From NCBI RefSeq assembly GCF_000813985.1, contig NZ_JWLJ01000001.1, positions 124,001 through 188,000 on the forward strand: a DNA stretch of 64,000 nt, given 5' to 3'. Both the position numbers and the translations under genes were made by a program. The notes under the pieces are model-generated. The model had not been told where the DNA came from and did not search any database. It saw only the letters and a list, made by a program, of their open reading frames with translations. This document shows positions 1 to 64,000 of this stretch, in pieces (the stretch's first letter is position 1; the number at the start of each line of letters is the position of its first letter). Origin of the DNA: Ruegeria sp. ANG-R. Its GTDB lineage: Bacteria; Pseudomonadota; Alphaproteobacteria; Rhodobacterales; Rhodobacteraceae.

Positions 1-1387
1 CGGCGTTCCATTTTTCGATGGCTACTTTGCGTGCGGCATAGTCGCTGGATTTCAGCAGCGCTTCGGTCATGCCGTGCAGTTCGAAATCGCTGACCTCCAT
101 GCCGTAGGGCGTCGTGTTGCCGCCTGCGGGCAGAGGGCGAACCGGGGCAAAACCCGTTTTCACAGCTCCTCGGCTGGTCAGGTCCTGATGTGGGTCCGCG
201 TGCCCCACGGATTGCTCTGCCGGTTCGCGTTCCACAGCTTCATGGGCTGGTTCATAGTAGTTCCGTCGACGCAACTCGACCGGATCAACTCCAAGTTCAT
301 GGGCGGCATGGTCCATCACGCGCTCGATCCCGACCATCCCTTGTGGGCCGCCGAAACCGCGATAGGCGGTGGCGGATTGGGTGTTGGTTTTCAACCGGTG
401 GCTTTCGATCCGCGCATTGGGCAGCAGATAGGCATTGTCCGAATGCAACATCGCCCGATCCGCGACGGGCAGGGACAGATCCTGCGCCCATCCACAAATC
501 GCATGGTGCAGGAACGAGACGCCCTGAATATGCCCATGCTCGTCGAACCCGGCGCGATAGGCAATTCGGAACGCATGGCGTTTTCCGGTGATGATCATGT
601 CATCATCGCGGTCATAGCGCATCTTGCAGGCCTTACCGGTGATGCGGGCGGCGACGGCGCAAGCGACGGCCAGTGCATTGCCCTGGCTTTCCTTGCCGCC
701 AAACCCTCCACCCATCCGGCGGGTTTCAACACGGACGGCGTGCATGGGAACACCCAATGCATCCGCCACTTTGTGCTGAATCTCGGTGGGATGCTGGGTC
801 GAGGAATGCACAAGCATATCCGCACCTTCGTTCGGTACGGCCAACGCAGCCTGTCCTTCCAGATAGAAATGCTCTTGCCCGCCCAGTTCGAAGCTGCCCT
901 CAATCACATGTTCCGATCCTGCAATGGCCGCATCCGCATCCCCTTTAGTGTAGATGCGCGGGCCTTCCTCGAACCGGCTATCGGCCGCGAGAGCTTCTTC
1001 GACGGTCAGGATCGGGGTCTCTTCGGCATAGTCGATCTTGCCCATCCGTGCCGCCTTGCGTGCAGCCAAATGGCTTGTTGCGGCGACAAGAAAGACGGGT
1101 TGTCCGATGTAATTGACCGTGCCGTCAGACAGTAGCGGCTCGTCATGGATCGACGGCGATACGTCGTTGGCAAAGGGCAGATCCTCGGCCGTCATAACCA
1201 AGACAACGCCTTCGGCGGCCTTTACCGCCGACAGGTCCATTGACCTGATTCTGCCTTTGGCAATCGGGCTGACACCAAAGGCCAGATGCAACGTGGCCTT
1301 GGGCGTCGGGATGTCGTCAACATAGCGCGCTGCGCCAGAGACATGCAGAGGTGCCGCGTCATGCGGGAGAGGTTTGGTCACGCTCAT
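1..1387 (-). CDS. xdhB: Xanthine dehydrogenase molybdopterin-binding subunit XdhB, N-terminal part
   Basis: Large subunit of xanthine dehydrogenase, which oxidises hypoxanthine and xanthine to urate with the XdhA subunit in the cytoplasm. Reading the minus strand from the ATG at 1387 gives an open frame through the window edge, about 462 residues of a family usually near 770. The N-terminus has the a/b-hammerhead pattern ([14 protein letters not shown]) and later [10 protein letters not shown] and [10 protein letters not shown], typical of MoCo hydroxylases. The ATG overlaps the xdhA stop codon (ATGA), so the two are translationally coupled. The 3' part, including the catalytic glutamate, lies outside the window. 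Confidence 0.93.
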
Positions 1388-2745
1388 GCCGACACCTCCA
1401 GTACATTGGCCACCTCGCCCTGATCCTCCAGAAAGTACCTCTCAAGCATCGCTTTGGCGGTCTCCAACCGATATGTGGCCGAGGCGCGCATGTCTGTCAT
1501 CGGAGTATAGTCTTTCGTGAATTCCGGCAGCGCGGCAGTGATAGTTTGACGCTCCCATGGCTTGCCAATCAATGCTTCTTCGACATGCTTCGCGCGCTTC
1601 GGAATCCCGGCCATGCCGCCAAAAGCGATACGCGCATCGGTGATCACACCTTCTGAAACCGTGATATTGAAGCATCCGCAGACTGCCGAGATGTCCTGAT
1701 CAAACCGTTTGCTGAGCTTGTAGGTTTTCAGTCGATCAGTCTGACGCGGAAAGCTGACCGCCTCGACGAACTCGCCGGGGGCGCGATCTTGCTTGCCATA
1801 GTCGGCAAAGAACTCTTCCAACGGGATCGTGCGGCGGGCATCGCCTTTACGCAGGTGGAGCGTGGCACCCAGCGCAATGAGCGCGGGCGGGTTGTCTCCG
1901 ATAGGTGAGCCATTGGCGATATTGCCACCGACGGTAGCTGCGTGGCGGACCTGAACACTGGCATAGCGTCGGATCATCTCGGCATAGGACGGGTGCAGAT
2001 CGGCCAGCGCATCGCCCATGCGGTTCATGTCGACCATGGCGCCGAAACGAATTTCGTTGTCCGTCACCTTGATGTCTTTCAGATCATCGCAGCGGTTCAG
2101 GAAGATAACCGGGTCAAGTTTACGTAGTTGCTTGGTAACCCAAAGCCCGACGTCGGTCGCACCCGCGACCAACGTGGCATCCGGGTGTTTGGCATAAACA
2201 GAAGCCAGCTCATCCGAGGATTCCGGTAACATCGGCGAGGACACACGCGTGGCAACGGGTGTGTCTCGGACCCAGACCGGAACGGGTTTATCCACGGCAG
2301 CTTGGGCTGCACGAATAATCGGTGCGTAACCGGTGCAACGGCACAGATTTCCGGCAAGCTGGGTGTCATGATCCGTCGCGCCACTGGCATGACCTGCGAC
2401 CATCGACATGACAAAACCGGGGGTGCAGAAACCGCATTGAGAGCCATGCAGGTCAACCATGGCTTGTTGAACCGGATGTGCCTCGCCATTCGGACCGCTG
2501 GCGCCTTCTACCGTACGCACGGCCTTGCCGTGGAGTTGCGGCAAAAACAGAATGCAGGAATTCAGCGCCTTGTGGCCGCCTTCATCCGTCACCATGACGG
2601 TGCAGGCGCCGCAATCGCCTTCGTTGCAGCCCTCTTTGGTGCCGGTCAGACCGCGATCCTCGCGCAGCCAATCCAGCAGGGTCGCCGTCGGATCAACATC
2701 CGCCAACTCCACAGTCTCTCCGTTCAGAAGAAACGTGATATTCAT
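1384..2745 (-). CDS. xdhA: Xanthine dehydrogenase small subunit XdhA (2Fe-2S and FAD)
   Basis: Electron-transfer subunit of xanthine dehydrogenase, 453 aa from the ATG at 2745. The frame stays open 90 bases further upstream, but [10 protein letters not shown] is where family similarity begins. The N-terminal plant-type ferredoxin domain has C40, C45 and C48 in [11 protein letters not shown]. The second 2Fe-2S domain carries CGFCTPGF and CRCTGYAPI. The C-terminal half is the FAD-binding domain ([26 protein letters not shown]). It is the first gene of an xdhAB operon, divergent from dnaE. In most proteobacteria xdhC follows xdhB, which here would be off the window. Confidence 0.96.
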
Positions 2746-3089
2746 GAGTGAAACCCGTCGCGTTACCCGGTTGCGCCCTTTGGGTGCTCTCCTTCGATGC
2801 GACGTAGAAAGAGTAGCGGGCGTATAGCTTGCCATCCGATGTTAGAAAGAGGCTGTGTGATCTGGCAAGAAAAACTGCCCCAGTGATGCATCATTTAACG
2901 CAAATGGCGGTCTATTGTCGTATCTGCCGACTGCTCAGTGGACTGAAACTAAAGTGTTTTCTGCCATGAGGTGCTTGCGGGGCCAGAAGCACCTTCAGAA
3001 ATATCCGAATAATCGAAATGATTATTTCGTCGATTCCACAAGATAGGTTCGTGCTTTTGCATCTCTGTTTGCTGGGATAGCTTGCGGGA
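2746..3089. other. Divergent intergenic region between xdhA and dnaE
   Basis: About 340 bases with no convincing gene. It must hold the promoters of xdhAB (leftward) and dnaE (rightward). A 10-bp perfect palindrome, TGATGCATCA, lies at 2884-2893; it is too short to assign as an operator. No other structure stands out. Confidence 0.5.
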
Positions 3090-6000
3090 ATGAGCAGCAA
3101 TCCCCGATTCATTCACCTCCGCGTTCACACCGAATATTCTCTGCTGGAAGGCGCTGTAAGGCTGAAAAAGCTGCCAGGTCTTTGCGAGCAGATGGAGATG
3201 CCCGCTGTCGCGGTGACTGATACCAACAGCATGTTCTCGGCGCTGGAATTCTCGGTCACCGCGAGTGGTGCGGGTGTGCAGCCGATCATGGGGTGCCAGG
3301 TTGATCTTGGAGATTTTGGGCTCGAAAGCGCCGCCCCTCCCGGTCGCACCTACGTAGAAAAGCCTGCTCCCTTGGTACTGCTGGCGCAATCCGAGGTGGG
3401 GTACGAAAACCTCATGAAGCTTAGCTCTTGCCTTTATGTCGACAAGGGCGGGCAGTTGCCGCAGGTTACGTTGGAGGAATTGGCGGAGCGATCTGACGGT
3501 CTGATCTGTCTGACCGGCGGGCCGGACGGGCCGGTCGGGATGTTGCTGCAACACGGGCAGCTTCCGGCAGCGGAGGTTTTGGTGGACCGCCTGGCGGCGA
3601 TGTTCCCGGATCGCCTCTATGTCGAACTACAACGCCATCCTGGGGAAGAGGGCCAACCCGAGGCCGAACGCCTGACCGAGCGCGGCCATGTCGAGATGGC
3701 TTATGCCAAGAACCTGCCGCTGGTCGCCACGAACGATGTCTATTTCCCGACCTCGGACATGTACGAGGCGCATGACGCGCTGATCTGCATCGCCGAGGGG
3801 GCTTATGTGGATCAGCAGGAAGGTCGCCGCCGTCTGACCGCGCAGCATTATTTCAAGTCGCAGCAAGAGATGGCGACTCTATTCGCCGACTTGCCCGAAG
3901 CGATTGAAAACACCGTTGAGATCGCCAAGCGCTGCGCCTTTATGACCTATCGTCGGGATCCGATCCTGCCGAAATTTGCTGATGACGAGGTCGCCGAACT
4001 GCGCCGTATCGCCAATGAGGGCTTGCAGAAGCGTCTGGCCGTGATCCCCCATGCGGTGACACCGGAAGAATATCAAAAGCGGCTGGATTTCGAACTCGAC
4101 ATCATCGAAGGCATGGGCTTTCCGGGTTATTTCCTGATCGTTGCTGACTTTATCCAGTGGGCAAAGGATGAAGACATCCCGGTTGGCCCGGGGCGGGGCT
4201 CGGGGGCGGGGTCGCTGGTGGCCTATGCGCTGACGATCACCGACCTTGATCCGTTGCGCTACAGCCTGCTGTTCGAGCGGTTCCTGAACCCCGAGCGGGT
4301 CTCGATGCCTGACTTTGATATCGACTTCTGCATGGACCGCCGCGAAGAGGTGATCCGTTACGTGCAGCAGAAATACGGGCGCGACAAGGTGGGGCAGATC
4401 ATCACCTTTGGTGCGCTTCTGTCGAAAGCTGCCGTGCGCGATATCGGGCGGGTGCTGCAGATGCCTTATGGTCAGGTGGACCGTCTGTCAAAGATGATTC
4501 CAGTGGAAGGGGTCAAGCCCGTTTCCATCGAAAAGGCGCTGAAGGACGAACCTCGCCTGCGGGAAGAGGCGCGCAGCGAAGAGGTCGTGGAGCGGCTGCT
4601 CACCTATGGCCAGCAGGTTGAGGGGTTGCTGCGGAATGCCTCAACCCACGCGGCGGGGGTGGTGATCGGGGACCGTCCGTTGGATGCGCTTGTTCCGCTC
4701 TATCAGGACCCGCGATCCGACATGCCCGCGACCCAGTTCAACATGAAGTGGGTCGAGCAAGCCGGGCTGGTGAAGTTCGATTTTCTCGGCCTGAAAACCT
4801 TGACCGTGATCCAGAATGCGATGGATCTGATCTTCAAGTCCGGGCGTCCCTTGCATATCGCCGCAGACGGTACAGAACTCTACGAACCGGCCGAGGGGGC
4901 CGAGAACCAAATCAACGCCATCCCGCTGGACGACGAGGCGACATACAAACTCTACTCGGCGGCCAAGACGGTTGCTGTGTTCCAGGTGGAATCCTCGGGG
5001 ATGATGGACGCGCTCAAGCGTATGAAGCCGACCTGCATCGAGGACATCGTGGCTCTTGTGGCGCTGTATCGTCCCGGCCCGATGGAGAACATCCCGACCT
5101 ATTGCGAGGTCAAGAACGGGCTGCGCAAGATCGAATCCGTGCATCCGCTGATCGACCATATCCTTGAGGAGACCCAAGGCATCATCGTCTATCAGGAACA
5201 GGTGATGCAGATCGCGCAGGTCATGGCAGGGTACAGCCTTGGTGGTGCCGACTTGTTACGCCGGGCGATGGGTAAAAAGATCAAAGAGGCGATGGATGCC
5301 GAGCGTCCCAAGTTCGAAAAGGGTGCGGGTGAGAATGGTGTTGATGCCAAGAAAGCGTCCGAGGTTTTCGACCTGCTGGAGAAGTTCGCCAACTACGGCT
5401 TCAACAAATCCCACGCAGCGGCCTATGCGGTGGTCAGTTATCAGACCGGCTGGCTGAAGGCGAACCACCCGGTCGAGTTCATGGCGGGCGTCATGAACTG
5501 CGATATCCATTTGACCGACAAGCTGGCTATCTATTTCGAAGAGGTTCGCAAGGGGCTCGACCTGCCTTATGTGCCACCTTGTGTAAACCGGTCTCAGGCC
5601 ACGTTTGACGTAACCGATGGTCATTTGGTTTACGCGCTGGGCGCGCTCAAAAACGTAGGCGTCGAGGCGATGAACCTTGTGGTCGAAGGGCGCGGCAACA
5701 AGCCGTTCGTCAATCTCTTCGATTTCGCACGTCGGGTTGATCTGAAGAAGGTCGGCAAGCGCCCACTTGAAATGCTGGCGCGGGCCGGTGCATTCGATCA
5801 GCTCGACAAGAACCGTCGTCGCGTGTTCGAAAGCCTCGATCCGCTGGTGCAATATTCGGCTGCTATTCACGATCAGAAGAATTCAAACCAGGTTTCGCTA
5901 TTTGGCGAGGCGGGCGACGACTTGCCGGAACCCCGCTTATCTCCTTCGCCCGATTGGCTGCCAGCCGAGCGCCTGAGCGAAGAATTCAAGGCCATCGGGT

Positions 6001-6605
6001 TCTATCTGTCTGGCCACCCGCTGGATGACTACATGCCCGCCTTGAAACGTAAACAGGTGCTGACACTTGATCAGGTGACGGAAAAGGCGCGCTCTGGTCC
6101 GTTTATCGCCAAGATGGCCGGTGTTGTTGCCGGACGGCAAGAGCGTAAGTCGGCGCGCGGCAATCGGTTCGCTTTTGCCCAGCTCTCTGACCCTACCGGC
6201 GCATACGAGGTTACGCTATTTTCGGAGACGCTCGAGAAATCACGCGAGTTTCTGGAAACCGGCGCTCAGGTCGTCTTGACCGCCGAAGCCACGATGGAGG
6301 CGGATCAGCTGAAACTGCTGGGTCGCTCGGTTGGTCCGGTCGACGCGGTGGTGGCCGAGGCCGGGGCCACGGGCCTGCGTGTATTTGTCGAAGATTCGAA
6401 GGTATTTCCCAACATGGCAAAGGTGCTGGAAGATGCTGAGACCTCGGCCAAAAGGGCCGCGAAAGGACCGGTGTATGTTCGCCTGTTCGATCCTAGACTA
6501 CCCGGAGAGGTCGAAATGGATTTGGGTCGGAGCTTTGCAATCAACCCGGAGATCAAGGGCGCGCTCAAATCGCTCGAAGGGATATCGGAGATCGAAGAGG
6601 TCTGA
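3090..6605 (+). CDS. dnaE: DNA polymerase III subunit alpha (DnaE1)
   Basis: Replicative DNA polymerase catalytic subunit, 1171 aa, normal length for DnaE1. The N-terminal PHP domain begins with FIHLRVHTEYSLLEGA. The polymerase core has GPGRGSGAGSLVAYAL near residue 367, the catalytic pair in PDFDIDF (D409, D411) and the third aspartate in VKFDFLGL (about D564). The helix-hairpin-helix and OB-fold regions follow (GPFIAKMAGVVAGRQ near residue 1010). The ATG at 3090 is kept because the family similarity starts within ten residues of it, although the ribosome site is weak. It stands alone, divergent from xdhA. Confidence 0.98.
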   Translation: MSSNPRFIHLRVHTEYSLLEGAVRLKKLPGLCEQMEMPAVAVTDTNSMFSALEFSVTASGAGVQPIMGCQVDLGDFGLESAAPPGRTYVEKPAPLVLLAQSEVGYENLMKLSSCLYVDKGGQLPQVTLEELAERSDGLICLTGGPDGPVGMLLQHGQLPAAEVLVDRLAAMFPDRLYVELQRHPGEEGQPEAERLTERGHVEMAYAKNLPLVATNDVYFPTSDMYEAHDALICIAEGAYVDQQEGRRRLTAQHYFKSQQEMATLFADLPEAIENTVEIAKRCAFMTYRRDPILPKFADDEVAELRRIANEGLQKRLAVIPHAVTPEEYQKRLDFELDIIEGMGFPGYFLIVADFIQWAKDEDIPVGPGRGSGAGSLVAYALTITDLDPLRYSLLFERFLNPERVSMPDFDIDFCMDRREEVIRYVQQKYGRDKVGQIITFGALLSKAAVRDIGRVLQMPYGQVDRLSKMIPVEGVKPVSIEKALKDEPRLREEARSEEVVERLLTYGQQVEGLLRNASTHAAGVVIGDRPLDALVPLYQDPRSDMPATQFNMKWVEQAGLVKFDFLGLKTLTVIQNAMDLIFKSGRPLHIAADGTELYEPAEGAENQINAIPLDDEATYKLYSAAKTVAVFQVESSGMMDALKRMKPTCIEDIVALVALYRPGPMENIPTYCEVKNGLRKIESVHPLIDHILEETQGIIVYQEQVMQIAQVMAGYSLGGADLLRRAMGKKIKEAMDAERPKFEKGAGENGVDAKKASEVFDLLEKFANYGFNKSHAAAYAVVSYQTGWLKANHPVEFMAGVMNCDIHLTDKLAIYFEEVRKGLDLPYVPPCVNRSQATFDVTDGHLVYALGALKNVGVEAMNLVVEGRGNKPFVNLFDFARRVDLKKVGKRPLEMLARAGAFDQLDKNRRRVFESLDPLVQYSAAIHDQKNSNQVSLFGEAGDDLPEPRLSPSPDWLPAERLSEEFKAIGFYLSGHPLDDYMPALKRKQVLTLDQVTEKARSGPFIAKMAGVVAGRQERKSARGNRFAFAQLSDPTGAYEVTLFSETLEKSREFLETGAQVVLTAEATMEADQLKLLGRSVGPVDAVVAEAGATGLRVFVEDSKVFPNMAKVLEDAETSAKRAAKGPVYVRLFDPRLPGEVEMDLGRSFAINPEIKGALKSLEGISEIEEV

Positions 6606-6691
6606 TCCCTTACCAGATTGTTGCCACACGAGATCGACACCTTTAGGCTGGATGAACATCCTCAAAGGTCATTTCACAGGAGGGTTCCGAA

Positions 6692-6901
6692 ATGGCGAAT
6701 TCAGGTATTGTTTTCAGATCACTAAGCGTGGCGGCGGTGTGCGCCTTGGTGCTGGCCACCGCCGCACAAGCGGACGATAAGAAGAAAAATACCGTCACGG
6801 GCGCTCTGGTCGGTGCCGGCGTCGGCGCTTTGGTCGGAGACGGCAAGGGGGCTGCGATTGGTGGCGTCGCCGGAGCGATTATCGGACATAACTGGAAATG
6901 A
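6692..6901 (+). CDS. Small exported glycine-zipper protein
   Basis: A 69-aa protein with a signal peptide (residues 1-27, cut after AQA) followed by a lysine-rich spacer and a glycine zipper (GALVGAGVGALVGDGKGAAIGG). Such zippers insert into or line membranes; related proteins are small outer-membrane or periplasmic proteins of unknown role. The start has a strong ribosome site (ACAGGAGGG) a few bases upstream. Its stop overlaps the start of the next gene (ATGA), so the two form a unit. Confidence 0.75.
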   Translation: MANSGIVFRSLSVAAVCALVLATAAQADDKKKNTVTGALVGAGVGALVGDGKGAAIGGVAGAIIGHNWK

Positions 6902-7275
6902 ATGTGATGAAAAAAATTGCGTTCAAACTCACGGTTGGCACCGTCTTCCTTCTGGCCCCGACATTCGCTTTGACGGATGAGGCTGCTCAGCAAATGGTTC
7001 AGGAAGCATTGCCGGTGATGCACTACACATGCGCCTCGATCGCAGAAGAGGCGAATGGTGACGAGGAATTTGTGGTGGCGGTTGTTGGCAAGATGACGGC
7101 CCTGTCGCTTTATAATCGTCAGATCAATATTGAAGACCACGCGACCACCGACGAGGAAAAGGCCCAGCTGCGCGAGGCCTTTATTGCCGCGCTGTCCGAG
7201 GGTTGTGCCGCCGATAAAAACGCCCTGCTGGGTGGTGTGGTCGATAATGCGGTGAAATCGACGCTCGGCTTATAG
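6898..7275 (+). CDS. Small secreted protein, unknown function
   Basis: A 125-aa protein starting at the ATG that overlaps the preceding stop; a second in-frame ATG at 6907 is also possible. It has a signal peptide (KKIAFKLTVGTVFLLAPTFA, residues 5-24). The mature part is mostly helical and acidic, with two cysteines (in HYTCASIAEE and EGCAADKN) that could form a disulphide in the periplasm. No family recognised. Coupling to the glycine-zipper gene suggests a joint envelope role. Confidence 0.7.
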   Translation: MNVMKKIAFKLTVGTVFLLAPTFALTDEAAQQMVQEALPVMHYTCASIAEEANGDEEFVVAVVGKMTALSLYNRQINIEDHATTDEEKAQLREAFIAALSEGCAADKNALLGGVVDNAVKSTLGL

Positions 7276-7386
7276 TCGGTTGATATCCTGAAATTTTCCG
7301 CTCAAGCTCTCTCAATTGAGTTTGGGCTGGTCATATTGTGGACAACATCTCCAACGATAACTGCCTTTGAGTAATACCACTTAAGT

Positions 7387-8301
7387 GTGCAAAGCATGTT
7401 TCGACTGATTTACAGGCAACGTCGCCGATTGCTGTTTGGAACCATTTTCCTGATGTTGACCGCCGCGGTTCAGGGAAGACGGCAATTCGAAGAACAATCT
7501 GTTGAAATGATCACGTTCTCGGGGCCGCTCATCACGTGGTTGACGGCCGGCCTGACAATCATAGTGGTCGGCGGTATCGTATTTGCCGGGCTTGCACTGT
7601 TTGTTCTGATCTTTCGCCGCTGGCGAATGGTGGTTGAAATTGTATCATTTTGGATGTTGCTCAGCTGTTCCCTTCGACCTGCGGAGCGGTTAGCCGAGCA
7701 ATTTGGCCTGCCCGCAGCTGCAACCGCCATCATATCTGTCGCGCTGTTTCTGGCCTGTATGTCCGTCATATACGGCACCGTGCTTGATCGATTTCGCTTT
7801 GGTCTGGATTGGAAGTCCAGCCGACGCGTGCGTGTCAAACGCCCGATCGAAGAAGTTTGGCCCGCTTTTGCCCTTGCAGAATGCGGCTCTGATGCGAATT
7901 GGGAGCAGATTTTGCACGATGTGCAGCCAGTGCCCGGAGAGCCCGACAGTTTCGACGTTTCCTATTTGATGGGTCCGTCCATCTTTCTGAAACAACGGCA
8001 AACCGTTCTGGCAAGCGACGCACCAACCCATTACAGTTATCGCTTTTCCGGTGACGTGCACGGGAGAAACCGGCGCCTCACAGACGGGGAGTTTGATGTA
8101 AAGCTTGAACCCGATGGAAAAAGTGGAACCTTGGTCACAGCATTTCACCACCAAAAGGCCATGTTGCCGCGAACGGCGTTGGCGCTTTGGTTCGATGATC
8201 AACTCGGCGACGCCTTGGATGGGTTTGCCGCCAGATCGCGTGGAAAAAGAGACTGGTCAATGACTGGCCTAGAGCATCGAACGACGCTTAGCCTGTCTTA
8301 G
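7387..8301 (+). CDS. Membrane protein with C-terminal SRPBCC-like domain
   Basis: About 304 aa from a GTG at 7387; an ATG at 7396 is an equally good start and neither has a clear ribosome site. The first 125 residues hold about three hydrophobic segments. The rest, from SSRRVRVKRPIEEVWPAFAL, has the opening of a START/SRPBCC (polyketide cyclase/dehydrase) domain, which usually binds a hydrophobic ligand. The combination suggests a membrane-anchored lipid or quinone-binding protein, but this is inference. Confidence 0.65.
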   Translation: MQSMFRLIYRQRRRLLFGTIFLMLTAAVQGRRQFEEQSVEMITFSGPLITWLTAGLTIIVVGGIVFAGLALFVLIFRRWRMVVEIVSFWMLLSCSLRPAERLAEQFGLPAAATAIISVALFLACMSVIYGTVLDRFRFGLDWKSSRRVRVKRPIEEVWPAFALAECGSDANWEQILHDVQPVPGEPDSFDVSYLMGPSIFLKQRQTVLASDAPTHYSYRFSGDVHGRNRRLTDGEFDVKLEPDGKSGTLVTAFHHQKAMLPRTALALWFDDQLGDALDGFAARSRGKRDWSMTGLEHRTTLSLS

Positions 8302-8305
8302 CTTT

Positions 8306-8500
8306 TCAATAATGCGGCGGGCGTTCGTCACCGAACACAACGCCACCTGAGCCTTCTTGCGCCCGTTCAGCCTCGCGTTGCAGCAACATCTCGACGCGAC
8401 GGGTCAGGCGGTCGATCTCGCTCTGTTGGTTTGTGACGACCGCGTTCAGTTCTTCAACCGTGCGGGTCAGATGGGCGATCTGTTCTTCCAGATGCTGCAT
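8306..8500 (-). CDS. slyX: SlyX family protein
   Basis: A 64-aa coiled-coil protein; the ATG at 8500 is preceded by AAGGAG at good spacing, and the longer open frame upstream is not needed. The sequence MQHLEEQIAHLTRTVEELN followed by SEIDRLTRRVEML shows the heptad pattern of SlyX, and it ends in the family signature PPHY. Function is not established. It is divergent from hisS. Confidence 0.85.
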   Translation of the reverse strand: MQHLEEQIAHLTRTVEELNAVVTNQQSEIDRLTRRVEMLLQREAERAQEGSGGVVFGDERPPHY

Positions 8501-8625
8501 GGGGCTCTCCTTATAGGCGTCTCTTAGCGACCCGATGACCCCAATGCCAGCGAAACCCCGCCTTGCCCCTATGCAGGCCATGGGATAGACCGCGCGCGGA
8601 ACACTAAATCCCAAGGACGCCCCAT

Positions 8626-10260
8626 ATGGCCAAGCCCAAGAAACAGCCCCGCCCCAAGGCCGTAACGCCGAAAGGGTTCCGTGACTATTTCGGCGAGGAA
8701 GTTACGCAGCGCACCGAGATGCTGCGGACGATTGCGGGCGTCTATCATCGTTACGGGTTCGATGCCTTGGAAAGCAGCGCGGTTGAGACCGTCGAAGCGC
8801 TGGGCAAGTTCCTTCCCGATGTGGATCGTCCGAACGAGGGTGTGTTTGCATGGCAGGAGTTTGACGAGGGCGGCAATGGCGACTGGATGGCCCTGCGCTA
8901 TGATCTGACCGCGCCTCTGGCCCGCGTCTATGCGCAGCACCGCAACGATTTGCCGACGCCCTATCGTCGCTATGCGATGGGTCCGGTCTGGCGGAACGAG
9001 AAACCGGGGCCGGGGCGGTATCGTCAGTTTTATCAGTGTGATGCTGATACGGTAGGCACGGCCTCGATGGCTGCAGATGCCGAGATTTGTGCGATGCTGT
9101 CGGACACTTTGGAGACCGTTGGCATTCCCCGGGGCGACTATCTGGTGCGCGTCAACAACCGCAAGGTTCTGAATGGTGTGCTCGAAACCATGGGGCTGGC
9201 CGACGAAGCCCAACGTGACGCGGTTCTTCGAACAATCGACAAATTCGACAAGGTCGGGGAGACTGGCGTTCGAGAGCTTTTGGGCAAGGGTCGCCTTGAT
9301 GCGTCGGGCGCTTACATTGACGGTGTCGGACTAAGTGAAGCGCAAATGCAGCCAGTGCTTGGGTTTATCAATTATTATTCGTTCGTGTTCGAAGCTTTAG
9401 CGGACGAAGCGACGCGCGCATACGATGAGGGCAATGAAGAACGCGGCAAACAGTTGGACGCTGCAAGGTATGCAGTTTCCCCGGAGTTCAAAGACGATCC
9501 CGAATACTCCCAAAATCTCGATGCACTCAAAATCTGGAACACGCGAGTTTTAGACCATCTGCGAAAAATCGTTGGCCAATCAGACACCGGTTTTCAGGGC
9601 GTCGAAGAGCTTAGGCAGATTTTCGAACTACTCTTTGCAGCAGGGTATGGACCGGATCGGGTTAGGTTGGATCCCTCGGTTGTTCGCGGGCTTGGATACT
9701 ACACCGGACCGGTTTACGAGGCCGAACTGACCTTCGAGATTTTCGATGAAAAGGGTCGTAAACGTCAGTTCGGATCAGTTGCTGGCGGTGGGCGTTATGA
9801 CGATTTGGTCAAGCGCTTCACGGGGCAAGAAGTGCCCGCGACGGGTATTTCCATCGGTGTTGATCGCTTGCTGGCCGCTCTGCGCGAAAAAGGTCGGATC
9901 GCGGCGCAAGCCACAGGCCCGGTGGTCGTCACCGTCATGGATCGGGATCGGATGGCTGACTATCAGTCCATGGTGGCCGAACTGCGCAATGCAGGCATTC
10001 GGGCCGAGGTCTATCTGGGCAATCCCAAGAACTTTGGCAACCAGCTGAAATACGCGGACAAACGGAACTCTACGATCGCTGTGATCGAAGGTGGTGACGA
10101 AAAAGATAAGGGAATTGTGCAAATCAAGGACCTGATTCTTGGCGCAAAGATTGCCGAAAGCGCCACGCTTGAGGAATGGAAAGAACGCCCCAGCCAGTTT
10201 GAAGTGCTGCGCGGAGATCTGGTCGCCAAGGTGCGCGAAATTCTGGACAGTCAGGACTGA
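8626..10260 (+). CDS. hisS: Histidine-tRNA ligase with an internal insertion
   Basis: Charges tRNA-His in the cytoplasm. It is a class II synthetase: motif 1 region (GFRDYFGEE), motif 2 with [27 protein letters not shown], and the histidine-specific [13 protein letters not shown] and GGGRYDDL. The C-terminal anticodon-binding domain follows residue about 425. At 544 aa it is longer than usual; the extra length sits around residues 246-310 (nt about 9361-9560), where about 50-60 hydrophilic residues interrupt the stretch before the [10 protein letters not shown] motif. That part is visibly more AT-rich than its flanks. It is followed after 3 bases by hisZ. Confidence 0.96.
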
Positions 10261-10263
10261 CCC

Positions 10264-11352
10264 ATGCCCAACCGTTCCCAGATACAGGCTCGCGCCGCGA
10301 TGATGCGTGTCCGGTTCGAGGCCGCGGGTGCGCATGTGGTCGATACACCTCTGTTGCAACCTGCTGGTACGCTGCTAGACCTCTATGGTGAGGATATCCG
10401 CGCGCGTGCCTATGTGACCTCGGACGCGCTGCGGGGTGAGCAGATGCTGCGCCCGGACTTTACTCTGCCGGTGGTGCAGATGCACATGTCCGAAGGGGCC
10501 GAACCTGCGCGCTATACCTATTCGGGTGAGGTGTTCCGCCGTCAGGAACACGATCCGGACCGGTCCAATGAGTATATTCAGGTCGGCTACGAGGTTTTTG
10601 ATCGCGAAGACCCCGCTGGCGCCGATGCCGAGGTTTTTTCGCTGTTTGCCCTGCAACTGCGCGGGCTACCCTTGCGGGCAGCGACCGGTGATATCGGCAT
10701 TCTGATCGCCGCTGTCGCGGGCCTGAAGACAACTGACCGCCGCAAGGCCGCGCTGATGCGGCATCTCTGGCGGCCTCGCCGGTTCCGCGTTCTGCTGGAC
10801 CGATACGCCGGGCGCAAAGCGGGCCTTGAGGGTCGCGATGCTCTGCTTGACGCAGCTGACCCGTTGGCGATTGACGTGCCCATGATCGGTAAACGCCGCG
10901 CGCCCGAAATACTCGAGCGGATTGAAGCCCTGCGCGAAGACCGCGCCGCGCCGCCGATCTCGGACAATGAATTGGCCGGGTTGGAGACGCTGCTGAATGT
11001 GCGCGAAACCATGCCTTTTGCGCTGGAACAACTGCGCGACGTGGCGGTTGACCTGCCGCAGATCACGCCCGCGCTGGATCGTTTGGAAGCCCGTATTGCA
11101 GCCTTGCAGGCGCGGGGCGTGGACGTGAATACACTGGATTTCGAAGCCTCTTATGGCAGAACCTCGATGGAGTATTACGACGGTTTCGTCTTTGGCTTTT
11201 ACGCAGAGGGCCGTCCCGATCTGCCACCGGTCGCAACCGGCGGGCGCTATGACGCGCTGACCCGGCAGTTGGGCGAGGGGGCTGAGATACCGGCCATCGG
11301 CGGCGTGATCCGTCCGGACCTGATGCTGGAAGTCGAGGAGGGTGCACAATGA
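10264..11352 (+). CDS. hisZ: ATP phosphoribosyltransferase regulatory subunit
   Basis: HisZ, a HisRS-like paralogue (362 aa) without aminoacylation activity that forms the hetero-octamer with short HisG and carries histidine feedback control. Visible class II remnants are RPDFTLPVVQMHM, YTYSGEVFRRQ and the C-terminal YYDGFVFGFYAEG with ATGGRYDAL. It lies between hisS and hisG, overlapping hisG by ATGA, as expected for an obligate HisZ-HisG pair. Confidence 0.95.
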   Translation: MPNRSQIQARAAMMRVRFEAAGAHVVDTPLLQPAGTLLDLYGEDIRARAYVTSDALRGEQMLRPDFTLPVVQMHMSEGAEPARYTYSGEVFRRQEHDPDRSNEYIQVGYEVFDREDPAGADAEVFSLFALQLRGLPLRAATGDIGILIAAVAGLKTTDRRKAALMRHLWRPRRFRVLLDRYAGRKAGLEGRDALLDAADPLAIDVPMIGKRRAPEILERIEALREDRAAPPISDNELAGLETLLNVRETMPFALEQLRDVAVDLPQITPALDRLEARIAALQARGVDVNTLDFEASYGRTSMEYYDGFVFGFYAEGRPDLPPVATGGRYDALTRQLGEGAEIPAIGGVIRPDLMLEVEEGAQ

Positions 11353-12038
11353 GCCTGAAGCTGGGCGTGCCCTCGAAGGGCCGATTGATGGACAAGACCT
11401 TCGCATGGTTTGAAAAGCGCGGCATCACGCTGTCGCGCAGCGGATCGGATCGGGAATATGCGGGCAAGGTAGAAGGGATCAAAAACGTTTCGCTAATCTT
11501 GTTATCCGCCGGAGAAATACCGCGCGAACTGGCGGCGGGGCGTATCCATCTTGGCGTGACTGGCGTCGATCTGGTGCAAGAGAAACTGCCGCGGTGGGAA
11601 CAGCAGGTCGAAGAGGTCGCCCCGCTTGGGTTCGGCAAGGCTGACTTGATCATCGCAACACCTGCCTGCTGGGTCGACGTGGATACGCTGGACGATCTGG
11701 ATGCGGCAGCTGCGGGTTTCCGCAAGGCGCACGGGCACCGGTTGCGTATCGCCACCAAGTATCACCGTTTGGTTCGTGAATTTCTGACCGAAGCGGGGGT
11801 GGCCGATTACACGCTGGTCGATAGTCAGGGCGCGACTGAGGGCACGGTCGTGAATGAAACCGCTGAAGCGATTGCTGATATCACTTCGACCGGCGAGACG
11901 CTGCGGGCCAACCACCTGAAAATCCTGTCGGATGGGTTGATCCTGCAATCGCAGGCGACGTTGTGGCGCAGCCGAGTGGCAAGTTACGATGCGGCAGAGA
12001 AGACCGTTCTGAACGACCTGCTGGATCGGCTGCGCTAA
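11349..12038 (+). CDS. hisG: ATP phosphoribosyltransferase, short form
   Basis: First enzyme of histidine biosynthesis: ATP plus PRPP to phosphoribosyl-ATP. At 229 aa it lacks the C-terminal regulatory domain of long HisG and so needs HisZ, encoded just upstream. Typical features are LGVPSKGRLMD at the N-terminus, LGVTGVDLVQE, and the PRPP-binding loop around DSQGATEGTVVNETAEAI (residues about 158-175). Its stop overlaps the stop of the convergent DUF1489 gene, so there is no room for an independent terminator. Confidence 0.97.
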   Translation: MSLKLGVPSKGRLMDKTFAWFEKRGITLSRSGSDREYAGKVEGIKNVSLILLSAGEIPRELAAGRIHLGVTGVDLVQEKLPRWEQQVEEVAPLGFGKADLIIATPACWVDVDTLDDLDAAAAGFRKAHGHRLRIATKYHRLVREFLTEAGVADYTLVDSQGATEGTVVNETAEAIADITSTGETLRANHLKILSDGLILQSQATLWRSRVASYDAAEKTVLNDLLDRLR

Positions 12039-12466
12039 AGCACGCCGATATCCGCCAGCGCGCGGTTCAGGTCGTCGGGCAGGGCATCGTCCTGCTCGCG
12101 CCCTTTGGGCAAGTCGGCCGGAGTATCCTCGGGTTTCAGATAGCGCCAGCCTTGGAACGGGCGTTTCAGAGCGTTTTGCGTGCGGTGCACCTCGGGATCG
12201 AGAACGATGGCACAGCGGCGGATTCCATCCTCACCGCGCACCTCGTCCAGCCGTAGAATCTGCTGACGGCATCGGACGACTCCTTTGATCACCCAATAGA
12301 TTGATCCGCCATTCAAAATCTCGGATTCACGTTTGGGCCACATGCGTGTGACATGGCGCGGGCATCCGTCCTCATAGAGAGGTTTCCGGCTGTCCTGCCA
12401 TGCGATCAGCGTGTCGACGCTTTCTGATCCGACCGAAAGTTTGATGAGGTTGATATACTTATCCAC
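12035..12466 (-). CDS. DUF1489 family protein
   Basis: Alphaproteobacterial protein of unknown function, 143 aa from a GTG at 12466. This start fits family members, which begin shortly before INLIKLSVGSESVDTLIAWQ, and it has GGGGA at ribosome-site distance; a longer frame to 12520 is possible. Conserved-looking motifs are HVTRMWPKR, GGSIYWVIKG and FQGWRYL. It sits tail to tail with hisG and divergent from nrdJ. Confidence 0.85.
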   Translation of the reverse strand: MDKYINLIKLSVGSESVDTLIAWQDSRKPLYEDGCPRHVTRMWPKRESEILNGGSIYWVIKGVVRCRQQILRLDEVRGEDGIRRCAIVLDPEVHRTQNALKRPFQGWRYLKPEDTPADLPKGREQDDALPDDLNRALADIGVL

Positions 12467-12587
12467 AGAGTCGTCCCCAAGGGTTAGCTTATATAGTAGA
12501 TCATCAAGTGAAGAGGTCAAAGAGTTGTGGCAATCAGCATAGATTTTGGTCTATCTTGGATGCCTCTTAGTTAAATAGGAATCACCA

Positions 12588-14873
12588 ATGAGCCGCTTTG
12601 CCGCCCCCATCGCCGAGCAGATCTGGGACATGAAATACCGCTTCAAACAGGCGGATGGCACACCCATCGATCAGACGGTCGAGGACAGTTGGCGGCGCAT
12701 TGCGCGCGATTTGGCACAGGTTGAAAAGGACCCGGCGCATTGGGAAGAAAAGTTCTACACGGCGCTTGAGGATTTCAAATACCTGCCGGCTGGTCGCATC
12801 ACTGCTGGGGCGGGCACCGCACGTCAGGTGACCCTGTTCAACTGCTTTGTGATGGGCACGATCCCCGACAGCATGGGCGGTATCTTCGATATGCTGAAAG
12901 AGGCCGCACTTACCATGCAGCAGGGTGGGGGGATCGGTTATGATTTCTCGACCATCCGCCCGCGCGGCGCAGATGTGAAAGGGGTTGCTGCGGATGCCTC
13001 GGGCCCGCTGAGCTTCATGGATGTCTGGGACGCCATGTGTCGCACGATAATGTCCGCAGGCTCGCGCCGAGGGGCAATGATGGCGACCATGCGCTGTGAC
13101 CACCCGGATATCGAACAGTTCATCACCGCCAAGTCCGACCCGGCGCGCCTGCGCATGTTCAACATGTCCGTGCTGGTGACAGATCCGTTCATGGAGGCCG
13201 TCAAGGCTGACGGACCGTGGGAACTGGCATTCGAGGGCAGGGTCTATCAGACCGTTCAGGCCCGTGATCTATGGAACAAGATCATGCAGGCGACCTATGA
13301 CTATGCCGAGCCTGGTGTGATCTTCATCGACCGCATCAACACGGCCAACAATCTGAGTTACGTCGAAACCATCGCCGCGACCAACCCGTGCGGAGAGCAA
13401 CCTCTGCCGCCTTATGGCGCCTGTTTGCTGGGTTCGATCAATCTGGCACGGCTTGTGGCCGAACCATTTGAGGATGCAGCGCATCTGGATGAGGACGCTT
13501 TGCAGGATCTGGTCGCCACCGCCGTTCGCATGATGGACAACGTGGTTGACGCGTCGAAATTCCCGCTGGCCGAACAAGAGGCCGAGGCGCAGGACAAACG
13601 CCGCATCGGGCTGGGCGTGACCGGTCTGGCCGATGCTCTGCTGATGCTGGGCCTGCGTTATGGCTCGGACGAGGCGGCGCGTCAGACCGAGCGCTGGCTG
13701 CACGCGATTGCACGCGCCGCGTATCTGGCGTCGGTGGATTTGGCGAGGGAAAAAGGGGCATTCCCTCTGTTTGACGCCGACAAATACCTGGCAAGCGGCA
13801 CGATGCAGCAGATGGATGAAGACGTCCGAGATGCGATTCGCGAACATGGTATCCGTAATGCGCTGCTGACCTCGATTGCGCCGACGGGCACGATTTCCCT
13901 GTATGCGGGCAACGTGTCGTCGGGGATCGAACCTGTATTTGCCTATGCCTATACCCGCAAAGTGCTGCAGAAAGACGGCTCGCGCACCGAAGAAGAGGTT
14001 GTAGATTATGCCGTTCAGATGTGGCGCGACAAGTTCGGCGACAAAGAACTGCCAGACTATTTCGTGAATGCGCAGACGCTGTCCCCGTCTGATCACGTCA
14101 GGATGCAGGCGGCGGCGCAGAAATGGATCGACAGTTCGATTTCCAAGACGATCAATTGTCCTGAAGATATCGGCTTTGACGCCTTCAAGGATGTCTATAT
14201 GCAAGCCTGGGATCAGGGCTGCAAAGGTTGCACGACCTATCGCCCCAACGATGTGACCGGTTCTGTTCTGACCGTTTCGGAAAGCACCGACGCAGCGCCG
14301 GGGGAAAGTGCCGTGGCGCCACACGAGGTCGATGGTGGCGAAGTCGTCTATATGTCAGAGCCGCTGGATCGTCCGCAATCGCTGGAAGGGTCGACCTATA
14401 AGCTAAAATGGCCCGACAGCGAACATGCGATCTATCTCACGATCAACGATATCGTGATCGGCGGCCGCCGTCGTCCGTTCGAAGTTTTCATCAACTCGAA
14501 AAACATGGAGCATTACGCATGGACGCTGGCCTTGACCCGGATGATCTCGGCCGTATTTCGGCGCGGTGGCGATGTTTCCTTCGTCGTTGAGGAGCTCAAA
14601 GCAGTCTTCGATCCACGTGGCGGGGCTTGGGTGAAGGGTAAGTATATTCCCTCAATCCTGGCAGCGATCGGCGGCGTGATAGAGCAACATATGGTAACCA
14701 TCGGTTTTCTTGAGGGCGAGGGGATGGGTCTGAAATCCGACCCCCAGGCCCAGGTGGTCAACATGGACGCGCCACGGGGCAAGGCGTGCCCATCCTGTGG
14801 TCAGTTCGACATGGTGATGATCGAAGGCTGCATGACGTGCCGCAGTTGTGGTTATTCGAAATGTGATGGATGA
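12588..14873 (+). CDS. nrdJ: Vitamin B12-dependent ribonucleotide reductase (class II)
   Basis: Adenosylcobalamin-dependent reduction of ribonucleotides to deoxyribonucleotides, independent of oxygen, 761 aa. The N-terminus carries LPAGRITAGAGTARQVTLFNCFVMG with the redox cysteine. The radical site region has NPCGEQPLPPYGACLLGSINL and later TSIAPTGTISLYAGNVSSG. The C-terminal about 40 residues form a CxxC zinc-ribbon or redox tail (CPSCGQFD, CMTCRSCGYSKC). A ribosome site AGGAATCACC precedes the ATG. No cobalamin-riboswitch core could be made out in the 120 bases upstream. Confidence 0.96.
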   Translation: MSRFAAPIAEQIWDMKYRFKQADGTPIDQTVEDSWRRIARDLAQVEKDPAHWEEKFYTALEDFKYLPAGRITAGAGTARQVTLFNCFVMGTIPDSMGGIFDMLKEAALTMQQGGGIGYDFSTIRPRGADVKGVAADASGPLSFMDVWDAMCRTIMSAGSRRGAMMATMRCDHPDIEQFITAKSDPARLRMFNMSVLVTDPFMEAVKADGPWELAFEGRVYQTVQARDLWNKIMQATYDYAEPGVIFIDRINTANNLSYVETIAATNPCGEQPLPPYGACLLGSINLARLVAEPFEDAAHLDEDALQDLVATAVRMMDNVVDASKFPLAEQEAEAQDKRRIGLGVTGLADALLMLGLRYGSDEAARQTERWLHAIARAAYLASVDLAREKGAFPLFDADKYLASGTMQQMDEDVRDAIREHGIRNALLTSIAPTGTISLYAGNVSSGIEPVFAYAYTRKVLQKDGSRTEEEVVDYAVQMWRDKFGDKELPDYFVNAQTLSPSDHVRMQAAAQKWIDSSISKTINCPEDIGFDAFKDVYMQAWDQGCKGCTTYRPNDVTGSVLTVSESTDAAPGESAVAPHEVDGGEVVYMSEPLDRPQSLEGSTYKLKWPDSEHAIYLTINDIVIGGRRRPFEVFINSKNMEHYAWTLALTRMISAVFRRGGDVSFVVEELKAVFDPRGGAWVKGKYIPSILAAIGGVIEQHMVTIGFLEGEGMGLKSDPQAQVVNMDAPRGKACPSCGQFDMVMIEGCMTCRSCGYSKCDG

Positions 14874-14911
14874 AGCTGTGTGTAAACTTCTTGTGTGGCG
14901 TTTCATGTGAC

Positions 14912-14940
14912 ATGACCTAAACGTTTCAATAGGTCATTTT
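14912..14940 (+). terminator. Rho-independent terminator after nrdJ
   Basis: Perfect 8-bp inverted repeat ATGACCTA / TAGGTCAT (14912-14919 and 14930-14937) with a 10-base loop and a short T tract. It begins 38 bases after the nrdJ stop. Confidence 0.7.
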
Positions 14941-15262
14941 GGCTGGTGATATGAGAATACGGCCTCGGATTTCTTCTGGGGCCATTCGCAAGTCTGACAA
15001 GGACAGACGAATGAGATGGCGCTGGGCTGAAGATATTATCAGGCTTTGATGCGAGGGGCGGGAAGCGGAAGTTCGCTGCGGGTGCGAGACAAACCAGTTC
15101 CAAACACAAAAGCGGACGTCGCGGCAATAGGTGCCGACCTTCGGCCTCGTTCGGCACACCAAGCGAGAAATGCTCTTTCCCTTTTGGCAATAGGTTATGT
15201 CTGTTCATTTGGAGTTCGGCTTGAATTGAGACTCACAAGTTGTAGTCTCTCGAGAACTACTT
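14941..15262. other. Non-coding stretch upstream of the broken nuclease gene
   Basis: About 320 bases between the nrdJ terminator and the nuclease-like pseudogene. Frames are open for 60-100 codons on the minus strand but have no recognisable protein. It looks like eroded sequence at the edge of an accessory region. Confidence 0.35.
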
Positions 15263-15877
15263 TTGATCGGAAAATACTTGGCAGCCCTCCCCCCGAAAGG
15301 CACGACAAAGAGAGACGCTGTAGCCGCACTAAGCGGCTACGTTTATCAGATTTATCAGTCAGCCCTCGCTTGGATAAAGGCATCACCTGAGGGTGTCATT
15401 TGGCTAGAAGTCTCTGAAGATTATCTGATGGCCGCTGGCAGTGCATTGAAAGCCGTTCAGGTCAAGGAAACAAGCAGCAGGGTGACGATAAACTCGCCCG
15501 GCGTTTTGGCCGCTATAGACAGCTATGTCGAACTTCATCTCGACAATCCCATGCTGCAAGTGTCTTTGCGGTACCTAACAACTTCGACCGTCGGTTTGGA
15601 GCGCAAAGCAGAAGATCAAATAGACGGAAATCCCATACTGCAAGAGTGGTGACGCCTCGCAAATTTTGGAGACCTTTCGGAACTTCGCAATCTATTGGGT
15701 CGAAAAAATCTCGATACCCGCACTCATACATTTATCAACGAGAGTTCCGACGACTACCTGAGGGCTCACCTGCTTGCACGAGTGCACTTTGATTGTGGCG
15801 CGCCGGACAGCCGACAACTCGAAAAGCTATTAAGAGCTAACGTGTCAAAACTACTCATTGAGCGAGGCGGCGTTTAG
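15263..15877 (+). pseudogene. Broken dsDNA-nuclease-like protein (N-terminal part with in-frame stop)
   Basis: From a TTG at 15263 the frame gives 129 residues, hits TGA at 15650-15652, and continues in the same frame for 74 codons to TAG at 15875-15877. The junction reads W-stop-R-L-A, so one CGA-to-TGA change explains it. The N-terminus has GYVYQIYQSALAWI, then an acidic WLEVSEDYL and LKAVQVKETSS. A glutamate/aspartate pair followed by QVK is the pattern of PD-(D/E)xK nuclease domains such as the Cap4/DUF4297 type found at the N-terminus of defence proteins. Even the joined product (about 200 aa) is short for such proteins, so the 3' end is probably also lost. The start codon is uncertain. 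Confidence 0.6.
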
Positions 15878-16071
15878 CCATTCATTTATTGTTGGGTCGT
15901 GTGGACAATGAACCCTTAGGCGGTTCCGGCTTCTCTGCTAACTGCGCGCACTTTCAGCGTGGTGTTCAGTATGGTCAAAGTTTGTAGCCCGTGTTGGCGC
16001 TGGAGACTAACGTGTCCAAAATTTCTCGAAACTGTTCACCAAGTACATCCAGTTATATTCTGATCACAAAG

Positions 16072-16097
16072 AAAAACCGCCCTACTAGGCGGTTTTT
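16072..16097. terminator. Bidirectional rho-independent terminator
   Basis: Stem CCGCC / GGCGG (16077-16081 and 16088-16092) with loop CTACTA, flanked by A5 on the left and T5 on the right. The stem extends through the A/T arms and works in both directions. It lies 75 bases beyond the stop of the minus-strand gene at 16172. The 190 bases to its left (15878-16071) hold nothing I recognise. Confidence 0.85.
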
Positions 16098-16171
16098 CGA
16101 GATTTATGAAAATAACTAGTCCTTAGGTCTCGACGATCAATATCAAAGACCTTCCTACTTCTTATTATCTA

Positions 16172-16666
16172 CTACATGACAGATGTAGAATTTTTCGTCA
16201 GTCCCAAACTCGTATTCACAGGAATTGAAGTCATCGCCGTAATCCTCCAGCCTTTTTCTTCGATGTTGCTCAAGATGTAAATAACCCCTTCATCAAGGAT
16301 TAAACTACCATCCTTACGAAACGAGTGATTGTTTCCTGTAACAATTACTGAAAGTTTGTTAAGAATGGTTATGCTGTTAATTGAATAAATCGAATGATCC
16401 AGATCTGGTTCAGCCTTCGCAAGCATCTCAAATCTCTTTTTCGATACTTCAAACATTTCTTCTTCATCTTGGCCTGCAAACGCTGGCGCAAACTCATCAC
16501 CCAAATAGAGGAACGGAAAATGATAGATGTCTGTCTTAACCCGCTCGTCGTATTGACCCATAGCGTAGTAACTATTTAATTTCTCGGTGACTTGCCCCTG
16601 AATTTCAAGAATCTCAGCCTCAGTTAGTTCAGGTTTTTGTATAGCGATATTTTTTGTCTCGGTCAT
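16172..16666 (-). CDS. NTF2-like hypothetical protein
   Basis: A 164-aa protein from the ATG at 16666, which has TAGGAACT at ribosome-site distance; the frame is open to 16720. The order of helix (EILEIQGQVTEKLNSYYAMGQ), pocket region and C-terminal strands (ITILNKLSVIVTGNNHSFRKDG; YILSNIEEKGWRITAMTSIP) resembles NTF2/SnoaL-like small pocket proteins, without visible catalytic residues. It is clearly more AT-rich than the core genes, suggesting acquisition. A bidirectional terminator lies downstream. Function unknown. Confidence 0.55.
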   Translation of the reverse strand: MTETKNIAIQKPELTEAEILEIQGQVTEKLNSYYAMGQYDERVKTDIYHFPFLYLGDEFAPAFAGQDEEEMFEVSKKRFEMLAKAEPDLDHSIYSINSITILNKLSVIVTGNNHSFRKDGSLILDEGVIYILSNIEEKGWRITAMTSIPVNTSLGLTKNSTSVM

Positions 16667-16889
16667 TTCTAAGTTCCTATTTTGCTGCATTTTTCCGGCT
16701 TTATTTGATCGCAGGGTCAACTTGAATTATTGTCAACTCTGGTGTCCAAGCGTTTGTCATGCGGCGGTTTGATCGTAGTTTGATGGCTGGATGCCATTGA
16801 CGAAGTCGACGCCTTTGATAACGTCTGAAGGCGATCTAATTGGGGCTTCGTAGGAATTTTTGATAATCCACGCCCCAATATATTGGAGA

Positions 16890-17258
16890 TCATTCTTCGA
16901 CCCACGCCCACGCTTTTTCGATTTCTTTATAGGTAAAGAACTTTTGGTCAACGGCGGCGAACTTCGCCAAATGTTCGTCCATTTCCTTCACCAAAAAATC
17001 GACAGCCTGGTTGTCTGTGACAATAGCAAGCTTGTTGAATTGAGCCGTATGAGTGAGCGCCCAGGAAATGTGGTGAAGTGCGGTGCCCACGCTAAAGTCC
17101 ACATTTTTTGTGATATGGGCCAGCACGCTGATCTTACCGTGTTCGGCAATCGCAGCGTCAATGACTTCGCGATGATGTGCGGCCATTTCTGGGGTCACTT
17201 CGCCAGATATTTCAAAACCCAATACCGGGCCTGCGCTGCGTGAAAGCTTGGTAATCAT
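16890..17258 (-). CDS. SpoIIAA-like (STAS-fold) protein
   Basis: A 122-aa cytosolic protein. The ATG at 17258 follows AAGGAA at correct spacing. GFEISGEVTPEMAAHHREVIDAAI, then ISVLAHITKNVDF, then KLAIVTDNQAVDFL and the ending FFTYKEIEKAWAWVEE match the SpoIIAA-like family (PF11964), a STAS-type fold of unclear role that often responds to stress in proteobacteria. It has no anti-sigma partner nearby. Confidence 0.75.
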   Translation of the reverse strand: MITKLSRSAGPVLGFEISGEVTPEMAAHHREVIDAAIAEHGKISVLAHITKNVDFSVGTALHHISWALTHTAQFNKLAIVTDNQAVDFLVKEMDEHLAKFAAVDQKFFTYKEIEKAWAWVEE

Positions 17259-17285
17259 TCGTTTGATTCCTTGTTTATAAGGCAA

Positions 17286-17915
17286 CGATCAAGTCCGTGA
17301 TCGTTTCGATACATTGTAAGTTGTCCCTAAGCCTGTCTGGCTCTCGGTCGGTTTGAGTCCATTGAGTGGCCCGGGCTTACAGCTACGTGACCGAGATAGG
17401 CGGGCTGTTTAAGCTTGTCAATTTATTTAGACCATTTGGACTATAAAACTGAAACCTTTGTTTAACTGATTAACGCGATGCAAAGAATGTACTTGATCTA
17501 TCGTGGTAACGGTTCGTCATTTGGCGAAGTCCGGTTGCTGCAAACACCTGACCCAGCCAGTGTTGGCACCGCCGGCCTTGTTCCTGTCGTAATGTCAGAT
17601 CGAGTCGCGACGACGACGCAATTTGAATTGGTGTAGATCAACAGGGGTGATCACTAATGCAGCCTCAGCGGCAAAGTGATGGCTCTTCCGCGCGGGCGAA
17701 GGCTTCAAAGAACATATGACCTTTGTTGCCATCCATGTGATCCAGATTGTCGTATTCAGTTGGGCGGTGTCGCTCTTTGGTGTCGCCCTGCTCATGTCAC
17801 TCTACGTGTTTGGCGCGTCCGAGCATCTTGAGTGTTTTCTACCGATCCTGTTCTTCAAAATACTGATCAGCCACGTGCTGCGCGAAGAACCCTATCAGCC
17901 AGAATAGGTATTGCC
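17286..17915. other. Accessory gap with two doubtful small frames
   Basis: About 630 bases between the SpoIIAA-like gene and the tetR gene. Two plus-strand frames can be read: 17478-17636 (52 codons, starting MQRMYLIYRGNGS) and 17716-17907 (63 codons, with hydrophobic stretches VIQIVVFSWAVSLFGVALL and FLPILFFKILI). The second could be a small membrane protein or the remains of a larger one. Neither has a good ribosome site or a family I know. An operator-like palindrome lies upstream at 17430. Confidence 0.25.
17430..17441. promoter_or_regulatory. TetR-type operator-like palindrome (distal copy)
   Basis: GACCATTTGGAC within TAGACCATTTGGACTA, an imperfect palindrome of the form TAGwCCAnnTGGwCTA. 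It matches the two copies around the divergent tetR promoter (18399-18410 and 18460-18471). It has no clear gene behind it, only the doubtful frames at 17478 and 17716. Confidence 0.4.
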
Positions 17916-18404
17916 CTATCTTCCTGACATGTAATCCAACAACAACTCACCAAACAGACGGGCCATCACCTCTTCGGCCCGTCCTTCCCCAACGATCTCT
18001 GCAAACACCTTGCGATAGACTTCCATTGAAACCTGCATGGCCTCATCTCCGGCAATTTCCGCTGCCGATTTGCCGCGCAGATAGTCACAGACTAGGGCGA
18101 TTTCGGTTGGAAAATCCTGGCGCATGACATCCGTCAGACGTGCGAGGTTTTGTTCTTCTGTCGCTTCTGGATCGACAAAACCCTCATCGAACGTTGCCAT
18201 CACCTCTTTTGTACACGCCAGAAACAGGTCTTCCTTGGTTGGAAAGTAGTGATAGAGCGCGCTTTTTGACACGCCCAGATAGGTCGCGACGTTACGCATG
18301 CTGGTTCCAGCATATCCATGTTCCGAGAAATACTTGGTCGCCCGCTGCGCCAGATCCTGGCTATGGGCTTTGTGATCTACTATCTTCGGCATTTTTTCGT
18401 CCAT
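17916..18404 (-). CDS. TetR family transcriptional regulator
   Basis: A 162-aa repressor. The N-terminal helix-turn-helix is plain: AQRATKYFSEHGYAGTSMRNVATYLGVSKSALYHYFPTKEDLF. The C-terminal ligand domain is divergent. The start is probably the ATG at 18404, with another ATG at 18392. It is divergent from two membrane-protein genes, and operator-like palindromes lie across both start regions, so it likely represses itself and that operon. The palindrome resembles the box of NemR-type regulators, which respond to electrophiles; this comparison is by pattern only. Confidence 0.88.
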   Translation of the reverse strand: MDEKMPKIVDHKAHSQDLAQRATKYFSEHGYAGTSMRNVATYLGVSKSALYHYFPTKEDLFLACTKEVMATFDEGFVDPEATEEQNLARLTDVMRQDFPTEIALVCDYLRGKSAAEIAGDEAMQVSMEVYRKVFAEIVGEGRAEEVMARLFGELLLDYMSGR

Positions 18405-18471
18405 TTGGTCCAAATTAGGATTGACATGAATTGAACATAGGGTCCATAGGGCTTAAATAGTCCAGATGGAC
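18399..18471. promoter_or_regulatory. Divergent promoter with two TetR-type operators
   Basis: GTCCATTTGGTC (18399-18410) overlaps the start of tetR. GTCCAGATGGAC (18460-18471), a perfect interrupted palindrome, lies 19 bases before the ATG of the rightward operon. A half-site GGTCCA is at 18441-18446. TTGACA at 18421-18426 could be the -35 of a rightward promoter, with a poor -10 about 18 bases on. Both complete sites share GTCCAnnTGG. Confidence 0.55.
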
Positions 18472-18489
18472 GGTAAAGGTGGGAGCGCC

Positions 18490-18960
18490 ATGCCGGACCT
18501 ATTCCTTTCAATGAAATTGATCCACATCCTAGCCACTATCGTCATGGTAGGAGCGACCATAGTTAATGGTGTGATCCATGCACAGGCGAAGGCTTCAACG
18601 CCAGTGGAAGCGGCGGCACTACTGCGGGTCGTAACGCGCATCAACAAGCTGTTCATGGGACCGTCGCTGTTGATAATCCCGGCGTCCGGCCTGTGGATGA
18701 TGACGCTTCTGGGCTATGACTGGTCGACCGGCTGGCTGGCTGCCGCATTCGTCCTAAGCCTAGGCTTGCTTCTGGCCTTTGTGATCGGGGACAGGATCGA
18801 GCGGAAATTACGCGACATTGCAACCGCGGCTGCGGACGAAGCGCTAACTGCTTTGCCCGCCTCCTATCAGACAACCTTTTCCAAAGCCTCGCCTATTGGC
18901 GGTGCAGCCTTTGTGATGAGCATCGTCGCCCTAATCCTTATGATCTTCAAACCATTCTGA
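18490..18960 (+). CDS. DUF2269-like integral membrane protein
   Basis: A 156-aa protein with four hydrophobic segments (FLSMKLIHILATIVMVGATIV; GPSLLIIPASGLWMMTLLG; LAAAFVLSLGLLLAFVIG; and the C-terminal GAAFVMSIVALILMIF). The HIxATIVMVGATIVNG start is like DUF2269 proteins. The ATG at 18490 is chosen because GGTGGGAGC precedes it; the upstream in-frame ATG at 18466 lies inside the operator. It is followed after 13 bases by the next membrane gene. Function unknown; the TetR site implies induction by some stress. Confidence 0.75.
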   Translation: MPDLFLSMKLIHILATIVMVGATIVNGVIHAQAKASTPVEAAALLRVVTRINKLFMGPSLLIIPASGLWMMTLLGYDWSTGWLAAAFVLSLGLLLAFVIGDRIERKLRDIATAAADEALTALPASYQTTFSKASPIGGAAFVMSIVALILMIFKPF

Positions 18961-18973
18961 ATGGAGGGCTGAA

Positions 18974-19654
18974 ATGTCTACCAAATATGGCGGCGTTGAC
19001 CGCTCTTATGACCGCTCCTTCGGGGTAAAAGTAACTTTCGCCCTGCTACATGCCATCATCGTGTCAATCTGTCTGTGGTTGGCATTCGGCGGCTTTGAAT
19101 GGGCGGACCCGACGCGCGCCAAAGTGCTGGCTGCAGCTGCCGTTCTGTACTTCCTGCGCCACTTGATCACCCTGTTCGTGCTGCTTCAGCGCAAGGTCGA
19201 ACTGGGGGAAGGTCTGGGTCTGACAGTCTTCATCGCCATCTTTGAAATCGGCTTCCTGCTGCTTGGTGCTGGCCTGTTGTCTGGCGTAGAGAAACCATTT
19301 GGTGGCTGGGACTGGTTTGGTGTCGCGCTGCTGTTGATCGGCTCGTGCATGAACACAGGGTCGGAATTGCAGCGCCGTGCCTGGAAGAAGCTGCCGGGAT
19401 CCAAAGGACGTTGCTATACGGGTGGGCTCTTCGGCTATTCCATGCACGTCAACTATCTGGGCGACAGTATCCTGTTTACCGGCTGGGCCATCCTGACCGC
19501 CTCGCTTTGGGCTTTCGCGATCCCCGCGCTGATGACCTATCTGTTCATCACGTATCACATCCCGCCGCTGGATGAGTATCTGGCCGACCGCTATGGCGAT
19601 GAGTTCAAAGCTTATGCTGCGAAAACAGCCAAATTCCTGCCCTTCATCTATTAA
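18974..19654 (+). CDS. Steroid 5-alpha-reductase/isoprenylcysteine methyltransferase-like membrane protein
   Basis: A 226-aa membrane protein with about six helices and a C-terminal motif YTGGLFGYSMHVNYLGDSILFTGWA then HIPPLDEYLADRYGDEFKAYAAKTAKFLPF. That C-terminal layout is typical of DUF1295, isoprenylcysteine carboxyl methyltransferase and NnrU-like families that act on lipophilic substrates. GGAGGG precedes the ATG. It shares the TetR-controlled operon with the DUF2269-like gene. Confidence 0.7.
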   Translation: MSTKYGGVDRSYDRSFGVKVTFALLHAIIVSICLWLAFGGFEWADPTRAKVLAAAAVLYFLRHLITLFVLLQRKVELGEGLGLTVFIAIFEIGFLLLGAGLLSGVEKPFGGWDWFGVALLLIGSCMNTGSELQRRAWKKLPGSKGRCYTGGLFGYSMHVNYLGDSILFTGWAILTASLWAFAIPALMTYLFITYHIPPLDEYLADRYGDEFKAYAAKTAKFLPFIY

Positions 19655-19696
19655 TCATCCAATAGCGAAGGTATCTCAAGCTTTAGGAAAAATAAT

Positions 19697-19970
19697 ATGG
19701 AAAGCGATGGGCTGGACCTATTAAAATCCATTCTGGAGACGGAAAGAACCTGTGCTTTAGCGACGCCGACCGACCTTTGGCCGATCCATGCCTCGACGAT
19801 GCACTATTCCTATAACCTCTCTCCATTGGAGATCTTCTTTGGGACAGATATCACCACGCTCAAATGCGACAAGCTGCGGGCAGGCGACGAGGTCAAGGCT
19901 GGTCTTGCCGTTCGCGCGAGCGAGCAGACCTGGCTGACAGCTCAGATGCACGGTGTTCTGAACTTCGCTG
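19697..19970 (+). pseudogene. Truncated pyridoxamine-phosphate-oxidase-like (FMN-binding) gene
   Basis: The first about 90 codons read LKSILETERTCALATPT, WPIHASTMHYSYN and LEIFFGTDITTLKCDKLRA, the N-terminal half of a split-barrel flavin protein of the pyridoxamine 5'-phosphate oxidase superfamily. A ribosome site AGGAAAAAT precedes the ATG. From about 19960 the frame runs on to 20263 but only as the antisense of a SnoaL-like gene, so the C-terminal half is missing. The end given is approximate. It was probably the third gene of the TetR operon. Confidence 0.6.
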
Positions 19971-20233
19971 AAGCCGCACCCGCGAAGGCCATTTGGATCT
20001 TTCCATTCCAGAATAGCCCATTCCCCGTCTTCAAAAATGTTCTCCACGATGCAGGTCATTTCGGCCTGGGAAAACTCCGAAGCAAACATCTCAACGATGG
20101 CGTACTTTCCTTTTATCGGTGCATTTGCAACCTGATGATTTACCGCCTCATCTACGTAGAATTCACCGATTGCATCGGCATCTCCTGCATTAAAGGCCTT
20201 AACCCAAGCAGACACCAATTCCTTTGGTCGCAT
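19960..20233 (-). pseudogene. Truncated SnoaL-like protein gene
   Basis: From the ATG at 20233 the frame reads ELVSAWVKAFNAGDADAIGEFY, then DEAVNHQVAN, then EWAILEWKDPNGLRGCGF, the N-terminal and middle part of a SnoaL-like (NTF2-fold) protein. In such proteins the next element is a strand ending the pocket with a tryptophan- or tyrosine-rich tail. Here, after about 19985, the frame becomes antisense to the flavin-protein fragment (down to 19757). The inner end is approximate. Downstream of the thioesterase gene, same strand. Confidence 0.55.
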
Positions 20234-20273
20234 ATCCTGATCCACTTCCGTTCGACGTCCTGAAGTTCTGGAG

Positions 20274-20696
20274 TTAACTGATCGCACCCGCTTTGTCTTT
20301 CACCTGCTTCACGAACCGATCAACATTGATGATCGCCCGCTGATGACTACCTTTGCCGATCAGGCTCTTCTCATCGAATGCCTCTACTCGGAACCAGAGC
20401 ATCTTCCTTTCTATGCGGTCCAATGTGACGGATGCCCGCACGGTCATACTTTGCGGTGTCGCTGCGGTATGGCTAACATTGATGTGGGTGCCAACGGTAT
20501 GTTCGCCCGGTTCCAGATGGCCTTGCAGACATTCAATGCAGGTCGCCTCGATGAAGCCCACCATCATGGCGGTCGCGAAGACGTGCGGCATGTCGGCAAA
20601 GGCGGCCAGATCGCTATTCACGTTCGGAACCAGCATCGCATCAGTGACGGTCAGGCTGGCCTCGTGTTTCAGGCCGGGTTGCAGGGTGTCCAGCAA
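20274..20696 (-). CDS. FlK-like acyl-CoA thioesterase family protein
   Basis: A 140-aa hotdog-fold protein. LKHEASLTVTDAMLVP, then MPHVFATAMMVGFIEATCIECLQGHLEPGEHTVGTHINVSHTAATP follows the fluoroacetyl-CoA thioesterase (FlK) pattern, with the acidic residue in GFIEATC and the histidine in NVSHTAATP as likely catalytic positions. Only a TTG (20696) fits as start; AAAGGAAAA lies at the right distance before it. It is 14 bases after the transporter gene, so probably co-transcribed with it. Confidence 0.8.
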   Translation of the reverse strand: MLDTLQPGLKHEASLTVTDAMLVPNVNSDLAAFADMPHVFATAMMVGFIEATCIECLQGHLEPGEHTVGTHINVSHTAATPQSMTVRASVTLDRIERKMLWFRVEAFDEKSLIGKGSHQRAIINVDRFVKQVKDKAGAIS

Positions 20697-20710
20697 TGGT
20701 GTTTTTCCTT

Positions 20711-21595
20711 TCAGGCAGGATGCGTTTGTTTCGTTGAAGTTGCCGTGATGGCCAACCCACCGATTACGAGGGTGAGGGCCAAAATCAGTGAGGCAGTTGC
20801 AGTAGTGTTGAGGAACAGGATGGACAGGAGAACAGCGGTCATCGGGCTAAGGGACAGGAACCCCGTCACAATACCTGCGGCTGCGTGTTTCAAGGCGAAG
20901 AGCCACAGAAGATAGCCAATGCCACTGGACAGACCTATAAGGCCGACAAGCGTTAGGGTTTGAACTGACCAATCCTGAGCAGGTTTGCCACCGCCTTCGA
21001 GCGACGCCATCACTCCAAGGGGAATGAGCGACGCTGCCATAGCAACCACACTGACATTTAATACGCCGTAGCGTTTGAGGTACGGCCCGTAGAATGTGGA
21101 ACAGACCGCACCAGTCAACGTGGCCAACGCAGCAAAGATCAACCCCGTAAGTTCTGGGTTGGTGATTGCCCCGGCAAGTGCATCGCTACCCACAAGCACA
21201 GCCACGCCAGCAATCGTCAGAATGATGGCTGCAAAGTCCCGTTTGCCAATCCGGCTTCGAAAAACCAGCCAGCCGACCGCGATTGTCATCAGCGGAAGCG
21301 TTGCAAAGACAAGCGACACCTGTGCGGAACTGGTGTTTAGAACGGCCAGATTGAGGAAAGCGATCAGCAAGCCGAACTGCCCCATACCGATCAAGGCAAC
21401 CGGTAGCAGATCACGGCGACTGATCCGTTCTGTCGGAGAACGGAGCGCGAAGGGCAGCAGAACGATCAGTCCGATGGCATAGCGCAGAAAGCCAAGCCGC
21501 CCGGCACCGACCTCGGCCACAACCGCCTCACTGGCGACCATGGCTGCGCCGACCTGCAAACCGGTTGCCACCGCTGCCCAAAGTGTCAGATTCAC
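20711..21595 (-). CDS. EamA/DMT-family transporter
   Basis: A 294-aa inner-membrane protein with about ten helices and two EamA repeats (first around VGAGRLGFLRYAIGLIVLLPFALR; second starting FAALATLTGAVCSTFYGPYLK). Such proteins export small metabolites or drugs. The likely start is the GTG at 21595 that overlaps the preceding stop (GTGA); the frame is open to 21610. It is the middle gene of a MarR-GNAT/transporter/thioesterase set, so it may export the compound that the set handles. Confidence 0.88.
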   Translation of the reverse strand: MNLTLWAAVATGLQVGAAMVASEAVVAEVGAGRLGFLRYAIGLIVLLPFALRSPTERISRRDLLPVALIGMGQFGLLIAFLNLAVLNTSSAQVSLVFATLPLMTIAVGWLVFRSRIGKRDFAAIILTIAGVAVLVGSDALAGAITNPELTGLIFAALATLTGAVCSTFYGPYLKRYGVLNVSVVAMAASLIPLGVMASLEGGGKPAQDWSVQTLTLVGLIGLSSGIGYLLWLFALKHAAAGIVTGFLSLSPMTAVLLSILFLNTTATASLILALTLVIGGLAITATSTKQTHPA

Positions 21596-22515
21596 AGATC
21601 GCGCCCCCAAACCTGACCAACGAGGTCTTTGCCAAAGCTGTGATGCGGTTCTTCTTCCAGCAGCTCGAACCCTGCCGCCTCGTAAATGCGCCGGGCCGAG
21701 ACCAACACATCATTGGTCCATAGCACCATGCGCTTGTAGCCCTTGGCGCGGGCGAAACGCAGGGTTTCTTCCACCAGCTTCCGTCCAAGGCCCAGACCGC
21801 GCGCGCTTTCATCGACGTAGAGCAAGCGCAGCTTGGCGGTTTCCTCGTCCTCGCGGACGATAAACACCGATCCGATCACTGCGCCATCGCGTTCAGCAAC
21901 CCAACAACGCTCGCAATCCGGATCATAGGACTTTGCGAAATGCCCGACGATTTCGGCCACCAGCGCTTCAAAGGTCCAATCCCAGCCATATTCCTTGGCA
22001 TAGAGGCGTCCATGTTGGTGCGTGATCGTTCCAAGGTCGCCCGGTTCAGGGTCGCGCAGGACAAAGGTGCTGTCCTTTGGTGTGTCGCCCAATAGGCGAC
22101 GAATACGGCCCATAGCGCCAATCAACTCCCTCTGCTCAGTATCCGACAGTTTTTCAAGAAGTCCGGCGGCTTCTTCGGCAGAGGCTGCATTCAATCCGGC
22201 AAACACCTCCCGCCCCTTATCAGACAGGGTGAGTTCCAGTCTCTTTGCATTGGTTTTTGACGGAATCCGATCAATCAGCCCGTCCTTTACCAGCCCGTTC
22301 ACGATGCGACTGAGATAGCCGGTATCCGTTCCCAATACTTCGCCCAAATCGCGGGCAGAAGGCGGGTTGGCAGGCACGGCATTTGCGACCTCATAAAGCA
22401 CCCGCACCTGTGGAAGCGTGTAGTCGGAAGCCAGCAAACGCTCATTTAGCGCCCCGACAAGACGTGTGTGGAAGCGGTTGAATTCCCGAAAGGCGGCGAC
22501 GTTTTCATCCATCAT
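21592..22515 (-). CDS. MarR-GNAT fusion protein (HTH regulator with N-acetyltransferase)
   Basis: A 307-aa two-domain protein. Residues 1-145 are a MarR winged helix (LPQVRVLYEVAN, then TDTGYLSRIVNGLVKDGLIDRIPS, then TLSDKGREVFAGL). Residues about 155-307 are a GNAT acetyltransferase with the acetyl-CoA site RLLYVDESARGLGLGRKLVEETLRFA and RRIYEAAGFELL. Known fusions of this type join a regulator and an enzyme of small-molecule acetylation. The gene leads the operon with the DMT transporter and thioesterase. Confidence 0.9.
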   Translation of the reverse strand: MMDENVAAFREFNRFHTRLVGALNERLLASDYTLPQVRVLYEVANAVPANPPSARDLGEVLGTDTGYLSRIVNGLVKDGLIDRIPSKTNAKRLELTLSDKGREVFAGLNAASAEEAAGLLEKLSDTEQRELIGAMGRIRRLLGDTPKDSTFVLRDPEPGDLGTITHQHGRLYAKEYGWDWTFEALVAEIVGHFAKSYDPDCERCWVAERDGAVIGSVFIVREDEETAKLRLLYVDESARGLGLGRKLVEETLRFARAKGYKRMVLWTNDVLVSARRIYEAAGFELLEEEPHHSFGKDLVGQVWGRDL

Positions 22516-22605
22516 GTTGACTTATATCTCTATGTGTTGCTAAAGGCAACATGCAGCAATACGGAAGAAATGCAATGGTAGAAAATAGCAGAGCGCAGAA
22601 AATGT

Positions 22606-23118
22606 ATGACGGCGATCTTACGTGAAGCAGGCTATGAGACTTGGACCTGGCCTGGAGCACAACCGCCGACGACTTGTTTTGAAAACCAGTCGATTGTTGG
22701 ATTTTTACATGTATTTGAAACCGCTCAAGAACTTCTATCGGACTGGCAAAGCAAACAAGACCAAGTGCTTGCACGCCACGCTATCGCGTTACGATCAGCT
22801 GGTGCCAAGGCTTGGAATGTCTATTCGGTTTTTCTTACTGCTGAGCATGCGCCAGATTTGCGGCGACCCGTGGAAAAGCTGGAAGAAGATTTCTCTATGA
22901 CCCGAAAAATAGCTCGCCACAATGTCCAAACCGTTGATGACTTGGAGAACGCATTGATGCCATTGGCCCCGCTCCGGGCCCGTCCTGTCATAAGCAACGC
23001 TGATCTCGACGAGCGTTTAAGGAAAAGATCGACGGATATTTCGCCGGAAGCCTTGGAGGGCTTTCTCGGTTCGGCATCGCCAGCTGAAGTGGCAGAGCTC
23101 TTGAGGTCAAAAAGATGA
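22606..23118 (+). CDS. Small partner protein of an ATPase cassette (putative defence)
   Basis: A 170-aa soluble protein. The region NVYSVFLTAEHAPDLRRPVEKLEEDFSMTRKIARHNVQTVDDLENALMPL has an EEDF..TRKIAR block that, by memory, recurs in middle-size proteins encoded before SMC-like AAA ATPases in bacterial defence islands (the three-component ABC type). It overlaps the broken ATPase gene by ATGA. The start is uncertain: no strong ribosome site and two ATGs in different frames at 22602 and 22606. If the ATPase is dead, this gene is likely a remnant too. Confidence 0.5.
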   Translation: MTAILREAGYETWTWPGAQPPTTCFENQSIVGFLHVFETAQELLSDWQSKQDQVLARHAIALRSAGAKAWNVYSVFLTAEHAPDLRRPVEKLEEDFSMTRKIARHNVQTVDDLENALMPLAPLRARPVISNADLDERLRKRSTDISPEALEGFLGSASPAEVAELLRSKR

Positions 23119-23544
23119 AGTTAGACTTTATCGAAGTTTCTGGGTTTCGTGGCTTTCGTGACAAAGTACGAATTGAGTTTGGGGGCGGGTTCACTGTAAT
23201 CAGTGGCCGTAACGGCGTGGGAAAGAGTGCAATCTGTGACGCCATCGAATTCGCACTAACCGGCCAAATTGGAAAATACACTGTTGAAAGCGCGGCTAAA
23301 GAAAATGCGAGCGACTACTATTGGTGGCGCGGCACGGGGGTGCGCTCTTTTTTTACCGCTCGACAGCGATATGATTTACGGTTTTGCCAATGCCGAGGTA
23401 CGATACTGGCCAGAGGCTGTCTCCGATATTCCAGAAAGAGAACCGCCCGAAAACTTAACATCGCTCATTGGTGACGATTGGTCTAAGGCGTACCATGTGC
23501 ACCAAGACGGCACTACGGACGGGGGCAAGGTTCTCGTTCGATAG
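23115..23544 (+). pseudogene. Broken SMC/RecF-like AAA ATPase (N-terminal fragment, frameshift and stop)
   Basis: Begins MKLDFIEVSGFRGFRDKVRI, then GGFTVISGRNGVGKSAICDAIEFALTG: the N-terminal strand and Walker A loop of RecF/SMC-type ATPases. Similarity runs to ENASDYYWWRG. Then the frame shifts by one: the sensible continuation (LPLDSDMIYGFANAEVRYWP and IPEREPPENLTSLIGDDW) is in the next frame. G5 (23336-23340) and T7 (23348-23354) runs at that point are the likely slippage sites. The second frame ends at TAG 23542-23544. Coiled coil, signature and Walker B are absent, so the ATPase is dead. Confidence 0.65.
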
Positions 23545-23556
23545 TTTGCCGATGCA

Positions 23557-24600
23557 TTGCCGTTCAAGTCATCCCGCGCCACTAACCCACTAGTTACAAA
23601 CTTAAAACGTGAGCATGAGACAGATATAGCGCACCACGAGGGCGCCATTGCTAAAGCTCTTCAGAAAGCTAAAAAAGAACGTCCATTTCCACACCCTCCT
23701 GAACGAATTTCAGCAAGCGGTTTCTATGACCTCAACAAGTTTCACAAAGCAATCCCTCGAAACTTTCTTCAATTCAACAGTTCGTTGGAGCCCCACCACC
23801 TAGACTGGAGTTTCATTTTTGATTGGTCCCGGAACTTTTACCTAAATTGCTGTGACATCGCTTTGGGTCATTTTCAGGAAATGTTGGAGGCTGGATATAC
23901 GCATTTCTTACCGAAACGAAGGGTGCGCCAATGTCAGAAAAAGAGAGAACGTGCTGAAATCAGGGTATTTGGCAAAGGTCGAAAGCCAATCTTTCGCTAT
24001 TTTAGTGACTCTGCACCCATTGAGCTGAGTTTCGACTATCAAGCCTTGCGTTGGATGGCTCTATCTCAATTCGAAATTGGATATCCGTCAGAGGTCTTGT
24101 TGCGGGCATTTGTCGAAATGCTGGTGGAGATTGACCGACACGGTACCGAAGAAGATAACGAAGGTTACAGTTTGGGTCTACGAGTTAGTTTGTTGGATCA
24201 TGCTATTCCAGGGCATGACAAACATGCGGGTAATATGTTCGTTGCCGCTCTAGAAGCGTTTTCCGACGCAAGCAAGAACGCGGAAATTCGGCATAAATCT
24301 CTGTTTGATCGCCTGCCGCAGGACTCGCGCTGGAATAGTCGCATCATACATGCAAGCGGCACTTCATCGCCAAATGATTTCTCCCTCGGTACGATGCCCT
24401 TGCAAATGTTCGGGCAAGGTTTCGAGATTCAATCTGCTGTAACCGATCACGCAAATGATGTACTGCTCATGCAATTCGGCGACAGCTTTGGTCTTCCTAT
24501 AGAGTTTGGGCCAGACATGGTTGTTCAGTTATGGATCAGCCCGGAAGACTTGGCGGCAGGTCAATTCAACAACGTCAGCATGACTCAAGATATGACCTGA
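23557..24600 (+). CDS. DUF1963-like (YwqG-type) C-terminal protein with unknown N-terminus
   Basis: About 347 codons, open from just after the TAG at 23542 and with only a TTG (23557) as upstream start. The last 90 residues (MFGQGFEIQSA, then HANDVLLMQFGDSFG, then VVQLWISPEDLAAGQF) match the ending of DUF1963/YwqG proteins, where a dipeptide-like QxD/SD motif precedes the final strand. The first 230 residues are not recognised. It lies in the same frame as the end of the broken ATPase, so it may be a fused remnant that lost its true start. Codon use is AT-richer than the core genes. Confidence 0.45.
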   Translation: MPFKSSRATNPLVTNLKREHETDIAHHEGAIAKALQKAKKERPFPHPPERISASGFYDLNKFHKAIPRNFLQFNSSLEPHHLDWSFIFDWSRNFYLNCCDIALGHFQEMLEAGYTHFLPKRRVRQCQKKRERAEIRVFGKGRKPIFRYFSDSAPIELSFDYQALRWMALSQFEIGYPSEVLLRAFVEMLVEIDRHGTEEDNEGYSLGLRVSLLDHAIPGHDKHAGNMFVAALEAFSDASKNAEIRHKSLFDRLPQDSRWNSRIIHASGTSSPNDFSLGTMPLQMFGQGFEIQSAVTDHANDVLLMQFGDSFGLPIEFGPDMVVQLWISPEDLAAGQFNNVSMTQDMT

Positions 24601-25034
24601 CGTTCGTTAGTGGTGCAGCACCGAACACTTTGGGCTCTCTTCCGCTGTTCGCTACGATCTGTACCAATGACTGCTATCATGAGCTGCGTGGTCTGGAAAA
24701 GAAGCCTGGCTGCTTTGCTCAGCTACTGATCAGGCTTTGCATCAGTCTGTGAAAGTGTGAAAGTCGTTACCATGGCCAATGCTGCATCTTTATCTTTACC
24801 CTTGGCTGACATGGCCGAGCCGCCGCCTGCCATTGAGATTGTCGATGCCGATGGCCGTGAGCGCCGTAAGGTTGTGGACCAGCTCCACACATTAACGGAC
24901 GGGAGCAGGTTGCTGCCGAGGTCAAACCGGCAGAGCGCGCCAGGGCCCAGAATCTTGAGTTGCATCTGGGCTATGTGGCGGCAGCAATGCCAGATGATTT
25001 TGCGGATACACCCATTTCTAAGGTGAGATACTCA
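24601..25034. other. Eroded stretch before the arginase-family gene
   Basis: About 430 bases. Two overlapping frames in different registers look like pieces of one former protein: one reads IEIVDADGRERRKVVDQLH (near 24830-24890), the next VAAEVKPAERARAQNLELHLG (near 24909-24970) and runs in frame into the following gene. I do not recognise the protein. The last 20 bases hold the ribosome site of the arginase-family gene. Confidence 0.3.
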
Positions 25035-25844
25035 ATGCGCCAGCGCTGGATAGTAACGCCCTACTTCTTCGATGAACACGATGCCGCTTTGATGAATGCC
25101 GTTCCTGACGATATGCCCTTTGACCTGAATAATGTTGGCCCATTGGCGGATAGGTCGCCTGGAACTTTGCAGCGAACGCACCGCCCAATAGCTGGATTTG
25201 TGAAAGAGGCAGTGTTGAGTGGTGATCTTCCTGTTTCAATTGCCGGTGACTGCGGGGCCAGTCTGCCGGTTATGTCAGGCCTGCAACAGGCAGGGCTAAA
25301 CCCGGTTCTGGTCTGGCTTGATGCCCATCCGGATTTCAATACAGAAGAAAACTCGCCGACTGGTTTCTTGGGCGGTATGCCTCTTGCGAAGATGGTTGGT
25401 CGGGGCAACCTTTCTTTACCCAAGACGACGGGTCATGTCCCATTGGCAGAATCGGATTGTTGGCTGGTCGGCGCGCGTGACTATGACCCACCCGAGCGCG
25501 AAGGTCTTGACGCCTCTGACGTGCATGAAATCAGCGTCACGGAGTTAAAAAACCTGTTCTTTGACCGACCGGTGCATCTTCATATCGACAATGATGTCGT
25601 TGACGCCCTGGACGTTCCTGCCAACAACTATCCCGTTCCCAATGGCCTGCCCCTGGAGGAGGTGATCGAGCATTGTTCGGAATTCGCCACAAACAATCGT
25701 ATCTGTGCACTGTCTCTCAGCGGCTGGAACGGCGATCTGGATGATAGCGGCAAAACAGCTAAAGCCTGCCGCAAGCTCATGAGCGCAGTTGCCATAGCTG
25801 CCGGGCGCGTAAGTGGCAGGGGTGGTTGCTCACACCAAGCATGA
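25035..25844 (+). CDS. Arginase/agmatinase family protein with altered metal site
   Basis: A 269-aa ureohydrolase-fold protein; the ATG at 25035 follows AAGGTGAG. The DAHPDFN motif (in LVWLDAHPDFNTEENS) and HLHIDNDVVDA supply four of the usual manganese ligands. The first motif, normally GGDHS, is GDCGAS here, so the first histidine ligand is replaced by cysteine. Activity on guanidino compounds is therefore doubtful. Its stop lies 3 bases from the stop of the convergent LysR gene. Confidence 0.75.
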   Translation: MRQRWIVTPYFFDEHDAALMNAVPDDMPFDLNNVGPLADRSPGTLQRTHRPIAGFVKEAVLSGDLPVSIAGDCGASLPVMSGLQQAGLNPVLVWLDAHPDFNTEENSPTGFLGGMPLAKMVGRGNLSLPKTTGHVPLAESDCWLVGARDYDPPEREGLDASDVHEISVTELKNLFFDRPVHLHIDNDVVDALDVPANNYPVPNGLPLEEVIEHCSEFATNNRICALSLSGWNGDLDDSGKTAKACRKLMSAVAIAAGRVSGRGGCSHQA

Positions 25845-25847
25845 TGA

Positions 25848-26738
25848 TCACCACTGAGTCAGCCAGTTATTCCAGAACTTGTCGGATCTCTCAATAAACG
25901 CCCGAACATGAGGAAGTTGGTATTCGCGCTCGACATAGACAAGTCTGAAATGGGATTCACGGCACAACAGATCCGGAAACAATGCGATCAGATCTTTGTT
26001 TTTTACAAGGGCATTCTCGGGCAGCAATCCTATTCCTAATCCCGCATAGACGGCCTGAACCATCAGTCGAAACCCGGAAGCCAACATCTTTGGTTTGACC
26101 TTAATCGTTTCCCCGTTTGTAAGAGGCCACTGAAGCTGGGGCATCCCTTCGTTGTCGCGCATCACGATGCAGTCGTGATTCTGAAGATCTTCTGGTCTTT
26201 CCGGCAGGCCAAACTTGTCTCGGTAGCTCTTGGTCGCCATCGCAAAATTCCGATTGAAATACATGCTTTTTGCAATCAGGGACGGGTCGCCGACCTCGTC
26301 AAAAACCAAAGCGACATCGATACCTTCTGCGCGTAGGTCCATGCTGACATTGGCCACCAATACATCCAGCTCAACCTTGGGGAATTCGGCCGCAAAGTCT
26401 GTAAACAGGGGAACTGCGGCCAATTCGCTGTCGGGAACAGAGACCCTCAAAACGCCCTGCGGCTCTTCATCAAATTGCTTCATAGCACCCCAAGTGGCTT
26501 CGACGTCGGCGGCGATCCGTTCTGCACGGATATAAAGCTCACGCCCGGCTGGGGTCAGAAAGAGATCGCGGGTGGTGCGTTGGAGTAGCCTGAGCCCCAA
26601 GATATCCTCTAACTCGCCCAGGCGACGGCTCAATGTCGGACGTGTGAGTTGTAGGAGATCGGCTGCTCTGGAAATACTGCCAGCCTCAACAATGGCCTTG
26701 AACTCTATCAAGCGATCAGCAGATGGGGGGAGAGGCAT
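25848..26738 (-). CDS. LysR family transcriptional regulator
   Basis: A 296-aa LysR regulator. The N-terminal helix-turn-helix is RLIEFKAIVEAGSISRAADLLQLTRPTLSRRLGELEDILGLRLL; the effector domain follows from about residue 90. It is divergent from a small membrane protein and an RND efflux operon, with only 117 bases between, so it probably controls that operon. Confidence 0.92.
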   Translation of the reverse strand: MPLPPSADRLIEFKAIVEAGSISRAADLLQLTRPTLSRRLGELEDILGLRLLQRTTRDLFLTPAGRELYIRAERIAADVEATWGAMKQFDEEPQGVLRVSVPDSELAAVPLFTDFAAEFPKVELDVLVANVSMDLRAEGIDVALVFDEVGDPSLIAKSMYFNRNFAMATKSYRDKFGLPERPEDLQNHDCIVMRDNEGMPQLQWPLTNGETIKVKPKMLASGFRLMVQAVYAGLGIGLLPENALVKNKDLIALFPDLLCRESHFRLVYVEREYQLPHVRAFIERSDKFWNNWLTQW

Positions 26739-26855
26739 GATATGTCCATTTTTTTAACAACTCATGCCAATTATTATTCGTTCAAGGTAAATTTGAACAC
26801 CTCTATATGCCTCTCGACTCTGAAACAAATCCCATCGCCATGAAGAGAGGTTGTC

Positions 26856-27308
26856 ATGGACCCTTATCTCGCAGCCCGCTTTGTTCATATCTTGTTTGCC
26901 GCACTTTGGTTCGGGTTGACTATTGGTGGTGGGCAGAAGGCTCTGCTGTTTGCCCGTGAAGGTTTGGATCAACGGACCGATCCCAAAACCTTCCTCTTAA
27001 AGAATGGCATCCTGGGTGCCTTTGCAGGTTTTGCAACGCTCGCAGCAGGAACGTGGCTCATGTCCCAGACCGGTGGTTGGGAAGACCAGCCTACCCCTAT
27101 TCACGTGGGGGCTTACCTTGCGATTGTGATGTTCGTGATCGGCGCTTTACCCATTTCGATGGGGTGGAAAAAACTGGCCAGGTCTCGCAGCAACGGCGTT
27201 GCGCAAACTGAGCTGGAGGCCATCGCCCGGCGGATCGGCCTTTGGGAACGCGCACTCCAACTGCTTTGGATCTCCACTCTCGCCACGATGGTTTTTCGCC
27301 ACATCTGA
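26856..27308 (+). CDS. Small four-helix membrane protein
   Basis: A 150-aa protein with hydrophobic segments at about residues 5-25 (FVHILFAALWFGLTIGGG), 48-68, 85-103 and 125-145. The H..A...W.G pattern in helix 1 resembles DUF2269 or copper-resistance D-like membrane proteins. A GAGAGG ribosome site precedes the ATG. It is the first gene of the LysR-linked RND operon; its role in the pump is unknown. Confidence 0.7.
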   Translation: MDPYLAARFVHILFAALWFGLTIGGGQKALLFAREGLDQRTDPKTFLLKNGILGAFAGFATLAAGTWLMSQTGGWEDQPTPIHVGAYLAIVMFVIGALPISMGWKKLARSRSNGVAQTELEAIARRIGLWERALQLLWISTLATMVFRHI

Positions 27309-27354
27309 ACTTAACCGGCCGGGCAACACCGGCCACTCCCTTTGAGGTGATCAA

Positions 27355-28467
27355 ATGAAGTTTCTGCGTTGGATCATTTTAACCATATTCTTGACCGCTG
27401 TAATTGGCGGTCTTGGGTTTATTAAATTCACTCAAATCTCGGCGGCTATCGCTGCGGGGAAGGCGTATCCCGAGCATTCCGAGAGCGTCGAAGCAGTGAC
27501 AACCGAGCTTTCTTCCTTCGCCCCTGTCACCCGCCTGTCCGGTGAGGTTGTTGTTCCGAACTACGTTGTTATTCAAAGTCAACATGCAGGTCAGATCACT
27601 GAGCTTGGCTTCGATCCTGGAGATAGAGTTGAAGAAGGGCAGTTGCTTGTGCAGCTGGATGTCGGGTCTGAGCTGGCGCGTCTGACCGGTGCGCGTGCCG
27701 AGGTTGAATTGGCGCGACTGGACCTTGACCGGGCGGAAAAGCTCTTTGGTTCGGGCAACGCAAATAAGGTGCGGCTGGATCAGGCGCAGGCGACCTATGA
27801 CATGGCGCGTTCTGAGGTGGCTGTGATCGAACAGACCATTGCGCAAAAAACCATCCGTGCACCCTTTTCCGGGCAAACCCGTCCGGGGCTGCTTTCGATG
27901 GGGCAGTATTTGACAATCGGGGCCGAGGTGACGCGGATCACCGACCAGCGCGAGACGCTTTGGGTGGACTTCCGCCTTCCGCAGTTCCTTGGGGATCTTG
28001 CTGTTGGCGATGATTTGCAGATCAAAGATGTTCAGGGGCAGGCACTGGCTGGCCGTATCATCTCGCGGGGTCCAGAGGTTGCGCCGAATACGCGCACCCG
28101 TCTTTATCGCGCCGAAGTTCAGCTGGAAGCCCCCGTTCGTTATCTGTCACATGGTAGCTTTGTCGAGGTTGAGCTTTCGCTGAGCGCACCTGTGCAAGTG
28201 GTCGAGTTGCCGGTCACCGCCCTGCAGTCCGACGCCTATGGGCAGTTTGTGAACGTGCTGGAGCCTGCTGAACAGGAGGGCGCTTTCCGTGCCAAGCGCA
28301 ACGATGTGACCGATGTGTATTACCACGGCGATCGCGTGCTGATCGGCGGTGGTCTGGGACAGGGCCAACTGGTCGCGGCGGATGGCGCGTTCAAACTGTA
28401 TCCCGGTGTTCTGACCTATGTGGTCGATGATCTGCCCCAGGCCCCGCAAGATGCGGGCGGCTGGTGA
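27355..28467 (+). CDS. RND efflux periplasmic adaptor (membrane fusion protein)
   Basis: A 370-aa HlyD/AcrA-type adaptor that links the inner-membrane RND pump to an outer-membrane channel. One N-terminal anchor helix (ILTIFLTAVIGGLGFIKF) is followed by the biotinyl-lipoyl halves (LSGEVVVPNYVVIQSQHAGQI; KTIRAPFSGQTRPGLLSMGQYL) around a short helical hairpin (ELARLDLDRAEKLFGSGN). It lies 16 bases before the pump gene. GAGGTG precedes the ATG. Confidence 0.94.
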   Translation: MKFLRWIILTIFLTAVIGGLGFIKFTQISAAIAAGKAYPEHSESVEAVTTELSSFAPVTRLSGEVVVPNYVVIQSQHAGQITELGFDPGDRVEEGQLLVQLDVGSELARLTGARAEVELARLDLDRAEKLFGSGNANKVRLDQAQATYDMARSEVAVIEQTIAQKTIRAPFSGQTRPGLLSMGQYLTIGAEVTRITDQRETLWVDFRLPQFLGDLAVGDDLQIKDVQGQALAGRIISRGPEVAPNTRTRLYRAEVQLEAPVRYLSHGSFVEVELSLSAPVQVVELPVTALQSDAYGQFVNVLEPAEQEGAFRAKRNDVTDVYYHGDRVLIGGGLGQGQLVAADGAFKLYPGVLTYVVDDLPQAPQDAGGW

Positions 28468-28483
28468 CCAGGAGCTAGGAGCG

Positions 28484-31400
28484 ATGGAAATCTTTGTTCG
28501 CAAACCCGTTTTGCCGATTGTACTATCTCTGGTGATCGTGCTGGGGGGGCTTTTTGCCATCCTTCGTCTGCCCATCGTACAGTTTCCGGTTCTGGAAAGC
28601 GCTGCGATTGAGGTGAAAACCCACTTTACCGGTGCCTCGGCCGAAGTGGTGCAGGGGTTCATTACTGAGCCGATTGAGCGGGCCACCAATGCCGTAGAAG
28701 GCCTCGATTTTGTCGATTCCAGTACGGTCGCAGGCCAGAGCACGGTGACCGCCTGGCTTAAACTTGGAGAAAACAGTGCAACCGCCTTGGCACAGCTCTC
28801 GGCGGAACTGAACAAGGTGCGCTCGGATTTGCCACTTGGCTCTGATGATCCTGCGGTCTCGGTCAAACGCGCCGACCGGGTGGCAGGTGCGTTTTACCTG
28901 TCTGCCCGGTCCGAGTTCTGGGGCCGGCAGGACGTCACCGACTATCTGGATCGCAACGTGCTGCCGGTGCTGTCTTCGATTGAGGGCGTTCAAAGGGTAG
29001 GGTTGGAAGGTGGGCGAAAACCGGCATTGCGGATCTGGCTGGACTTACCCCGGCTCGCGGCGGTGAACCTGTCGATGGACGAGGTGATGGGCGCGCTTCA
29101 GGACAACAATCTTGTCGCCGCTGTTGGCAACCTTGAGGGCGACAGGCAAAAGCTCAATATCCTGACCAATGCCAGCCTGCGTACTGTCGAGGATTTCAAG
29201 AACCTCGTTCTGCGTGATCTGGATGGCTATCAGCTGAAACTCGGCGATGTCGCGCGGGTCGAGATGGGCGAAGACACTGCACCGGTAGATGCGCGGGAAG
29301 ATCGTGACCGGCTGGTCTTTCTGTCTATCTGGCCTTTGCCCGGCGCCAACGAGATCGCAATCGGCGACGAACTGTATGTTCTGTTGGATCAGATCAACGC
29401 TGGCCTGCCTGCAGGCCTAACGCTCGACATCGTCTATGACAGCACCACTTATATGCGTGCGGCCCTGACCGAGATTTTCAAGACGCTGGCCGAAACCGTT
29501 GTGTTGGTTGGGCTTGTAATCCTGTTCATGATGGGGTCGATCCGTGTGGCACTGGTCCCACTTGTGGCCATTCCGCTTTCCATCCTTGGCGCGCTGATCG
29601 GCATGGTCGCGATGGGGTTCACGCTGAACCTTCTGACCATCCTTGCGATTGTTTTGTCGGTCGGACTGGTGGTCGATGACGCAATTGTTGTGGTGGAGAA
29701 CGTCGCACGCCACAAACGGGCTGGCAAATCCGGGATCGAGGCGGCACTGCTCAGTTCGCGCCAGTTGTTCAAACCGATTGTCGCGATGACGTTCACGCTG
29801 GCTGCGGTATTCATTCCGATTGGCTTTACAGCGGGATTGTCCGGTGCGCTGTTCCGGGAATTTGCATTCACCATGGCGACCGCCATTCTTTTGTCAGGTG
29901 TTGTGGCGATTGCCGTGTCACCATTGATGAGCGCCTTCCTGACCGGAGACAAAGGAAAAGAGGTCTGGCTGACACGCAAGGTCAACGGTGTTTTTGATCG
30001 GTTAGCATCCGCCTATGCTGCGCTTTTGCGCCTGTTGTTGAACTGGCGCGGTCAGATTCTTGTGTTTTCGCTGGTCTTCTCGATGCTGGTGGTGCCGTTT
30101 TACATGTTTTCCGCCAAAGAACTGGCGCCAACCGAGGATCAGGGCCTGATCAGTGTGGTGATCCAATCCGCACCGGGCAGTTCCCTTGAGGCGACCAATG
30201 ACAGCATGGATAAACTCGTAGACCTGAGTCTGACCTTGCCTGATGCGGAAAGTTTCTGGCAGATCGTGACCAAAGAAGGCGGTTTTGGTGGCATCGTGTT
30301 CAAGGATTTCTTTGAGCGTGAGCAGAACGTGAAAGAGGTCTTGCCGCAATTCTACGGCGCGCTGGCGCAGATCGGCGAGGTCAAGGTGCTGCCTTTCCTC
30401 GGCGCGGCCCTGCCCACCGCTGGTCAGTTTGACGTGGAAATGGTGGTGAAAGGGCCGGGCACCTACGCCGAGATGCAGGGACTGGCCTATGGGTTTCTCG
30501 CCGCCGGATTTGAAAGCGGTAAGTTCCTCTATGTCGATACGGATCTGAAAGGTGACCTGCCGGTGGTTCAGTTGAACTATGATCATCAGCGTTTGGCTGA
30601 TCTGGGTTTGACCAGTCGCGATGTGACCACACAGCTGTCGACGCTCTTGTCGGATCGCTACGTTAACCGGTTTGATGCAGGTGGACGGGCCTATCAGGTG
30701 ATCCCGATGGCGGACGAGCAATACCGCGCGGAACCTGCCCGGCTTGGGGCGCTGCGCATTCGTCTGGCGGACGGAACCATGGTGCCACTGAACACGCTGG
30801 CTGATGTGCAAGTGGTGGCACAACCCCGTGCGCTTGGAAAGTTTGACCAGCAGCGCGCCTTCCGTATCACGGGCGGTGTCATTCCCGGCACTACGCCGGC
30901 ACAGGGGCTCGCGGCGCTTGAAGAGGCGGCCAAAACCCTTCTGCCACCCGGCTACACCATCGACTATGCGGGGGTGTCGCGGCAGATCAAACAGGAATCG
31001 AATTCGTTGATCGTGACCATGGCGATGTCACTGGCGATCGTCTATCTGGCGCTGGTTGTTCAGTTCAACAGCTTACGCTCTCCGTTGATCATCCTGCTAG
31101 GTTCGGTGCCACTAGCCCTCTCAGGAGCCGTCATGATCGCGTTCCTTGGTCTGACCTCGATCAACATCTACTCGCAGATCGGCATCATCACATTAGTTGG
31201 GCTCGTCGCCAAAAATGGCATCCTGATCACCGAGTTCGCAAACCATCTGATCGAAGAGGGGCGCGACAGGGTGACTGCCATTATCGAAGGCGCACAATCG
31301 CGGTTGCAGGCCATCTTGATGACGACCATCGCTACCATAGTCGGGCATATTCCCCTACTGTTGGTTGAAGGACCGGGCGCCGCGGCGCGCGGCAGCATCG

Positions 31401-31555
31401 GTATCATTATCGTCGCGGGAATGTTGATTGGTACGATGTTCACGCTGATTGCGCTGCCCTCTATTTTTCTGTTGTTTTCGCCGAAGCAACCGAAGCCAAG
31501 CCCCAAAAACAATTCAAAGAACAGGGGAGTTGTCTGGAAGGTGGCTGCAGAATGA
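28484..31555 (+). CDS. RND-family efflux pump permease
   Basis: A 1023-aa proton-driven AcrB/MexF-type transporter. The ATG at 28484 has AGGAGC upstream; the longer frame overlaps the adaptor gene and is not used. MEIFVRKPVLPIVLSLVIVLGG is helix 1. The helix-4 relay motif GLVVDDAIVVVENVARH (about residue 400) has both conserved aspartates. The second large periplasmic loop (residues about 555-870) and the helix 7-12 block (NIYSQIGIITLVGLVAKNGILITEFAN) are complete. The substrate is not predictable. No outer-membrane channel gene is adjacent. Confidence 0.96.
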   Translation: MEIFVRKPVLPIVLSLVIVLGGLFAILRLPIVQFPVLESAAIEVKTHFTGASAEVVQGFITEPIERATNAVEGLDFVDSSTVAGQSTVTAWLKLGENSATALAQLSAELNKVRSDLPLGSDDPAVSVKRADRVAGAFYLSARSEFWGRQDVTDYLDRNVLPVLSSIEGVQRVGLEGGRKPALRIWLDLPRLAAVNLSMDEVMGALQDNNLVAAVGNLEGDRQKLNILTNASLRTVEDFKNLVLRDLDGYQLKLGDVARVEMGEDTAPVDAREDRDRLVFLSIWPLPGANEIAIGDELYVLLDQINAGLPAGLTLDIVYDSTTYMRAALTEIFKTLAETVVLVGLVILFMMGSIRVALVPLVAIPLSILGALIGMVAMGFTLNLLTILAIVLSVGLVVDDAIVVVENVARHKRAGKSGIEAALLSSRQLFKPIVAMTFTLAAVFIPIGFTAGLSGALFREFAFTMATAILLSGVVAIAVSPLMSAFLTGDKGKEVWLTRKVNGVFDRLASAYAALLRLLLNWRGQILVFSLVFSMLVVPFYMFSAKELAPTEDQGLISVVIQSAPGSSLEATNDSMDKLVDLSLTLPDAESFWQIVTKEGGFGGIVFKDFFEREQNVKEVLPQFYGALAQIGEVKVLPFLGAALPTAGQFDVEMVVKGPGTYAEMQGLAYGFLAAGFESGKFLYVDTDLKGDLPVVQLNYDHQRLADLGLTSRDVTTQLSTLLSDRYVNRFDAGGRAYQVIPMADEQYRAEPARLGALRIRLADGTMVPLNTLADVQVVAQPRALGKFDQQRAFRITGGVIPGTTPAQGLAALEEAAKTLLPPGYTIDYAGVSRQIKQESNSLIVTMAMSLAIVYLALVVQFNSLRSPLIILLGSVPLALSGAVMIAFLGLTSINIYSQIGIITLVGLVAKNGILITEFANHLIEEGRDRVTAIIEGAQSRLQAILMTTIATIVGHIPLLLVEGPGAAARGSIGIIIVAGMLIGTMFTLIALPSIFLLFSPKQPKPSPKNNSKNRGVVWKVAAE

Positions 31556-31824
31556 AAGTACTAGGGTTTTCCGACCGACCCTTATGCTGAGCTGCAACAA
31601 CAATTGTAGCGCGGGTGCGAGCGGATGCTGCGTGAGCGAAGGAGGAAAAATCCAAGGTCGAGTTTGTCCCGCGCAATTGACCTTCAGGAACGTTTGGACG
31701 AACGGCGGCACGCCGGATCTCTGATAAGGCGCTACTAATCAGATTGTCAGTTTGGTCTCTAGAGCAATCGAGTGAGGATTTGTTTTTTCCCAGGTGTCGG
31801 AGAGACAATCAGTAACTCCTATAA
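31556..31824. other. Gap after the RND operon
   Basis: About 270 bases with no recognisable gene and no clear terminator. Frames here are short or antisense to the end of the pump gene. Confidence 0.4.
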
Positions 31825-32307
31825 ATGAAGGCAATTCGTTGCGAAATTTTTTTGGTCAATATGCCGTACCGTTGTGATAATAGTGTGTTGATACAAAAAG
31901 GTTTTTTGTATGTGGACAGGCAATGTCAAATGGAGCGTTGCAACTTTTCCCAACGCGCTAGCGATTTGGAATGGATCTGTTCCATTTTGGAACACACCAG
32001 AATGAGTGACCCGAGAAACACTGCTCGAACAAATTGCTGCCGCGAGGGCGCGGAAGAGGTAATATTAAATGAATTCGACCCCAATGCGCGGTTAGAAGTA
32101 ACTAAGGGAGTTGGTGTTTGGCGGGTTTTTCGCAAAAGAATTCACTATCGGTTGGTCTGGCCGGAGAATTTGGACGAATGGCCTCGTTCACATCTCGCCG
32201 AATTCCTCCAAATGAAACTAAGAAAGGGCTCTCCATCAAGACTTCAACACTACGCTGGTTTCATTCGGCGGCTGAGTGTCAAGACGATGATGAGAATTCA
32301 ACGGTGA
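31825..32307 (+). CDS. Doubtful hypothetical protein
   Basis: An open frame of 160 codons with an ATG but no good ribosome site. The product is basic and cysteine-rich near the N-terminus, and the C-terminal half (GVGVWRVFRKRIHYRLVWPENLDEWPRSHLAEFL) looks more protein-like than the rest. No family recognised. It could be a remnant or chance; it fills the only space between the RND operon and the aldehyde oxidase genes. Confidence 0.25.
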   Translation: MKAIRCEIFLVNMPYRCDNSVLIQKGFLYVDRQCQMERCNFSQRASDLEWICSILEHTRMSDPRNTARTNCCREGAEEVILNEFDPNARLEVTKGVGVWRVFRKRIHYRLVWPENLDEWPRSHLAEFLQMKLRKGSPSRLQHYAGFIRRLSVKTMMRIQR

Positions 32308-32351
32308 ACCAACCGGCTGCGTCAAGGTAATCTCAGCCTTAGCGTTTCACC

Positions 32352-33638
32352 CTACCGTGTTCCAAGTGCCTGTCTTATCTCTTTCGCTGTTAATTCGGAC
32401 GGTTGTTCGCCATGATCTGCAAATGTTTTGCGCAGGTAGTTCATCAGGTCGGTCATCTGTATGACGCTCAGCCGGTCTGAAAAGGCAGGCATCGGGCCGA
32501 AGGCTGCGATGCGGCTTGATTCCTCCTGACTAAGCCCGTGGGCAATCACCAGAGCTAGATTCACGCCATCACGCTGTGCCACGGTACCATTTCCGTCAAG
32601 GGGCGGCATGGTGTTGGGAATACCCTGACCCTGGCGTCCGTGGCACAATGAGCAATTGGCCAGATAGAGCGCCTGACCCGCTGTATGATCGGCAGTGTAG
32701 TTTGCCTCGGCGGCTAACGTTGCGGCGCTGATCTGTGGCTTGGTATCGGCTTTCGGTTCTTCTCCGTTCAGAAGATAGGTCGCGACGGCCAACTGATCTG
32801 CGGATGTCATATGGCTGAGCGAGTTTTTCACAACCAGATGCATCTCGCCGAAGGCGGTACCTTGGGGGCTGTCACCGGTGCGGAAATAGGTCAGCAGGTG
32901 ATCCTGCGTCCAGCCGCGTCTTACCAGGCCGTCGGGGGTGATGTCCGGGGCCTCGAACCCGGTCAGCTTCGCCCCGCTGAGCGCTTTGTCTTCTTCTGCT
33001 CCGCCCAACAGGTTGCGCGGGGTGTGGCAGCCGCCGCAATGGCCCAACCCTTCGACCAGATAGGCCCCACGATTCCATACAGCGCCCTTGCTGCTGTCTG
33101 GCTCAAAAGCGCCGCGCCCGGCGAATAGGAAGTTCCAGCCGAACAGGCTCTGCCGGATGTTGAACGGGAAAGGCAGCGTGTTGGCGGGCACCTTGGCATC
33201 CACCGGGTCAAGGCTCATCAGGTAGGCAAAGATCGAGTCGCTGTCATCGCGGGTGACGATATGAAACGACGGATAAGGCATGGCGGGATAGAGCGGGCGC
33301 ATCACGCTGTCCGCACCGTAGGCCATGATCTGGTAGAACTCGGCTGAGGTCATGCCCCTGATGCCGTCCTCAGACGGGGTGATGTTCGACGAATAGATAC
33401 CGCCGCCAAACGGGGTTTCCAGCAGTCGACCCCCGGCAAACGAGGCCCCGTCCTCGGCTGTATGACACGAGGTGCAGTCGCCTACGACTGCCAGATACTT
33501 ACCCTCGGCAATGGTCTTTTCATCTGTCGCCAGTGGGCGGGCGGGCACTGACGGCACCCCCCAGACAAAGGCAAACACAACATAGCCGATCAGGCCGAAG
33601 ATGCCGAGAAGGATCAGTCTTCCAAAGAACCTGCGCAT
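32352..33638 (-). CDS. Triheme cytochrome c subunit of aldehyde oxidase
   Basis: A 428-aa membrane-anchored cytochrome with three CxxCH heme sites: CTSCH (residue about 55), CGGCH (about 205) and CSLCH (about 330). The N-terminal anchor is RLILLGIFGLIGYVVFAFVW. GAAGGAGG precedes the ATG at 33638; the open frame further upstream belongs to the overlapping coding frame. In the membrane-bound aldehyde dehydrogenases of acetic acid bacteria and in isoquinoline-oxidoreductase-like enzymes this subunit passes electrons to the respiratory chain. Confidence 0.93.
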   Translation of the reverse strand: MRRFFGRLILLGIFGLIGYVVFAFVWGVPSVPARPLATDEKTIAEGKYLAVVGDCTSCHTAEDGASFAGGRLLETPFGGGIYSSNITPSEDGIRGMTSAEFYQIMAYGADSVMRPLYPAMPYPSFHIVTRDDSDSIFAYLMSLDPVDAKVPANTLPFPFNIRQSLFGWNFLFAGRGAFEPDSSKGAVWNRGAYLVEGLGHCGGCHTPRNLLGGAEEDKALSGAKLTGFEAPDITPDGLVRRGWTQDHLLTYFRTGDSPQGTAFGEMHLVVKNSLSHMTSADQLAVATYLLNGEEPKADTKPQISAATLAAEANYTADHTAGQALYLANCSLCHGRQGQGIPNTMPPLDGNGTVAQRDGVNLALVIAHGLSQEESSRIAAFGPMPAFSDRLSVIQMTDLMNYLRKTFADHGEQPSELTAKEIRQALGTR

Positions 33639-33640
33639 GA

Positions 33641-34159
33641 TCAGCCCTCCTTCGTCAGGGTTGGGTCGGTCAGGATCAGGCGTCGCAGCGCCTCGTAATA
33701 GCGGACATATCCGCTGCATCGACAGATGTGATCGCCAAGGCCGGAATGCACCGTATCCTCAACCTGGCTTTTGGCGACCGGAGCCTTGCGCAGTCGTTCA
33801 ATCAGCGCGGTGCCTGCATTTACAAAGCCCGAGGTGCAATAGCCGCATTGAAAGGCAAAGTGATCGACATAAGCCTGTTGCACATCCGACAGTTTGCCGT
33901 CCTTGGCGTGGCCCTCAACCGTCGTGACCTTGGCCCCGGCAAAGCTGGTGGCCCCGGCGATGCAGGTGCGCCGTGTCGTTATTGTCCCGTCCGGCTGCTC
34001 GACCATTACAACGCAGGCATGACATACACCAATGCCGCAGCTGAACTTGGTCCCGGTCAGGCCCAGCGTGTCGTTCAGATAATCCACCATCGGCAGATCA
34101 TCGGGCACCTCATGCGGGCCTACATCCTTGCCGTTTACGGTCATGGTCAGCTTGGTCAT
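33641..34159 (-). CDS. 2Fe-2S subunit of aldehyde oxidase (IorA-like)
   Basis: A 172-aa electron-transfer subunit. The ferredoxin domain has FSCGIGVCHAC and the second cluster domain QCGYCTSGF and CRCSGYVRYY. It lacks the FAD domain of XdhA. Its start overlaps the end of the MoCo subunit gene by four bases (34156-34159) and its stop is two bases before the cytochrome start. Confidence 0.93.
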   Translation of the reverse strand: MTKLTMTVNGKDVGPHEVPDDLPMVDYLNDTLGLTGTKFSCGIGVCHACVVMVEQPDGTITTRRTCIAGATSFAGAKVTTVEGHAKDGKLSDVQQAYVDHFAFQCGYCTSGFVNAGTALIERLRKAPVAKSQVEDTVHSGLGDHICRCSGYVRYYEALRRLILTDPTLTKEG

Positions 34160-36960
34160 TTCAGGGCCTCGCGGATTTTCTCGGGCGTTGCGGGCAAGGA
34201 TTGGACCCGCGCGCCAATCGCATTGTTGATGCCGTTCAGGATGGCCGGAACCACGGGGATCATCACCACTTCACCCATGCCTTTGGGCGGGTCGGTCTCA
34301 CTCAGCGGTGGCAGGATCTCCAGCGTGGTTTTCCACACCGGCACCTGTCCCGCCTTAGGCACGATATAGCGGTTGAGGTTCCATGTGCCATCGCCCGGAC
34401 CGTCCTCGAACGGGGGCAGGTATTCGTGCAATGCGTGGCCGATCCCCATGGCGATCCCGCCCTGGGCGATACCCGAAACCAAATCCTCGACGATCGCATT
34501 GCCGCACTCCAATACCTGATGCACCGCCTCAATGGTGACATCGCCGCTGATCTTGTCTGCGCTCAGCGCCACGACCGCACCGCAGGCCGAGTAATAGTTC
34601 ACGGCGATGCGCTCGAACTTGGCGGGCGGGTAGTCGATCGCTTTACGGTTCAGCAGATCCCAGTCATCACTGCCCTTCTGGATCGCCAGCGCATCGATTG
34701 CGGTGGTCAGGTCGTCTGTGCCGATGGCGAACGTGGCGCTGGCCCAGCTCCACCGGTTGAACCCGTGCACCATCGCGCCTGTGACCAACCCGTCCTTATG
34801 CGCACGCGCCGCAAGCTGTTCCAGCGGCAGCGGTTCCATGCCCGCACCGGTCAGCTTTCCATCGACCCAGCGCAGCTTGTCAAAGGTCAGGAATTGTCCG
34901 GCGGCCTCGCCGCCCAGCGGGCCTTCGCTCCAGATCGACAAGGCGGCGGGCCACAGCCCGTAGCGCATGATGATATAGGCGGCCTGCGCCGGGCCATGGC
35001 TGCTGACGCTGGCCCCGATCGAAGCGCTGGAGGGGCTGGAGATTGCGGGCACCCATCGCGGGTTGGCCTGCGCCTTGTCCTGATCGGCCTGTGAAATCCC
35101 AAACGGGTCGCCCGAGGTTTCCAGCTTCAGCGCATCCCACAGGTCCTGCTGATCCAACTCCACCGTATCGGCGTTACGCCCCAGATACTCGCTCACGCGG
35201 CGGGCCACGGCGGTGGAAACACCGGTGCCCATTTCAATCGCAGCACACGCTGCGGTGATTTTGCCCTCGGGAGACAGGCTGACCGAGCCAAGGGTCACAT
35301 CCGCACCCGTGCCGTAATCCTTCATCACGCAGGCGACGCCCACGCCATAGCTTTTGCCGGGGTTGGCAGCCTCGAATGCGGCCTTTTTGGCGGCACGGTT
35401 CTGCCAGAGGTCGGACGCCTCCATCGCATCCAGCACTTCGCCCGTGCGCATGGCCCCGCTGGCGGCATTGCCCGTCAGGTTCAACTGCCCCGTGGTCATC
35501 GCGTTCTGGCGGCGTATCTCAAAAGGGTCCTTGCCGAGATCTTCGGCCACCTCATCCATCAGACATTCCATCGCGGTCATGGTCTGATAGGTGCCGTAGC
35601 CCCGCATTGACCCGGCGGTGACGCCGATGGACTGATTGGCCGTGACCTCGATATCGCTTTTGGGCAGGTAGTAGACGGACGTGGCCGCCGTCGCCCCCAC
35701 ATCCGCCACCGAGGCGGAAAAGTTGGACCGCCCGCCTCCGTCGCAAGACATGGTGCTGGCAAAGGCCAGAAACTTGCCGGTATCCGGGTCTACGCCCATC
35801 TGGGTTTCGATCTCGAACGCATGGCGCTTTAGCCCGAACTGGAACTGGTTGAACCGATCCAGAGCCAGCCGTACGGTTTTGCCACCGCCGAAGAGGCCCG
35901 CGATTGCGATGTAAAGCGGTACGATCGTGTGATCCTTGCCGCCAAACCCGCCCCCGATATAGGCGAAATGAGCGTCCACCTCGCTGACATTGGCCGAGGC
36001 TTTGGCGTCTTTCACCAGATTGCCGACCGCGTTCAGGATCGCCAGCGGCGATTGCACGCCCAGCATCAGCGACAGCTTGCCCGTCGCGGCATCATACCAG
36101 GCCAGACCGTTTTCCGGCTCCATGAACACCTGATCGATGCTCTGGGTCTGGAAGGACTGAGTATAAAGCTTGCCGGATTTACCGTCTTTCAGATCGGCCC
36201 GGATCTGATCGCCGTAAGCGCTGGCCTGCTGGGACACATCGCCCTTGATATCCTCCTTGGCCCAGACCGGGCTGTGGTTCTTCTGATAGCGCAGCGGGCC
36301 AACCCAGCCATCCTTGACCGGCGAAAAGACATCCGGCCCATAAGGGCTGTCTCCCTGCACGCGAGTGAATCGGTTGGCCCCATAAGGATCGGTACTGGTG
36401 GCAGGCGCGGCGGCGCCATAGTCGATGATCGCATCACTGCCGATCAACGCGGCCTGCGCACGCTTGAAGGTGATCAGGTCCTTATAGATGAACATCGCCA
36501 CCGGCTGGCTGAGGTAAAGCGGCACGCTGCCGGGTTTGCAGAACAGGTCGGTGGTAAAAAAACCGGTGGCGGCCAGCCCGGCCTTGTCCAGATCATCCGC
36601 TGTCACAATCGTGTCCGGATGCAGGTCAGCCGCGAGCGCCGACAGGTTCAACCCCTTGTAAATCCGCTTGGCATGAGGCGTGAAGATCAGCATCGCGTGA
36701 TGCGTCTCATCCGGCCAGCCAGCCATATCCGCCCCACGCACATCCCGCGCATAAAGCTTGGCCCCCGTCACCTTGGCGTAGCCGTCAATACGATAATTGA
36801 GATCGGTGCCATCCGCATTGTCCCACCCCGGAGCAATCGGCATGACATCGTCAGGGTTGAAGGCTTGGGCGACCGCAGGTTTCAGAACCTGTGAAAGACC
36901 AAGCGCGCCGCCAGAAATCAAAAGGCGCCTACGTGTCCAGAGAGGCTTGATATCGGACAT
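34156..36960 (-). CDS. Tat-exported molybdopterin aldehyde oxidase large subunit (IorB-like)
   Basis: A 934-aa MoCo hydroxylase of the xanthine oxidase family. The ATG at 36960 has GAAGGAGAG upstream; a longer frame to 37074 is not needed. It begins with a Tat signal (TRRRLLISGGALGLSQ, residues about 8-23), so it is folded with cofactor and exported. MoCo-contact motifs include YIGGGFGGKDH and SMRGYGTYQ, and NAIVEDLVSGIAQGGIAMGIGHAL near the C-terminus. With the 2Fe-2S and cytochrome subunits it forms a periplasmic oxidase for aldehydes or N-heterocycles; which one cannot be read from sequence. No XdhC-type maturation gene is adjacent. Confidence 0.92.
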   Translation of the reverse strand: MSDIKPLWTRRRLLISGGALGLSQVLKPAVAQAFNPDDVMPIAPGWDNADGTDLNYRIDGYAKVTGAKLYARDVRGADMAGWPDETHHAMLIFTPHAKRIYKGLNLSALAADLHPDTIVTADDLDKAGLAATGFFTTDLFCKPGSVPLYLSQPVAMFIYKDLITFKRAQAALIGSDAIIDYGAAAPATSTDPYGANRFTRVQGDSPYGPDVFSPVKDGWVGPLRYQKNHSPVWAKEDIKGDVSQQASAYGDQIRADLKDGKSGKLYTQSFQTQSIDQVFMEPENGLAWYDAATGKLSLMLGVQSPLAILNAVGNLVKDAKASANVSEVDAHFAYIGGGFGGKDHTIVPLYIAIAGLFGGGKTVRLALDRFNQFQFGLKRHAFEIETQMGVDPDTGKFLAFASTMSCDGGGRSNFSASVADVGATAATSVYYLPKSDIEVTANQSIGVTAGSMRGYGTYQTMTAMECLMDEVAEDLGKDPFEIRRQNAMTTGQLNLTGNAASGAMRTGEVLDAMEASDLWQNRAAKKAAFEAANPGKSYGVGVACVMKDYGTGADVTLGSVSLSPEGKITAACAAIEMGTGVSTAVARRVSEYLGRNADTVELDQQDLWDALKLETSGDPFGISQADQDKAQANPRWVPAISSPSSASIGASVSSHGPAQAAYIIMRYGLWPAALSIWSEGPLGGEAAGQFLTFDKLRWVDGKLTGAGMEPLPLEQLAARAHKDGLVTGAMVHGFNRWSWASATFAIGTDDLTTAIDALAIQKGSDDWDLLNRKAIDYPPAKFERIAVNYYSACGAVVALSADKISGDVTIEAVHQVLECGNAIVEDLVSGIAQGGIAMGIGHALHEYLPPFEDGPGDGTWNLNRYIVPKAGQVPVWKTTLEILPPLSETDPPKGMGEVVMIPVVPAILNGINNAIGARVQSLPATPEKIREALK

Positions 36961-37509
36961 TTGGCTCTCCTTCGATCGCTGGTCTTGGGTATCCTGCCGC
37001 TGAAAATAACTAACCTGAATACAGCAGGCCGCAGTTCTCTCTGGACAAATATTCGTACACGGTTGGATCAACATAGCAAAACTTCGTCGTGCCGCGATGT
37101 TATCTAGCTAACACGGATAACTGCTGTTTGCCTCAAAACTCCCGGTGGAACACAGACGCATTCGGGGGCGTCAAATAGGTCCGCAATGCTCGGGTTTTGG
37201 GGGTACGGTATTCGCTGGATTGCACGTGGCCGCTTTAAATCAGGCGCCTAAGGTGGCTTAGACGGCTGATACCAACGTGTTTTGCGGATTCCCCGATCGA
37301 CAACGTTTCCAAAGGCGCGGCTTAGGATTATCGAGACGACCTCGTCATGATTCACAAAATGGCGGCTTGAGGGAGGCTGCAGCGCGGCAAGATAGCGGTG
37401 AACCAGTTCAGTTGGGGAGGTTCTGCAACATATCTTTCGTTCGCTGCGACTGCAAAGCAGTTGTTTTGAAATGGAATCAAAGACCTTTGGCTTGTACGCT
37501 TCTTCGCTA
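36961..37509. other. Gap between aldehyde oxidase operon and catabolic island
   Basis: About 550 bases. The first 150 must hold the leftward promoter of the oxidase operon. The rest contains overlapping open frames in both directions, none recognisable; it may include worn transposon sequence, but I could not identify a transposase motif. Confidence 0.35.
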
Positions 37510-38379
37510 TCAAATGCGGTAGAAACGTTTTGATGTGCCATGGAACACATGTTCTTGGTTTAAGCTTGGGATGAGTTCCTGATGCCGGGAAACAACGTCC
37601 TTGTAAGTTGAAGTGAGGCTGTCGACCGGGAAATTCGATCCGAACATGCAGCGTTCGGCGCCAAACTGGGACAAGCAGTTTGAAACGATAGGCGCGACAC
37701 TTGCAGTGCTCCAGTTGTGATCGAACATTCCGAGACCCGAGAGTTTGCAATAGACCTGCTGCTGGCTTGACAATGCTGTCAATTCATCTGCCCACCTTTG
37801 CAAACCTTGTGGAGTCCGGTCATGTGGTGAACCTGCGTGGCACAGGGCTATTCGGGTTTCCGGAGCTTGTGCAAGGACATCTGCGGCTTGGTCCATTAAT
37901 TCAGGCAGCAGTTGAAGGTCGAAGGAAAGGCCGCGGGTGCCCAGTTGCTTCAGACCAGCCAAAAACGCGGGGTCTTTGAGCAGAGCGTTTGTGCCCGTTG
38001 ACGCATCTTCACCCGGAGCACGGCCAATGATCTGGCGAACGCCGCGCACGGAAGGCAGGGTTTGAAGGTGGTCAAGTTGTTCGTCCAGATTATCAGCTGT
38101 CAGATCACAGAACGCCACCTGCACCAACGGCCAGTCGGGGAACTGGTCGGCCACGGATTGCACCCATTGAGCCTCAGCCCAGGGGTCAGCAGCACCGACC
38201 TGAATATGTACCGAAGCGCCAAAGCCCATAGCTTTGGCATCGGCACGAAACTCAGGCAGCAGATAATCCCGCTGGATAGAAGACGGGTCACCAAAAAAAC
38301 GAACGGTGCCTTTCTCCATGAGCCATGGATAGTTCACAGCCGTGAGGTCCCACAGGTGGTGATGCGCGTCTATCTTCAT
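37510..38379 (-). CDS. Amidohydrolase-family lactonase-like protein (COG3618)
   Basis: A 289-aa TIM-barrel hydrolase related to 2-pyrone-4,6-dicarboxylate lactonase and L-fuconolactonase. The metal-type motif DAHHHLWDL is at the N-terminus. ALCHAGSPHD (about residue 180), YCKLSGLGMF and MFGSNFPVDSL follow the family pattern and it ends GTSKRFYRI. It opens a lactone or a similar cyclic ester, probably in the pathway of the adjacent island. Its ATG overlaps the stop of the upstream SnoaL-like gene (ATGA). Confidence 0.85.
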   Translation of the reverse strand: MKIDAHHHLWDLTAVNYPWLMEKGTVRFFGDPSSIQRDYLLPEFRADAKAMGFGASVHIQVGAADPWAEAQWVQSVADQFPDWPLVQVAFCDLTADNLDEQLDHLQTLPSVRGVRQIIGRAPGEDASTGTNALLKDPAFLAGLKQLGTRGLSFDLQLLPELMDQAADVLAQAPETRIALCHAGSPHDRTPQGLQRWADELTALSSQQQVYCKLSGLGMFDHNWSTASVAPIVSNCLSQFGAERCMFGSNFPVDSLTSTYKDVVSRHQELIPSLNQEHVFHGTSKRFYRI

Positions 38380-39377
38380 GGTGTTTCGATTCCCGTGGTG
38401 CGCGCCAGAATGTCAACTCCTTGACCATTCCAGAAGTGGAGCAGATCAATGAAGACCCAGTTTTCGGCCAGTTTGTCGCCAGCGCGGCGATAGATATCAA
38501 TCACCCTGAATTCGCCGGGTTTACCGGTGGCTGGCATACCCATGAACCCTCCCGATGGAACCGCAGTGAAGTTGGGCCAGCCAAAAAAACCGCCATAATG
38601 CCCCTCGGCCAGGCGGCAGACATGATTGGTTTTTGATCGGTCTGTGAAAGCGGCGCGGAACGGTCCAGAGTGTTGCTTGGCATAGCGTTCTATCGTGTAG
38701 GTCGCACCAATTCCTTCGGGGCCCCACCAGATCATGTCTTGGTGCCAGGTTCGGGCCAACTCATCCTCAAGTGACAATCCAGATTGCCATTGGCCGAGAT
38801 CGGAGATCATCGCATTGATGAGCGTTAGCGTCTTTTCGCCTTCCTCAACGGGCTGTTCGTTCAGCAGCAGCCCGTCATGGGGCATTGGTCCAGGTTGCAC
38901 CAAATGCGACGCCGTTTGAGGGGGGAACGGGTTCTGTCCGGCCTGCATCATCAGGTGCGGTATGTCGAAGTACATCGCCGTGTCGACAATCTTGTCACCG
39001 GCGACTTTATGGAATGCGCAATATCGCAGAAACGCCATCTTGCCGGTTGGTCGAATACCCAACCACGGTCGGTCGAACAGTCCCATCAAATGCCCCATGG
39101 ACACGACCCAAACGTCAGCCTCGTCACTCAGTGAGTTTTGCCCCGCAAACAAAATATCCACGCGGTTCTGCATGTGGGTAAGGCTTCCTTTCAGCGGTTC
39201 CCAGAATTGCCGGGCAACCTGTTCGACGCCGTGGATTTCGTCGAATGGATGAAAGCCGCGCCACTTCAGTTCTGACGCGCAGTATTGGCTCAGTACCTTC
39301 GGGGATTCATGCTCTGGCGCAGACACCAAGGCGGTGTGAAACGCGGAAACCAGGTTTTTTTCGGTCTGAAAGGTCAC
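38376..39377 (-). CDS. Two-domain SnoaL-like protein (1 of 3)
   Basis: About 333 aa from a proposed GTG at 39377. The frame is open to 39464 but that end lies inside the LacI operator, and a 333-aa product matches the other two copies (350 and 329 aa). Two NTF2-fold domains: residues about 30-150 (ELKWRGFHPFDEIHGVEQVARQF, then RPTGKMAFLRYCAFHKVAGDKIVDTAMYFDI) and about 190-325 (MIWWGPEGIGATYTIERY, then FTAVPSGGFMGMPATGKPGEFRVIDIYRRAGDKLAENWVFID). The W-x-G-P-x-G-I-G motif recurs in the homologue at 46031. Probably a lyase, isomerase or cyclase; the reaction is unknown. Confidence 0.8.
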   Translation of the reverse strand: MTFQTEKNLVSAFHTALVSAPEHESPKVLSQYCASELKWRGFHPFDEIHGVEQVARQFWEPLKGSLTHMQNRVDILFAGQNSLSDEADVWVVSMGHLMGLFDRPWLGIRPTGKMAFLRYCAFHKVAGDKIVDTAMYFDIPHLMMQAGQNPFPPQTASHLVQPGPMPHDGLLLNEQPVEEGEKTLTLINAMISDLGQWQSGLSLEDELARTWHQDMIWWGPEGIGATYTIERYAKQHSGPFRAAFTDRSKTNHVCRLAEGHYGGFFGWPNFTAVPSGGFMGMPATGKPGEFRVIDIYRRAGDKLAENWVFIDLLHFWNGQGVDILARTTGIETP

Positions 39378-39446
39378 GGCTTTTACCAGTTTAATCAAGA
39401 TTTTACGAGAGGCGCGAGGCCGGTGTGAGTCGGGTGTCAGGAGTAG

Positions 39447-39466
39447 TTTTGCATACGTATGCAAAA
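39447..39466. promoter_or_regulatory. LacI-type operator O1 (perfect palindrome)
   Basis: TTTTGCATACGTATGCAAAA, a perfect 20-bp palindrome centred on CG, the layout of LacI/GalR-family operators. It lies in the divergent promoter region, on the side of the leftward SnoaL-like gene. The likely repressor is the LacI gene at 47847. Confidence 0.8.
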
Positions 39467-39500
39467 AAGTCTTGCCTGATTTGGTATATGCGAATTACAG

Positions 39501-39520
39501 TTTTGCAAGCGTATGCAAAA
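39501..39520. promoter_or_regulatory. LacI-type operator O2
   Basis: TTTTGCAAGCGTATGCAAAA, the same palindrome with two mismatches in its left half. Its centre is 54 bp from that of O1, close to five helical turns, which would let one repressor tetramer or two dimers act together. It ends 21 bases before the ATG of the ABC ATPase gene. Confidence 0.8.
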
Positions 39521-39541
39521 TGATTCCTTGCAGGGGGCACC

Positions 39542-40615
39542 ATGGCGGAAATTCAATTGCGGAACGTCGGCAAGAGATGGGGCTCATTCGTTGGGGTTCA
39601 CAACTTCGACCTGACGATTGCGGATCGCGAGTTCCTGGTGCTGCTTGGCCCCTCGGGCTGCGGCAAGACAACCACGATGCGCATGATCGCTGGCCTTGAA
39701 GACGTGACCGAAGGCGAGATTCTGGTCGATGGCAATGTGGTCAACGATCTGGAACCCAAAGACCGTGATGTCGCGATGGTGTTCCAGAGCTATGCGCTGT
39801 ATCCCAATATGAACGTCTACGAGAACATCCGCTTTCCGTTGAAGGTGCGGGGTATCGATCCGTCGACCCATGACGAGAAGGTGCGCCGCGCCAGCGCGAT
39901 GGTCGAGTTGGACGATTTCCTGCACCGTAAGCCTGCCGAGCTGTCAGGCGGTCAGCGACAGCGTGTGGCACTGGCTCGCGCCATTGTACGCGAGCCGAAC
40001 GTGTTCCTGATGGACGAGCCGCTCTCGAATCTTGACGCAAAGCTGCGCGTCTCAACCCGAGCGCAAATCAAGAACCTCAGCCACGAGCTGGCCGTGACGA
40101 CCATCTACGTGACCCATGACCAGATCGAAGCGATGACGCTGGCTGATCGTGTCGTGGTGATGAAGCAGGGCGTGGTGCAGCAGGTTGGTAGCCCGACCGA
40201 AATCTATGACCGGCCAGCGAATACTTTCGTGGCCAGCTTTATCGGCTCTCCCGCGATGAACTTGATGGATGGTGAGGTCTCGGGCGGCGTGTTCCGTGCC
40301 GAACATGTCGAAATTCCGGTCGATGCGCCGGATGGTCCGATGACGCTGGGATTCAGGGCCGAGGATGCCAGCCTTGCCGCAGGGCAGGGGCAGATCACCG
40401 CACCGATCTACACGCTGGAACTGCTGGGTGACGCGACCATGATTTCGGTCCGGGTCGGTGGTGCTCTGGTCTCGGTCAAAGCAGACAAAGCTTTTCGCGC
40501 AGAAATTGGCGAGCTGGTCTCGTTCTCGGTGCCAACAGAAATCTGTCATCTCTTCGAAGCTGGAAGCGGTGCGCGGATTGGGGAGCAACCCCACAAACAG
40601 CCCAAACGGGCTTAA
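39542..40615 (+). CDS. Sugar-type ABC transporter ATPase (MalK/UgpC type)
   Basis: A 357-aa cytoplasmic ATPase for the importer encoded next to it. Walker A GPSGCGKTTTMR (about residue 38), the ABC signature LSGGQRQRVALARAI (about 135) and Walker B VFLMDEPLSNLD are intact. The C-terminal about 110 residues are a TOBE-type regulatory domain (LGFRAEDASLA). CAGGGGGCA precedes the ATG. First gene of the plus-strand operon, just after operator O2; placing the ATPase first is unusual for CUT1 importers. Confidence 0.95.
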   Translation: MAEIQLRNVGKRWGSFVGVHNFDLTIADREFLVLLGPSGCGKTTTMRMIAGLEDVTEGEILVDGNVVNDLEPKDRDVAMVFQSYALYPNMNVYENIRFPLKVRGIDPSTHDEKVRRASAMVELDDFLHRKPAELSGGQRQRVALARAIVREPNVFLMDEPLSNLDAKLRVSTRAQIKNLSHELAVTTIYVTHDQIEAMTLADRVVVMKQGVVQQVGSPTEIYDRPANTFVASFIGSPAMNLMDGEVSGGVFRAEHVEIPVDAPDGPMTLGFRAEDASLAAGQGQITAPIYTLELLGDATMISVRVGGALVSVKADKAFRAEIGELVSFSVPTEICHLFEAGSGARIGEQPHKQPKRA

Positions 40616-40663
40616 CACCGGTCCGGACGTCGACGACGGACCGATCCTGACAGGGAGAAACGT

Positions 40664-41875
40664 ATGACACTCAAGACGATCCTCATGGCAGGCGCCATGT
40701 CCATCGCCACCACCGGTGCGTGGGCAGATTGCGCCTTCGAAAATGAAGTGCCGCTGAAATCGCTTTCTGCAGGGTTCGAAGCTTGGAAAGCGGTCACCGA
40801 CGCGATGGCTGAATGCGGCAATTTCAGCGCTTCGCTGGACCAGGAATTCCGTGAAAAGCAGCCCGAAGCATTTGCGGCAGATCCGGCGCTGTATCAGATC
40901 GGTGGTGTATCCAATGCGACGCTGGTGCCGTTGCTGAATGCGGGTACAATCCGCCCGCTGGACGATCTGGTCGAAAAGTACGGTCAGGATTTGCTGCCCA
41001 ACCAGTTGATCAAAGTGGATGGTAAGACCATGGCCATCGCGATGATGGTGAATGCTCAGCACCTGATGTATCGCGACGATGTTCTGGCCGAACTGGGCAT
41101 CGAAGAACCGAAATCCTATGATGACGTTCTGGCCGCGGCTGCCAAGATCAAGGAAGCCGGAGTCATGGACTACCCGATCGGGGGCACGTTCGAGACAGGT
41201 TGGAACCTCGGCCAGGAATTCATCAACATGTATATGGGTGAAGGCGGGTCGTTCTTTGGCGATGGCAACATGCCCGCGATCAACAACGCGCAAGGCGTTG
41301 AGGCGCTTGAGACGCTAAAGGCCATGACCGAGTATATGGACCCGGAATATCTGGTTTCTGACTCGACTTATGTGCAGCAGCAGTTCCAGCAGGGCAAGAT
41401 TGCCATGGCGAACCTGTGGGCCAGCCGTGCAGCCGCAATGAATGACGAAGCCGAAAGCCAGGTTGTTGGCAAGGTGACCATGGCCGCGGCGCCGATGGGT
41501 TCGGCAGCGCCAGCGACCACGATCTGGTGGGATGGCATCGTTTTGGCGTCGAACATGAGCGACGAAGAGGCCGATGCCGCCTTCCGCGTAGCGCTCGAGG
41601 GCATGGATGGCGATATGGTCAGCGCGAACAACGATGCCGCCGTTTGGCTGAGCCCGGCCTATTCCGCTGGCGATTTGGCCGCCGGAGCCGCAGCTTCCGC
41701 AGCAGGGGGCGCCAAGGCGTATCCTGCCTCGGGCCCGATGGGCATCATGCACACCGCCTTGGGTAACGGTTTGGCCGATTATCTGACCGGCGCCAAAGAT
41801 GCGCAAACCACGCTGGCCGACATCGAGGCGGATTACATCACCGCCGCGAAAGAGGCCGGTCTGATCAGCAACTGA
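40664..41875 (+). CDS. ABC transporter substrate-binding protein (MalE-like)
   Basis: A 403-aa periplasmic binding protein of the CUT1 type. The signal peptide is residues 1-21 (cut after AWA). The mature protein has the bilobal pattern: PLLNAGTIRPLDDLVEKYGQDL, then NAQHLMYRDDVLAELGIEEPKSYDDVLAAAAKI, then QQFQQGKIAMANLWASRAAAM and a tryptophan pair in TTIWWDGIVLAS. The WWDG aromatic pair could contact the ligand. The ligand is not known. A stable hairpin follows the stop. Confidence 0.92.
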   Translation: MTLKTILMAGAMSIATTGAWADCAFENEVPLKSLSAGFEAWKAVTDAMAECGNFSASLDQEFREKQPEAFAADPALYQIGGVSNATLVPLLNAGTIRPLDDLVEKYGQDLLPNQLIKVDGKTMAIAMMVNAQHLMYRDDVLAELGIEEPKSYDDVLAAAAKIKEAGVMDYPIGGTFETGWNLGQEFINMYMGEGGSFFGDGNMPAINNAQGVEALETLKAMTEYMDPEYLVSDSTYVQQQFQQGKIAMANLWASRAAAMNDEAESQVVGKVTMAAAPMGSAAPATTIWWDGIVLASNMSDEEADAAFRVALEGMDGDMVSANNDAAVWLSPAYSAGDLAAGAAASAAGGAKAYPASGPMGIMHTALGNGLADYLTGAKDAQTTLADIEADYITAAKEAGLISN

Positions 41876-41884
41876 TCCTTCCTG

Positions 41885-41906
41885 CGGGAGGGCTACGGCC
41901 CTCCCG
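41885..41906 (+). promoter_or_regulatory. Intercistronic hairpin with TACG tetraloop after the binding-protein gene
   Basis: Perfect 9-bp stem CGGGAGGGC / GCCCTCCCG with a UACG loop, 9 bases after the stop. No T tract follows, so it is not a strong terminator. Such hairpins after a binding-protein gene protect the upstream mRNA and give more binding protein than permease. Confidence 0.65.
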
Positions 41907-41942
41907 ACCTTATCCCTTGAGAACCATGAGAAAGGCAGAGCC

Positions 41943-42965
41943 ATGAATTCCCGGACATTTGCCGCCTTTGTTGGCCCCTCTGTCTTTATGATGCTTCTCT
42001 TTATCGCATTTCCGCTGGTCAGCGTGTTCAAGCAAAGCTTCTACGTCACGCAGCCGATCTATGAGACGGTTGAAAAGGAAACATGTACTCCGGGCTTTCT
42101 GACCCAAACCTGTGTGACCGAGCAAGTGTCGCAGCCAAAGCTGGATGAGCATGGCGAGATCATTACGCAAACCCAATATGTCGGATTGCAAAGCTATCGT
42201 AACGTTCTGGAGCCCGAACGGGCTTGGCGCGCCATAAGCGATGGCAGTTGGCATGTGCTTTCGACGATTAACTTCTGGAAGGCCCTGCGGTTCACGTTGA
42301 CCTTCACGCTGATCACTTTGCCGTTGGTGGTCGGGTGCGGTCTTGGAATTGCAATCCTTATCAACAACGCCGCTCGAGCGATCCGCGGACCGGTGATATT
42401 TGTCTCACTGCTGCCATTCATCATCACACCCGTGATCGGTGTGCTGGCGATCAACTGGTTGTTTCGCGGTGACGGGATTCTGACCGCAATGATGGAATGG
42501 TGGTTGAACCGCGACATCGCTTTGTTTGCGCAAGCGTGGACCATCGAGGTTCTGATGATGCTTTACCGCGTCTGGCACGTCGCGCCCTTTGCGGCGATCA
42601 TTTTCTATGCCGGTTTGCAAACGGTCAATCAGGACAGTTTGGAAAGTGCGGTGATCGACGGCGCTACTCGCTGGCAACGCCTGAAATACATCGTCATCCC
42701 GCATCTGATGCCCCTGATCATCTTTGTTGCGATGATCCACCTGATGGACTCCTACCGAGTGTTCGAAGAAATCGTGGGCTTCTCAAGCCAGGGCTATGTT
42801 ATCTCGCTGCAGTGGCTGACCTTCGATTACCTGACACCGGATCAGGCGGGGAACCGGTCGATCAGCCGGGCCTCGGCCAACTCGATGCTGACCATGATCG
42901 GTGTCGTCATACTGCTTATCCTGCCGCTGCGCCGCACGTGGCGCGATCACAAAGGAGGTCACTGA
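41943..42965 (+). CDS. ABC transporter permease 1 (MalF-like)
   Basis: A 340-aa inner-membrane permease. Helix 1 is FAAFVGPSVFMMLLFIAFPLV. A roughly 75-residue periplasmic segment follows, holding two cysteines (ETCTPGFLTQTCV) that could form a disulphide. Then come the core helices and the EAA loop (ESAVIDGATRWQRLKYIVIPHLMP). Pairs with permease 2, which starts 2 bases after its stop. Confidence 0.92.
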   Translation: MNSRTFAAFVGPSVFMMLLFIAFPLVSVFKQSFYVTQPIYETVEKETCTPGFLTQTCVTEQVSQPKLDEHGEIITQTQYVGLQSYRNVLEPERAWRAISDGSWHVLSTINFWKALRFTLTFTLITLPLVVGCGLGIAILINNAARAIRGPVIFVSLLPFIITPVIGVLAINWLFRGDGILTAMMEWWLNRDIALFAQAWTIEVLMMLYRVWHVAPFAAIIFYAGLQTVNQDSLESAVIDGATRWQRLKYIVIPHLMPLIIFVAMIHLMDSYRVFEEIVGFSSQGYVISLQWLTFDYLTPDQAGNRSISRASANSMLTMIGVVILLILPLRRTWRDHKGGH

Positions 42966-42966
42966 C

Positions 42967-44121
42967 ATGTCCTCGCGCGCGCTTCGCCAACCTTTCAGCC
43001 TGCGTCTGACCTCGAACATCTTTCTGGCGCTTTGGTGCCTGATCGCGGCGTTCCCGATCTTCTGGATCGTGGTGATGAGCTTCAAATCACCAGTCGATGC
43101 CTTCGACAGCAATGCTTTGAATGTGATCTTTGGCCCGGCCACGCTGGGCGGAGGTAAAGGTCTTTCGCTGCTGGATATCATACTGGGCATCGCGGTGATC
43201 TGGGTCACGATTGCATTCTCGACCAAAACTCTACCGTCGATGGTTAAATCCTACTCGAAACCCGGGCAGGAGTGGTTCGGGTGGGTCATCGGGGTGCTGG
43301 TAGTTCTGGTGAGTTTTCTGGTGGCGTTCTTTGTCATTCTTCCGGCCATTCTGAGCGTGCTGAACCCTTGGTTTGGGCCATTGGGGCGGGACGTTCTGGG
43401 CCTGACAACGGAACACTACAAGACCGTCTGGATCGACCGGGGCTTTTCGAACAACTTCAAGAACTCGCTGATCGTCACGACGGGCGTGGTGACGGTTTCG
43501 CTGACGGTGGGCACGTTGGCAGGCTATGGTCTGGCGCGCTCGGGCTCAACTCTGGCGTTCTGGATACTGATTGTCGCGCTGGTTTTCCGCGCATTGCCGC
43601 ACTCGGTCCTGGTGGCGGGCTATCTGCCGGTCTTCATCAACTCTGCCGAATGGCTGGCTCCGATATTGGGAGAGAATGCGCCGACGCTTTACGGCAAACC
43701 CTTCGCGGTAATCGCTGTGCTCGTTGCGATCAATCAGCCCTTCACCATCTGGATGCTGCGTTCATTCTTTCAGAACATCCCGGCAGAACTGGACGAGGCC
43801 GCCCGCGTGGATGGATGCAGCCATTTCCAGGCATTCCGCCGCGTGATCATGCCAGTGATGTGGCCGGGTGTGATCACCACAGGGCTGTTCAGTTTCCTGC
43901 TGGCCTATAACGATTTTCTCGTCACCGCTCTGCTGCTGGACGCACAAAACCAGACCATGGTTCCTGCCATCGTCGGCATGTTCAACCGCGAGACAACGAC
44001 AACCGATCAGGTGGTAGCCGTGGCTGCCGCCGTGTCCATCACCGCGCCCCTGATCTTTCTTGTCCTGATCTTCCAGCGCCAGATCGTCAGTGGTCTGACC
44101 GCCGGTGCAGTTAAGGGATGA
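42967..44121 (+). CDS. ABC transporter permease 2 (MalG-like) with extra membrane segments
   Basis: A 384-aa permease, about 100 residues longer than typical MalG-type proteins (near 280). AAAGGAGG precedes the ATG at 42967. After helix 1 (NIFLALWCLIAAFPIFWIVVMSF) an insertion carries two additional hydrophobic segments (SLLDIILGIAVIWVTIAF; GWVIGVLVVLVSFLVAFFVI) before the family region resumes at TEHYKTVWIDRGFSNNFKNSL. The EAA loop is ELDEAARVDGCSHFQAFRRVIMPVMWPG. Confidence 0.92.
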   Translation: MSSRALRQPFSLRLTSNIFLALWCLIAAFPIFWIVVMSFKSPVDAFDSNALNVIFGPATLGGGKGLSLLDIILGIAVIWVTIAFSTKTLPSMVKSYSKPGQEWFGWVIGVLVVLVSFLVAFFVILPAILSVLNPWFGPLGRDVLGLTTEHYKTVWIDRGFSNNFKNSLIVTTGVVTVSLTVGTLAGYGLARSGSTLAFWILIVALVFRALPHSVLVAGYLPVFINSAEWLAPILGENAPTLYGKPFAVIAVLVAINQPFTIWMLRSFFQNIPAELDEAARVDGCSHFQAFRRVIMPVMWPGVITTGLFSFLLAYNDFLVTALLLDAQNQTMVPAIVGMFNRETTTTDQVVAVAAAVSITAPLIFLVLIFQRQIVSGLTAGAVKG

Positions 44122-44161
44122 CGAGATTTTTCGACGAAAAATCTATGACCGGAGTAAAAAG

Positions 44162-44692
44162 ATGAAAGGTTCCCGCCCTGAACAAGCGGTTTTGACCCGC
44201 GATACGGACATGAGCAAAACCGAAGATACGCGCCGCGTGATCGAAACTATGGTCGACGGCCTGAACGACCATCGCATAGACGACATCGGCGAGTTCTTCT
44301 CGCAAGGTTTCCGCTGGATGGGGAACCAGGGCTGCGGCACCAAAACCGGGCTGAAAGAGTTTCAGGACAACTGGCAGCGCCCGTTTCAGGCGGCGTTCTC
44401 GGACAAGACCTGTATCGACGAGGCCCGACTTTACATGGGCGAGTGGGCTGCTGCCTTTGGTCGTCAGGAAGCGACCCATTCGGGCGAGTTTCTGGGCATC
44501 AAGCCCACCGGCAAACGGGTCGAGATCCGGTACATGGATTTCTGGAAAGTGGTCGATGGCAAGATCGTCGACAACTGGGTGAACGTCGATTTCGCTCATG
44601 TCGCGGCGCAACTGGGTGTCGACCTATTCCAGGGTGAAGGCTGGGAAGCTTTTGACCGGGGTGAGAAACATCCGCCCCGGCCCGAAAATTGA
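44162..44692 (+). CDS. Single-domain SnoaL-like protein
   Basis: A 176-aa NTF2-fold protein from the ATG at 44162 (CCGGAGT upstream). Core: [40 protein letters not shown], then [33 protein letters not shown]. The G-x-x-P-T-G-K-x-V-x-x-R-x-x-D-F-W ending matches the second half of the two-domain copies in this island, so they share ancestry. Likely cytoplasmic enzyme; reaction unknown. Confidence 0.85.
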
Positions 44693-44702
44693 GGATCAAA
44701 AA

Positions 44703-46034
44703 ATGGCAATCGAGTATCTCAAACGCGGCAAGTCTGACGCTGATCGGGCCGAAGATGACGCCAAAACCCGTGCGGTGGTCGAAGCCACCCTGAAAGACAT
44801 TGAAACCCGTGGCGACGCTGCCGTGCGCGAATTGAGCGAGAAGTTCGACAACTACTCGCCCGAGTCATTCCGCCTGTCGCAAGCGCAGATCGACGACCTG
44901 ATCGGTCAGCTGACAGACAGGGAATTGGCCGATATCAAATTCGCGCAGGAACAGGTGCGTAACTTTGCGCAGGCACAGCGCGACTCGATGTTGGATATTG
45001 AAGTTGAAACACTGCCCGGGGTCATCCTTGGTCACAAGAACATCCCCGTTCAGTCGGTTGGATGCTATGTTCCGGGTGGCAAGTTTCCGATGGTCGCCTC
45101 GGCCCATATGTCGGTGGCGACAGCCTCGGTCGCCGGGGTCCCGCGTATCATCGCTTGTACACCTCCGTTCAACGGCAGGCCCAACGCAGCCGTGATTGCT
45201 GCGATGCATCTCGGTGGCGCGCATGAAATCTATGTCATGGGTGGCATTCAAGCCATTGGCGCAATGGCGCTGGGAACTGAGACGATCGATCCCGTGCATA
45301 TGCTGGTCGGCCCTGGTAATGCCTTTGTCGCCGAAGCCAAACGCCAGTTGTTTGGCCGAGTGGGTATCGATCTGTTCGCAGGACCAACTGAGACGATGGT
45401 GATCGCCGACGAGACCGCTGCGGATGCTGAGTTGTGCGCGACTGACCTGCTGGGGCAGGCCGAGCATGGATACAACAGCCCCTGCGTGCTGCTGACCAAC
45501 TCACGCAAGCTGGCTGAGGACACCATGGCCGAGGTTGACCGCATTCTGGGCATTTTGCCGACCGCAGGCACTGCGAAAGTGTCTTGGGAAGAGTACGGTG
45601 AAGTCATCGTCTGCGACACTTATGACGAGATGTTGCAAGTCGCCGATGACATCGCATCTGAACATGTACAAGTCATGACGGATCGCGATGATTGGTTCCT
45701 TGATAACATGACGTGCTATGGCGCGCTGTTCCTGGGCCCGCGGACCAATGTTTCGAACGGTGACAAGGTCATTGGCACCAACCATACGCTGCCGACCAAA
45801 AAGGCTGGGCGCTATACTGGCGGGCTTTGGGTCGGTAAATACCTGAAAACCCACAGCTATCAGAAGGTTCTGACCGACGAGGCCGCAACGCTGATCGGCG
45901 AATACGGCTCGCGCCTGTGCATGTTGGAAGGCTTTGTCGGTCACGCCGAGCAGTGCAATGTCCGCGTGCGTCGCTATGGCGGCATCAACGTGCCCTATGG
46001 CGAAGGGGCGCCTTATCGAGACGCGGCTGAATGA
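44703..46034 (+). CDS. Histidinol dehydrogenase-family dehydrogenase (HpsN-like)
   Basis: A 443-aa NAD-linked, zinc-dependent dehydrogenase. GAGGATC precedes the ATG at 44703. Zinc-ligand positions of HisD are kept: Q and H in LGQAEHG, D in [11 protein letters not shown] in EGFVGHAEQ; the catalytic E-H pair is in ASEHVQVM. Its catabolic context, and differences around GDKVIG (GDYASG in biosynthetic HisD), point away from histidine synthesis. HpsN, which oxidises 2,3-dihydroxypropanesulfonate, is a known member of this branch. Here it would oxidise an alcohol, perhaps to a carboxylate in two steps. Its stop overlaps the next start. Confidence 0.88.
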
Positions 46035-47083
46035 CTGACAGGCAAACGCTGCACAAAGCCCTGATCGCTCCGCTCAGAGCTGCGATGTACGACTTCTCCG
46101 AGGCCGGCGTTCGTAAAGCGCTGGCCGAGTTGACGGAACCGGATGCTGTGTTTCACCTGTGCCATCCGTTCGGGGACAGCACAGGCAGCGATACCTTTTA
46201 TGACAGCGCCTACAAAGACCTCCTGAACGCATGGCCCGATCTGGAGCGGCGCGACTATATCGTCATGGCAGGTCCGGATGAAGCCGGGGCGGATTGGGTC
46301 GGTTGTGGTGGCTATTACACTGGCACCTTCACCGGGCCGTGGTTGGACATTCCGCCAACGGGCCATCAGGTGACAATGCGGTTCCACGAATTCTACCGCT
46401 TTGAGGACGGCAAGGTTGTTGAGATGCAGGCGCTTTGGGACATTCCCGAAGTGATGATGCAAGCCAATGCCTGGCCGATGGCCCCCAGTCTGGGGCGCGA
46501 ATGGCATGTGCCCGGCCCAGCCACACAGGACGGATTTGTAGCCGGGCCATATGACGAGGCCAAAGGTAAAGCGACGTGCCAGCACATCATCGACATGCTG
46601 GAGCATCTTAAGAAACACCCGTCGCAGGGCGGCCCCGAGGTGATGGAGATGGAGCGGTTCTGGCATCCGCGCATGAACTGGTACGGCCCTGCGGGGATCG
46701 GAACCGGGCGCGGCTATGCAGGGTTTCGCAACTGGCACCAGATTCCTTTCCTGAGTGGAATGCCGGACCGGGGTCGGTATGTGGATGAGATCACCTATCA
46801 CTTCTTCGGCGACGGCGAATACGCCGCCGTGACCGGCTGGCCCAATATGATCCAGACCGTCACTCATGACGGTTGGATGGGTATTGCGCCATCGGGCAAG
46901 AAAATCACCATGCGTAGCCTCGATTTCTGGCGGTTGGAGAATGGCAGAATCCGTGAGAACTGGGTTCTGGTGGATTTGCTGGACGCCTACCGGCAGCTTG
47001 GTGTTGACGTCTTCGCCCGTCTGCGGGAATTCAACAAGGCCCGAAACATGGGCCGCATTGAAATACCGGATGGAATGAGCTGA
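46031..47083 (+). CDS. Two-domain SnoaL-like protein (2 of 3)
   Basis: 350 aa, starting with ATGA overlap to the dehydrogenase gene. Domain 1 (about 30-150): [23 protein letters not shown], then [30 protein letters not shown]. Domain 2 (about 200-330): [23 protein letters not shown], then [35 protein letters not shown]. It is co-linear with the copies at 38376 and 48887. Histidines in the FHLCHPFG region could take part in catalysis. Its stop overlaps the SDR start (TGATG). Confidence 0.85.
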
Positions 47084-47847
47084 TGACCGATCTTCCCCGC
47101 ACCCCGTCGTTTTCCCTGAAAGGAAAAACCGCCCTTGTCACCGGGGCGTCTTCGGGCATTGGACAAGGCTGTGCCGTCGCACTGGCTGAGGCGGGGGCAC
47201 ATGTGGTCTGCGCCGCGCGCGGCGCGGTTCGTCTGAATGAAACGGTTGCTGCGCTTCAGGCGCAGGACTGGTCGGCCGAGGCGCGGGTGCTGGATCAGGG
47301 CGATCTGGATGCGTTGCAAACTCTGTTTGACGACCACTGTTTCGAAGTCGTAGTGAACTCGGCCGGATTGGCGCGTCATGGGCCAGCCGTTGAAACAACG
47401 CCCGACGATTTCGACGCAGTAACAAACGTCAACCTGCGGTCCGCCTATTTCCTGTCATCCTATGCGGCCAAAGCTCTGATGGCAGCGGGCAAGCGGGGGT
47501 CGATCATCCATATCTCCAGCCAGATGGGCCATGTGGGGGGCATCGACCGCGCGGTTTATTGCGCAACCAAGCACGGGCTTGAGGGCATGGTCAAAGCCAT
47601 GGCGGTTGAATGGGGCAAGCAGGGTATCCGGATCAACACGGTCTGCCCGACCTTTATCCGAACGCCTTTGACGCAATCGACCTTTGACAATCCTGAACGC
47701 GCCGCGTGGATCATGGAGAAGATCAAGCTGGACCGGGTCGGAGAGGTTGAGGACATCATGGGTGCGGTCGCCTATTTGGCCTCCGACGCCTCGGCACTGG
47801 TGACCGGAACATCAATGCTTATCGACGGAGGTTGGACGGCGGACTAA
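47083..47847 (+). CDS. SDR family oxidoreductase
   Basis: A 254-aa NAD(P)-dependent short-chain dehydrogenase. The dinucleotide site is TGASSGIGQG (about residue 20). The catalytic set is S (HISSQMG), Y and K (YCATKHG). It ends with the classical SALVTGTSMLIDGGWTAD. It probably oxidises or reduces a hydroxyl/keto group next in the pathway to the HpsN-like enzyme. Overlaps both neighbours by one or a few bases. Confidence 0.93.
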   Translation: MTDLPRTPSFSLKGKTALVTGASSGIGQGCAVALAEAGAHVVCAARGAVRLNETVAALQAQDWSAEARVLDQGDLDALQTLFDDHCFEVVVNSAGLARHGPAVETTPDDFDAVTNVNLRSAYFLSSYAAKALMAAGKRGSIIHISSQMGHVGGIDRAVYCATKHGLEGMVKAMAVEWGKQGIRINTVCPTFIRTPLTQSTFDNPERAAWIMEKIKLDRVGEVEDIMGAVAYLASDASALVTGTSMLIDGGWTAD

Positions 47848-48890
47848 TGGCCGAGAAAGTCACATCCCTTCAGGTCGCGCAACTTGCCGGTGTCAGCCAG
47901 TCTGCCGTAAGTCGCGTATTCACGCCCGGAGCCTCGGTCAGCAAGAAGACAGAAGAGAAGGTGCGCAAAGCCGCCGCGGAACTGGGATACCGCCCCAATG
48001 TGTTGGCGCGTGCGATGGTGTCGGGCAAAAGTCGCATCATCGGTTTGGTGGTCGCTTATCTGGACAATTATTTCTATCCCGAAGCACTTGAGAAGCTATC
48101 CAATGCGCTGCAGGAGCAGGGTTATCACGTCCTGATTTTCATGGCGTCCAGAACTGCCGGAAACATAGACGATGTGATGGATGAGATCCTCGATTATCAG
48201 GTTGACGGTGTCATTCTCGCCTCGGTCGCGATGTCGTCTGATATTGCAACGCGGTGCCAACAGGCAGGCGTTCCGGTTGTACTGTTCAACCGCAGTCAGG
48301 ACATAGACGGGATCACCTCGGTCACGTCAGACAATTATGCGGGGGGGCGCAAGGTGGCTGAGTTCTTTATCGCCGCCGGTCACAGCCGCATTGCCTATAT
48401 CGCTGGATGGCAGGGTGCATCAACGCAACGCGACCGCGAGGCCGGATTCCGTGCGGCACTCGGCGAGGCCGGTCAGGAATTGTACGCCTACGACATCGGA
48501 GAGTTCCTGACCGAAGATGCGCGGCTGGCCGCGCGCCGGATGTTTGATATCGAACCGCAGGAACGGCCAGATGCGGTCTTCGTTGCCAATGACCACATGG
48601 CGTTGGCTGTGATGGATGTCCTCCGATTTGAATTGGGAATGCGCATACCCGAAGACGTTTCGGTTGTAGGATACGACGACGTCCCTCAGGCAGGGTGGCT
48701 TGCCTATAACCTCACCACCATTCGTCAGCGGGCCAATTTGATGGTTGCCGAAACTGTTGACGCCTTGTTGGACCATATTGAAAACCCGACGACCGCCGCT
48801 TCGCGCAAGGTCGCGATTGATGGGCCGCTGATCGTGCGTACGTCGGCACGGCTGCCCAAGGGTTGGACACCGCAAAGGATGAAGACATGA
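47847..48890 (+). CDS. LacI family transcriptional regulator of the island
   Basis: A 347-aa repressor. The ATG at 47847 overlaps the SDR stop (TAATG). N-terminal helix-turn-helix SLQVAQLAGVSQSAVSRVF and the hinge region PNVLARAMVSGKS; the rest is a periplasmic-binding-protein-like effector domain (IIGLVVAYLDNYFYPEALEKL; DAVFVANDHMALAVMDVL). It lies inside the operon, so it would be autoregulated through the palindromes at 39447 and 39501. The inducer is presumably the imported compound or its product. Confidence 0.93.
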   Translation: MAEKVTSLQVAQLAGVSQSAVSRVFTPGASVSKKTEEKVRKAAAELGYRPNVLARAMVSGKSRIIGLVVAYLDNYFYPEALEKLSNALQEQGYHVLIFMASRTAGNIDDVMDEILDYQVDGVILASVAMSSDIATRCQQAGVPVVLFNRSQDIDGITSVTSDNYAGGRKVAEFFIAAGHSRIAYIAGWQGASTQRDREAGFRAALGEAGQELYAYDIGEFLTEDARLAARRMFDIEPQERPDAVFVANDHMALAVMDVLRFELGMRIPEDVSVVGYDDVPQAGWLAYNLTTIRQRANLMVAETVDALLDHIENPTTAASRKVAIDGPLIVRTSARLPKGWTPQRMKT

Positions 48891-49876
48891 AAGGCTTTGA
48901 TCCCAAGTTCCGGGATTTCCCCGATTATATCATCGGTATCACCAGAGAGATTTGGGAAGACCGGGGGATCGCGACGCTGCACGACTATTACAGCGAGGAC
49001 ATCGTTGTCCGTTCACCCGGGTCGGTGGTTCTGGGCAATCAGAATGTGATCGGCGCGACTATGGCAACGCTGGCCGAATTCCCGGATCGGCAATTGCTGG
49101 GTGAGGATGTGATCTGGTCCGGCACGCCCGAAGAAGGGATGCTGAGTTCTCATCGCATCCTGTCAACAGCCACGCATCTGGCCGAGGGTGTTTACGGCAA
49201 GCCCACGGGTACAAAACTGCGCTATCGGATTTTGGCCGATTGCCACGCGATTGATAATCAGATCAACGACGAATGGCTCATCCGCGATCAGGGCGCCATC
49301 GTGCGCCAGATGGGATGGGAGCCAAAGGAATACGCCGCCGATCTGATTACCCGCGAAGGAGGTAAAGAGAGCTGCGTCAAGCCTCTGACCCCCGAAACCG
49401 ACCAGCCGGGGCCATATAAGGGCCATGGAAACGATAACGAGTGGGGACAGCGATACGCAGATATTCTGACCCGGATCATGAATGCCGATATGGGCGCGAT
49501 CGAGTCCGAGTATGACCGGGCTGTCCAGTCAGAATATGTCGGCGGCGTTACCGGTCATGGCTGGGATGCGGTTGACCGCTTCTGGATGGGTTTGCGGGCG
49601 AGTTTCCCGAATGCTGAATTCAAGATCGAGCATCAGATCGGCCGCAGTGATCCGAACATGCCGCCGCGTGCGGCAATACGTTGGAGCCTTTGGGGCAAAC
49701 ATGACGGCTGGGGCGCGTTTGGCGCACCGACGGGAGCACAGGTATATGTCCTGGGCATCAGCCACGCCGAGTTCGGCGCCCTGATTGGCGAACAGCCGCA
49801 GCTGCGCCGCGAATATACTCTGTTCGATGAAACCTCGGTCTGGAAGCAAATCCTGTTGCAGAGTGGTGAGGTCTGA
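48887..49876 (+). CDS. Two-domain SnoaL-like protein (3 of 3)
   Basis: 329 aa; the ATG at 48887 overlaps the lacI stop. Domain 1: YIIGITREIWEDRGIATLHDYYSEDIVVRSPGS, with a catalytic-type pocket but a long insert. Domain 2: EYDRAVQSEYVGGVTGHGWDAVDRFWMGLRASFPNAEFKIEHQIGR, then GAPTGAQVYVLGISHAEF. It is more diverged from the other two copies and lacks their WYGPxGIG motif. Probably a related reaction on another intermediate. Confidence 0.8.
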   Translation: MKGFDPKFRDFPDYIIGITREIWEDRGIATLHDYYSEDIVVRSPGSVVLGNQNVIGATMATLAEFPDRQLLGEDVIWSGTPEEGMLSSHRILSTATHLAEGVYGKPTGTKLRYRILADCHAIDNQINDEWLIRDQGAIVRQMGWEPKEYAADLITREGGKESCVKPLTPETDQPGPYKGHGNDNEWGQRYADILTRIMNADMGAIESEYDRAVQSEYVGGVTGHGWDAVDRFWMGLRASFPNAEFKIEHQIGRSDPNMPPRAAIRWSLWGKHDGWGAFGAPTGAQVYVLGISHAEFGALIGEQPQLRREYTLFDETSVWKQILLQSGEV

Positions 49877-50005
49877 GTGGCGCGCCCGGTTGCATATCGC
49901 ATCCTTGTGGATGGTTTGAGTGAGACTGGACCCCTTCGGCGTTTCCATATGCACCGCCAAAGCCTGCGTGCACGGCGTTTGAACCTGCGTCCGCCCGGAG
50001 AGTGA
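49877..50005 (+). CDS. Doubtful small arginine-rich frame
   Basis: A 42-codon frame from the GTG next to the preceding stop, giving an arginine-rich peptide (FHMHRQSLRARRLNLRP). It fills most of the only long gap (192 bases) inside the operon. It may be chance; the gap could instead hold an internal promoter for the cupin gene. Confidence 0.2.
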   Translation: MARPVAYRILVDGLSETGPLRRFHMHRQSLRARRLNLRPPGE

Positions 50006-50068
50006 GAGCGTGTGCCGCACAAGCACGCAATCCACCGCTCCTGAAAACGTAGTATCGGAACTTACAAA

Positions 50069-51034
50069 ATGTCGGAATCAACCATCTCCTCCCGCATCGT
50101 TCGCTACGGCGAGCTTCAACCCTGCAAAACCGCGTTTATCGATGCCCACACACCGGGCAGCGATCAGAAAGAGAATTTCACGATCATCGGCGGTGGTGTC
50201 TCGGAATCTCCGGACCAGCATGTGCACATCACTGACAAGATCGGCTTCAACATCGGTGCTGCGGGCCAGCCCCCGAGATGCCGAAACTCGCTGCACAGCC
50301 ACACGACGGCCGAGGTCTTTTTCGTCGCCAAGGGCCGTTGGCGATTTTTCTGGGGCCGGTACGGCACGGCTGGTGAGTTCATCGCCGAGGAGGGTGACAT
50401 CTTCAACATCCCCACCGGTATCTTCCGCGGCTTCGAGAACGTCGGTCAGGACTACGGCATGATCATGTCGATCCTTGGCGGTGACGACGCGGGCGGCGGG
50501 GTGACCTGGGCCCCTCAAGTCATCGAAGATGCGCAGGCGCATGGGCTGATGCTGGGCGATAATGGCGTGCTTTACGATTCCAAAAAAGGGCAGGAATTGC
50601 CTCACAACGTACACCCGATGCCTCTGCTGACCGAAGAGCAGTTGAAGGATTACCCCGAAGTTCCGGTTGAGGATGTCGTCGGAAAATATGTCGCGCGGTA
50701 TTGGGACCTGATGGCGTTGTCGGCCAACAAGCCCGCACAGGTGATTGGCGAAAACGGAATGATCAAGGACAAGCCCGGGTTCGAGGTTGATTTTCTTGGG
50801 CGTGGGTCTGCTGTGACCGAACCGGTTGCAGCTGAAAAACCTGTGGTTCTGATGCCCGCCAGCGGCCATTGGCGTGTTTCGATCGGCGATCATAACACCA
50901 CTTTATCTACCGGCGACACAGCTTTGGTATTGCCCGGCGAGACCTATAGTGCCGCGCCATCGATGACCGGGCACGCAGGACTGTACCGGATCACCGCAAC
51001 CGATGACCCGGCAGGAGCGACCTGGACAGGATGA
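50069..51034 (+). CDS. Bicupin protein (putative metal-dependent dioxygenase or isomerase)
   Basis: A 321-aa protein with two cupin folds. Cupin 1 (about 70-130): RNSLHSHTTAEVFFVAKGRWRFFWG, then FIAEEGDIFNIPTGIFRGFENVG, giving H-x-H, E and a missing or shifted last histidine. Cupin 2 (about 255-310): PASGHWRVSIGDHNTTLSTGDTALVLPGETY, reduced. The length and layout resemble ring-cleaving cupin dioxygenases, but isomerases share it. The start has only a weak ribosome site. Its stop overlaps the methyltransferase start (ATGA). Confidence 0.8.
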   Translation: MSESTISSRIVRYGELQPCKTAFIDAHTPGSDQKENFTIIGGGVSESPDQHVHITDKIGFNIGAAGQPPRCRNSLHSHTTAEVFFVAKGRWRFFWGRYGTAGEFIAEEGDIFNIPTGIFRGFENVGQDYGMIMSILGGDDAGGGVTWAPQVIEDAQAHGLMLGDNGVLYDSKKGQELPHNVHPMPLLTEEQLKDYPEVPVEDVVGKYVARYWDLMALSANKPAQVIGENGMIKDKPGFEVDFLGRGSAVTEPVAAEKPVVLMPASGHWRVSIGDHNTTLSTGDTALVLPGETYSAAPSMTGHAGLYRITATDDPAGATWTG

Positions 51035-51633
51035 CCGCTGACCCTGACAACACTCAGGCCGTTTATGAGCGGCAAGCCACGGAATACGACAAACGTCGCT
51101 CGAAAGCGCTGTTCGAAGCGCGCTGGCTGGCGCGCTTCACGGCCAGCCTCAAGCCGGGGGACCATGTGTTGGATCTGGGATGCGGCACTGGCGATCCGAT
51201 TGCACGCTGGTTCATGGCTGAGGGGTTCGCAGTAACGGGTGTGGACTTTTCCGATGCGATGCTGGCCCTTGCCCGGGATCGTTGGCCGGATGGGGACTGG
51301 CAAAATGCGGATATGCGGAACTTTGAGTTGGACCGGCAGTTCGAGGGTATCATCGCTTGGAACAGCTTTTTCCATCTGACGGCGGATGAGCAAAAAGACT
51401 GTATCGCCCGCATGGCACGGCATTTGCGGCCCGGTGGGATGCTCATGTTGACCGTTGGACCTCGCGCCGGGGAGGTAAATGGCACTGTGGCGTCGGAACT
51501 CGTCTACCACGCGTCACTGTCTCCAGCCGGTTACGCGACCTGTCTCGAAGAAAATGGACTGCAAATGACCGGGTATCTTGCCGAAGGCCCCGAAACCAAA
51601 AGCCATACGATCCTGATGGCACGAAAACTGTAA
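51031..51633 (+). CDS. SAM-dependent class I methyltransferase
   Basis: A 200-aa cytoplasmic methyltransferase. Motif I is VLDLGCGTGDPIARWF (about residue 47), followed by GVDFSDAMLALARDRW and the later NSFFHLTADEQ and HLRPGGMLMLTVGPR. It closes a coupled pair with the cupin and precedes the MetE-like gene by 10 bases. A methyl donor enzyme beside a methyl-acceptor-type zinc enzyme suggests methyl handling in the pathway. Confidence 0.88.
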   Translation: MTADPDNTQAVYERQATEYDKRRSKALFEARWLARFTASLKPGDHVLDLGCGTGDPIARWFMAEGFAVTGVDFSDAMLALARDRWPDGDWQNADMRNFELDRQFEGIIAWNSFFHLTADEQKDCIARMARHLRPGGMLMLTVGPRAGEVNGTVASELVYHASLSPAGYATCLEENGLQMTGYLAEGPETKSHTILMARKL

Positions 51634-51643
51634 GGAGGTTCTG

Positions 51644-52768
51644 ATGGCAATCAAAACCACACATGTTGGATCTCTGCCCCGAACGCAAAACGTGGTGGAT
51701 TTCATTTTCGCCCGTGAAAACGGTGACCCCTACGACGCGGCTGCGTTTGATGCCTGCATGACCGATGGGGTCTCAGAAACAGTTCGTAAACAGGTTGAAG
51801 CCGGTATCGATATCGTCAGTGACGGCGAGACTTCAAAGATTTCATATGCGACCTATGTCAAGGATCGATACACCGGGTTTTCTGGCGACAGTCCCCGAAA
51901 TGCGCCTGCGGACCTGAAGATGTTCCCCAGCTTTCTGCAACGACTTGCCGATGACGGTGGTACACCCCAATACGCACGACCGATGTGCACCGGTGAAGTT
52001 CGCTCAAAAGGGCAAGGCGAGTTGGAAAAGGATATCGCCAACCTTACGACCGCAATGCAGCAGCATGGGGCAGAGCGCGGTTTCATGAACGCCGCGTCGC
52101 CCGGTGTGATCTCTCTGTTTTTGCAGAACGACTTCTACTCAACGCGCGAGGCTTATTTGGCGGCGTTGGCCGACGCCATGAAAGAGGAATACGAAACCAT
52201 CGTGGCTTCTGGTCTGGATCTGCAACTGGATTGCCCCGATCTCGCCTTGTCGCGCCATATGCTATTCACCGATCTCTCGGACGATGAGTTCGTCAAGATT
52301 GCTGACATGCATGTCGAGGCTCTGAACCACGCGCTTCAGAACGTACCACAGGATCGCGTGCGCGTGCATATCTGTTGGGGCAACTATGAGGGCCCACATT
52401 GCTGCGATATTGCGATGGACAAGGTGTTCAGCACCCTGATGGCGACCAAATCGCGCTATGTCCTGTTTGAGACCTCGAACCCCCGCCACGCTCACGAGTG
52501 GACGGTGTTCCGCGACCGCAAGGCCGAGATACCCGATGACAAAGTTCTGGTGCCCGGTGTGGTTGATACGACCACTAACTTCGTTGAGCATCCCGAACTC
52601 GTAGCCCAGCGGATCGAGCGCTTTACGCAGATCGTCGGCGGAGAACGGGTAATCGCAGGTAGCGACTGCGGCTTTGGCACCTTCGCCGGATTTGGCGCAG
52701 TCGACCCTCAGATCGCCTATGCCAAGTTGTCGGCGCTGTCTGAGGGGGCAAAGCTGGCCTCGGCATGA
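51644..52768 (+). CDS. MetE-core-like zinc methyltransferase family protein
   Basis: A 374-aa protein matching only the C-terminal catalytic barrel of cobalamin-independent methionine synthase (full MetE is about 750 aa). AAGGAGG precedes the ATG. The N-terminus has TTHVGSLPRT. A zinc quartet in the order of MetE is visible: H242 and C244 (VHICWGN), E276 (LFETSNPRH) and C342 (GSDCGFG). Relatives of this size include methyl- or alkyl-transfer enzymes and epoxyalkane:CoM transferase. In a catabolic operon it may remove a methyl group or activate a thiol; it need not make methionine. Confidence 0.85.
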   Translation: MAIKTTHVGSLPRTQNVVDFIFARENGDPYDAAAFDACMTDGVSETVRKQVEAGIDIVSDGETSKISYATYVKDRYTGFSGDSPRNAPADLKMFPSFLQRLADDGGTPQYARPMCTGEVRSKGQGELEKDIANLTTAMQQHGAERGFMNAASPGVISLFLQNDFYSTREAYLAALADAMKEEYETIVASGLDLQLDCPDLALSRHMLFTDLSDDEFVKIADMHVEALNHALQNVPQDRVRVHICWGNYEGPHCCDIAMDKVFSTLMATKSRYVLFETSNPRHAHEWTVFRDRKAEIPDDKVLVPGVVDTTTNFVEHPELVAQRIERFTQIVGGERVIAGSDCGFGTFAGFGAVDPQIAYAKLSALSEGAKLASA

Positions 52769-53460
52769 CACCCTTGATCTTCTTGCCGGGTATGATGTGC
52801 GATGCCCGCCTCTTTGGCCCGCAGATCAATGCTCTGTCGGGCAGCAGGCCCGTGATGATGTTCCCGTTATCCTGGCACGACACTGTGCAGGCAATGGCGG
52901 CTGACATCCTGCAAAATGCGCCACCCAGTTTCGCGCTGGCAGGTTTGTCGATGGGCGGGATCGTGGCGATGGAAGTACTGCGTCAGGCACCTGAACGCGT
53001 CTCGCGCCTGGCATTGCTCGACACAAACCCGCTGGCTGAAAGTCCAGAGGTCAAAGCCCGCCGTGCCCCTCAAATGGCGGCAGTTCGCGACGGCAAACTG
53101 AAGGCGGTGATGCGCGACGAGATGAAACCAAATTATCTGGCCGACGGACCTGCTCGGGGGGCTATTCTGGATCTTTGCATGGCGATGGCCACAGACTTGG
53201 GCCCAGACGTGTTTCTCCGCCAATCAAAGGCTTTGATGGATCGCCCGGACCAATGCGTGACACTGAGGTCATTTGCCGGAAGGGCTCTGGTCCTGTGCGG
53301 GCGCGAAGACAAGTTATGCCCTGTTGAGCGCCACCAGATGATGCATGATCAGCTGTCGCAGAGCTCGTTGGAGATCATTGAAGGTGCGGGGCACCTCCCG
53401 ACATTGGAACAACCACAAGAAACCACAGCGGCGTTGATCCGCTGGCTGGAGGACACATGA
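52765..53460 (+). CDS. Alpha/beta hydrolase
   Basis: A 231-aa hydrolase. The nucleophile elbow is GLSMGGIVAMEVL (about residue 71), the acid is probably in VLCGREDKLCPV and the histidine in GAGHLPTLEQP. A lid region lies in the middle. Starts and ends with ATGA overlaps. Likely an esterase or C-C hydrolase for an intermediate of the same pathway. Confidence 0.9.
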   Translation: MTPLIFLPGMMCDARLFGPQINALSGSRPVMMFPLSWHDTVQAMAADILQNAPPSFALAGLSMGGIVAMEVLRQAPERVSRLALLDTNPLAESPEVKARRAPQMAAVRDGKLKAVMRDEMKPNYLADGPARGAILDLCMAMATDLGPDVFLRQSKALMDRPDQCVTLRSFAGRALVLCGREDKLCPVERHQMMHDQLSQSSLEIIEGAGHLPTLEQPQETTAALIRWLEDT

Positions 53461-54152
53461 CCCCATCCCTTTTGTCCCTGCTTCGCAAGGTCGACACCCC
53501 CACCGTCTGCAATGCCATCGAAGTGGCGCAGGGCAAGCGCGGTTTCGACGATTTTACGCGCGGCACCATGCTGTGTTCAGCGCCCGAAGAGCCTGCGATC
53601 GTCGGCTATGCGCGCACGGCCAAGATTGCGGCCGTCAATCCGCCAACCGAGCCATCTGACGTCATCAAAGCTCGGCGCATGGCCTATTACAAATACATGG
53701 CCGAAGCGCCCAGCCCCTGCGTCGCGGTGATTGAGGATTTGGATTATCCGGATTGCATCGGTGCCTATTGGGGTGAAATCAATACCTCTGTCCACAAGGG
53801 GTTCGGACTTTCCGGTGTCGTAACCAACGGTGTCATGCGCGATCTCGGAGACTTGCCCGAGGGGTTCCCGGTTGTTGCCGGTTCTGTCGGGCCGAGCCAC
53901 GGTTTCGTCCACATCCGAGAGATCGATACGCCAGTTTCAGTCTTTGGCCTGACAGTCAAGCCGCGAGATTTGGTTCACGCCGACCGTCACGGAGCGCTGG
54001 TCGTGCCCAAGGATGTCGTCGACCAACTAGAAGCTGCAATACAAAAGCTGCTTTCGACGGAACGAATTGTCTTAGATGCAGCCCGCCAGCCGGAGTTTGA
54101 TTTCGAGGCATTCGAATCCGCTTGGGCAACGTTCGAAAAGATGAGAGTTTGA
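53457..54152 (+). CDS. RraA-like aldolase/lyase family protein
   Basis: A 231-aa protein of the RraA family, which includes 4-hydroxy-4-methyl-2-oxoglutarate and 4-carboxy-4-hydroxy-2-oxoadipate aldolases as well as the RNase E inhibitor. Key region: HKGFGLSGVVTNGVMRDLGDLPEGFPVVAGSVGPSHGFVHI; the R and D of VMRDL match the substrate and metal positions. At the end of a catabolic operon the aldolase role is more likely, releasing pyruvate or a similar unit. Confidence 0.85.
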   Translation: MTPSLLSLLRKVDTPTVCNAIEVAQGKRGFDDFTRGTMLCSAPEEPAIVGYARTAKIAAVNPPTEPSDVIKARRMAYYKYMAEAPSPCVAVIEDLDYPDCIGAYWGEINTSVHKGFGLSGVVTNGVMRDLGDLPEGFPVVAGSVGPSHGFVHIREIDTPVSVFGLTVKPRDLVHADRHGALVVPKDVVDQLEAAIQKLLSTERIVLDAARQPEFDFEAFESAWATFEKMRV

Positions 54153-54299
54153 TTGTGGAAAGCAGAGAACATGAATGCCGATTGGATGTGTTAGAAAATT
54201 CACATCTGAGGCGTCCCTGACCGGCCGTATGTAGTGATAAATAGCAACAGAGAATTGCAGGGAACCGCGACCCGTTGCCCGGCAGCGTCTTGCATCGCA

Positions 54300-54510
54300 A
54301 ACGATGAAAGACGCCCAGCCGCCAAGCAGCCGATGGAAGGCCGTTGATCAATACCCTTGCCCCGTTTGATCGCTCACTTGGCCAGAAAAAGTAGTGCCGC
54401 GGATCGGGCGATGGAAACTGCCGATGATGGCATCCAGTTTGGCTTTCGTGCCACCTTTCGTCCTCGTGATCAGTCGAGTAAGCCCTTCTGCTCTAGCCGC
54501 CGTCCCTCCC
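54300..54510 (-). pseudogene. IS5-family transposase fragment
   Basis: Minus strand from about 54510 reads GLTRLITRTKGGTKAKLDA, then GQVSDQTG near 54370, and, in another frame, LINGLPSAAWRLG near 54350-54310. These are the DDE-region motifs of IS5/IS427-type transposases (normally LTRLITRTKGG, AGQVSDYTGA, LLGxLPxAxWLLGDRGYD). Frameshifts, a TGA after QGY and missing ends make it dead. It begins just beyond the stop of the DUF4345-like gene. The rest of the gap 54153-54522 holds nothing else I can name. No inverted repeats were found. Confidence 0.7.
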
Positions 54511-54522
54511 AAGCCGATCCGA

Positions 54523-54897
54523 CTACACGGAAAGCTGGTAATACGCCGTCATCAACACTGCGATGATTGCCAATTCAACGACCAGCGGTGGCAGAACTGC
54601 CTTGTCGAACCCGTCCGCCAGAATGCCGACTATGCGCCCAACGGCGACAACCGCCATAAGGATCGCAACGGCAAGATAGCCCAACGTCTGCCCCGTCGTC
54701 AGACCGATTGCCAGCAAAGCCACAGAGGCCAGAAACAGACCGCCGATCACCGAACGGATCGTGCTGAGCCCAGCAGTTCCCACCGGTTCGATGGCAAAGT
54801 TGGCGACCATGCGTCGCGGAGCAAACATCGACATGATGCCGAGACCGGACAGCATGAGGGCCGCGAGTATGACCAAGATGCTCAGTGTGGTTTCCAT
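54523..54897 (-). CDS. DUF4345-like small membrane protein
   Basis: A 124-aa protein with four hydrophobic segments (LSILVILAALMLSGLGIM; TIRSVIGGLFLASVALLAIGL; GYLAVAILMAVVAVGRIVGI; LVVELAIIAVLMTAYY). The pattern STIRSVIGGLF and AVGRIVGILADGFD is that of DUF4345 proteins. It lies 17 bases after an SDR gene on the same strand, so it is probably the second gene of that unit. A dead transposase fragment starts just downstream. Confidence 0.75.
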   Translation of the reverse strand: METTLSILVILAALMLSGLGIMSMFAPRRMVANFAIEPVGTAGLSTIRSVIGGLFLASVALLAIGLTTGQTLGYLAVAILMAVVAVGRIVGILADGFDKAVLPPLVVELAIIAVLMTAYYQLSV

Positions 54898-54914
54898 TTC
54901 ATTTCTCCTTTGAA

Positions 54915-55838
54915 TCAGGCGAATTGCCTTAATGCCTGCTGCGCGTTGTCCTGAGTGGTGATGTCTGACAGAGTCCCATCAATGTTGGCTTGATCCACAA
55001 CCGGCCCGGTAGGGTACCCGATTTGACTGGCGTAGAAGTGGCCGGTCTTGAATTCCGGGTTCAGCAAGCCGTCCAGATACCGTTTTGCCCCGGCTTCAAC
55101 GCTGTGCATCATGCCGAACAGGGGCATCAGCACGCCGCCGACATGTTTGAAGACAATGCGTTTCATAAGTGGCAGGTCGTCAAAGCCAGCAGTTCCTGCG
55201 GTGCCTCCGGGGCTCATGGTGACAAAGCGAATATGGGGGTGCTGACGCGCCATCGCTCCCATCCACAGAGTCGCGGTGAGTTTGGCGTAACCGTAGGTCT
55301 GCATCGGATCGCCCTCGGGGCCGAACTTGCTGCCGTCGGCGATTGATTTGAACTCGTCCACTGTTCCATCGGACAGGTCGGGGCGGTGCATACCCATTTT
55401 AGGAATACCACGAGCAGCCTCGGACCCAGCGTATAGGATTGTGGATGTTACCAACTGACGCTCAAGCAACGCGTCTACCAACACCACGTGCCCCAGAACG
55501 TTTGTTGCGAAAATGTTGGTCACGCCATCGCTAGTGAGGCTGTTTGGGTTCTGCCCGCCCGTTCCACCCGCATTTAGGATTACGGCGTCGATCTGGGTGG
55601 AAAGCTCGGCCACAGCTGCGCGAACCGAAACCGGATCGGTCACGTCCATCAGGACAATTTCAAAGATATTGCGTCCGGTCTCACGTTCCAGCGCTGTTTT
55701 TGCGGCTTTCGCTTTGGTTGGGTTGCGGCAGGCCAGATAGACTTTGGATATGCCTTTTCTCAGCGCAAGCTGCCGGGCCGCCTCGCGACCAAGCCCGGCA
55801 TTTGCGCCGGTGATCAATACAGATTGTATCTGGTTCAT
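54915..55838 (-). CDS. SDR family oxidoreductase (long, protochlorophyllide-reductase-like)
   Basis: A 307-aa short-chain dehydrogenase. The ATG at 55838 is where the Rossmann fold starts (SVLITGANAGLGREAARQLA); a 74-codon upstream extension is rejected. NAGGTGGQNPN and YGYAKLTATLW (Y and K) complete the active site. Divergent from a LysR gene 111 bases away. Confidence 0.9.
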   Translation of the reverse strand: MNQIQSVLITGANAGLGREAARQLALRKGISKVYLACRNPTKAKAAKTALERETGRNIFEIVLMDVTDPVSVRAAVAELSTQIDAVILNAGGTGGQNPNSLTSDGVTNIFATNVLGHVVLVDALLERQLVTSTILYAGSEAARGIPKMGMHRPDLSDGTVDEFKSIADGSKFGPEGDPMQTYGYAKLTATLWMGAMARQHPHIRFVTMSPGGTAGTAGFDDLPLMKRIVFKHVGGVLMPLFGMMHSVEAGAKRYLDGLLNPEFKTGHFYASQIGYPTGPVVDQANIDGTLSDITTQDNAQQALRQFA

Positions 55839-55949
55839 CGGGTAGAGTCCCTGGGTTTGTGTTTGATAGGTCCAAGGTAATCCGGTCAACATATGATCTA
55901 TAGATAGGAATTTCTGGACATGATGCATCAAAAATGAAACACACATCTC

Positions 55950-56873
55950 ATGTCGATCAAGGAAAGCCACTCTCTGAATTGGGACGATCTGAAGTATTTT
56001 CTGGCCGTTGCCAGAACCGGAACTCTTCGGGGCGCAGCTGACAGTATTCAGGTGAACCACACCACGCTGACGCGCAGAGTTTCAGTCATGGAAGAGCGCG
56101 TCGGCAGCCGGTTGTTCGATCGCTCAAGATCCGGCCTCGCCTTGACACAGCTTGGCGAAGACCTGATGCCCCATGCCGAACGCGTCGAGCAGGAAATGTC
56201 CGCAGCGTCACGTGTCATTGTTGGCCGGGATGCGCAACCGTCGGGCACAGTCTACGTAACTCTTCCTCATGGCTTGGCGATGACATCACTAATGGATGAT
56301 TTTGCGGCCTTTGCAGACCTTTATCCGGACATTACGCTCAACATGAATTTCACAAACGATATTCGCGACCTGATGCGTCGGGAAGCTGACGTTTCGCTGC
56401 GTATCGCCGATGAGGTGACGGACGATGTGGTCGGGCGAAAGCTTGTCCGGATGTCACAGGCAGCCTATTGCACGCGCGGCTACGCCGAACGGATCAGCGA
56501 CAATGGCGGCGAGGGGCTCCACCTGATCGGCTGGCATGAGCCTGAAGATGCCACCACCGCGAAGTGGGTGAAAGACAGCTACTACCCCAAGGCCACCCTG
56601 AAGCACCGCGTCTCTGAACTGGTTCCCCTGATCACGCTGGCGGCCTCGGGGTTGGGCATGGCCTATCTTGCGTGCAACCTTGGAGACCGTCATCCCAGCC
56701 TGATCCGTGCACCGTTCCAAAAGCCGATGCCTTATCGAAACATCTGGCTCTTGCTGCATCGTGATCTTCGAAATACGGCGCGGGTCCGGTTGTTGGTCGA
56801 TTTTCTGGCCAAGCAGGTCAGGTCCAGGCGAAATGAGTTCTGGATATCGGGGACTGTAGCACCATGTAAGTAG
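55950..56873 (+). CDS. LysR family transcriptional regulator
   Basis: A 307-aa regulator. Helix-turn-helix: WDDLKYFLAVARTGTLRGAADSIQVNHTTLTRRVSVMEERVGSRLF. Effector domain from about residue 95. Likely regulates the divergent SDR and DUF4345-like genes. Confidence 0.93.
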   Translation: MSIKESHSLNWDDLKYFLAVARTGTLRGAADSIQVNHTTLTRRVSVMEERVGSRLFDRSRSGLALTQLGEDLMPHAERVEQEMSAASRVIVGRDAQPSGTVYVTLPHGLAMTSLMDDFAAFADLYPDITLNMNFTNDIRDLMRREADVSLRIADEVTDDVVGRKLVRMSQAAYCTRGYAERISDNGGEGLHLIGWHEPEDATTAKWVKDSYYPKATLKHRVSELVPLITLAASGLGMAYLACNLGDRHPSLIRAPFQKPMPYRNIWLLLHRDLRNTARVRLLVDFLAKQVRSRRNEFWISGTVAPCK

Positions 56874-57402
56874 CCATTTGTTAAGGGTGGGTGCTAAATA
56901 GAGCTTAGTCGTATGCTGTAAGGACATACCATTCCCACATTTCTTGGGTCCTCTTACTTTTTTTCAATCGCGTCCAATTTCGGCGAAATCGTTTGCTACG
57001 AAATCAATCAATGTACGGATCGGCAGGCGGCGGGCTCTACTATCTGAACATCGCGCCTATATTCTAGGCGTCAATCGGAAAGGTGCTGAGCGAGCTTGGG
57101 AGCGAATTGATGCGCCGCAGCGTGACGGCGTTCAGTTTCAATTTTTAGAATGCATCTACGAAGAAGGCATGAAAGTAGCAGGGTGGAAATGCCCAACAAC
57201 GATCATGGGTCTTGATTATCTCAGACCCTCGAGCTCGTCTTCAGATGTTTCGGACGAAGTTGTCCTTCGCGGCACTTTCTGGACATGTCGTCACCAAGTG
57301 CTTCACGGTAGAAACGCGATGCTTGTAAGACCAACTCGAGTTTGGACGGAAGCTCCAGAGGTCCGAGGTTGAACTGAGATCATGTTCACCGAAGCCTGCC
57401 TT
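56874..57402. other. Gap with one doubtful frame
   Basis: About 530 bases between lysR and the TonB gene. A plus-strand frame from a TTG at 56944 to 57372 (142 codons) contains GLDYLRPSSSSSDVSDEVVLRGTF but has no family I know and no ribosome site. It is convergent with the TonB operon. No clear terminator. Confidence 0.3.
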
Positions 57403-58248
57403 CTATCGCTTGGCTAGCTGGATTGGGACTCTGAACTTAAAGGTTTCTCCCCTCAGTTCCTTTGGCGCTTTGGGAAAGCGTTTTGCGCGGGCCACGGCGT
57501 CCATTGCTGCTTTGTCCAGTTCTGGCACGCCGGAAGAGCTTCTCAGGCGATAAGCCACAAGTTTTCCATCGCGTGATACCTGCATCTCGATGGTCACACT
57601 TCCGCTGGCTTTTGACCTACTTGGATAGCGTTTGTTGCGATCAATCCGTGCGCGGATCTTGGCACCCCAGACGGCCTGTAACCGGGCCGTCTTGCCGGGG
57701 TCGCCGGTTGTGACCTTGGCGTCGCCTGCACCGGCTTGCGCACCGCCACCAGACCCGACCGCGACCTCTTTTTGCCGCCCGGCCGAGGTCTGATTGGCCT
57801 TCAGTCCCTCTTTGGGCTGCTTCTGCACAGGACGGGGTTGGGGCCGCGTGTCGGGTGTCGGGTCTGCCTCGACCCTCGGCTCCGGCGGTGGGGGGGGCGG
57901 AGGTGTTGTCTCGATTTCGACGTCCTGCTCAATCTCGGGCTGCGAGATGGCCGCACGCATCGCTGCATTTGGTGCGGGTGTCAGATCAATCTGAGGCAAG
58001 GTGGGTGTTTCTGCCCTAATTGCTTGCGGCGCGGCAAGCTCGGGTTGTACGACAGGAGACACAACGGGTGGGCGTTCCCAGGATTTGACCATCTCGACCA
58101 CCGTTGGGGCGGCGGCTTGAATCGAGACCATCGCATCACCACCGCTGCCGCCCGATTGGACCCCTGATACCGGACCTTTTGCAAAGGCGAGGATATGCAG
58201 CGCGATGGCAAGAACCACGAAGATGCCGAACTCGACCCCCCGCCTCAT
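57403..58248 (-). CDS. TonB family protein
   Basis: A 281-aa energy transducer: one N-terminal helix (EFGIFVVLAIALHILAFA), a proline-rich spacer (PPPPPPEPRVEADPTPDTRP) and the C-terminal TonB domain (IDRNKRYPSRSKASGSVTIEMQVSRDGKL, then SSGVPELDKAAMDAVARAKRFP). It carries proton-motive energy from ExbB/ExbD to the outer-membrane receptor. Start overlaps the exbD stop (ATGA). Last gene of its operon. Confidence 0.93.
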   Translation of the reverse strand: MRRGVEFGIFVVLAIALHILAFAKGPVSGVQSGGSGGDAMVSIQAAAPTVVEMVKSWERPPVVSPVVQPELAAPQAIRAETPTLPQIDLTPAPNAAMRAAISQPEIEQDVEIETTPPPPPPPEPRVEADPTPDTRPQPRPVQKQPKEGLKANQTSAGRQKEVAVGSGGGAQAGAGDAKVTTGDPGKTARLQAVWGAKIRARIDRNKRYPSRSKASGSVTIEMQVSRDGKLVAYRLRSSSGVPELDKAAMDAVARAKRFPKAPKELRGETFKFRVPIQLAKR

Positions 58249-58631
58249 TGCGCCGTCACAATCAATTCGACGCGCGACAGACCGGCCAAGGCAAGCTTTT
58301 GCAACAGTCCGGCCAACACACGCGCTTCAACCTCGCCATCGGCCCGAACCTGAATGGCCTGTTCGTCGTCAGCGATCGCGGTGATCGCGGCCAGAGCCGC
58401 GGCATCTTCGGCACCTTCGAACGATGTCTTCCCGGTTTTGTCGACATAGAGAACGCGCTCGACCTCGGGTTCGGTTTCCAAGCTGGCGCTGGGCGGTGCC
58501 ACGTCAAAGGGTTCGGGCCTCGCAAGGTTCGAGGTCATCAGGAAGAATATGAGCAACAGGAATACGACGTTGATCATCGGCACGATCGATTCAGAACGCG
58601 GTCGGCGGGTTGGGGCTGAGAAATCCATCAC
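58245..58631 (-). CDS. ExbD/TolR family protein (second copy)
   Basis: A 128-aa inner-membrane protein with one helix (MINVVFLLLIFFLMTSNLA) and a periplasmic domain. The proton-path aspartate of ExbD (normally in the helix start, DVVFLL) is replaced by asparagine here (MINVVFLL). The adjacent copy keeps it. The pair probably forms a mixed ExbD dimer. It begins one base after the stop of the first exbD. Confidence 0.88.
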   Translation of the reverse strand: MMDFSAPTRRPRSESIVPMINVVFLLLIFFLMTSNLARPEPFDVAPPSASLETEPEVERVLYVDKTGKTSFEGAEDAAALAAITAIADDEQAIQVRADGEVEARVLAGLLQKLALAGLSRVELIVTAQ

Positions 58632-58632
58632 T

Positions 58633-59004
58633 CTACTCCACCAGAACGACCGAGCTGTATCCGGCCTGTCGCAAGCTCTCGGTCACGGTCACGATGCGCT
58701 GCAGGCTGGTCCCGTCCTGGCCGCGTAAGATCAGCATGTCCGTAGGGGACCGCATCAGCGGTGCCAGCGCCTGCGGCAGGTCCACCATATCAACCCCGTT
58801 CAACGTCACTTTGTCCGGATAGATATCGATCAGGCGCGGCGGTCCGGTGTACTCACCACCCGTCGATGCCAGCGGCAACGGCACGATCGCATCCACCCCG
58901 AACCGCGAAGCCAGCATGAAGAATACCAGCAGCAGAAACACCACGTCGATCATCGGGGTGAGGCTGGGCTTGCGTCTTGCTCGGCCGGGCGGGGCGAACT
59001 GCAT
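58633..59004 (-). CDS. ExbD/TolR family protein (first copy)
   Basis: A 123-aa protein with the usual LTPMIDVVFLLLVFFMLAS helix and its conserved aspartate in MIDVV. The C-terminal periplasmic domain has LRGQDGTSLQRIVTVTESLRQAGYSSVVLV. It sits between exbB and the second exbD with 1- to 3-base spacing. Confidence 0.92.
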   Translation of the reverse strand: MQFAPPGRARRKPSLTPMIDVVFLLLVFFMLASRFGVDAIVPLPLASTGGEYTGPPRLIDIYPDKVTLNGVDMVDLPQALAPLMRSPTDMLILRGQDGTSLQRIVTVTESLRQAGYSSVVLVE

Positions 59005-59007
59005 GGG

Positions 59008-59925
59008 CTATTCCGCTGCCAGTTTCAGGTCATCGGGCGCTTGAAACACGAACAAACGGGTCGCGCCGTCCTCAACATCGCGGCGGATGCGGTCGATCAC
59101 TGCCTCGAACCAGGTCAGCGCAGCCGAGGCTGGAATGGCGACGGCCATCCCGGCCGCGGTGGTCAGAAGCGCCTCCCAGATGCCGCCCGCCAACAGCGCG
59201 GGATCAGCACGGTTTCCGGACTGTTGCAGAGCCTGGAACGCGGCGATCATGCCCAGAACGGTGCCCAGCAGACCCAGCAGTGGGGCAATGGTCGCAATCA
59301 GTTCGAGCGCTCGCAACCCGGTGCCCGCCTGCGCGATTTCACGCTTGGCGACGCGCGCGGTTTCCTCGCGCGCCCGGTCTTCGGGCAGAGCGCGGATTGC
59401 GCCGATGGCATGGGCGACGACCCTGGACCGGATGCCCCTGCGCCCGGCCACGGTGGCCAACGCAGCATCTGGCTGACCGCTTTCAAACAGATCCACCGCT
59501 TTGCCGGCTTTACCGCGTGACCACGCACCGATCAGCGCCAGCCGCCAGATTTTCCACAGGATCAGCGCAACGGTGATGACCGACAGTGCCGCAATGGCCC
59601 AGATGGACGGACCGCCATCACGCAGGAACGCAGTCGCGTCGGCCGAGGCGTCCTGCGCTGCCTGCACAACCTCTTGCTGAGGGGTGAGCGGTTCGACCGG
59701 CGACAGAACCACCGGCGCCTCCTCCGGGTTTGCGGTCGCGGCTTCGGAGGCGACCGGGGTTCCGTCAGGCGCAGGTGTCGGAATGGGGGTTTCGGGCAGC
59801 GATGGTGCTGTCTCTGCCAAAGCAGGGCTTTGCGTAGAAACTTCGGGGGCAGGTTGCGTCTCCTGCGCGGCCAGAAAGGTGGGAGTCACGGCAAGCGCGG
59901 CCACAAGGATCATTCGCGGGGTCAT
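59008..59925 (-). CDS. ExbB/TolQ proton-channel protein with exported N-terminal extension
   Basis: A 305-aa ExbB-type protein. The ATG at 59925 overlaps the preceding stop (ATGA). Residues 1-20 are a signal peptide (LVAALAVTPTFLAAQ), followed by about 75 residues rich in proline, threonine and alanine. Then come the three ExbB helices: SIWAIAALSVITVALILWKIW, LIATIAPLLGLLGTVLGMIAAFQA, and LLTTAAGMAVAIPASAALTWF. Long ExbB with such an extension are known in alphaproteobacterial heme-uptake systems. Confidence 0.93.
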   Translation of the reverse strand: MTPRMILVAALAVTPTFLAAQETQPAPEVSTQSPALAETAPSLPETPIPTPAPDGTPVASEAATANPEEAPVVLSPVEPLTPQQEVVQAAQDASADATAFLRDGGPSIWAIAALSVITVALILWKIWRLALIGAWSRGKAGKAVDLFESGQPDAALATVAGRRGIRSRVVAHAIGAIRALPEDRAREETARVAKREIAQAGTGLRALELIATIAPLLGLLGTVLGMIAAFQALQQSGNRADPALLAGGIWEALLTTAAGMAVAIPASAALTWFEAVIDRIRRDVEDGATRLFVFQAPDDLKLAAE

Positions 59926-60971
59926 GAGCGGCTCCAATAGGCCGAGAGATAAGATTGGGTGGGATCGCCGTTGCGGTTTTTGAAACCCGCGCGAACGCGC
60001 AGAACTTCGCTTTTCTCGGAGGCAACCCAGAGATAATGGTCGGGCCTTTCCAGATGCCCGGCGAGTGCAAGCGCGCCGAGATCCAACCCTGCCGCACGTC
60101 GATGCCAGATCACCGAGACGCCCTTGGGCGCGGTGATCGGATAGTTGCAGTTCGCGCCTTCGTCAGCCAGCAGGTTCACGTGACCGATGGTGTCGGGAGA
60201 GAGGGACTCGAGAATACGAGCGAGGGCGGGAAACGCTGTTTCATCCGCATAGGCCAGCAGGCGGTTGGTCGGCGGAATGCCCGCCCCAACCGGGCCGGAT
60301 ATCCCCAACTCGGCGCCAGGATGGGCAGAACTGGCCCAATCGGTCACACGACCGCCTTCGTGCAGGAAGATGTCGACATCCAGAGTACGGGCTTTGCGAT
60401 CGATCGAACGCACCGTATAGATAGGACGGTGCAGCGCGTGATCCCCTTTGGGCCAGATCGTCGTGCCGTTCGCCGCAAGTGTCGGCCATTGAGCGGGCGC
60501 AACACCCGTAGGCGGCAGCACCAGACGGAAATGAATCGCGTCATCCTGAAACCCGGACAGATCCGGTAGGGATGCCCGCACCCGTAGAAAAGCGCGGCCC
60601 ACGGGCGTCACGGACTGCACCCGCGCGAAATGGAAGTTCGAAGGCTGCTCTCCAGCCTGATCAGCACCCGACCAGCGCAAACCTTCGACCATTTCCGGGG
60701 CGACCTGAGCCAACCGTTCCACCAGCCCTTCTTTCAGAACTTGCACCCATTCAGGACGAGAGGACTGCACACGCGCCTGAACGCCCCGCGCGGTCGGTGA
60801 GAACGACAGCAGGCCGCGCATGAGCTGAACGGTGATTTCAACATCACTGTCCGCGTGGACCGTCAGGTCTCGGGTTGTTGCCTCGTGCCGCAGAACCCTG
60901 CGGATGGCATCGAAGGTCAGCCCCGGTATATGCGCCTCAGACTGTTGCGGGAAATCGGAATGCAGGGTCAA
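59922..60971 (-). CDS. Siderophore-interacting flavoprotein (SIP) with N-terminal DUF2218-like domain
   Basis: A 349-aa protein. The N-terminal about 100 residues (HADSDVEITVQLMRGLLSFSPTARGVQARV) look like DUF2218. From about residue 115 it has the FAD site RPIYTVRSIDRKARTLDVDIFLH and GPVGAGIPPTNRLLAYADETAFPALARIL, the ViuB/FhuF-like ferric-siderophore reductase pattern. It releases iron from imported chelates or reduces heme-like cargo in the cytoplasm. First gene of the tonB operon, so the promoter is in the gap to its right. Confidence 0.88.
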   Translation of the reverse strand: MTLHSDFPQQSEAHIPGLTFDAIRRVLRHEATTRDLTVHADSDVEITVQLMRGLLSFSPTARGVQARVQSSRPEWVQVLKEGLVERLAQVAPEMVEGLRWSGADQAGEQPSNFHFARVQSVTPVGRAFLRVRASLPDLSGFQDDAIHFRLVLPPTGVAPAQWPTLAANGTTIWPKGDHALHRPIYTVRSIDRKARTLDVDIFLHEGGRVTDWASSAHPGAELGISGPVGAGIPPTNRLLAYADETAFPALARILESLSPDTIGHVNLLADEGANCNYPITAPKGVSVIWHRRAAGLDLGALALAGHLERPDHYLWVASEKSEVLRVRAGFKNRNGDPTQSYLSAYWSRS

Positions 60972-61353
60972 GGCATCTGCATCCCGGTTTGATCTGTAAG
61001 GTTCATGGCGCCATCCACCTCATACGACGGTTGGCCCGCACGGGCCCCGGCAATCGTCGATCTGTTCACGAGATTTGGCTGGATCGCGGAAACAAGAGGG
61101 GTGAAACGCAATCTGGCTGACGGGTTCAAAACCCCGTCATCCGTCCCGTCCTAAAATTCCTGTGTGATCTTGTCAAGTTTATGGCTGTAAACCTCAGAAG
61201 CCCCTGATGGAGCACCCCTGTTGTAATTTCCGACTATTTTTGTCATATATTTTTCGGCTTAGTCAGATCCTTCGGAATCACGCCCGGCCTTCCCAACATT
61301 TCAGTTCATAGCGGCCCAAGGACAGTGGGGTCTGATCGTAAGGACAACAGGCA
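60972..61353. other. Divergent region upstream of the SIP-TonB operon
   Basis: About 380 bases with promoters for the leftward SIP-exbBDD-tonB operon and the rightward small-gene pair. AT-rich between 61200 and 61260, where a promoter is likely. I searched by eye for a Fur, RirA or Irr box and found no convincing match. Confidence 0.4.
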
Positions 61354-61575
61354 ATGAAATCGATCCTGAGCACGATGCTGGCCACCGATGATGTCGCCAG
61401 CCAGTTCGGATGCAAGCTGAAACCCCAGCTGCGCGCGGCAATCCAAGCCGATCTGAGGTTTCCGGTACATGCTGCATCGCCGCTTCCTCAACCCGGGCAG
61501 ATACAAAACGATTTGCCTGCGAATGTCATGAGGCTGTCAGTGCAAACGCCCCCAAAGCAAAGGTCATCAGCATGA
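61354..61575 (+). CDS. Small hypothetical protein (upstream member of a coupled pair)
   Basis: A 73-aa protein starting at an ATG preceded by AAGGACAACAGG. Sequence: ILSTMLATDDVASQFGCKLKPQLRAAI, then proline-rich (HAASPLPQPGQIQND). Its stop overlaps the next start (ATGA), which supports both being genes. Not recognised. The position between TonB genes and a TonB-dependent receptor suggests an iron or heme link. Confidence 0.5.
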   Translation: MKSILSTMLATDDVASQFGCKLKPQLRAAIQADLRFPVHAASPLPQPGQIQNDLPANVMRLSVQTPPKQRSSA

Positions 61576-62078
61576 CGGCACATCATCTCGCAGACCCGAA
61601 CGACGGAATGCAGGTCGGCGACTCCTTTCCATTCGACAACTTCGAGAAGGGTCTGTTGATTGTCGCGCGGCATCATCTGGATGCGCTGCGTTGCCCGGAA
61701 ACTCAGGCTTGGCATCTGGCCTATTCCATAGCATCCGAGCGATGGGGCGATCGAATTGGATTGCCTGTGGCCCATCTGCTGGCACGATTCCTGAAGTTTG
61801 TTGTGCAAAGCCGCGACGGAGTGTTCGCCCATATTGACCCGTTTTGCGCAGACAGCCGCGATCTGATCACGACGGATGAGGCTTCGCTGCTGTTCGTTCT
61901 GCACCATATGCGCCGCGATGAGACACCTGCAGCCCGACAGGCGGTTGAAGACCTGACACTCGGACGCCTAGATCCGGACGTGATCCGGTCTGGTCTGACT
62001 TTTGCGGACCGCTTTCCCAGCGGTCCGCGCCCCGACGCACAGCGTGTGTCAGGCGCTCGGTTGCGGGTCGTGTCCTGA
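61572..62078 (+). CDS. Hypothetical protein
   Basis: A 168-aa protein. The ATG at 61572 overlaps the preceding stop; the longer frame from 61410 is the antisense-like extension and is not used. Helical, with DNFEKGLLIVARHHLDALRCPETQAWHLAYSIASERWG and ADSRDLITTDEASLLFVLHHMRRDETPAARQAVEDL. Several histidines (ARHHLD, VLHHMRRD) could bind metal or heme. No family recognised. Confidence 0.6.
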   Translation: MTAHHLADPNDGMQVGDSFPFDNFEKGLLIVARHHLDALRCPETQAWHLAYSIASERWGDRIGLPVAHLLARFLKFVVQSRDGVFAHIDPFCADSRDLITTDEASLLFVLHHMRRDETPAARQAVEDLTLGRLDPDVIRSGLTFADRFPSGPRPDAQRVSGARLRVVS

Positions 62079-62110
62079 CCCGAATTTGCGGTCCATGCAG
62101 GTATGAAAAA

Positions 62111-62137
62111 GCGCCCGCCGGTTTTCCCGGCGGGCGC
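62111..62137 (-). terminator. Rho-independent terminator of the receptor gene
   Basis: Perfect 11-bp stem GCGCCCGCCGG / CCGGCGGGCGC with a 5-base loop. On the minus strand it is followed by TTTTT (62106-62110). It lies 23 bases beyond the receptor stop, and it can also stop the convergent small-gene pair. Confidence 0.9.
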
Positions 62138-62160
62138 ATCTGCGTTTCTGCTCGATTTTA

Positions 62161-64000
62161 TTAGAACGTTGCGGTCACAAACAGGCTGATGTTGCGGCCC
62201 GCGGCCGGAATCTGATCGTTGGCGCGATAGGATTTGTCCAGAATGTTGTTCACCTCAAGGTTCAGTCGCGCATTCTCGGTCAACTCCATGCTGCCGCGGA
62301 AATTGAGAGTGGTCCAGCCAGAGGTCGGGTTGAGGCCCGTCGGCGTTCCGGTATCCACCACATCGCCGTTCTCATCCTCCAGCGTGGACGAGCTTTCCCC
62401 GCGCAGGAACACATCCCACGTGCCACCGAAACTCGCCGCCTGCCAGTCGGACCGAAGACCAACCGTTCCGGTCCATTCGGGCGTCCCGCTGTCTTTGGTG
62501 GCGAACCCGTTTGCATAGGTGAATTCGCGCGTGACATTTGAAAGGACCACATAAGGCCGCACACCACCCCAGCCCGGGTCAAACTCTGCCGCGACTTCAA
62601 AGCCCCAGCTGTCGGCACTGTCGACGTTGTCATAGATCAGCTGACCCGGGTTTGAAGGGTCCGCGACCGTGGTGATATAATCCTTGGCCTCGGTATAGAA
62701 GATTGCCGCATCCAGAACGATATTTCCACGATCGATGCGCCCGCCGATCTCATAGTTCGTAGCTGTTTCTGGCCGCAGGTTTGGATTGCCATTAACAGTC
62801 TGGCCACCAGCGGTCGTCGTCAGAAACAGCTCGGACAGAGAGGGATAGGTATATCCTTGCGAGATGTTGGCCCGCAGGATTGCCTGATCCGACAGGTTGT
62901 AAACAAGACCCACAGAGCCCAGCCACCGATCATCGCTGTTGCTTTGCGTCGGCTGGTTGACGCCATCGACCGTGAACTCATCAAGATCACTGTCGACGCT
63001 GTAGTAGCGTGCGCCTGCCGTGGCGGTGAAATTGCCAAAGGTCGCCTCGTGCTGGCCATAGATGCTGTAGGTCTTGATAGACGCATCCACATATCTGAGC
63101 GTAGTCTGCGTTGGCACGAACGGGCTTGCGAAAGACACGATGCTGGTCTTGTCGGTTTCCAACCGGTCGTCTTCATATTCAAAGCCCAGAACCGAGCGAT
63201 GCCCCGGTGCGAATTCGAAATTCGCTGTTGCCAGAAAACCCTTGGTCGTCTGATCGTCATCCGAAAGAGACACGACGTTGTTCGGTGCGAACGGCGAGGG
63301 TGATACGATGTCGAACGAGCTTTCGAACTCCCGGTCAACTTTTTGTTGATAGGCGCTGAATTTCAGCATCGACATCCATGGCGTCAGGTCTTCGCCTTCG
63401 TAGAATGCGCTGTATTTGCGCAGGTCCCGTTTGGGCAGGTTGATACGCGCGCTTGGATCGCCGGTGAAGACCTCGGTTGAGGCGTGATAATCTTGCGCGC
63501 GGAAGCCAACATAGCTTTGACCGAAATCATATCCTAAGAACCCAAGCAGACCACGATCATTGCTGCTTGAAGGAACAAGGTCGCCGTCGGGTGTTTTCCG
63601 GTCGCCCAGATCGGACTCCGAATAGGACAGTCGATAGTCGAAATTCTCGTAGGTGCCGGCCGCGCTGAGCGCTGCGCGATGTCCGTTGTTGGAACCGATG
63701 TAACCCGCGGTACCCGACACCTCGAGCGGTTTGTCGGCGCCGCGCTTGGTGATGATATTCACAACCCCGCCAATGGCACGGTTGCCCGAAACAACCGAGG
63801 ACGGGCCGCGCACGATTTCAATCCGCTCGATCTCGGTCGGAGAGATCAGCAGTGGCGTGCCATAGCGGTTGTGATCCGACAGGCGCTGGCCGTCCAGCAT
63901 GATGGCAACGCGTTGCGATTCCTCGCCCCGGATGCGGATACGATTCAGATCGTTCTCGGATACCTGGACACCCGGTACATCCGAAAGCAGGTTCGCCACC
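62161..64000 (-). CDS. TonB-dependent outer-membrane receptor, partial (N-terminus outside window)
   Basis: 612 residues of a TonB-dependent receptor; the signal peptide, TonB box and first plug residues lie beyond the window. Plug domain: PGVQVSENDLNRIRIRGEESQRVAIMLDGQRLSDHNR, then EIERIEIVRGPSSVVSGNRAIGGVVNIITKRG. The barrel follows and ends with the outer-membrane C-terminal signature NISLFVTATF. The plug's QRVAIMLDGQRLSDH and the GN-A-I-GGVVNI motif are like heme/hemoglobin or siderophore receptors. The nearby SIP, ExbBD and TonB genes support iron or heme uptake. Confidence 0.92.
   Translation of the reverse strand, partial: VANLLSDVPGVQVSENDLNRIRIRGEESQRVAIMLDGQRLSDHNRYGTPLLISPTEIERIEIVRGPSSVVSGNRAIGGVVNIITKRGADKPLEVSGTAGYIGSNNGHRAALSAAGTYENFDYRLSYSESDLGDRKTPDGDLVPSSSNDRGLLGFLGYDFGQSYVGFRAQDYHASTEVFTGDPSARINLPKRDLRKYSAFYEGEDLTPWMSMLKFSAYQQKVDREFESSFDIVSPSPFAPNNVVSLSDDDQTTKGFLATANFEFAPGHRSVLGFEYEDDRLETDKTSIVSFASPFVPTQTTLRYVDASIKTYSIYGQHEATFGNFTATAGARYYSVDSDLDEFTVDGVNQPTQSNSDDRWLGSVGLVYNLSDQAILRANISQGYTYPSLSELFLTTTAGGQTVNGNPNLRPETATNYEIGGRIDRGNIVLDAAIFYTEAKDYITTVADPSNPGQLIYDNVDSADSWGFEVAAEFDPGWGGVRPYVVLSNVTREFTYANGFATKDSGTPEWTGTVGLRSDWQAASFGGTWDVFLRGESSSTLEDENGDVVDTGTPTGLNPTSGWTTLNFRGSMELTENARLNLEVNNILDKSYRANDQIPAAGRNISLFVTATF

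Follow-up and report, generated by a model that had tools for sequence, protein, structure and literature searches.

A double operator of a linked LacI-family protein probably cages the promoter of an ABC transporter/dehydrogenase operon in Ruegeria sp. ANG-R

Introduction

In Escherichia coli, the lac and gal systems have two operators placed around a promoter for one LacI-family repressor, the former with a loop held by the LacI tetramer and the latter with the two-operator loop of GalR. Operator spacings are longer in these systems than in the one described here, and looping relies on a tetramer tail or on HU; in LacI, it is a C-terminal leucine-heptad tail that makes the protein a tetramer.

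Shorter distances were described for other members of the family. Multiple sites are present in about 20% of the LacI-regulated operons, and the distances between them peak at 13, 22 and 32 bp (PMC4052901). RafR of Enterobacteriales and ScrR of Burkholderiales were described with sites 21–22 bp apart, and GapR of Rhodobacterales was described as a global regulator of central carbon metabolism, unlinked to its targets in most genomes (PMC4052901).

We analysed a stretch of 64,000 nucleotides of Ruegeria sp. ANG-R (contig NZ_JWLJ01000001.1, positions 124,001 to 188,000), hereafter the window, which contains two similar palindromes, O1 and O2, upstream of an ABC transporter gene row (Table 1). 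As described for RafR and ScrR, the sites are 20-bp CG-centred even palindromes in the usual area upstream of a start codon, the regulator is encoded with a sugar-type ABC operon, autoregulation is likely and obligatory double sites exist; the distance differs, being here 54–56 bp, which is not one of the named peaks, and enclosing an entire core promoter (PMC4052901). The spacing of five turns and the lack of a visible tetramer tail also set this locus apart from lac and gal. GapR is likewise a LacI-family protein with a 20-bp palindrome from the same bacterial group, and it differs from the present case, in which one local cluster at a single locus is concerned (PMC4052901). The locus is thus a local LacI regulon of known kind, with an unusual and rarer layout, the 54–56 bp double operator. 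With good confidence, we propose that this double operator of the LacI protein encoded at 47847 cages a sigma-70-type promoter of a + strand ABC transporter/dehydrogenase operon, with the repressor gene in the same row.

The operator pair and its gene row

The original prediction described a perfect palindrome and a copy with two differences, 54 bp apart and near five helical turns. Coordinates and letters are exact, and the distance from O1 to O2 was measured as 54 bp start to start, corresponding to 5.1 turns at 10.5 bp. With 20 bp, a CG centre and, in O1, perfect symmetry, the sites have the form described for LacI-family operators, CG-centred even palindromes of 16–22 bp (PMC4052901).

Table 1. 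Features around the operator pair, in window positions
Feature	Position	Strand	Remarks
Predicted operator O1	39447-39466	.	TTTTGCATACGTATGCAAAA, perfect 20-bp palindrome; -35 box begins 5 bp downstream
Predicted operator O2	39501-39520	.	TTTTGCAAGCGTATGCAAAA, 2 mismatches to O1; overlaps end of -10 box and predicted transcription start
Predicted -35 box TTGCCT	39472-39477	+	TTGCCA in most other genera shown
Predicted -10 box TACAGT (TAnnnT)	39496-39501	+	18-bp spacer; O2 begins on the final T of the box
ABC transporter ATPase, UgpC/MalK type	39542-40615	+	first gene of the predicted operon
Solute-binding protein	40664-41875	+	
Permease 1	41943-42965	+	
Permease 2	start about 42967, end 44121	+	
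SnoaL-like protein	start about 44210, end 44692	+	Pfam
HisD/HpsN-fold dehydrogenase	start about 44703, end 46034	+	
Two-domain SnoaL-like protein	46031-47083	+	Pfam
SDR dehydrogenase	47083-47847	+	
LacI-family repressor (putative), 347 aa	47847-48890	+	helix GVSQSAVSR; probably binds O1 and O2; gene lies in the transporter gene row
"SnoaL4"	48863-49876	+	no NCBIfam hit; start codon uncertain; name from sequence reading; in relatives by tblastn
Genes called cupin, methyltransferase and MetE-like	50069-52768	+	follow SnoaL4; cupin name from sequence reading, not from a family hit
Two-domain SnoaL-like gene, divergent	38376-39389	-	start codon uncertain, about 39378-39398
Amidohydrolase	37510-38379	-	closest to the NCBIfam model L-fucono-1,5-lactonase, with a score far under its cut-off

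Dinucleotide shuffles of the window (100) gave a mean of 0.00 matches, and none of the 100 had two matches at three or fewer mismatches. In the whole genome (4,684,550 bases), O1 and O2 are the sole matches at that level; the looser core TTGCANNCGNNTGCAA occurs at O1, O2 and two more places, and its reversed control at one place. A matrix scan of the + strand of the window identified, beyond O1 and O2, no site of at least 5 bits. A chance origin was rejected considering the window shuffles, the uniqueness in the genome and the reversed control of the family scan described below, and a global regulon was rejected because there is one locus in the genome at three or fewer mismatches and no extra + strand site in the window at 5 bits or above. 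A terminator or RNA hairpin was also rejected, since the predicted start lies inside O2, the palindrome has no loop and no terminator-like site was observed. The two additional places of the looser core are copies of another palindrome, TTGCAACCGGTTGCAA, on contig 3, 4.3 kb apart (G000:C3:225898-225913 and 230200-230215); this pair possibly represents the operators of another LacI-family regulator.

Conservation of the sites in relatives

A search with the LacI protein retrieved 39 loci, and 24 loci of Ruegeria type, with their intergenic region, were used for phylogenetic footprinting. Both sites are present in all 24, at 54 bp in 23 of them and at 55 bp in one (L006). In the alignment of these loci with the window (25 sequences), the mean column identity was 0.978 for O1 and 0.96 for O2, with 0.931 for the -35 region, 0.947 for the -10 box, 0.767 for the middle of the gap, 0.62 to the left of O1 and 0.901 for the leader after O2; among the coding columns, it reached 0.926 in the opening codons of the ATPase gene and 0.732 in the N-terminal codons of SnoaL1. 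The operator columns are better conserved than the first ATPase codons, the leader, the middle of the gap and the left spacer. A locus from a MAG (L026) begins inside the ATPase gene, with its promoter out of view, a Salinarimonas locus with a LacI of 58% identity (L028) has a single site at the equivalent place, and the loci with LacI matches of at most 41% identity (L029-L041) have no + strand site at four or fewer mismatches.

We also scanned 295 family genomes, sampled at close to one per genus and amounting to about 1.1 Gb. A match at two or fewer mismatches is present in 57 of them, and the reversed control gave none. Counting the two sites of the window, 73 of the 75 match places are in loci holding genes of the window's cluster, and the other two (L097 and L111) are in loci without any cluster gene; by our own estimate, assuming uniform letters, about two places would be expected by chance in such an amount of DNA. 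Where the cluster is broken up (G142, G180, G123, G230 and G256), the separate units each have their own sites. The scatter over many unrelated places that would speak against the original prediction was seen neither in the genome nor in the 295 family genomes.

The promoter between the sites

A TTG-type -35 box and a TAnnnT -10 box at a spacing of 18 bp, within the 16–19 bp of a sigma-70-type promoter, are located between O1 and O2. With 8 of 12 matches, this promoter was not listed by a generic promoter scan that needs 9 of 12. The same anatomy was observed across genera, in the order O1, 5 bp, TTGCCA, 18 bp, TAnnnT and O2, with 0, 1 or 2 bp before O2 for spacings of 54, 55 or 56 bp, respectively. 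The columns 6, 7 and 8 after O1 are T, T and G in 20/20 loci of the 55-bp class, and in 12, 11 and 11 of the 12 of the 54-bp class (window included). The -10 box has T30 (20/20), A31 (20/20) and T35 (19/20) in the 55-bp class and T30 (10/12) and A31 (11/12) in the 54-bp class. One locus is shifted by one base (L137) and, in the 56-bp class, one is off the -35/-10 pattern (L152) and one fits it partially (L118). O1 and O2 therefore sandwich one predicted sigma-70-like promoter, that of the + strand transporter operon.

The ATPase promoter is readable in 107 genus-level loci, of which 48 show a pair of sites, 38 a single site and 21 none; the spacing counts exclude loci that lack the ATPase start or have fewer than 100 or fewer than 130 bases upstream (two separate counts). 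Genus-level loci gave 50 site-to-site distances, among which 54 bp occurs 11 times, 55 bp 20 times and 56 bp 6 times, 37 in all. These 37 are found among the 48 pair loci, the other 11 of which have different distances (122–158 bp in 9 of them); in 10 of these 11, the ATPase gene faces the binding-protein gene.

The regulator

The regulator gene of the row codes for a linked LacI-family protein, with Pfam LacI (HTH, PF00356) and Peripla_BP domains. An orthologue at E of at most 1e-80 was found in 125 of the 295 family genomes, in 56 of the 57 with the motif versus 69 of the 238 others (Fisher p 6e-24, with no correction for kinship). In the single exception (G164), which has the motif without a LacI orthologue, the contig bearing the site ends inside the cluster. 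From the 69 genomes with LacI and no motif match, we fetched 66 LacI-selected loci, omitting three in which LacI is at a contig edge (G119, G168 and G227), and scanned them (1.17 Mb) with a matrix trained on 50 Ruegeria-type sites, for which reason the scores of the Ruegeria-type loci are not independent. This identified 59 sites of at least 17 bits, by eye mostly ahead of the first gene of a unit, and none with the reversed matrix. At a threshold of 9 bits, matches are present in 112 of 133 readable ATPase promoters, and in 6 of 133 with the reversed matrix. The motif is thus conserved by phylogenetic footprinting and co-occurs with its regulator, as described for operators of this family, yet a site of at least 17 bits is present in 41 of the 66 LacI-selected loci and absent from 25, several of which are cut by contig ends and others of which have weaker or different-looking palindromes.

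Operator letters also change together with the recognition helix. It reads GVSQSAVS in 106 and GVSRSAVS in 20 of 131 rows. At operator position 8, the half-sites attributed to GVSQSAVS proteins read T (177), A (108), C (10) or G (7), and those of the arginine proteins have C (22) or A (16) and no T; 7 of 181 sites were not assignable to a LacI. We also paired sites and proteins by LacI row, using only sites of at least 16 bits with positions 8, 9, 12 and 13 masked (100 of 129 LacI rows had one). In this pairing, T at position 8 is present in 84/84 glutamine and 0/16 arginine rows, and C in 6/84 glutamine rows (besides T) and 15/16 arginine rows, the arginine LacI of G126 being without the C; at a looser cut of 13 bits, 3 of 132 glutamine-linked sites lack T. 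An arginine is expected to pair with G:C and a glutamine with A:T.

In a quick effector-domain tree, the glutamine/arginine state switches at least 6 times, with 5 independent switches on the best tree. Two independent pairs are well supported, both as expected for the loss of T, a number at which the sign test cannot reach significance. We also noticed that seven genomes (G105, G123, G133, G140, G180, G230 and G256) have one glutamine-type and one arginine-type LacI orthologue in separate clusters. In five of them (G105, G123, G140, G180 and G230), all glutamine-linked sites have T and the arginine-linked site is without it, one glutamine-linked site each in G123, G140, G180 and G230 also having a C half-site; in G133 and G256 no LacI lies on the contig that bears the C-type site. 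G081 departs from the pattern, with a C-type site at an ATPase promoter and, on another contig, a glutamine-type protein as its only LacI at E of at most 1e-80. A search of the PMC open-licence literature brought up nothing related to this covariation. The LacI family is here a natural test of the recognition code, in which glutamine versus arginine tracks T at operator position 8.

Because of the co-occurrence, the covariation of helix and operator and the sites ahead of separated cluster units, O1 and O2 very probably serve as operators for the LacI protein encoded at 47847, which we infer to bind them. The original prediction had named this protein as the regulator and suggested looking for the 20-mer next to LacI orthologues in related genomes; both the gene linkage of the match places and the presence of the orthologue in nearly all motif genomes speak for it.

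Proposed mechanism

In the mechanism that we propose, based on the sequence and its comparison with relatives, a repressor dimer on O2 would cover the -10 box and the start point when no inducer is present, and a second dimer on O1 would abut the -35 box, RNA polymerase being excluded from both sides of the caged promoter. A substrate or intermediate would bind the repressor, which would then leave the operators, and transporter, enzymes and repressor would be made together, presumably from a single transcript of the gene row, forming a negative feedback loop. Repression is the predicted direction of control, with induction as its counterpart. O1 would probably also shut the divergent SnoaL-like/amidohydrolase unit, which starts about 60 bp from it. 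The operator would offer a ready promoter reporter for finding the inducer and, hence, the substrate of the catabolic cluster.

The divergent unit deserves consideration, since its control by O1 is plausible from the short distance between its start and O1 in some relatives. In the window, the SnoaL-like start (39389 as chosen) is 58 bp to the left of O1, and elsewhere in the pair class the first aligned SnoaL-like residue is 9–80 bp from O1. Where fewer than 15 bp separate the SnoaL-like protein start from O1 (L162, L179 and L184), the divergent promoter must overlap the O1–O2 interval, and O1 should therefore matter for the SnoaL-like gene. No minus-strand column past O1 reaches 60% agreement in 38 loci aligned with a gap-free O1 anchor, and a divergent promoter was not recognised there.

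Alternative explanations

The palindromes could be bound by another LacI-family paralogue or by an unrelated factor, with the linked LacI acting on other targets, and the genome probably does contain other LacI-like genes, as we obtained 17 first-look LacI-similarity candidates (7 scored), one of them passing E of 1e-80; the two match places without any cluster gene point in the same direction. Such a factor would, nevertheless, have to account for the co-occurrence of motif and LacI, the gene linkage and the joint change of helix and operator letter, also within the five genomes holding both LacI kinds, and about two places are what chance would give in some 1.1 Gb. We consider this explanation very improbable. 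A division of labour, in which O1 serves the SnoaL-like/amidohydrolase unit and O2 the transporter operon, was the view of the original prediction, in which one site touches each unit. It agrees with the three loci with very short SnoaL-like distances and with those in which the binding-protein gene faces the ATPase gene, where the sites are mostly 122–158 bp apart and the ATPase-side site begins 29–42 bp before the ATPase start. In the 54–56 bp class, on the other hand, the positions of both sites relative to the + strand -35 and -10 boxes hardly vary, the 38 loci show no minus-strand column past O1 with 60% agreement and O1 is kept in 4 of the 38 without a SnoaL1 homologue of at least 50% identity (L076, L121, L152 and L201), two of which carry a more distant SnoaL-like gene. 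That view holds in part only, since both sites flank the same + strand promoter, that of the operon; one site for each unit is a possibility that we regard as unlikely.

The caging of one + strand promoter also bears on looping, which the original prediction considered probable. With O1 and O2 separated by five turns and on the same face, the dimers bound there could touch, or the sites could be bridged by a tetramer, forming a promoter mini-loop for which the spacing would be kept. The 37 of 50 distances at 54–56 bp, all near five turns, would suit this reading, as would the looping that is reported for lambda CI when single operators are separated by 5 or 6 turns (PMC8053113) and the LacI-family spacings of 22 and 32 bp, helix multiples which were read as cooperative binding (PMC4052901). 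The LacI proteins, however, have 326–353 residues in 113 of 114 cases (301 in one), counted from the first aligned residue, and the window LacI ends in ...ARLPKGWTPQRMKT, by inspection without a leucine-heptad C-terminus; matches to E. coli LacI stop at query residue 312–316. In addition, the variation among 54, 55 and 56 bp is located mostly between the -10 box and O2, and O1, -35 and -10 stay in a constant register, which is what a distance dictated by the promoter would predict, the gap of 34–36 bp being the size of the core promoter within it. Single-site relatives are also common (38/107). The helical phase of the 11 other distinct spacings gave a Rayleigh p of 0.07 (n = 11 values). Altogether, the looping part of the original prediction is not favoured by these data, and we consider looping improbable here. 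We would likewise give little credit to a wider scenario, in which tail-less LacI dimers five turns apart cooperate through a promoter-trapping mini-loop as one switch for two divergent units, and a natural glutamine-to-arginine switch co-changes regulator and operators, also between paralogous clusters of one genome. The five-turn double operator constitutes a test case for the need of looping.

The catabolic cluster

In the PMC open-licence literature, we found no description of the cluster or its substrate and no paper with the letters TGCATACGTATGCA; RegPrecise or the supplements of PMC4052901 may list the regulon. The nearest solved structures to the HisD-like enzyme are 8v35 (E 7e-113) and 8wwe (3e-108), both HpsN, with histidinol dehydrogenase at 4e-70. 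HpsN is a DHPS-3-dehydrogenase with the motif G-R-Y-A/S-H, which contains a sulfonate-binding histidine (PMC11382572), and HisD has G-S-A-P-L in its place; the window enzyme has G-G-K-F-P-M there. DHPS catabolism was rejected as the pathway of the cluster, the HpsN motif being absent. The 15-letter stretch with G-K-F-P-M is exact in 104 of 112 sequences, has near variants in 7 and was not found in one. By the motif described in PMC11382572, the sequence of the HisD-fold enzyme would thus fit neither class, and enzymes with G-G-K-F-P-M perhaps constitute a third substrate class in the fold.

Three SnoaL-like proteins are recognised by Pfam in this one cluster (38376, 44210 and 46031), two of which match in two stretches each, and the gene at 48863 may code for a fourth, an unusual expansion of a small fold within a catabolic operon. 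We also observed that, in loci of many genera (L072-L091), the ATPase is about 74–86% identical to that of the window, and the binding protein and permease 1 are about 40–44% identical, a mosaic that looks as if one ATPase and its promoter were common to two transporter cores.
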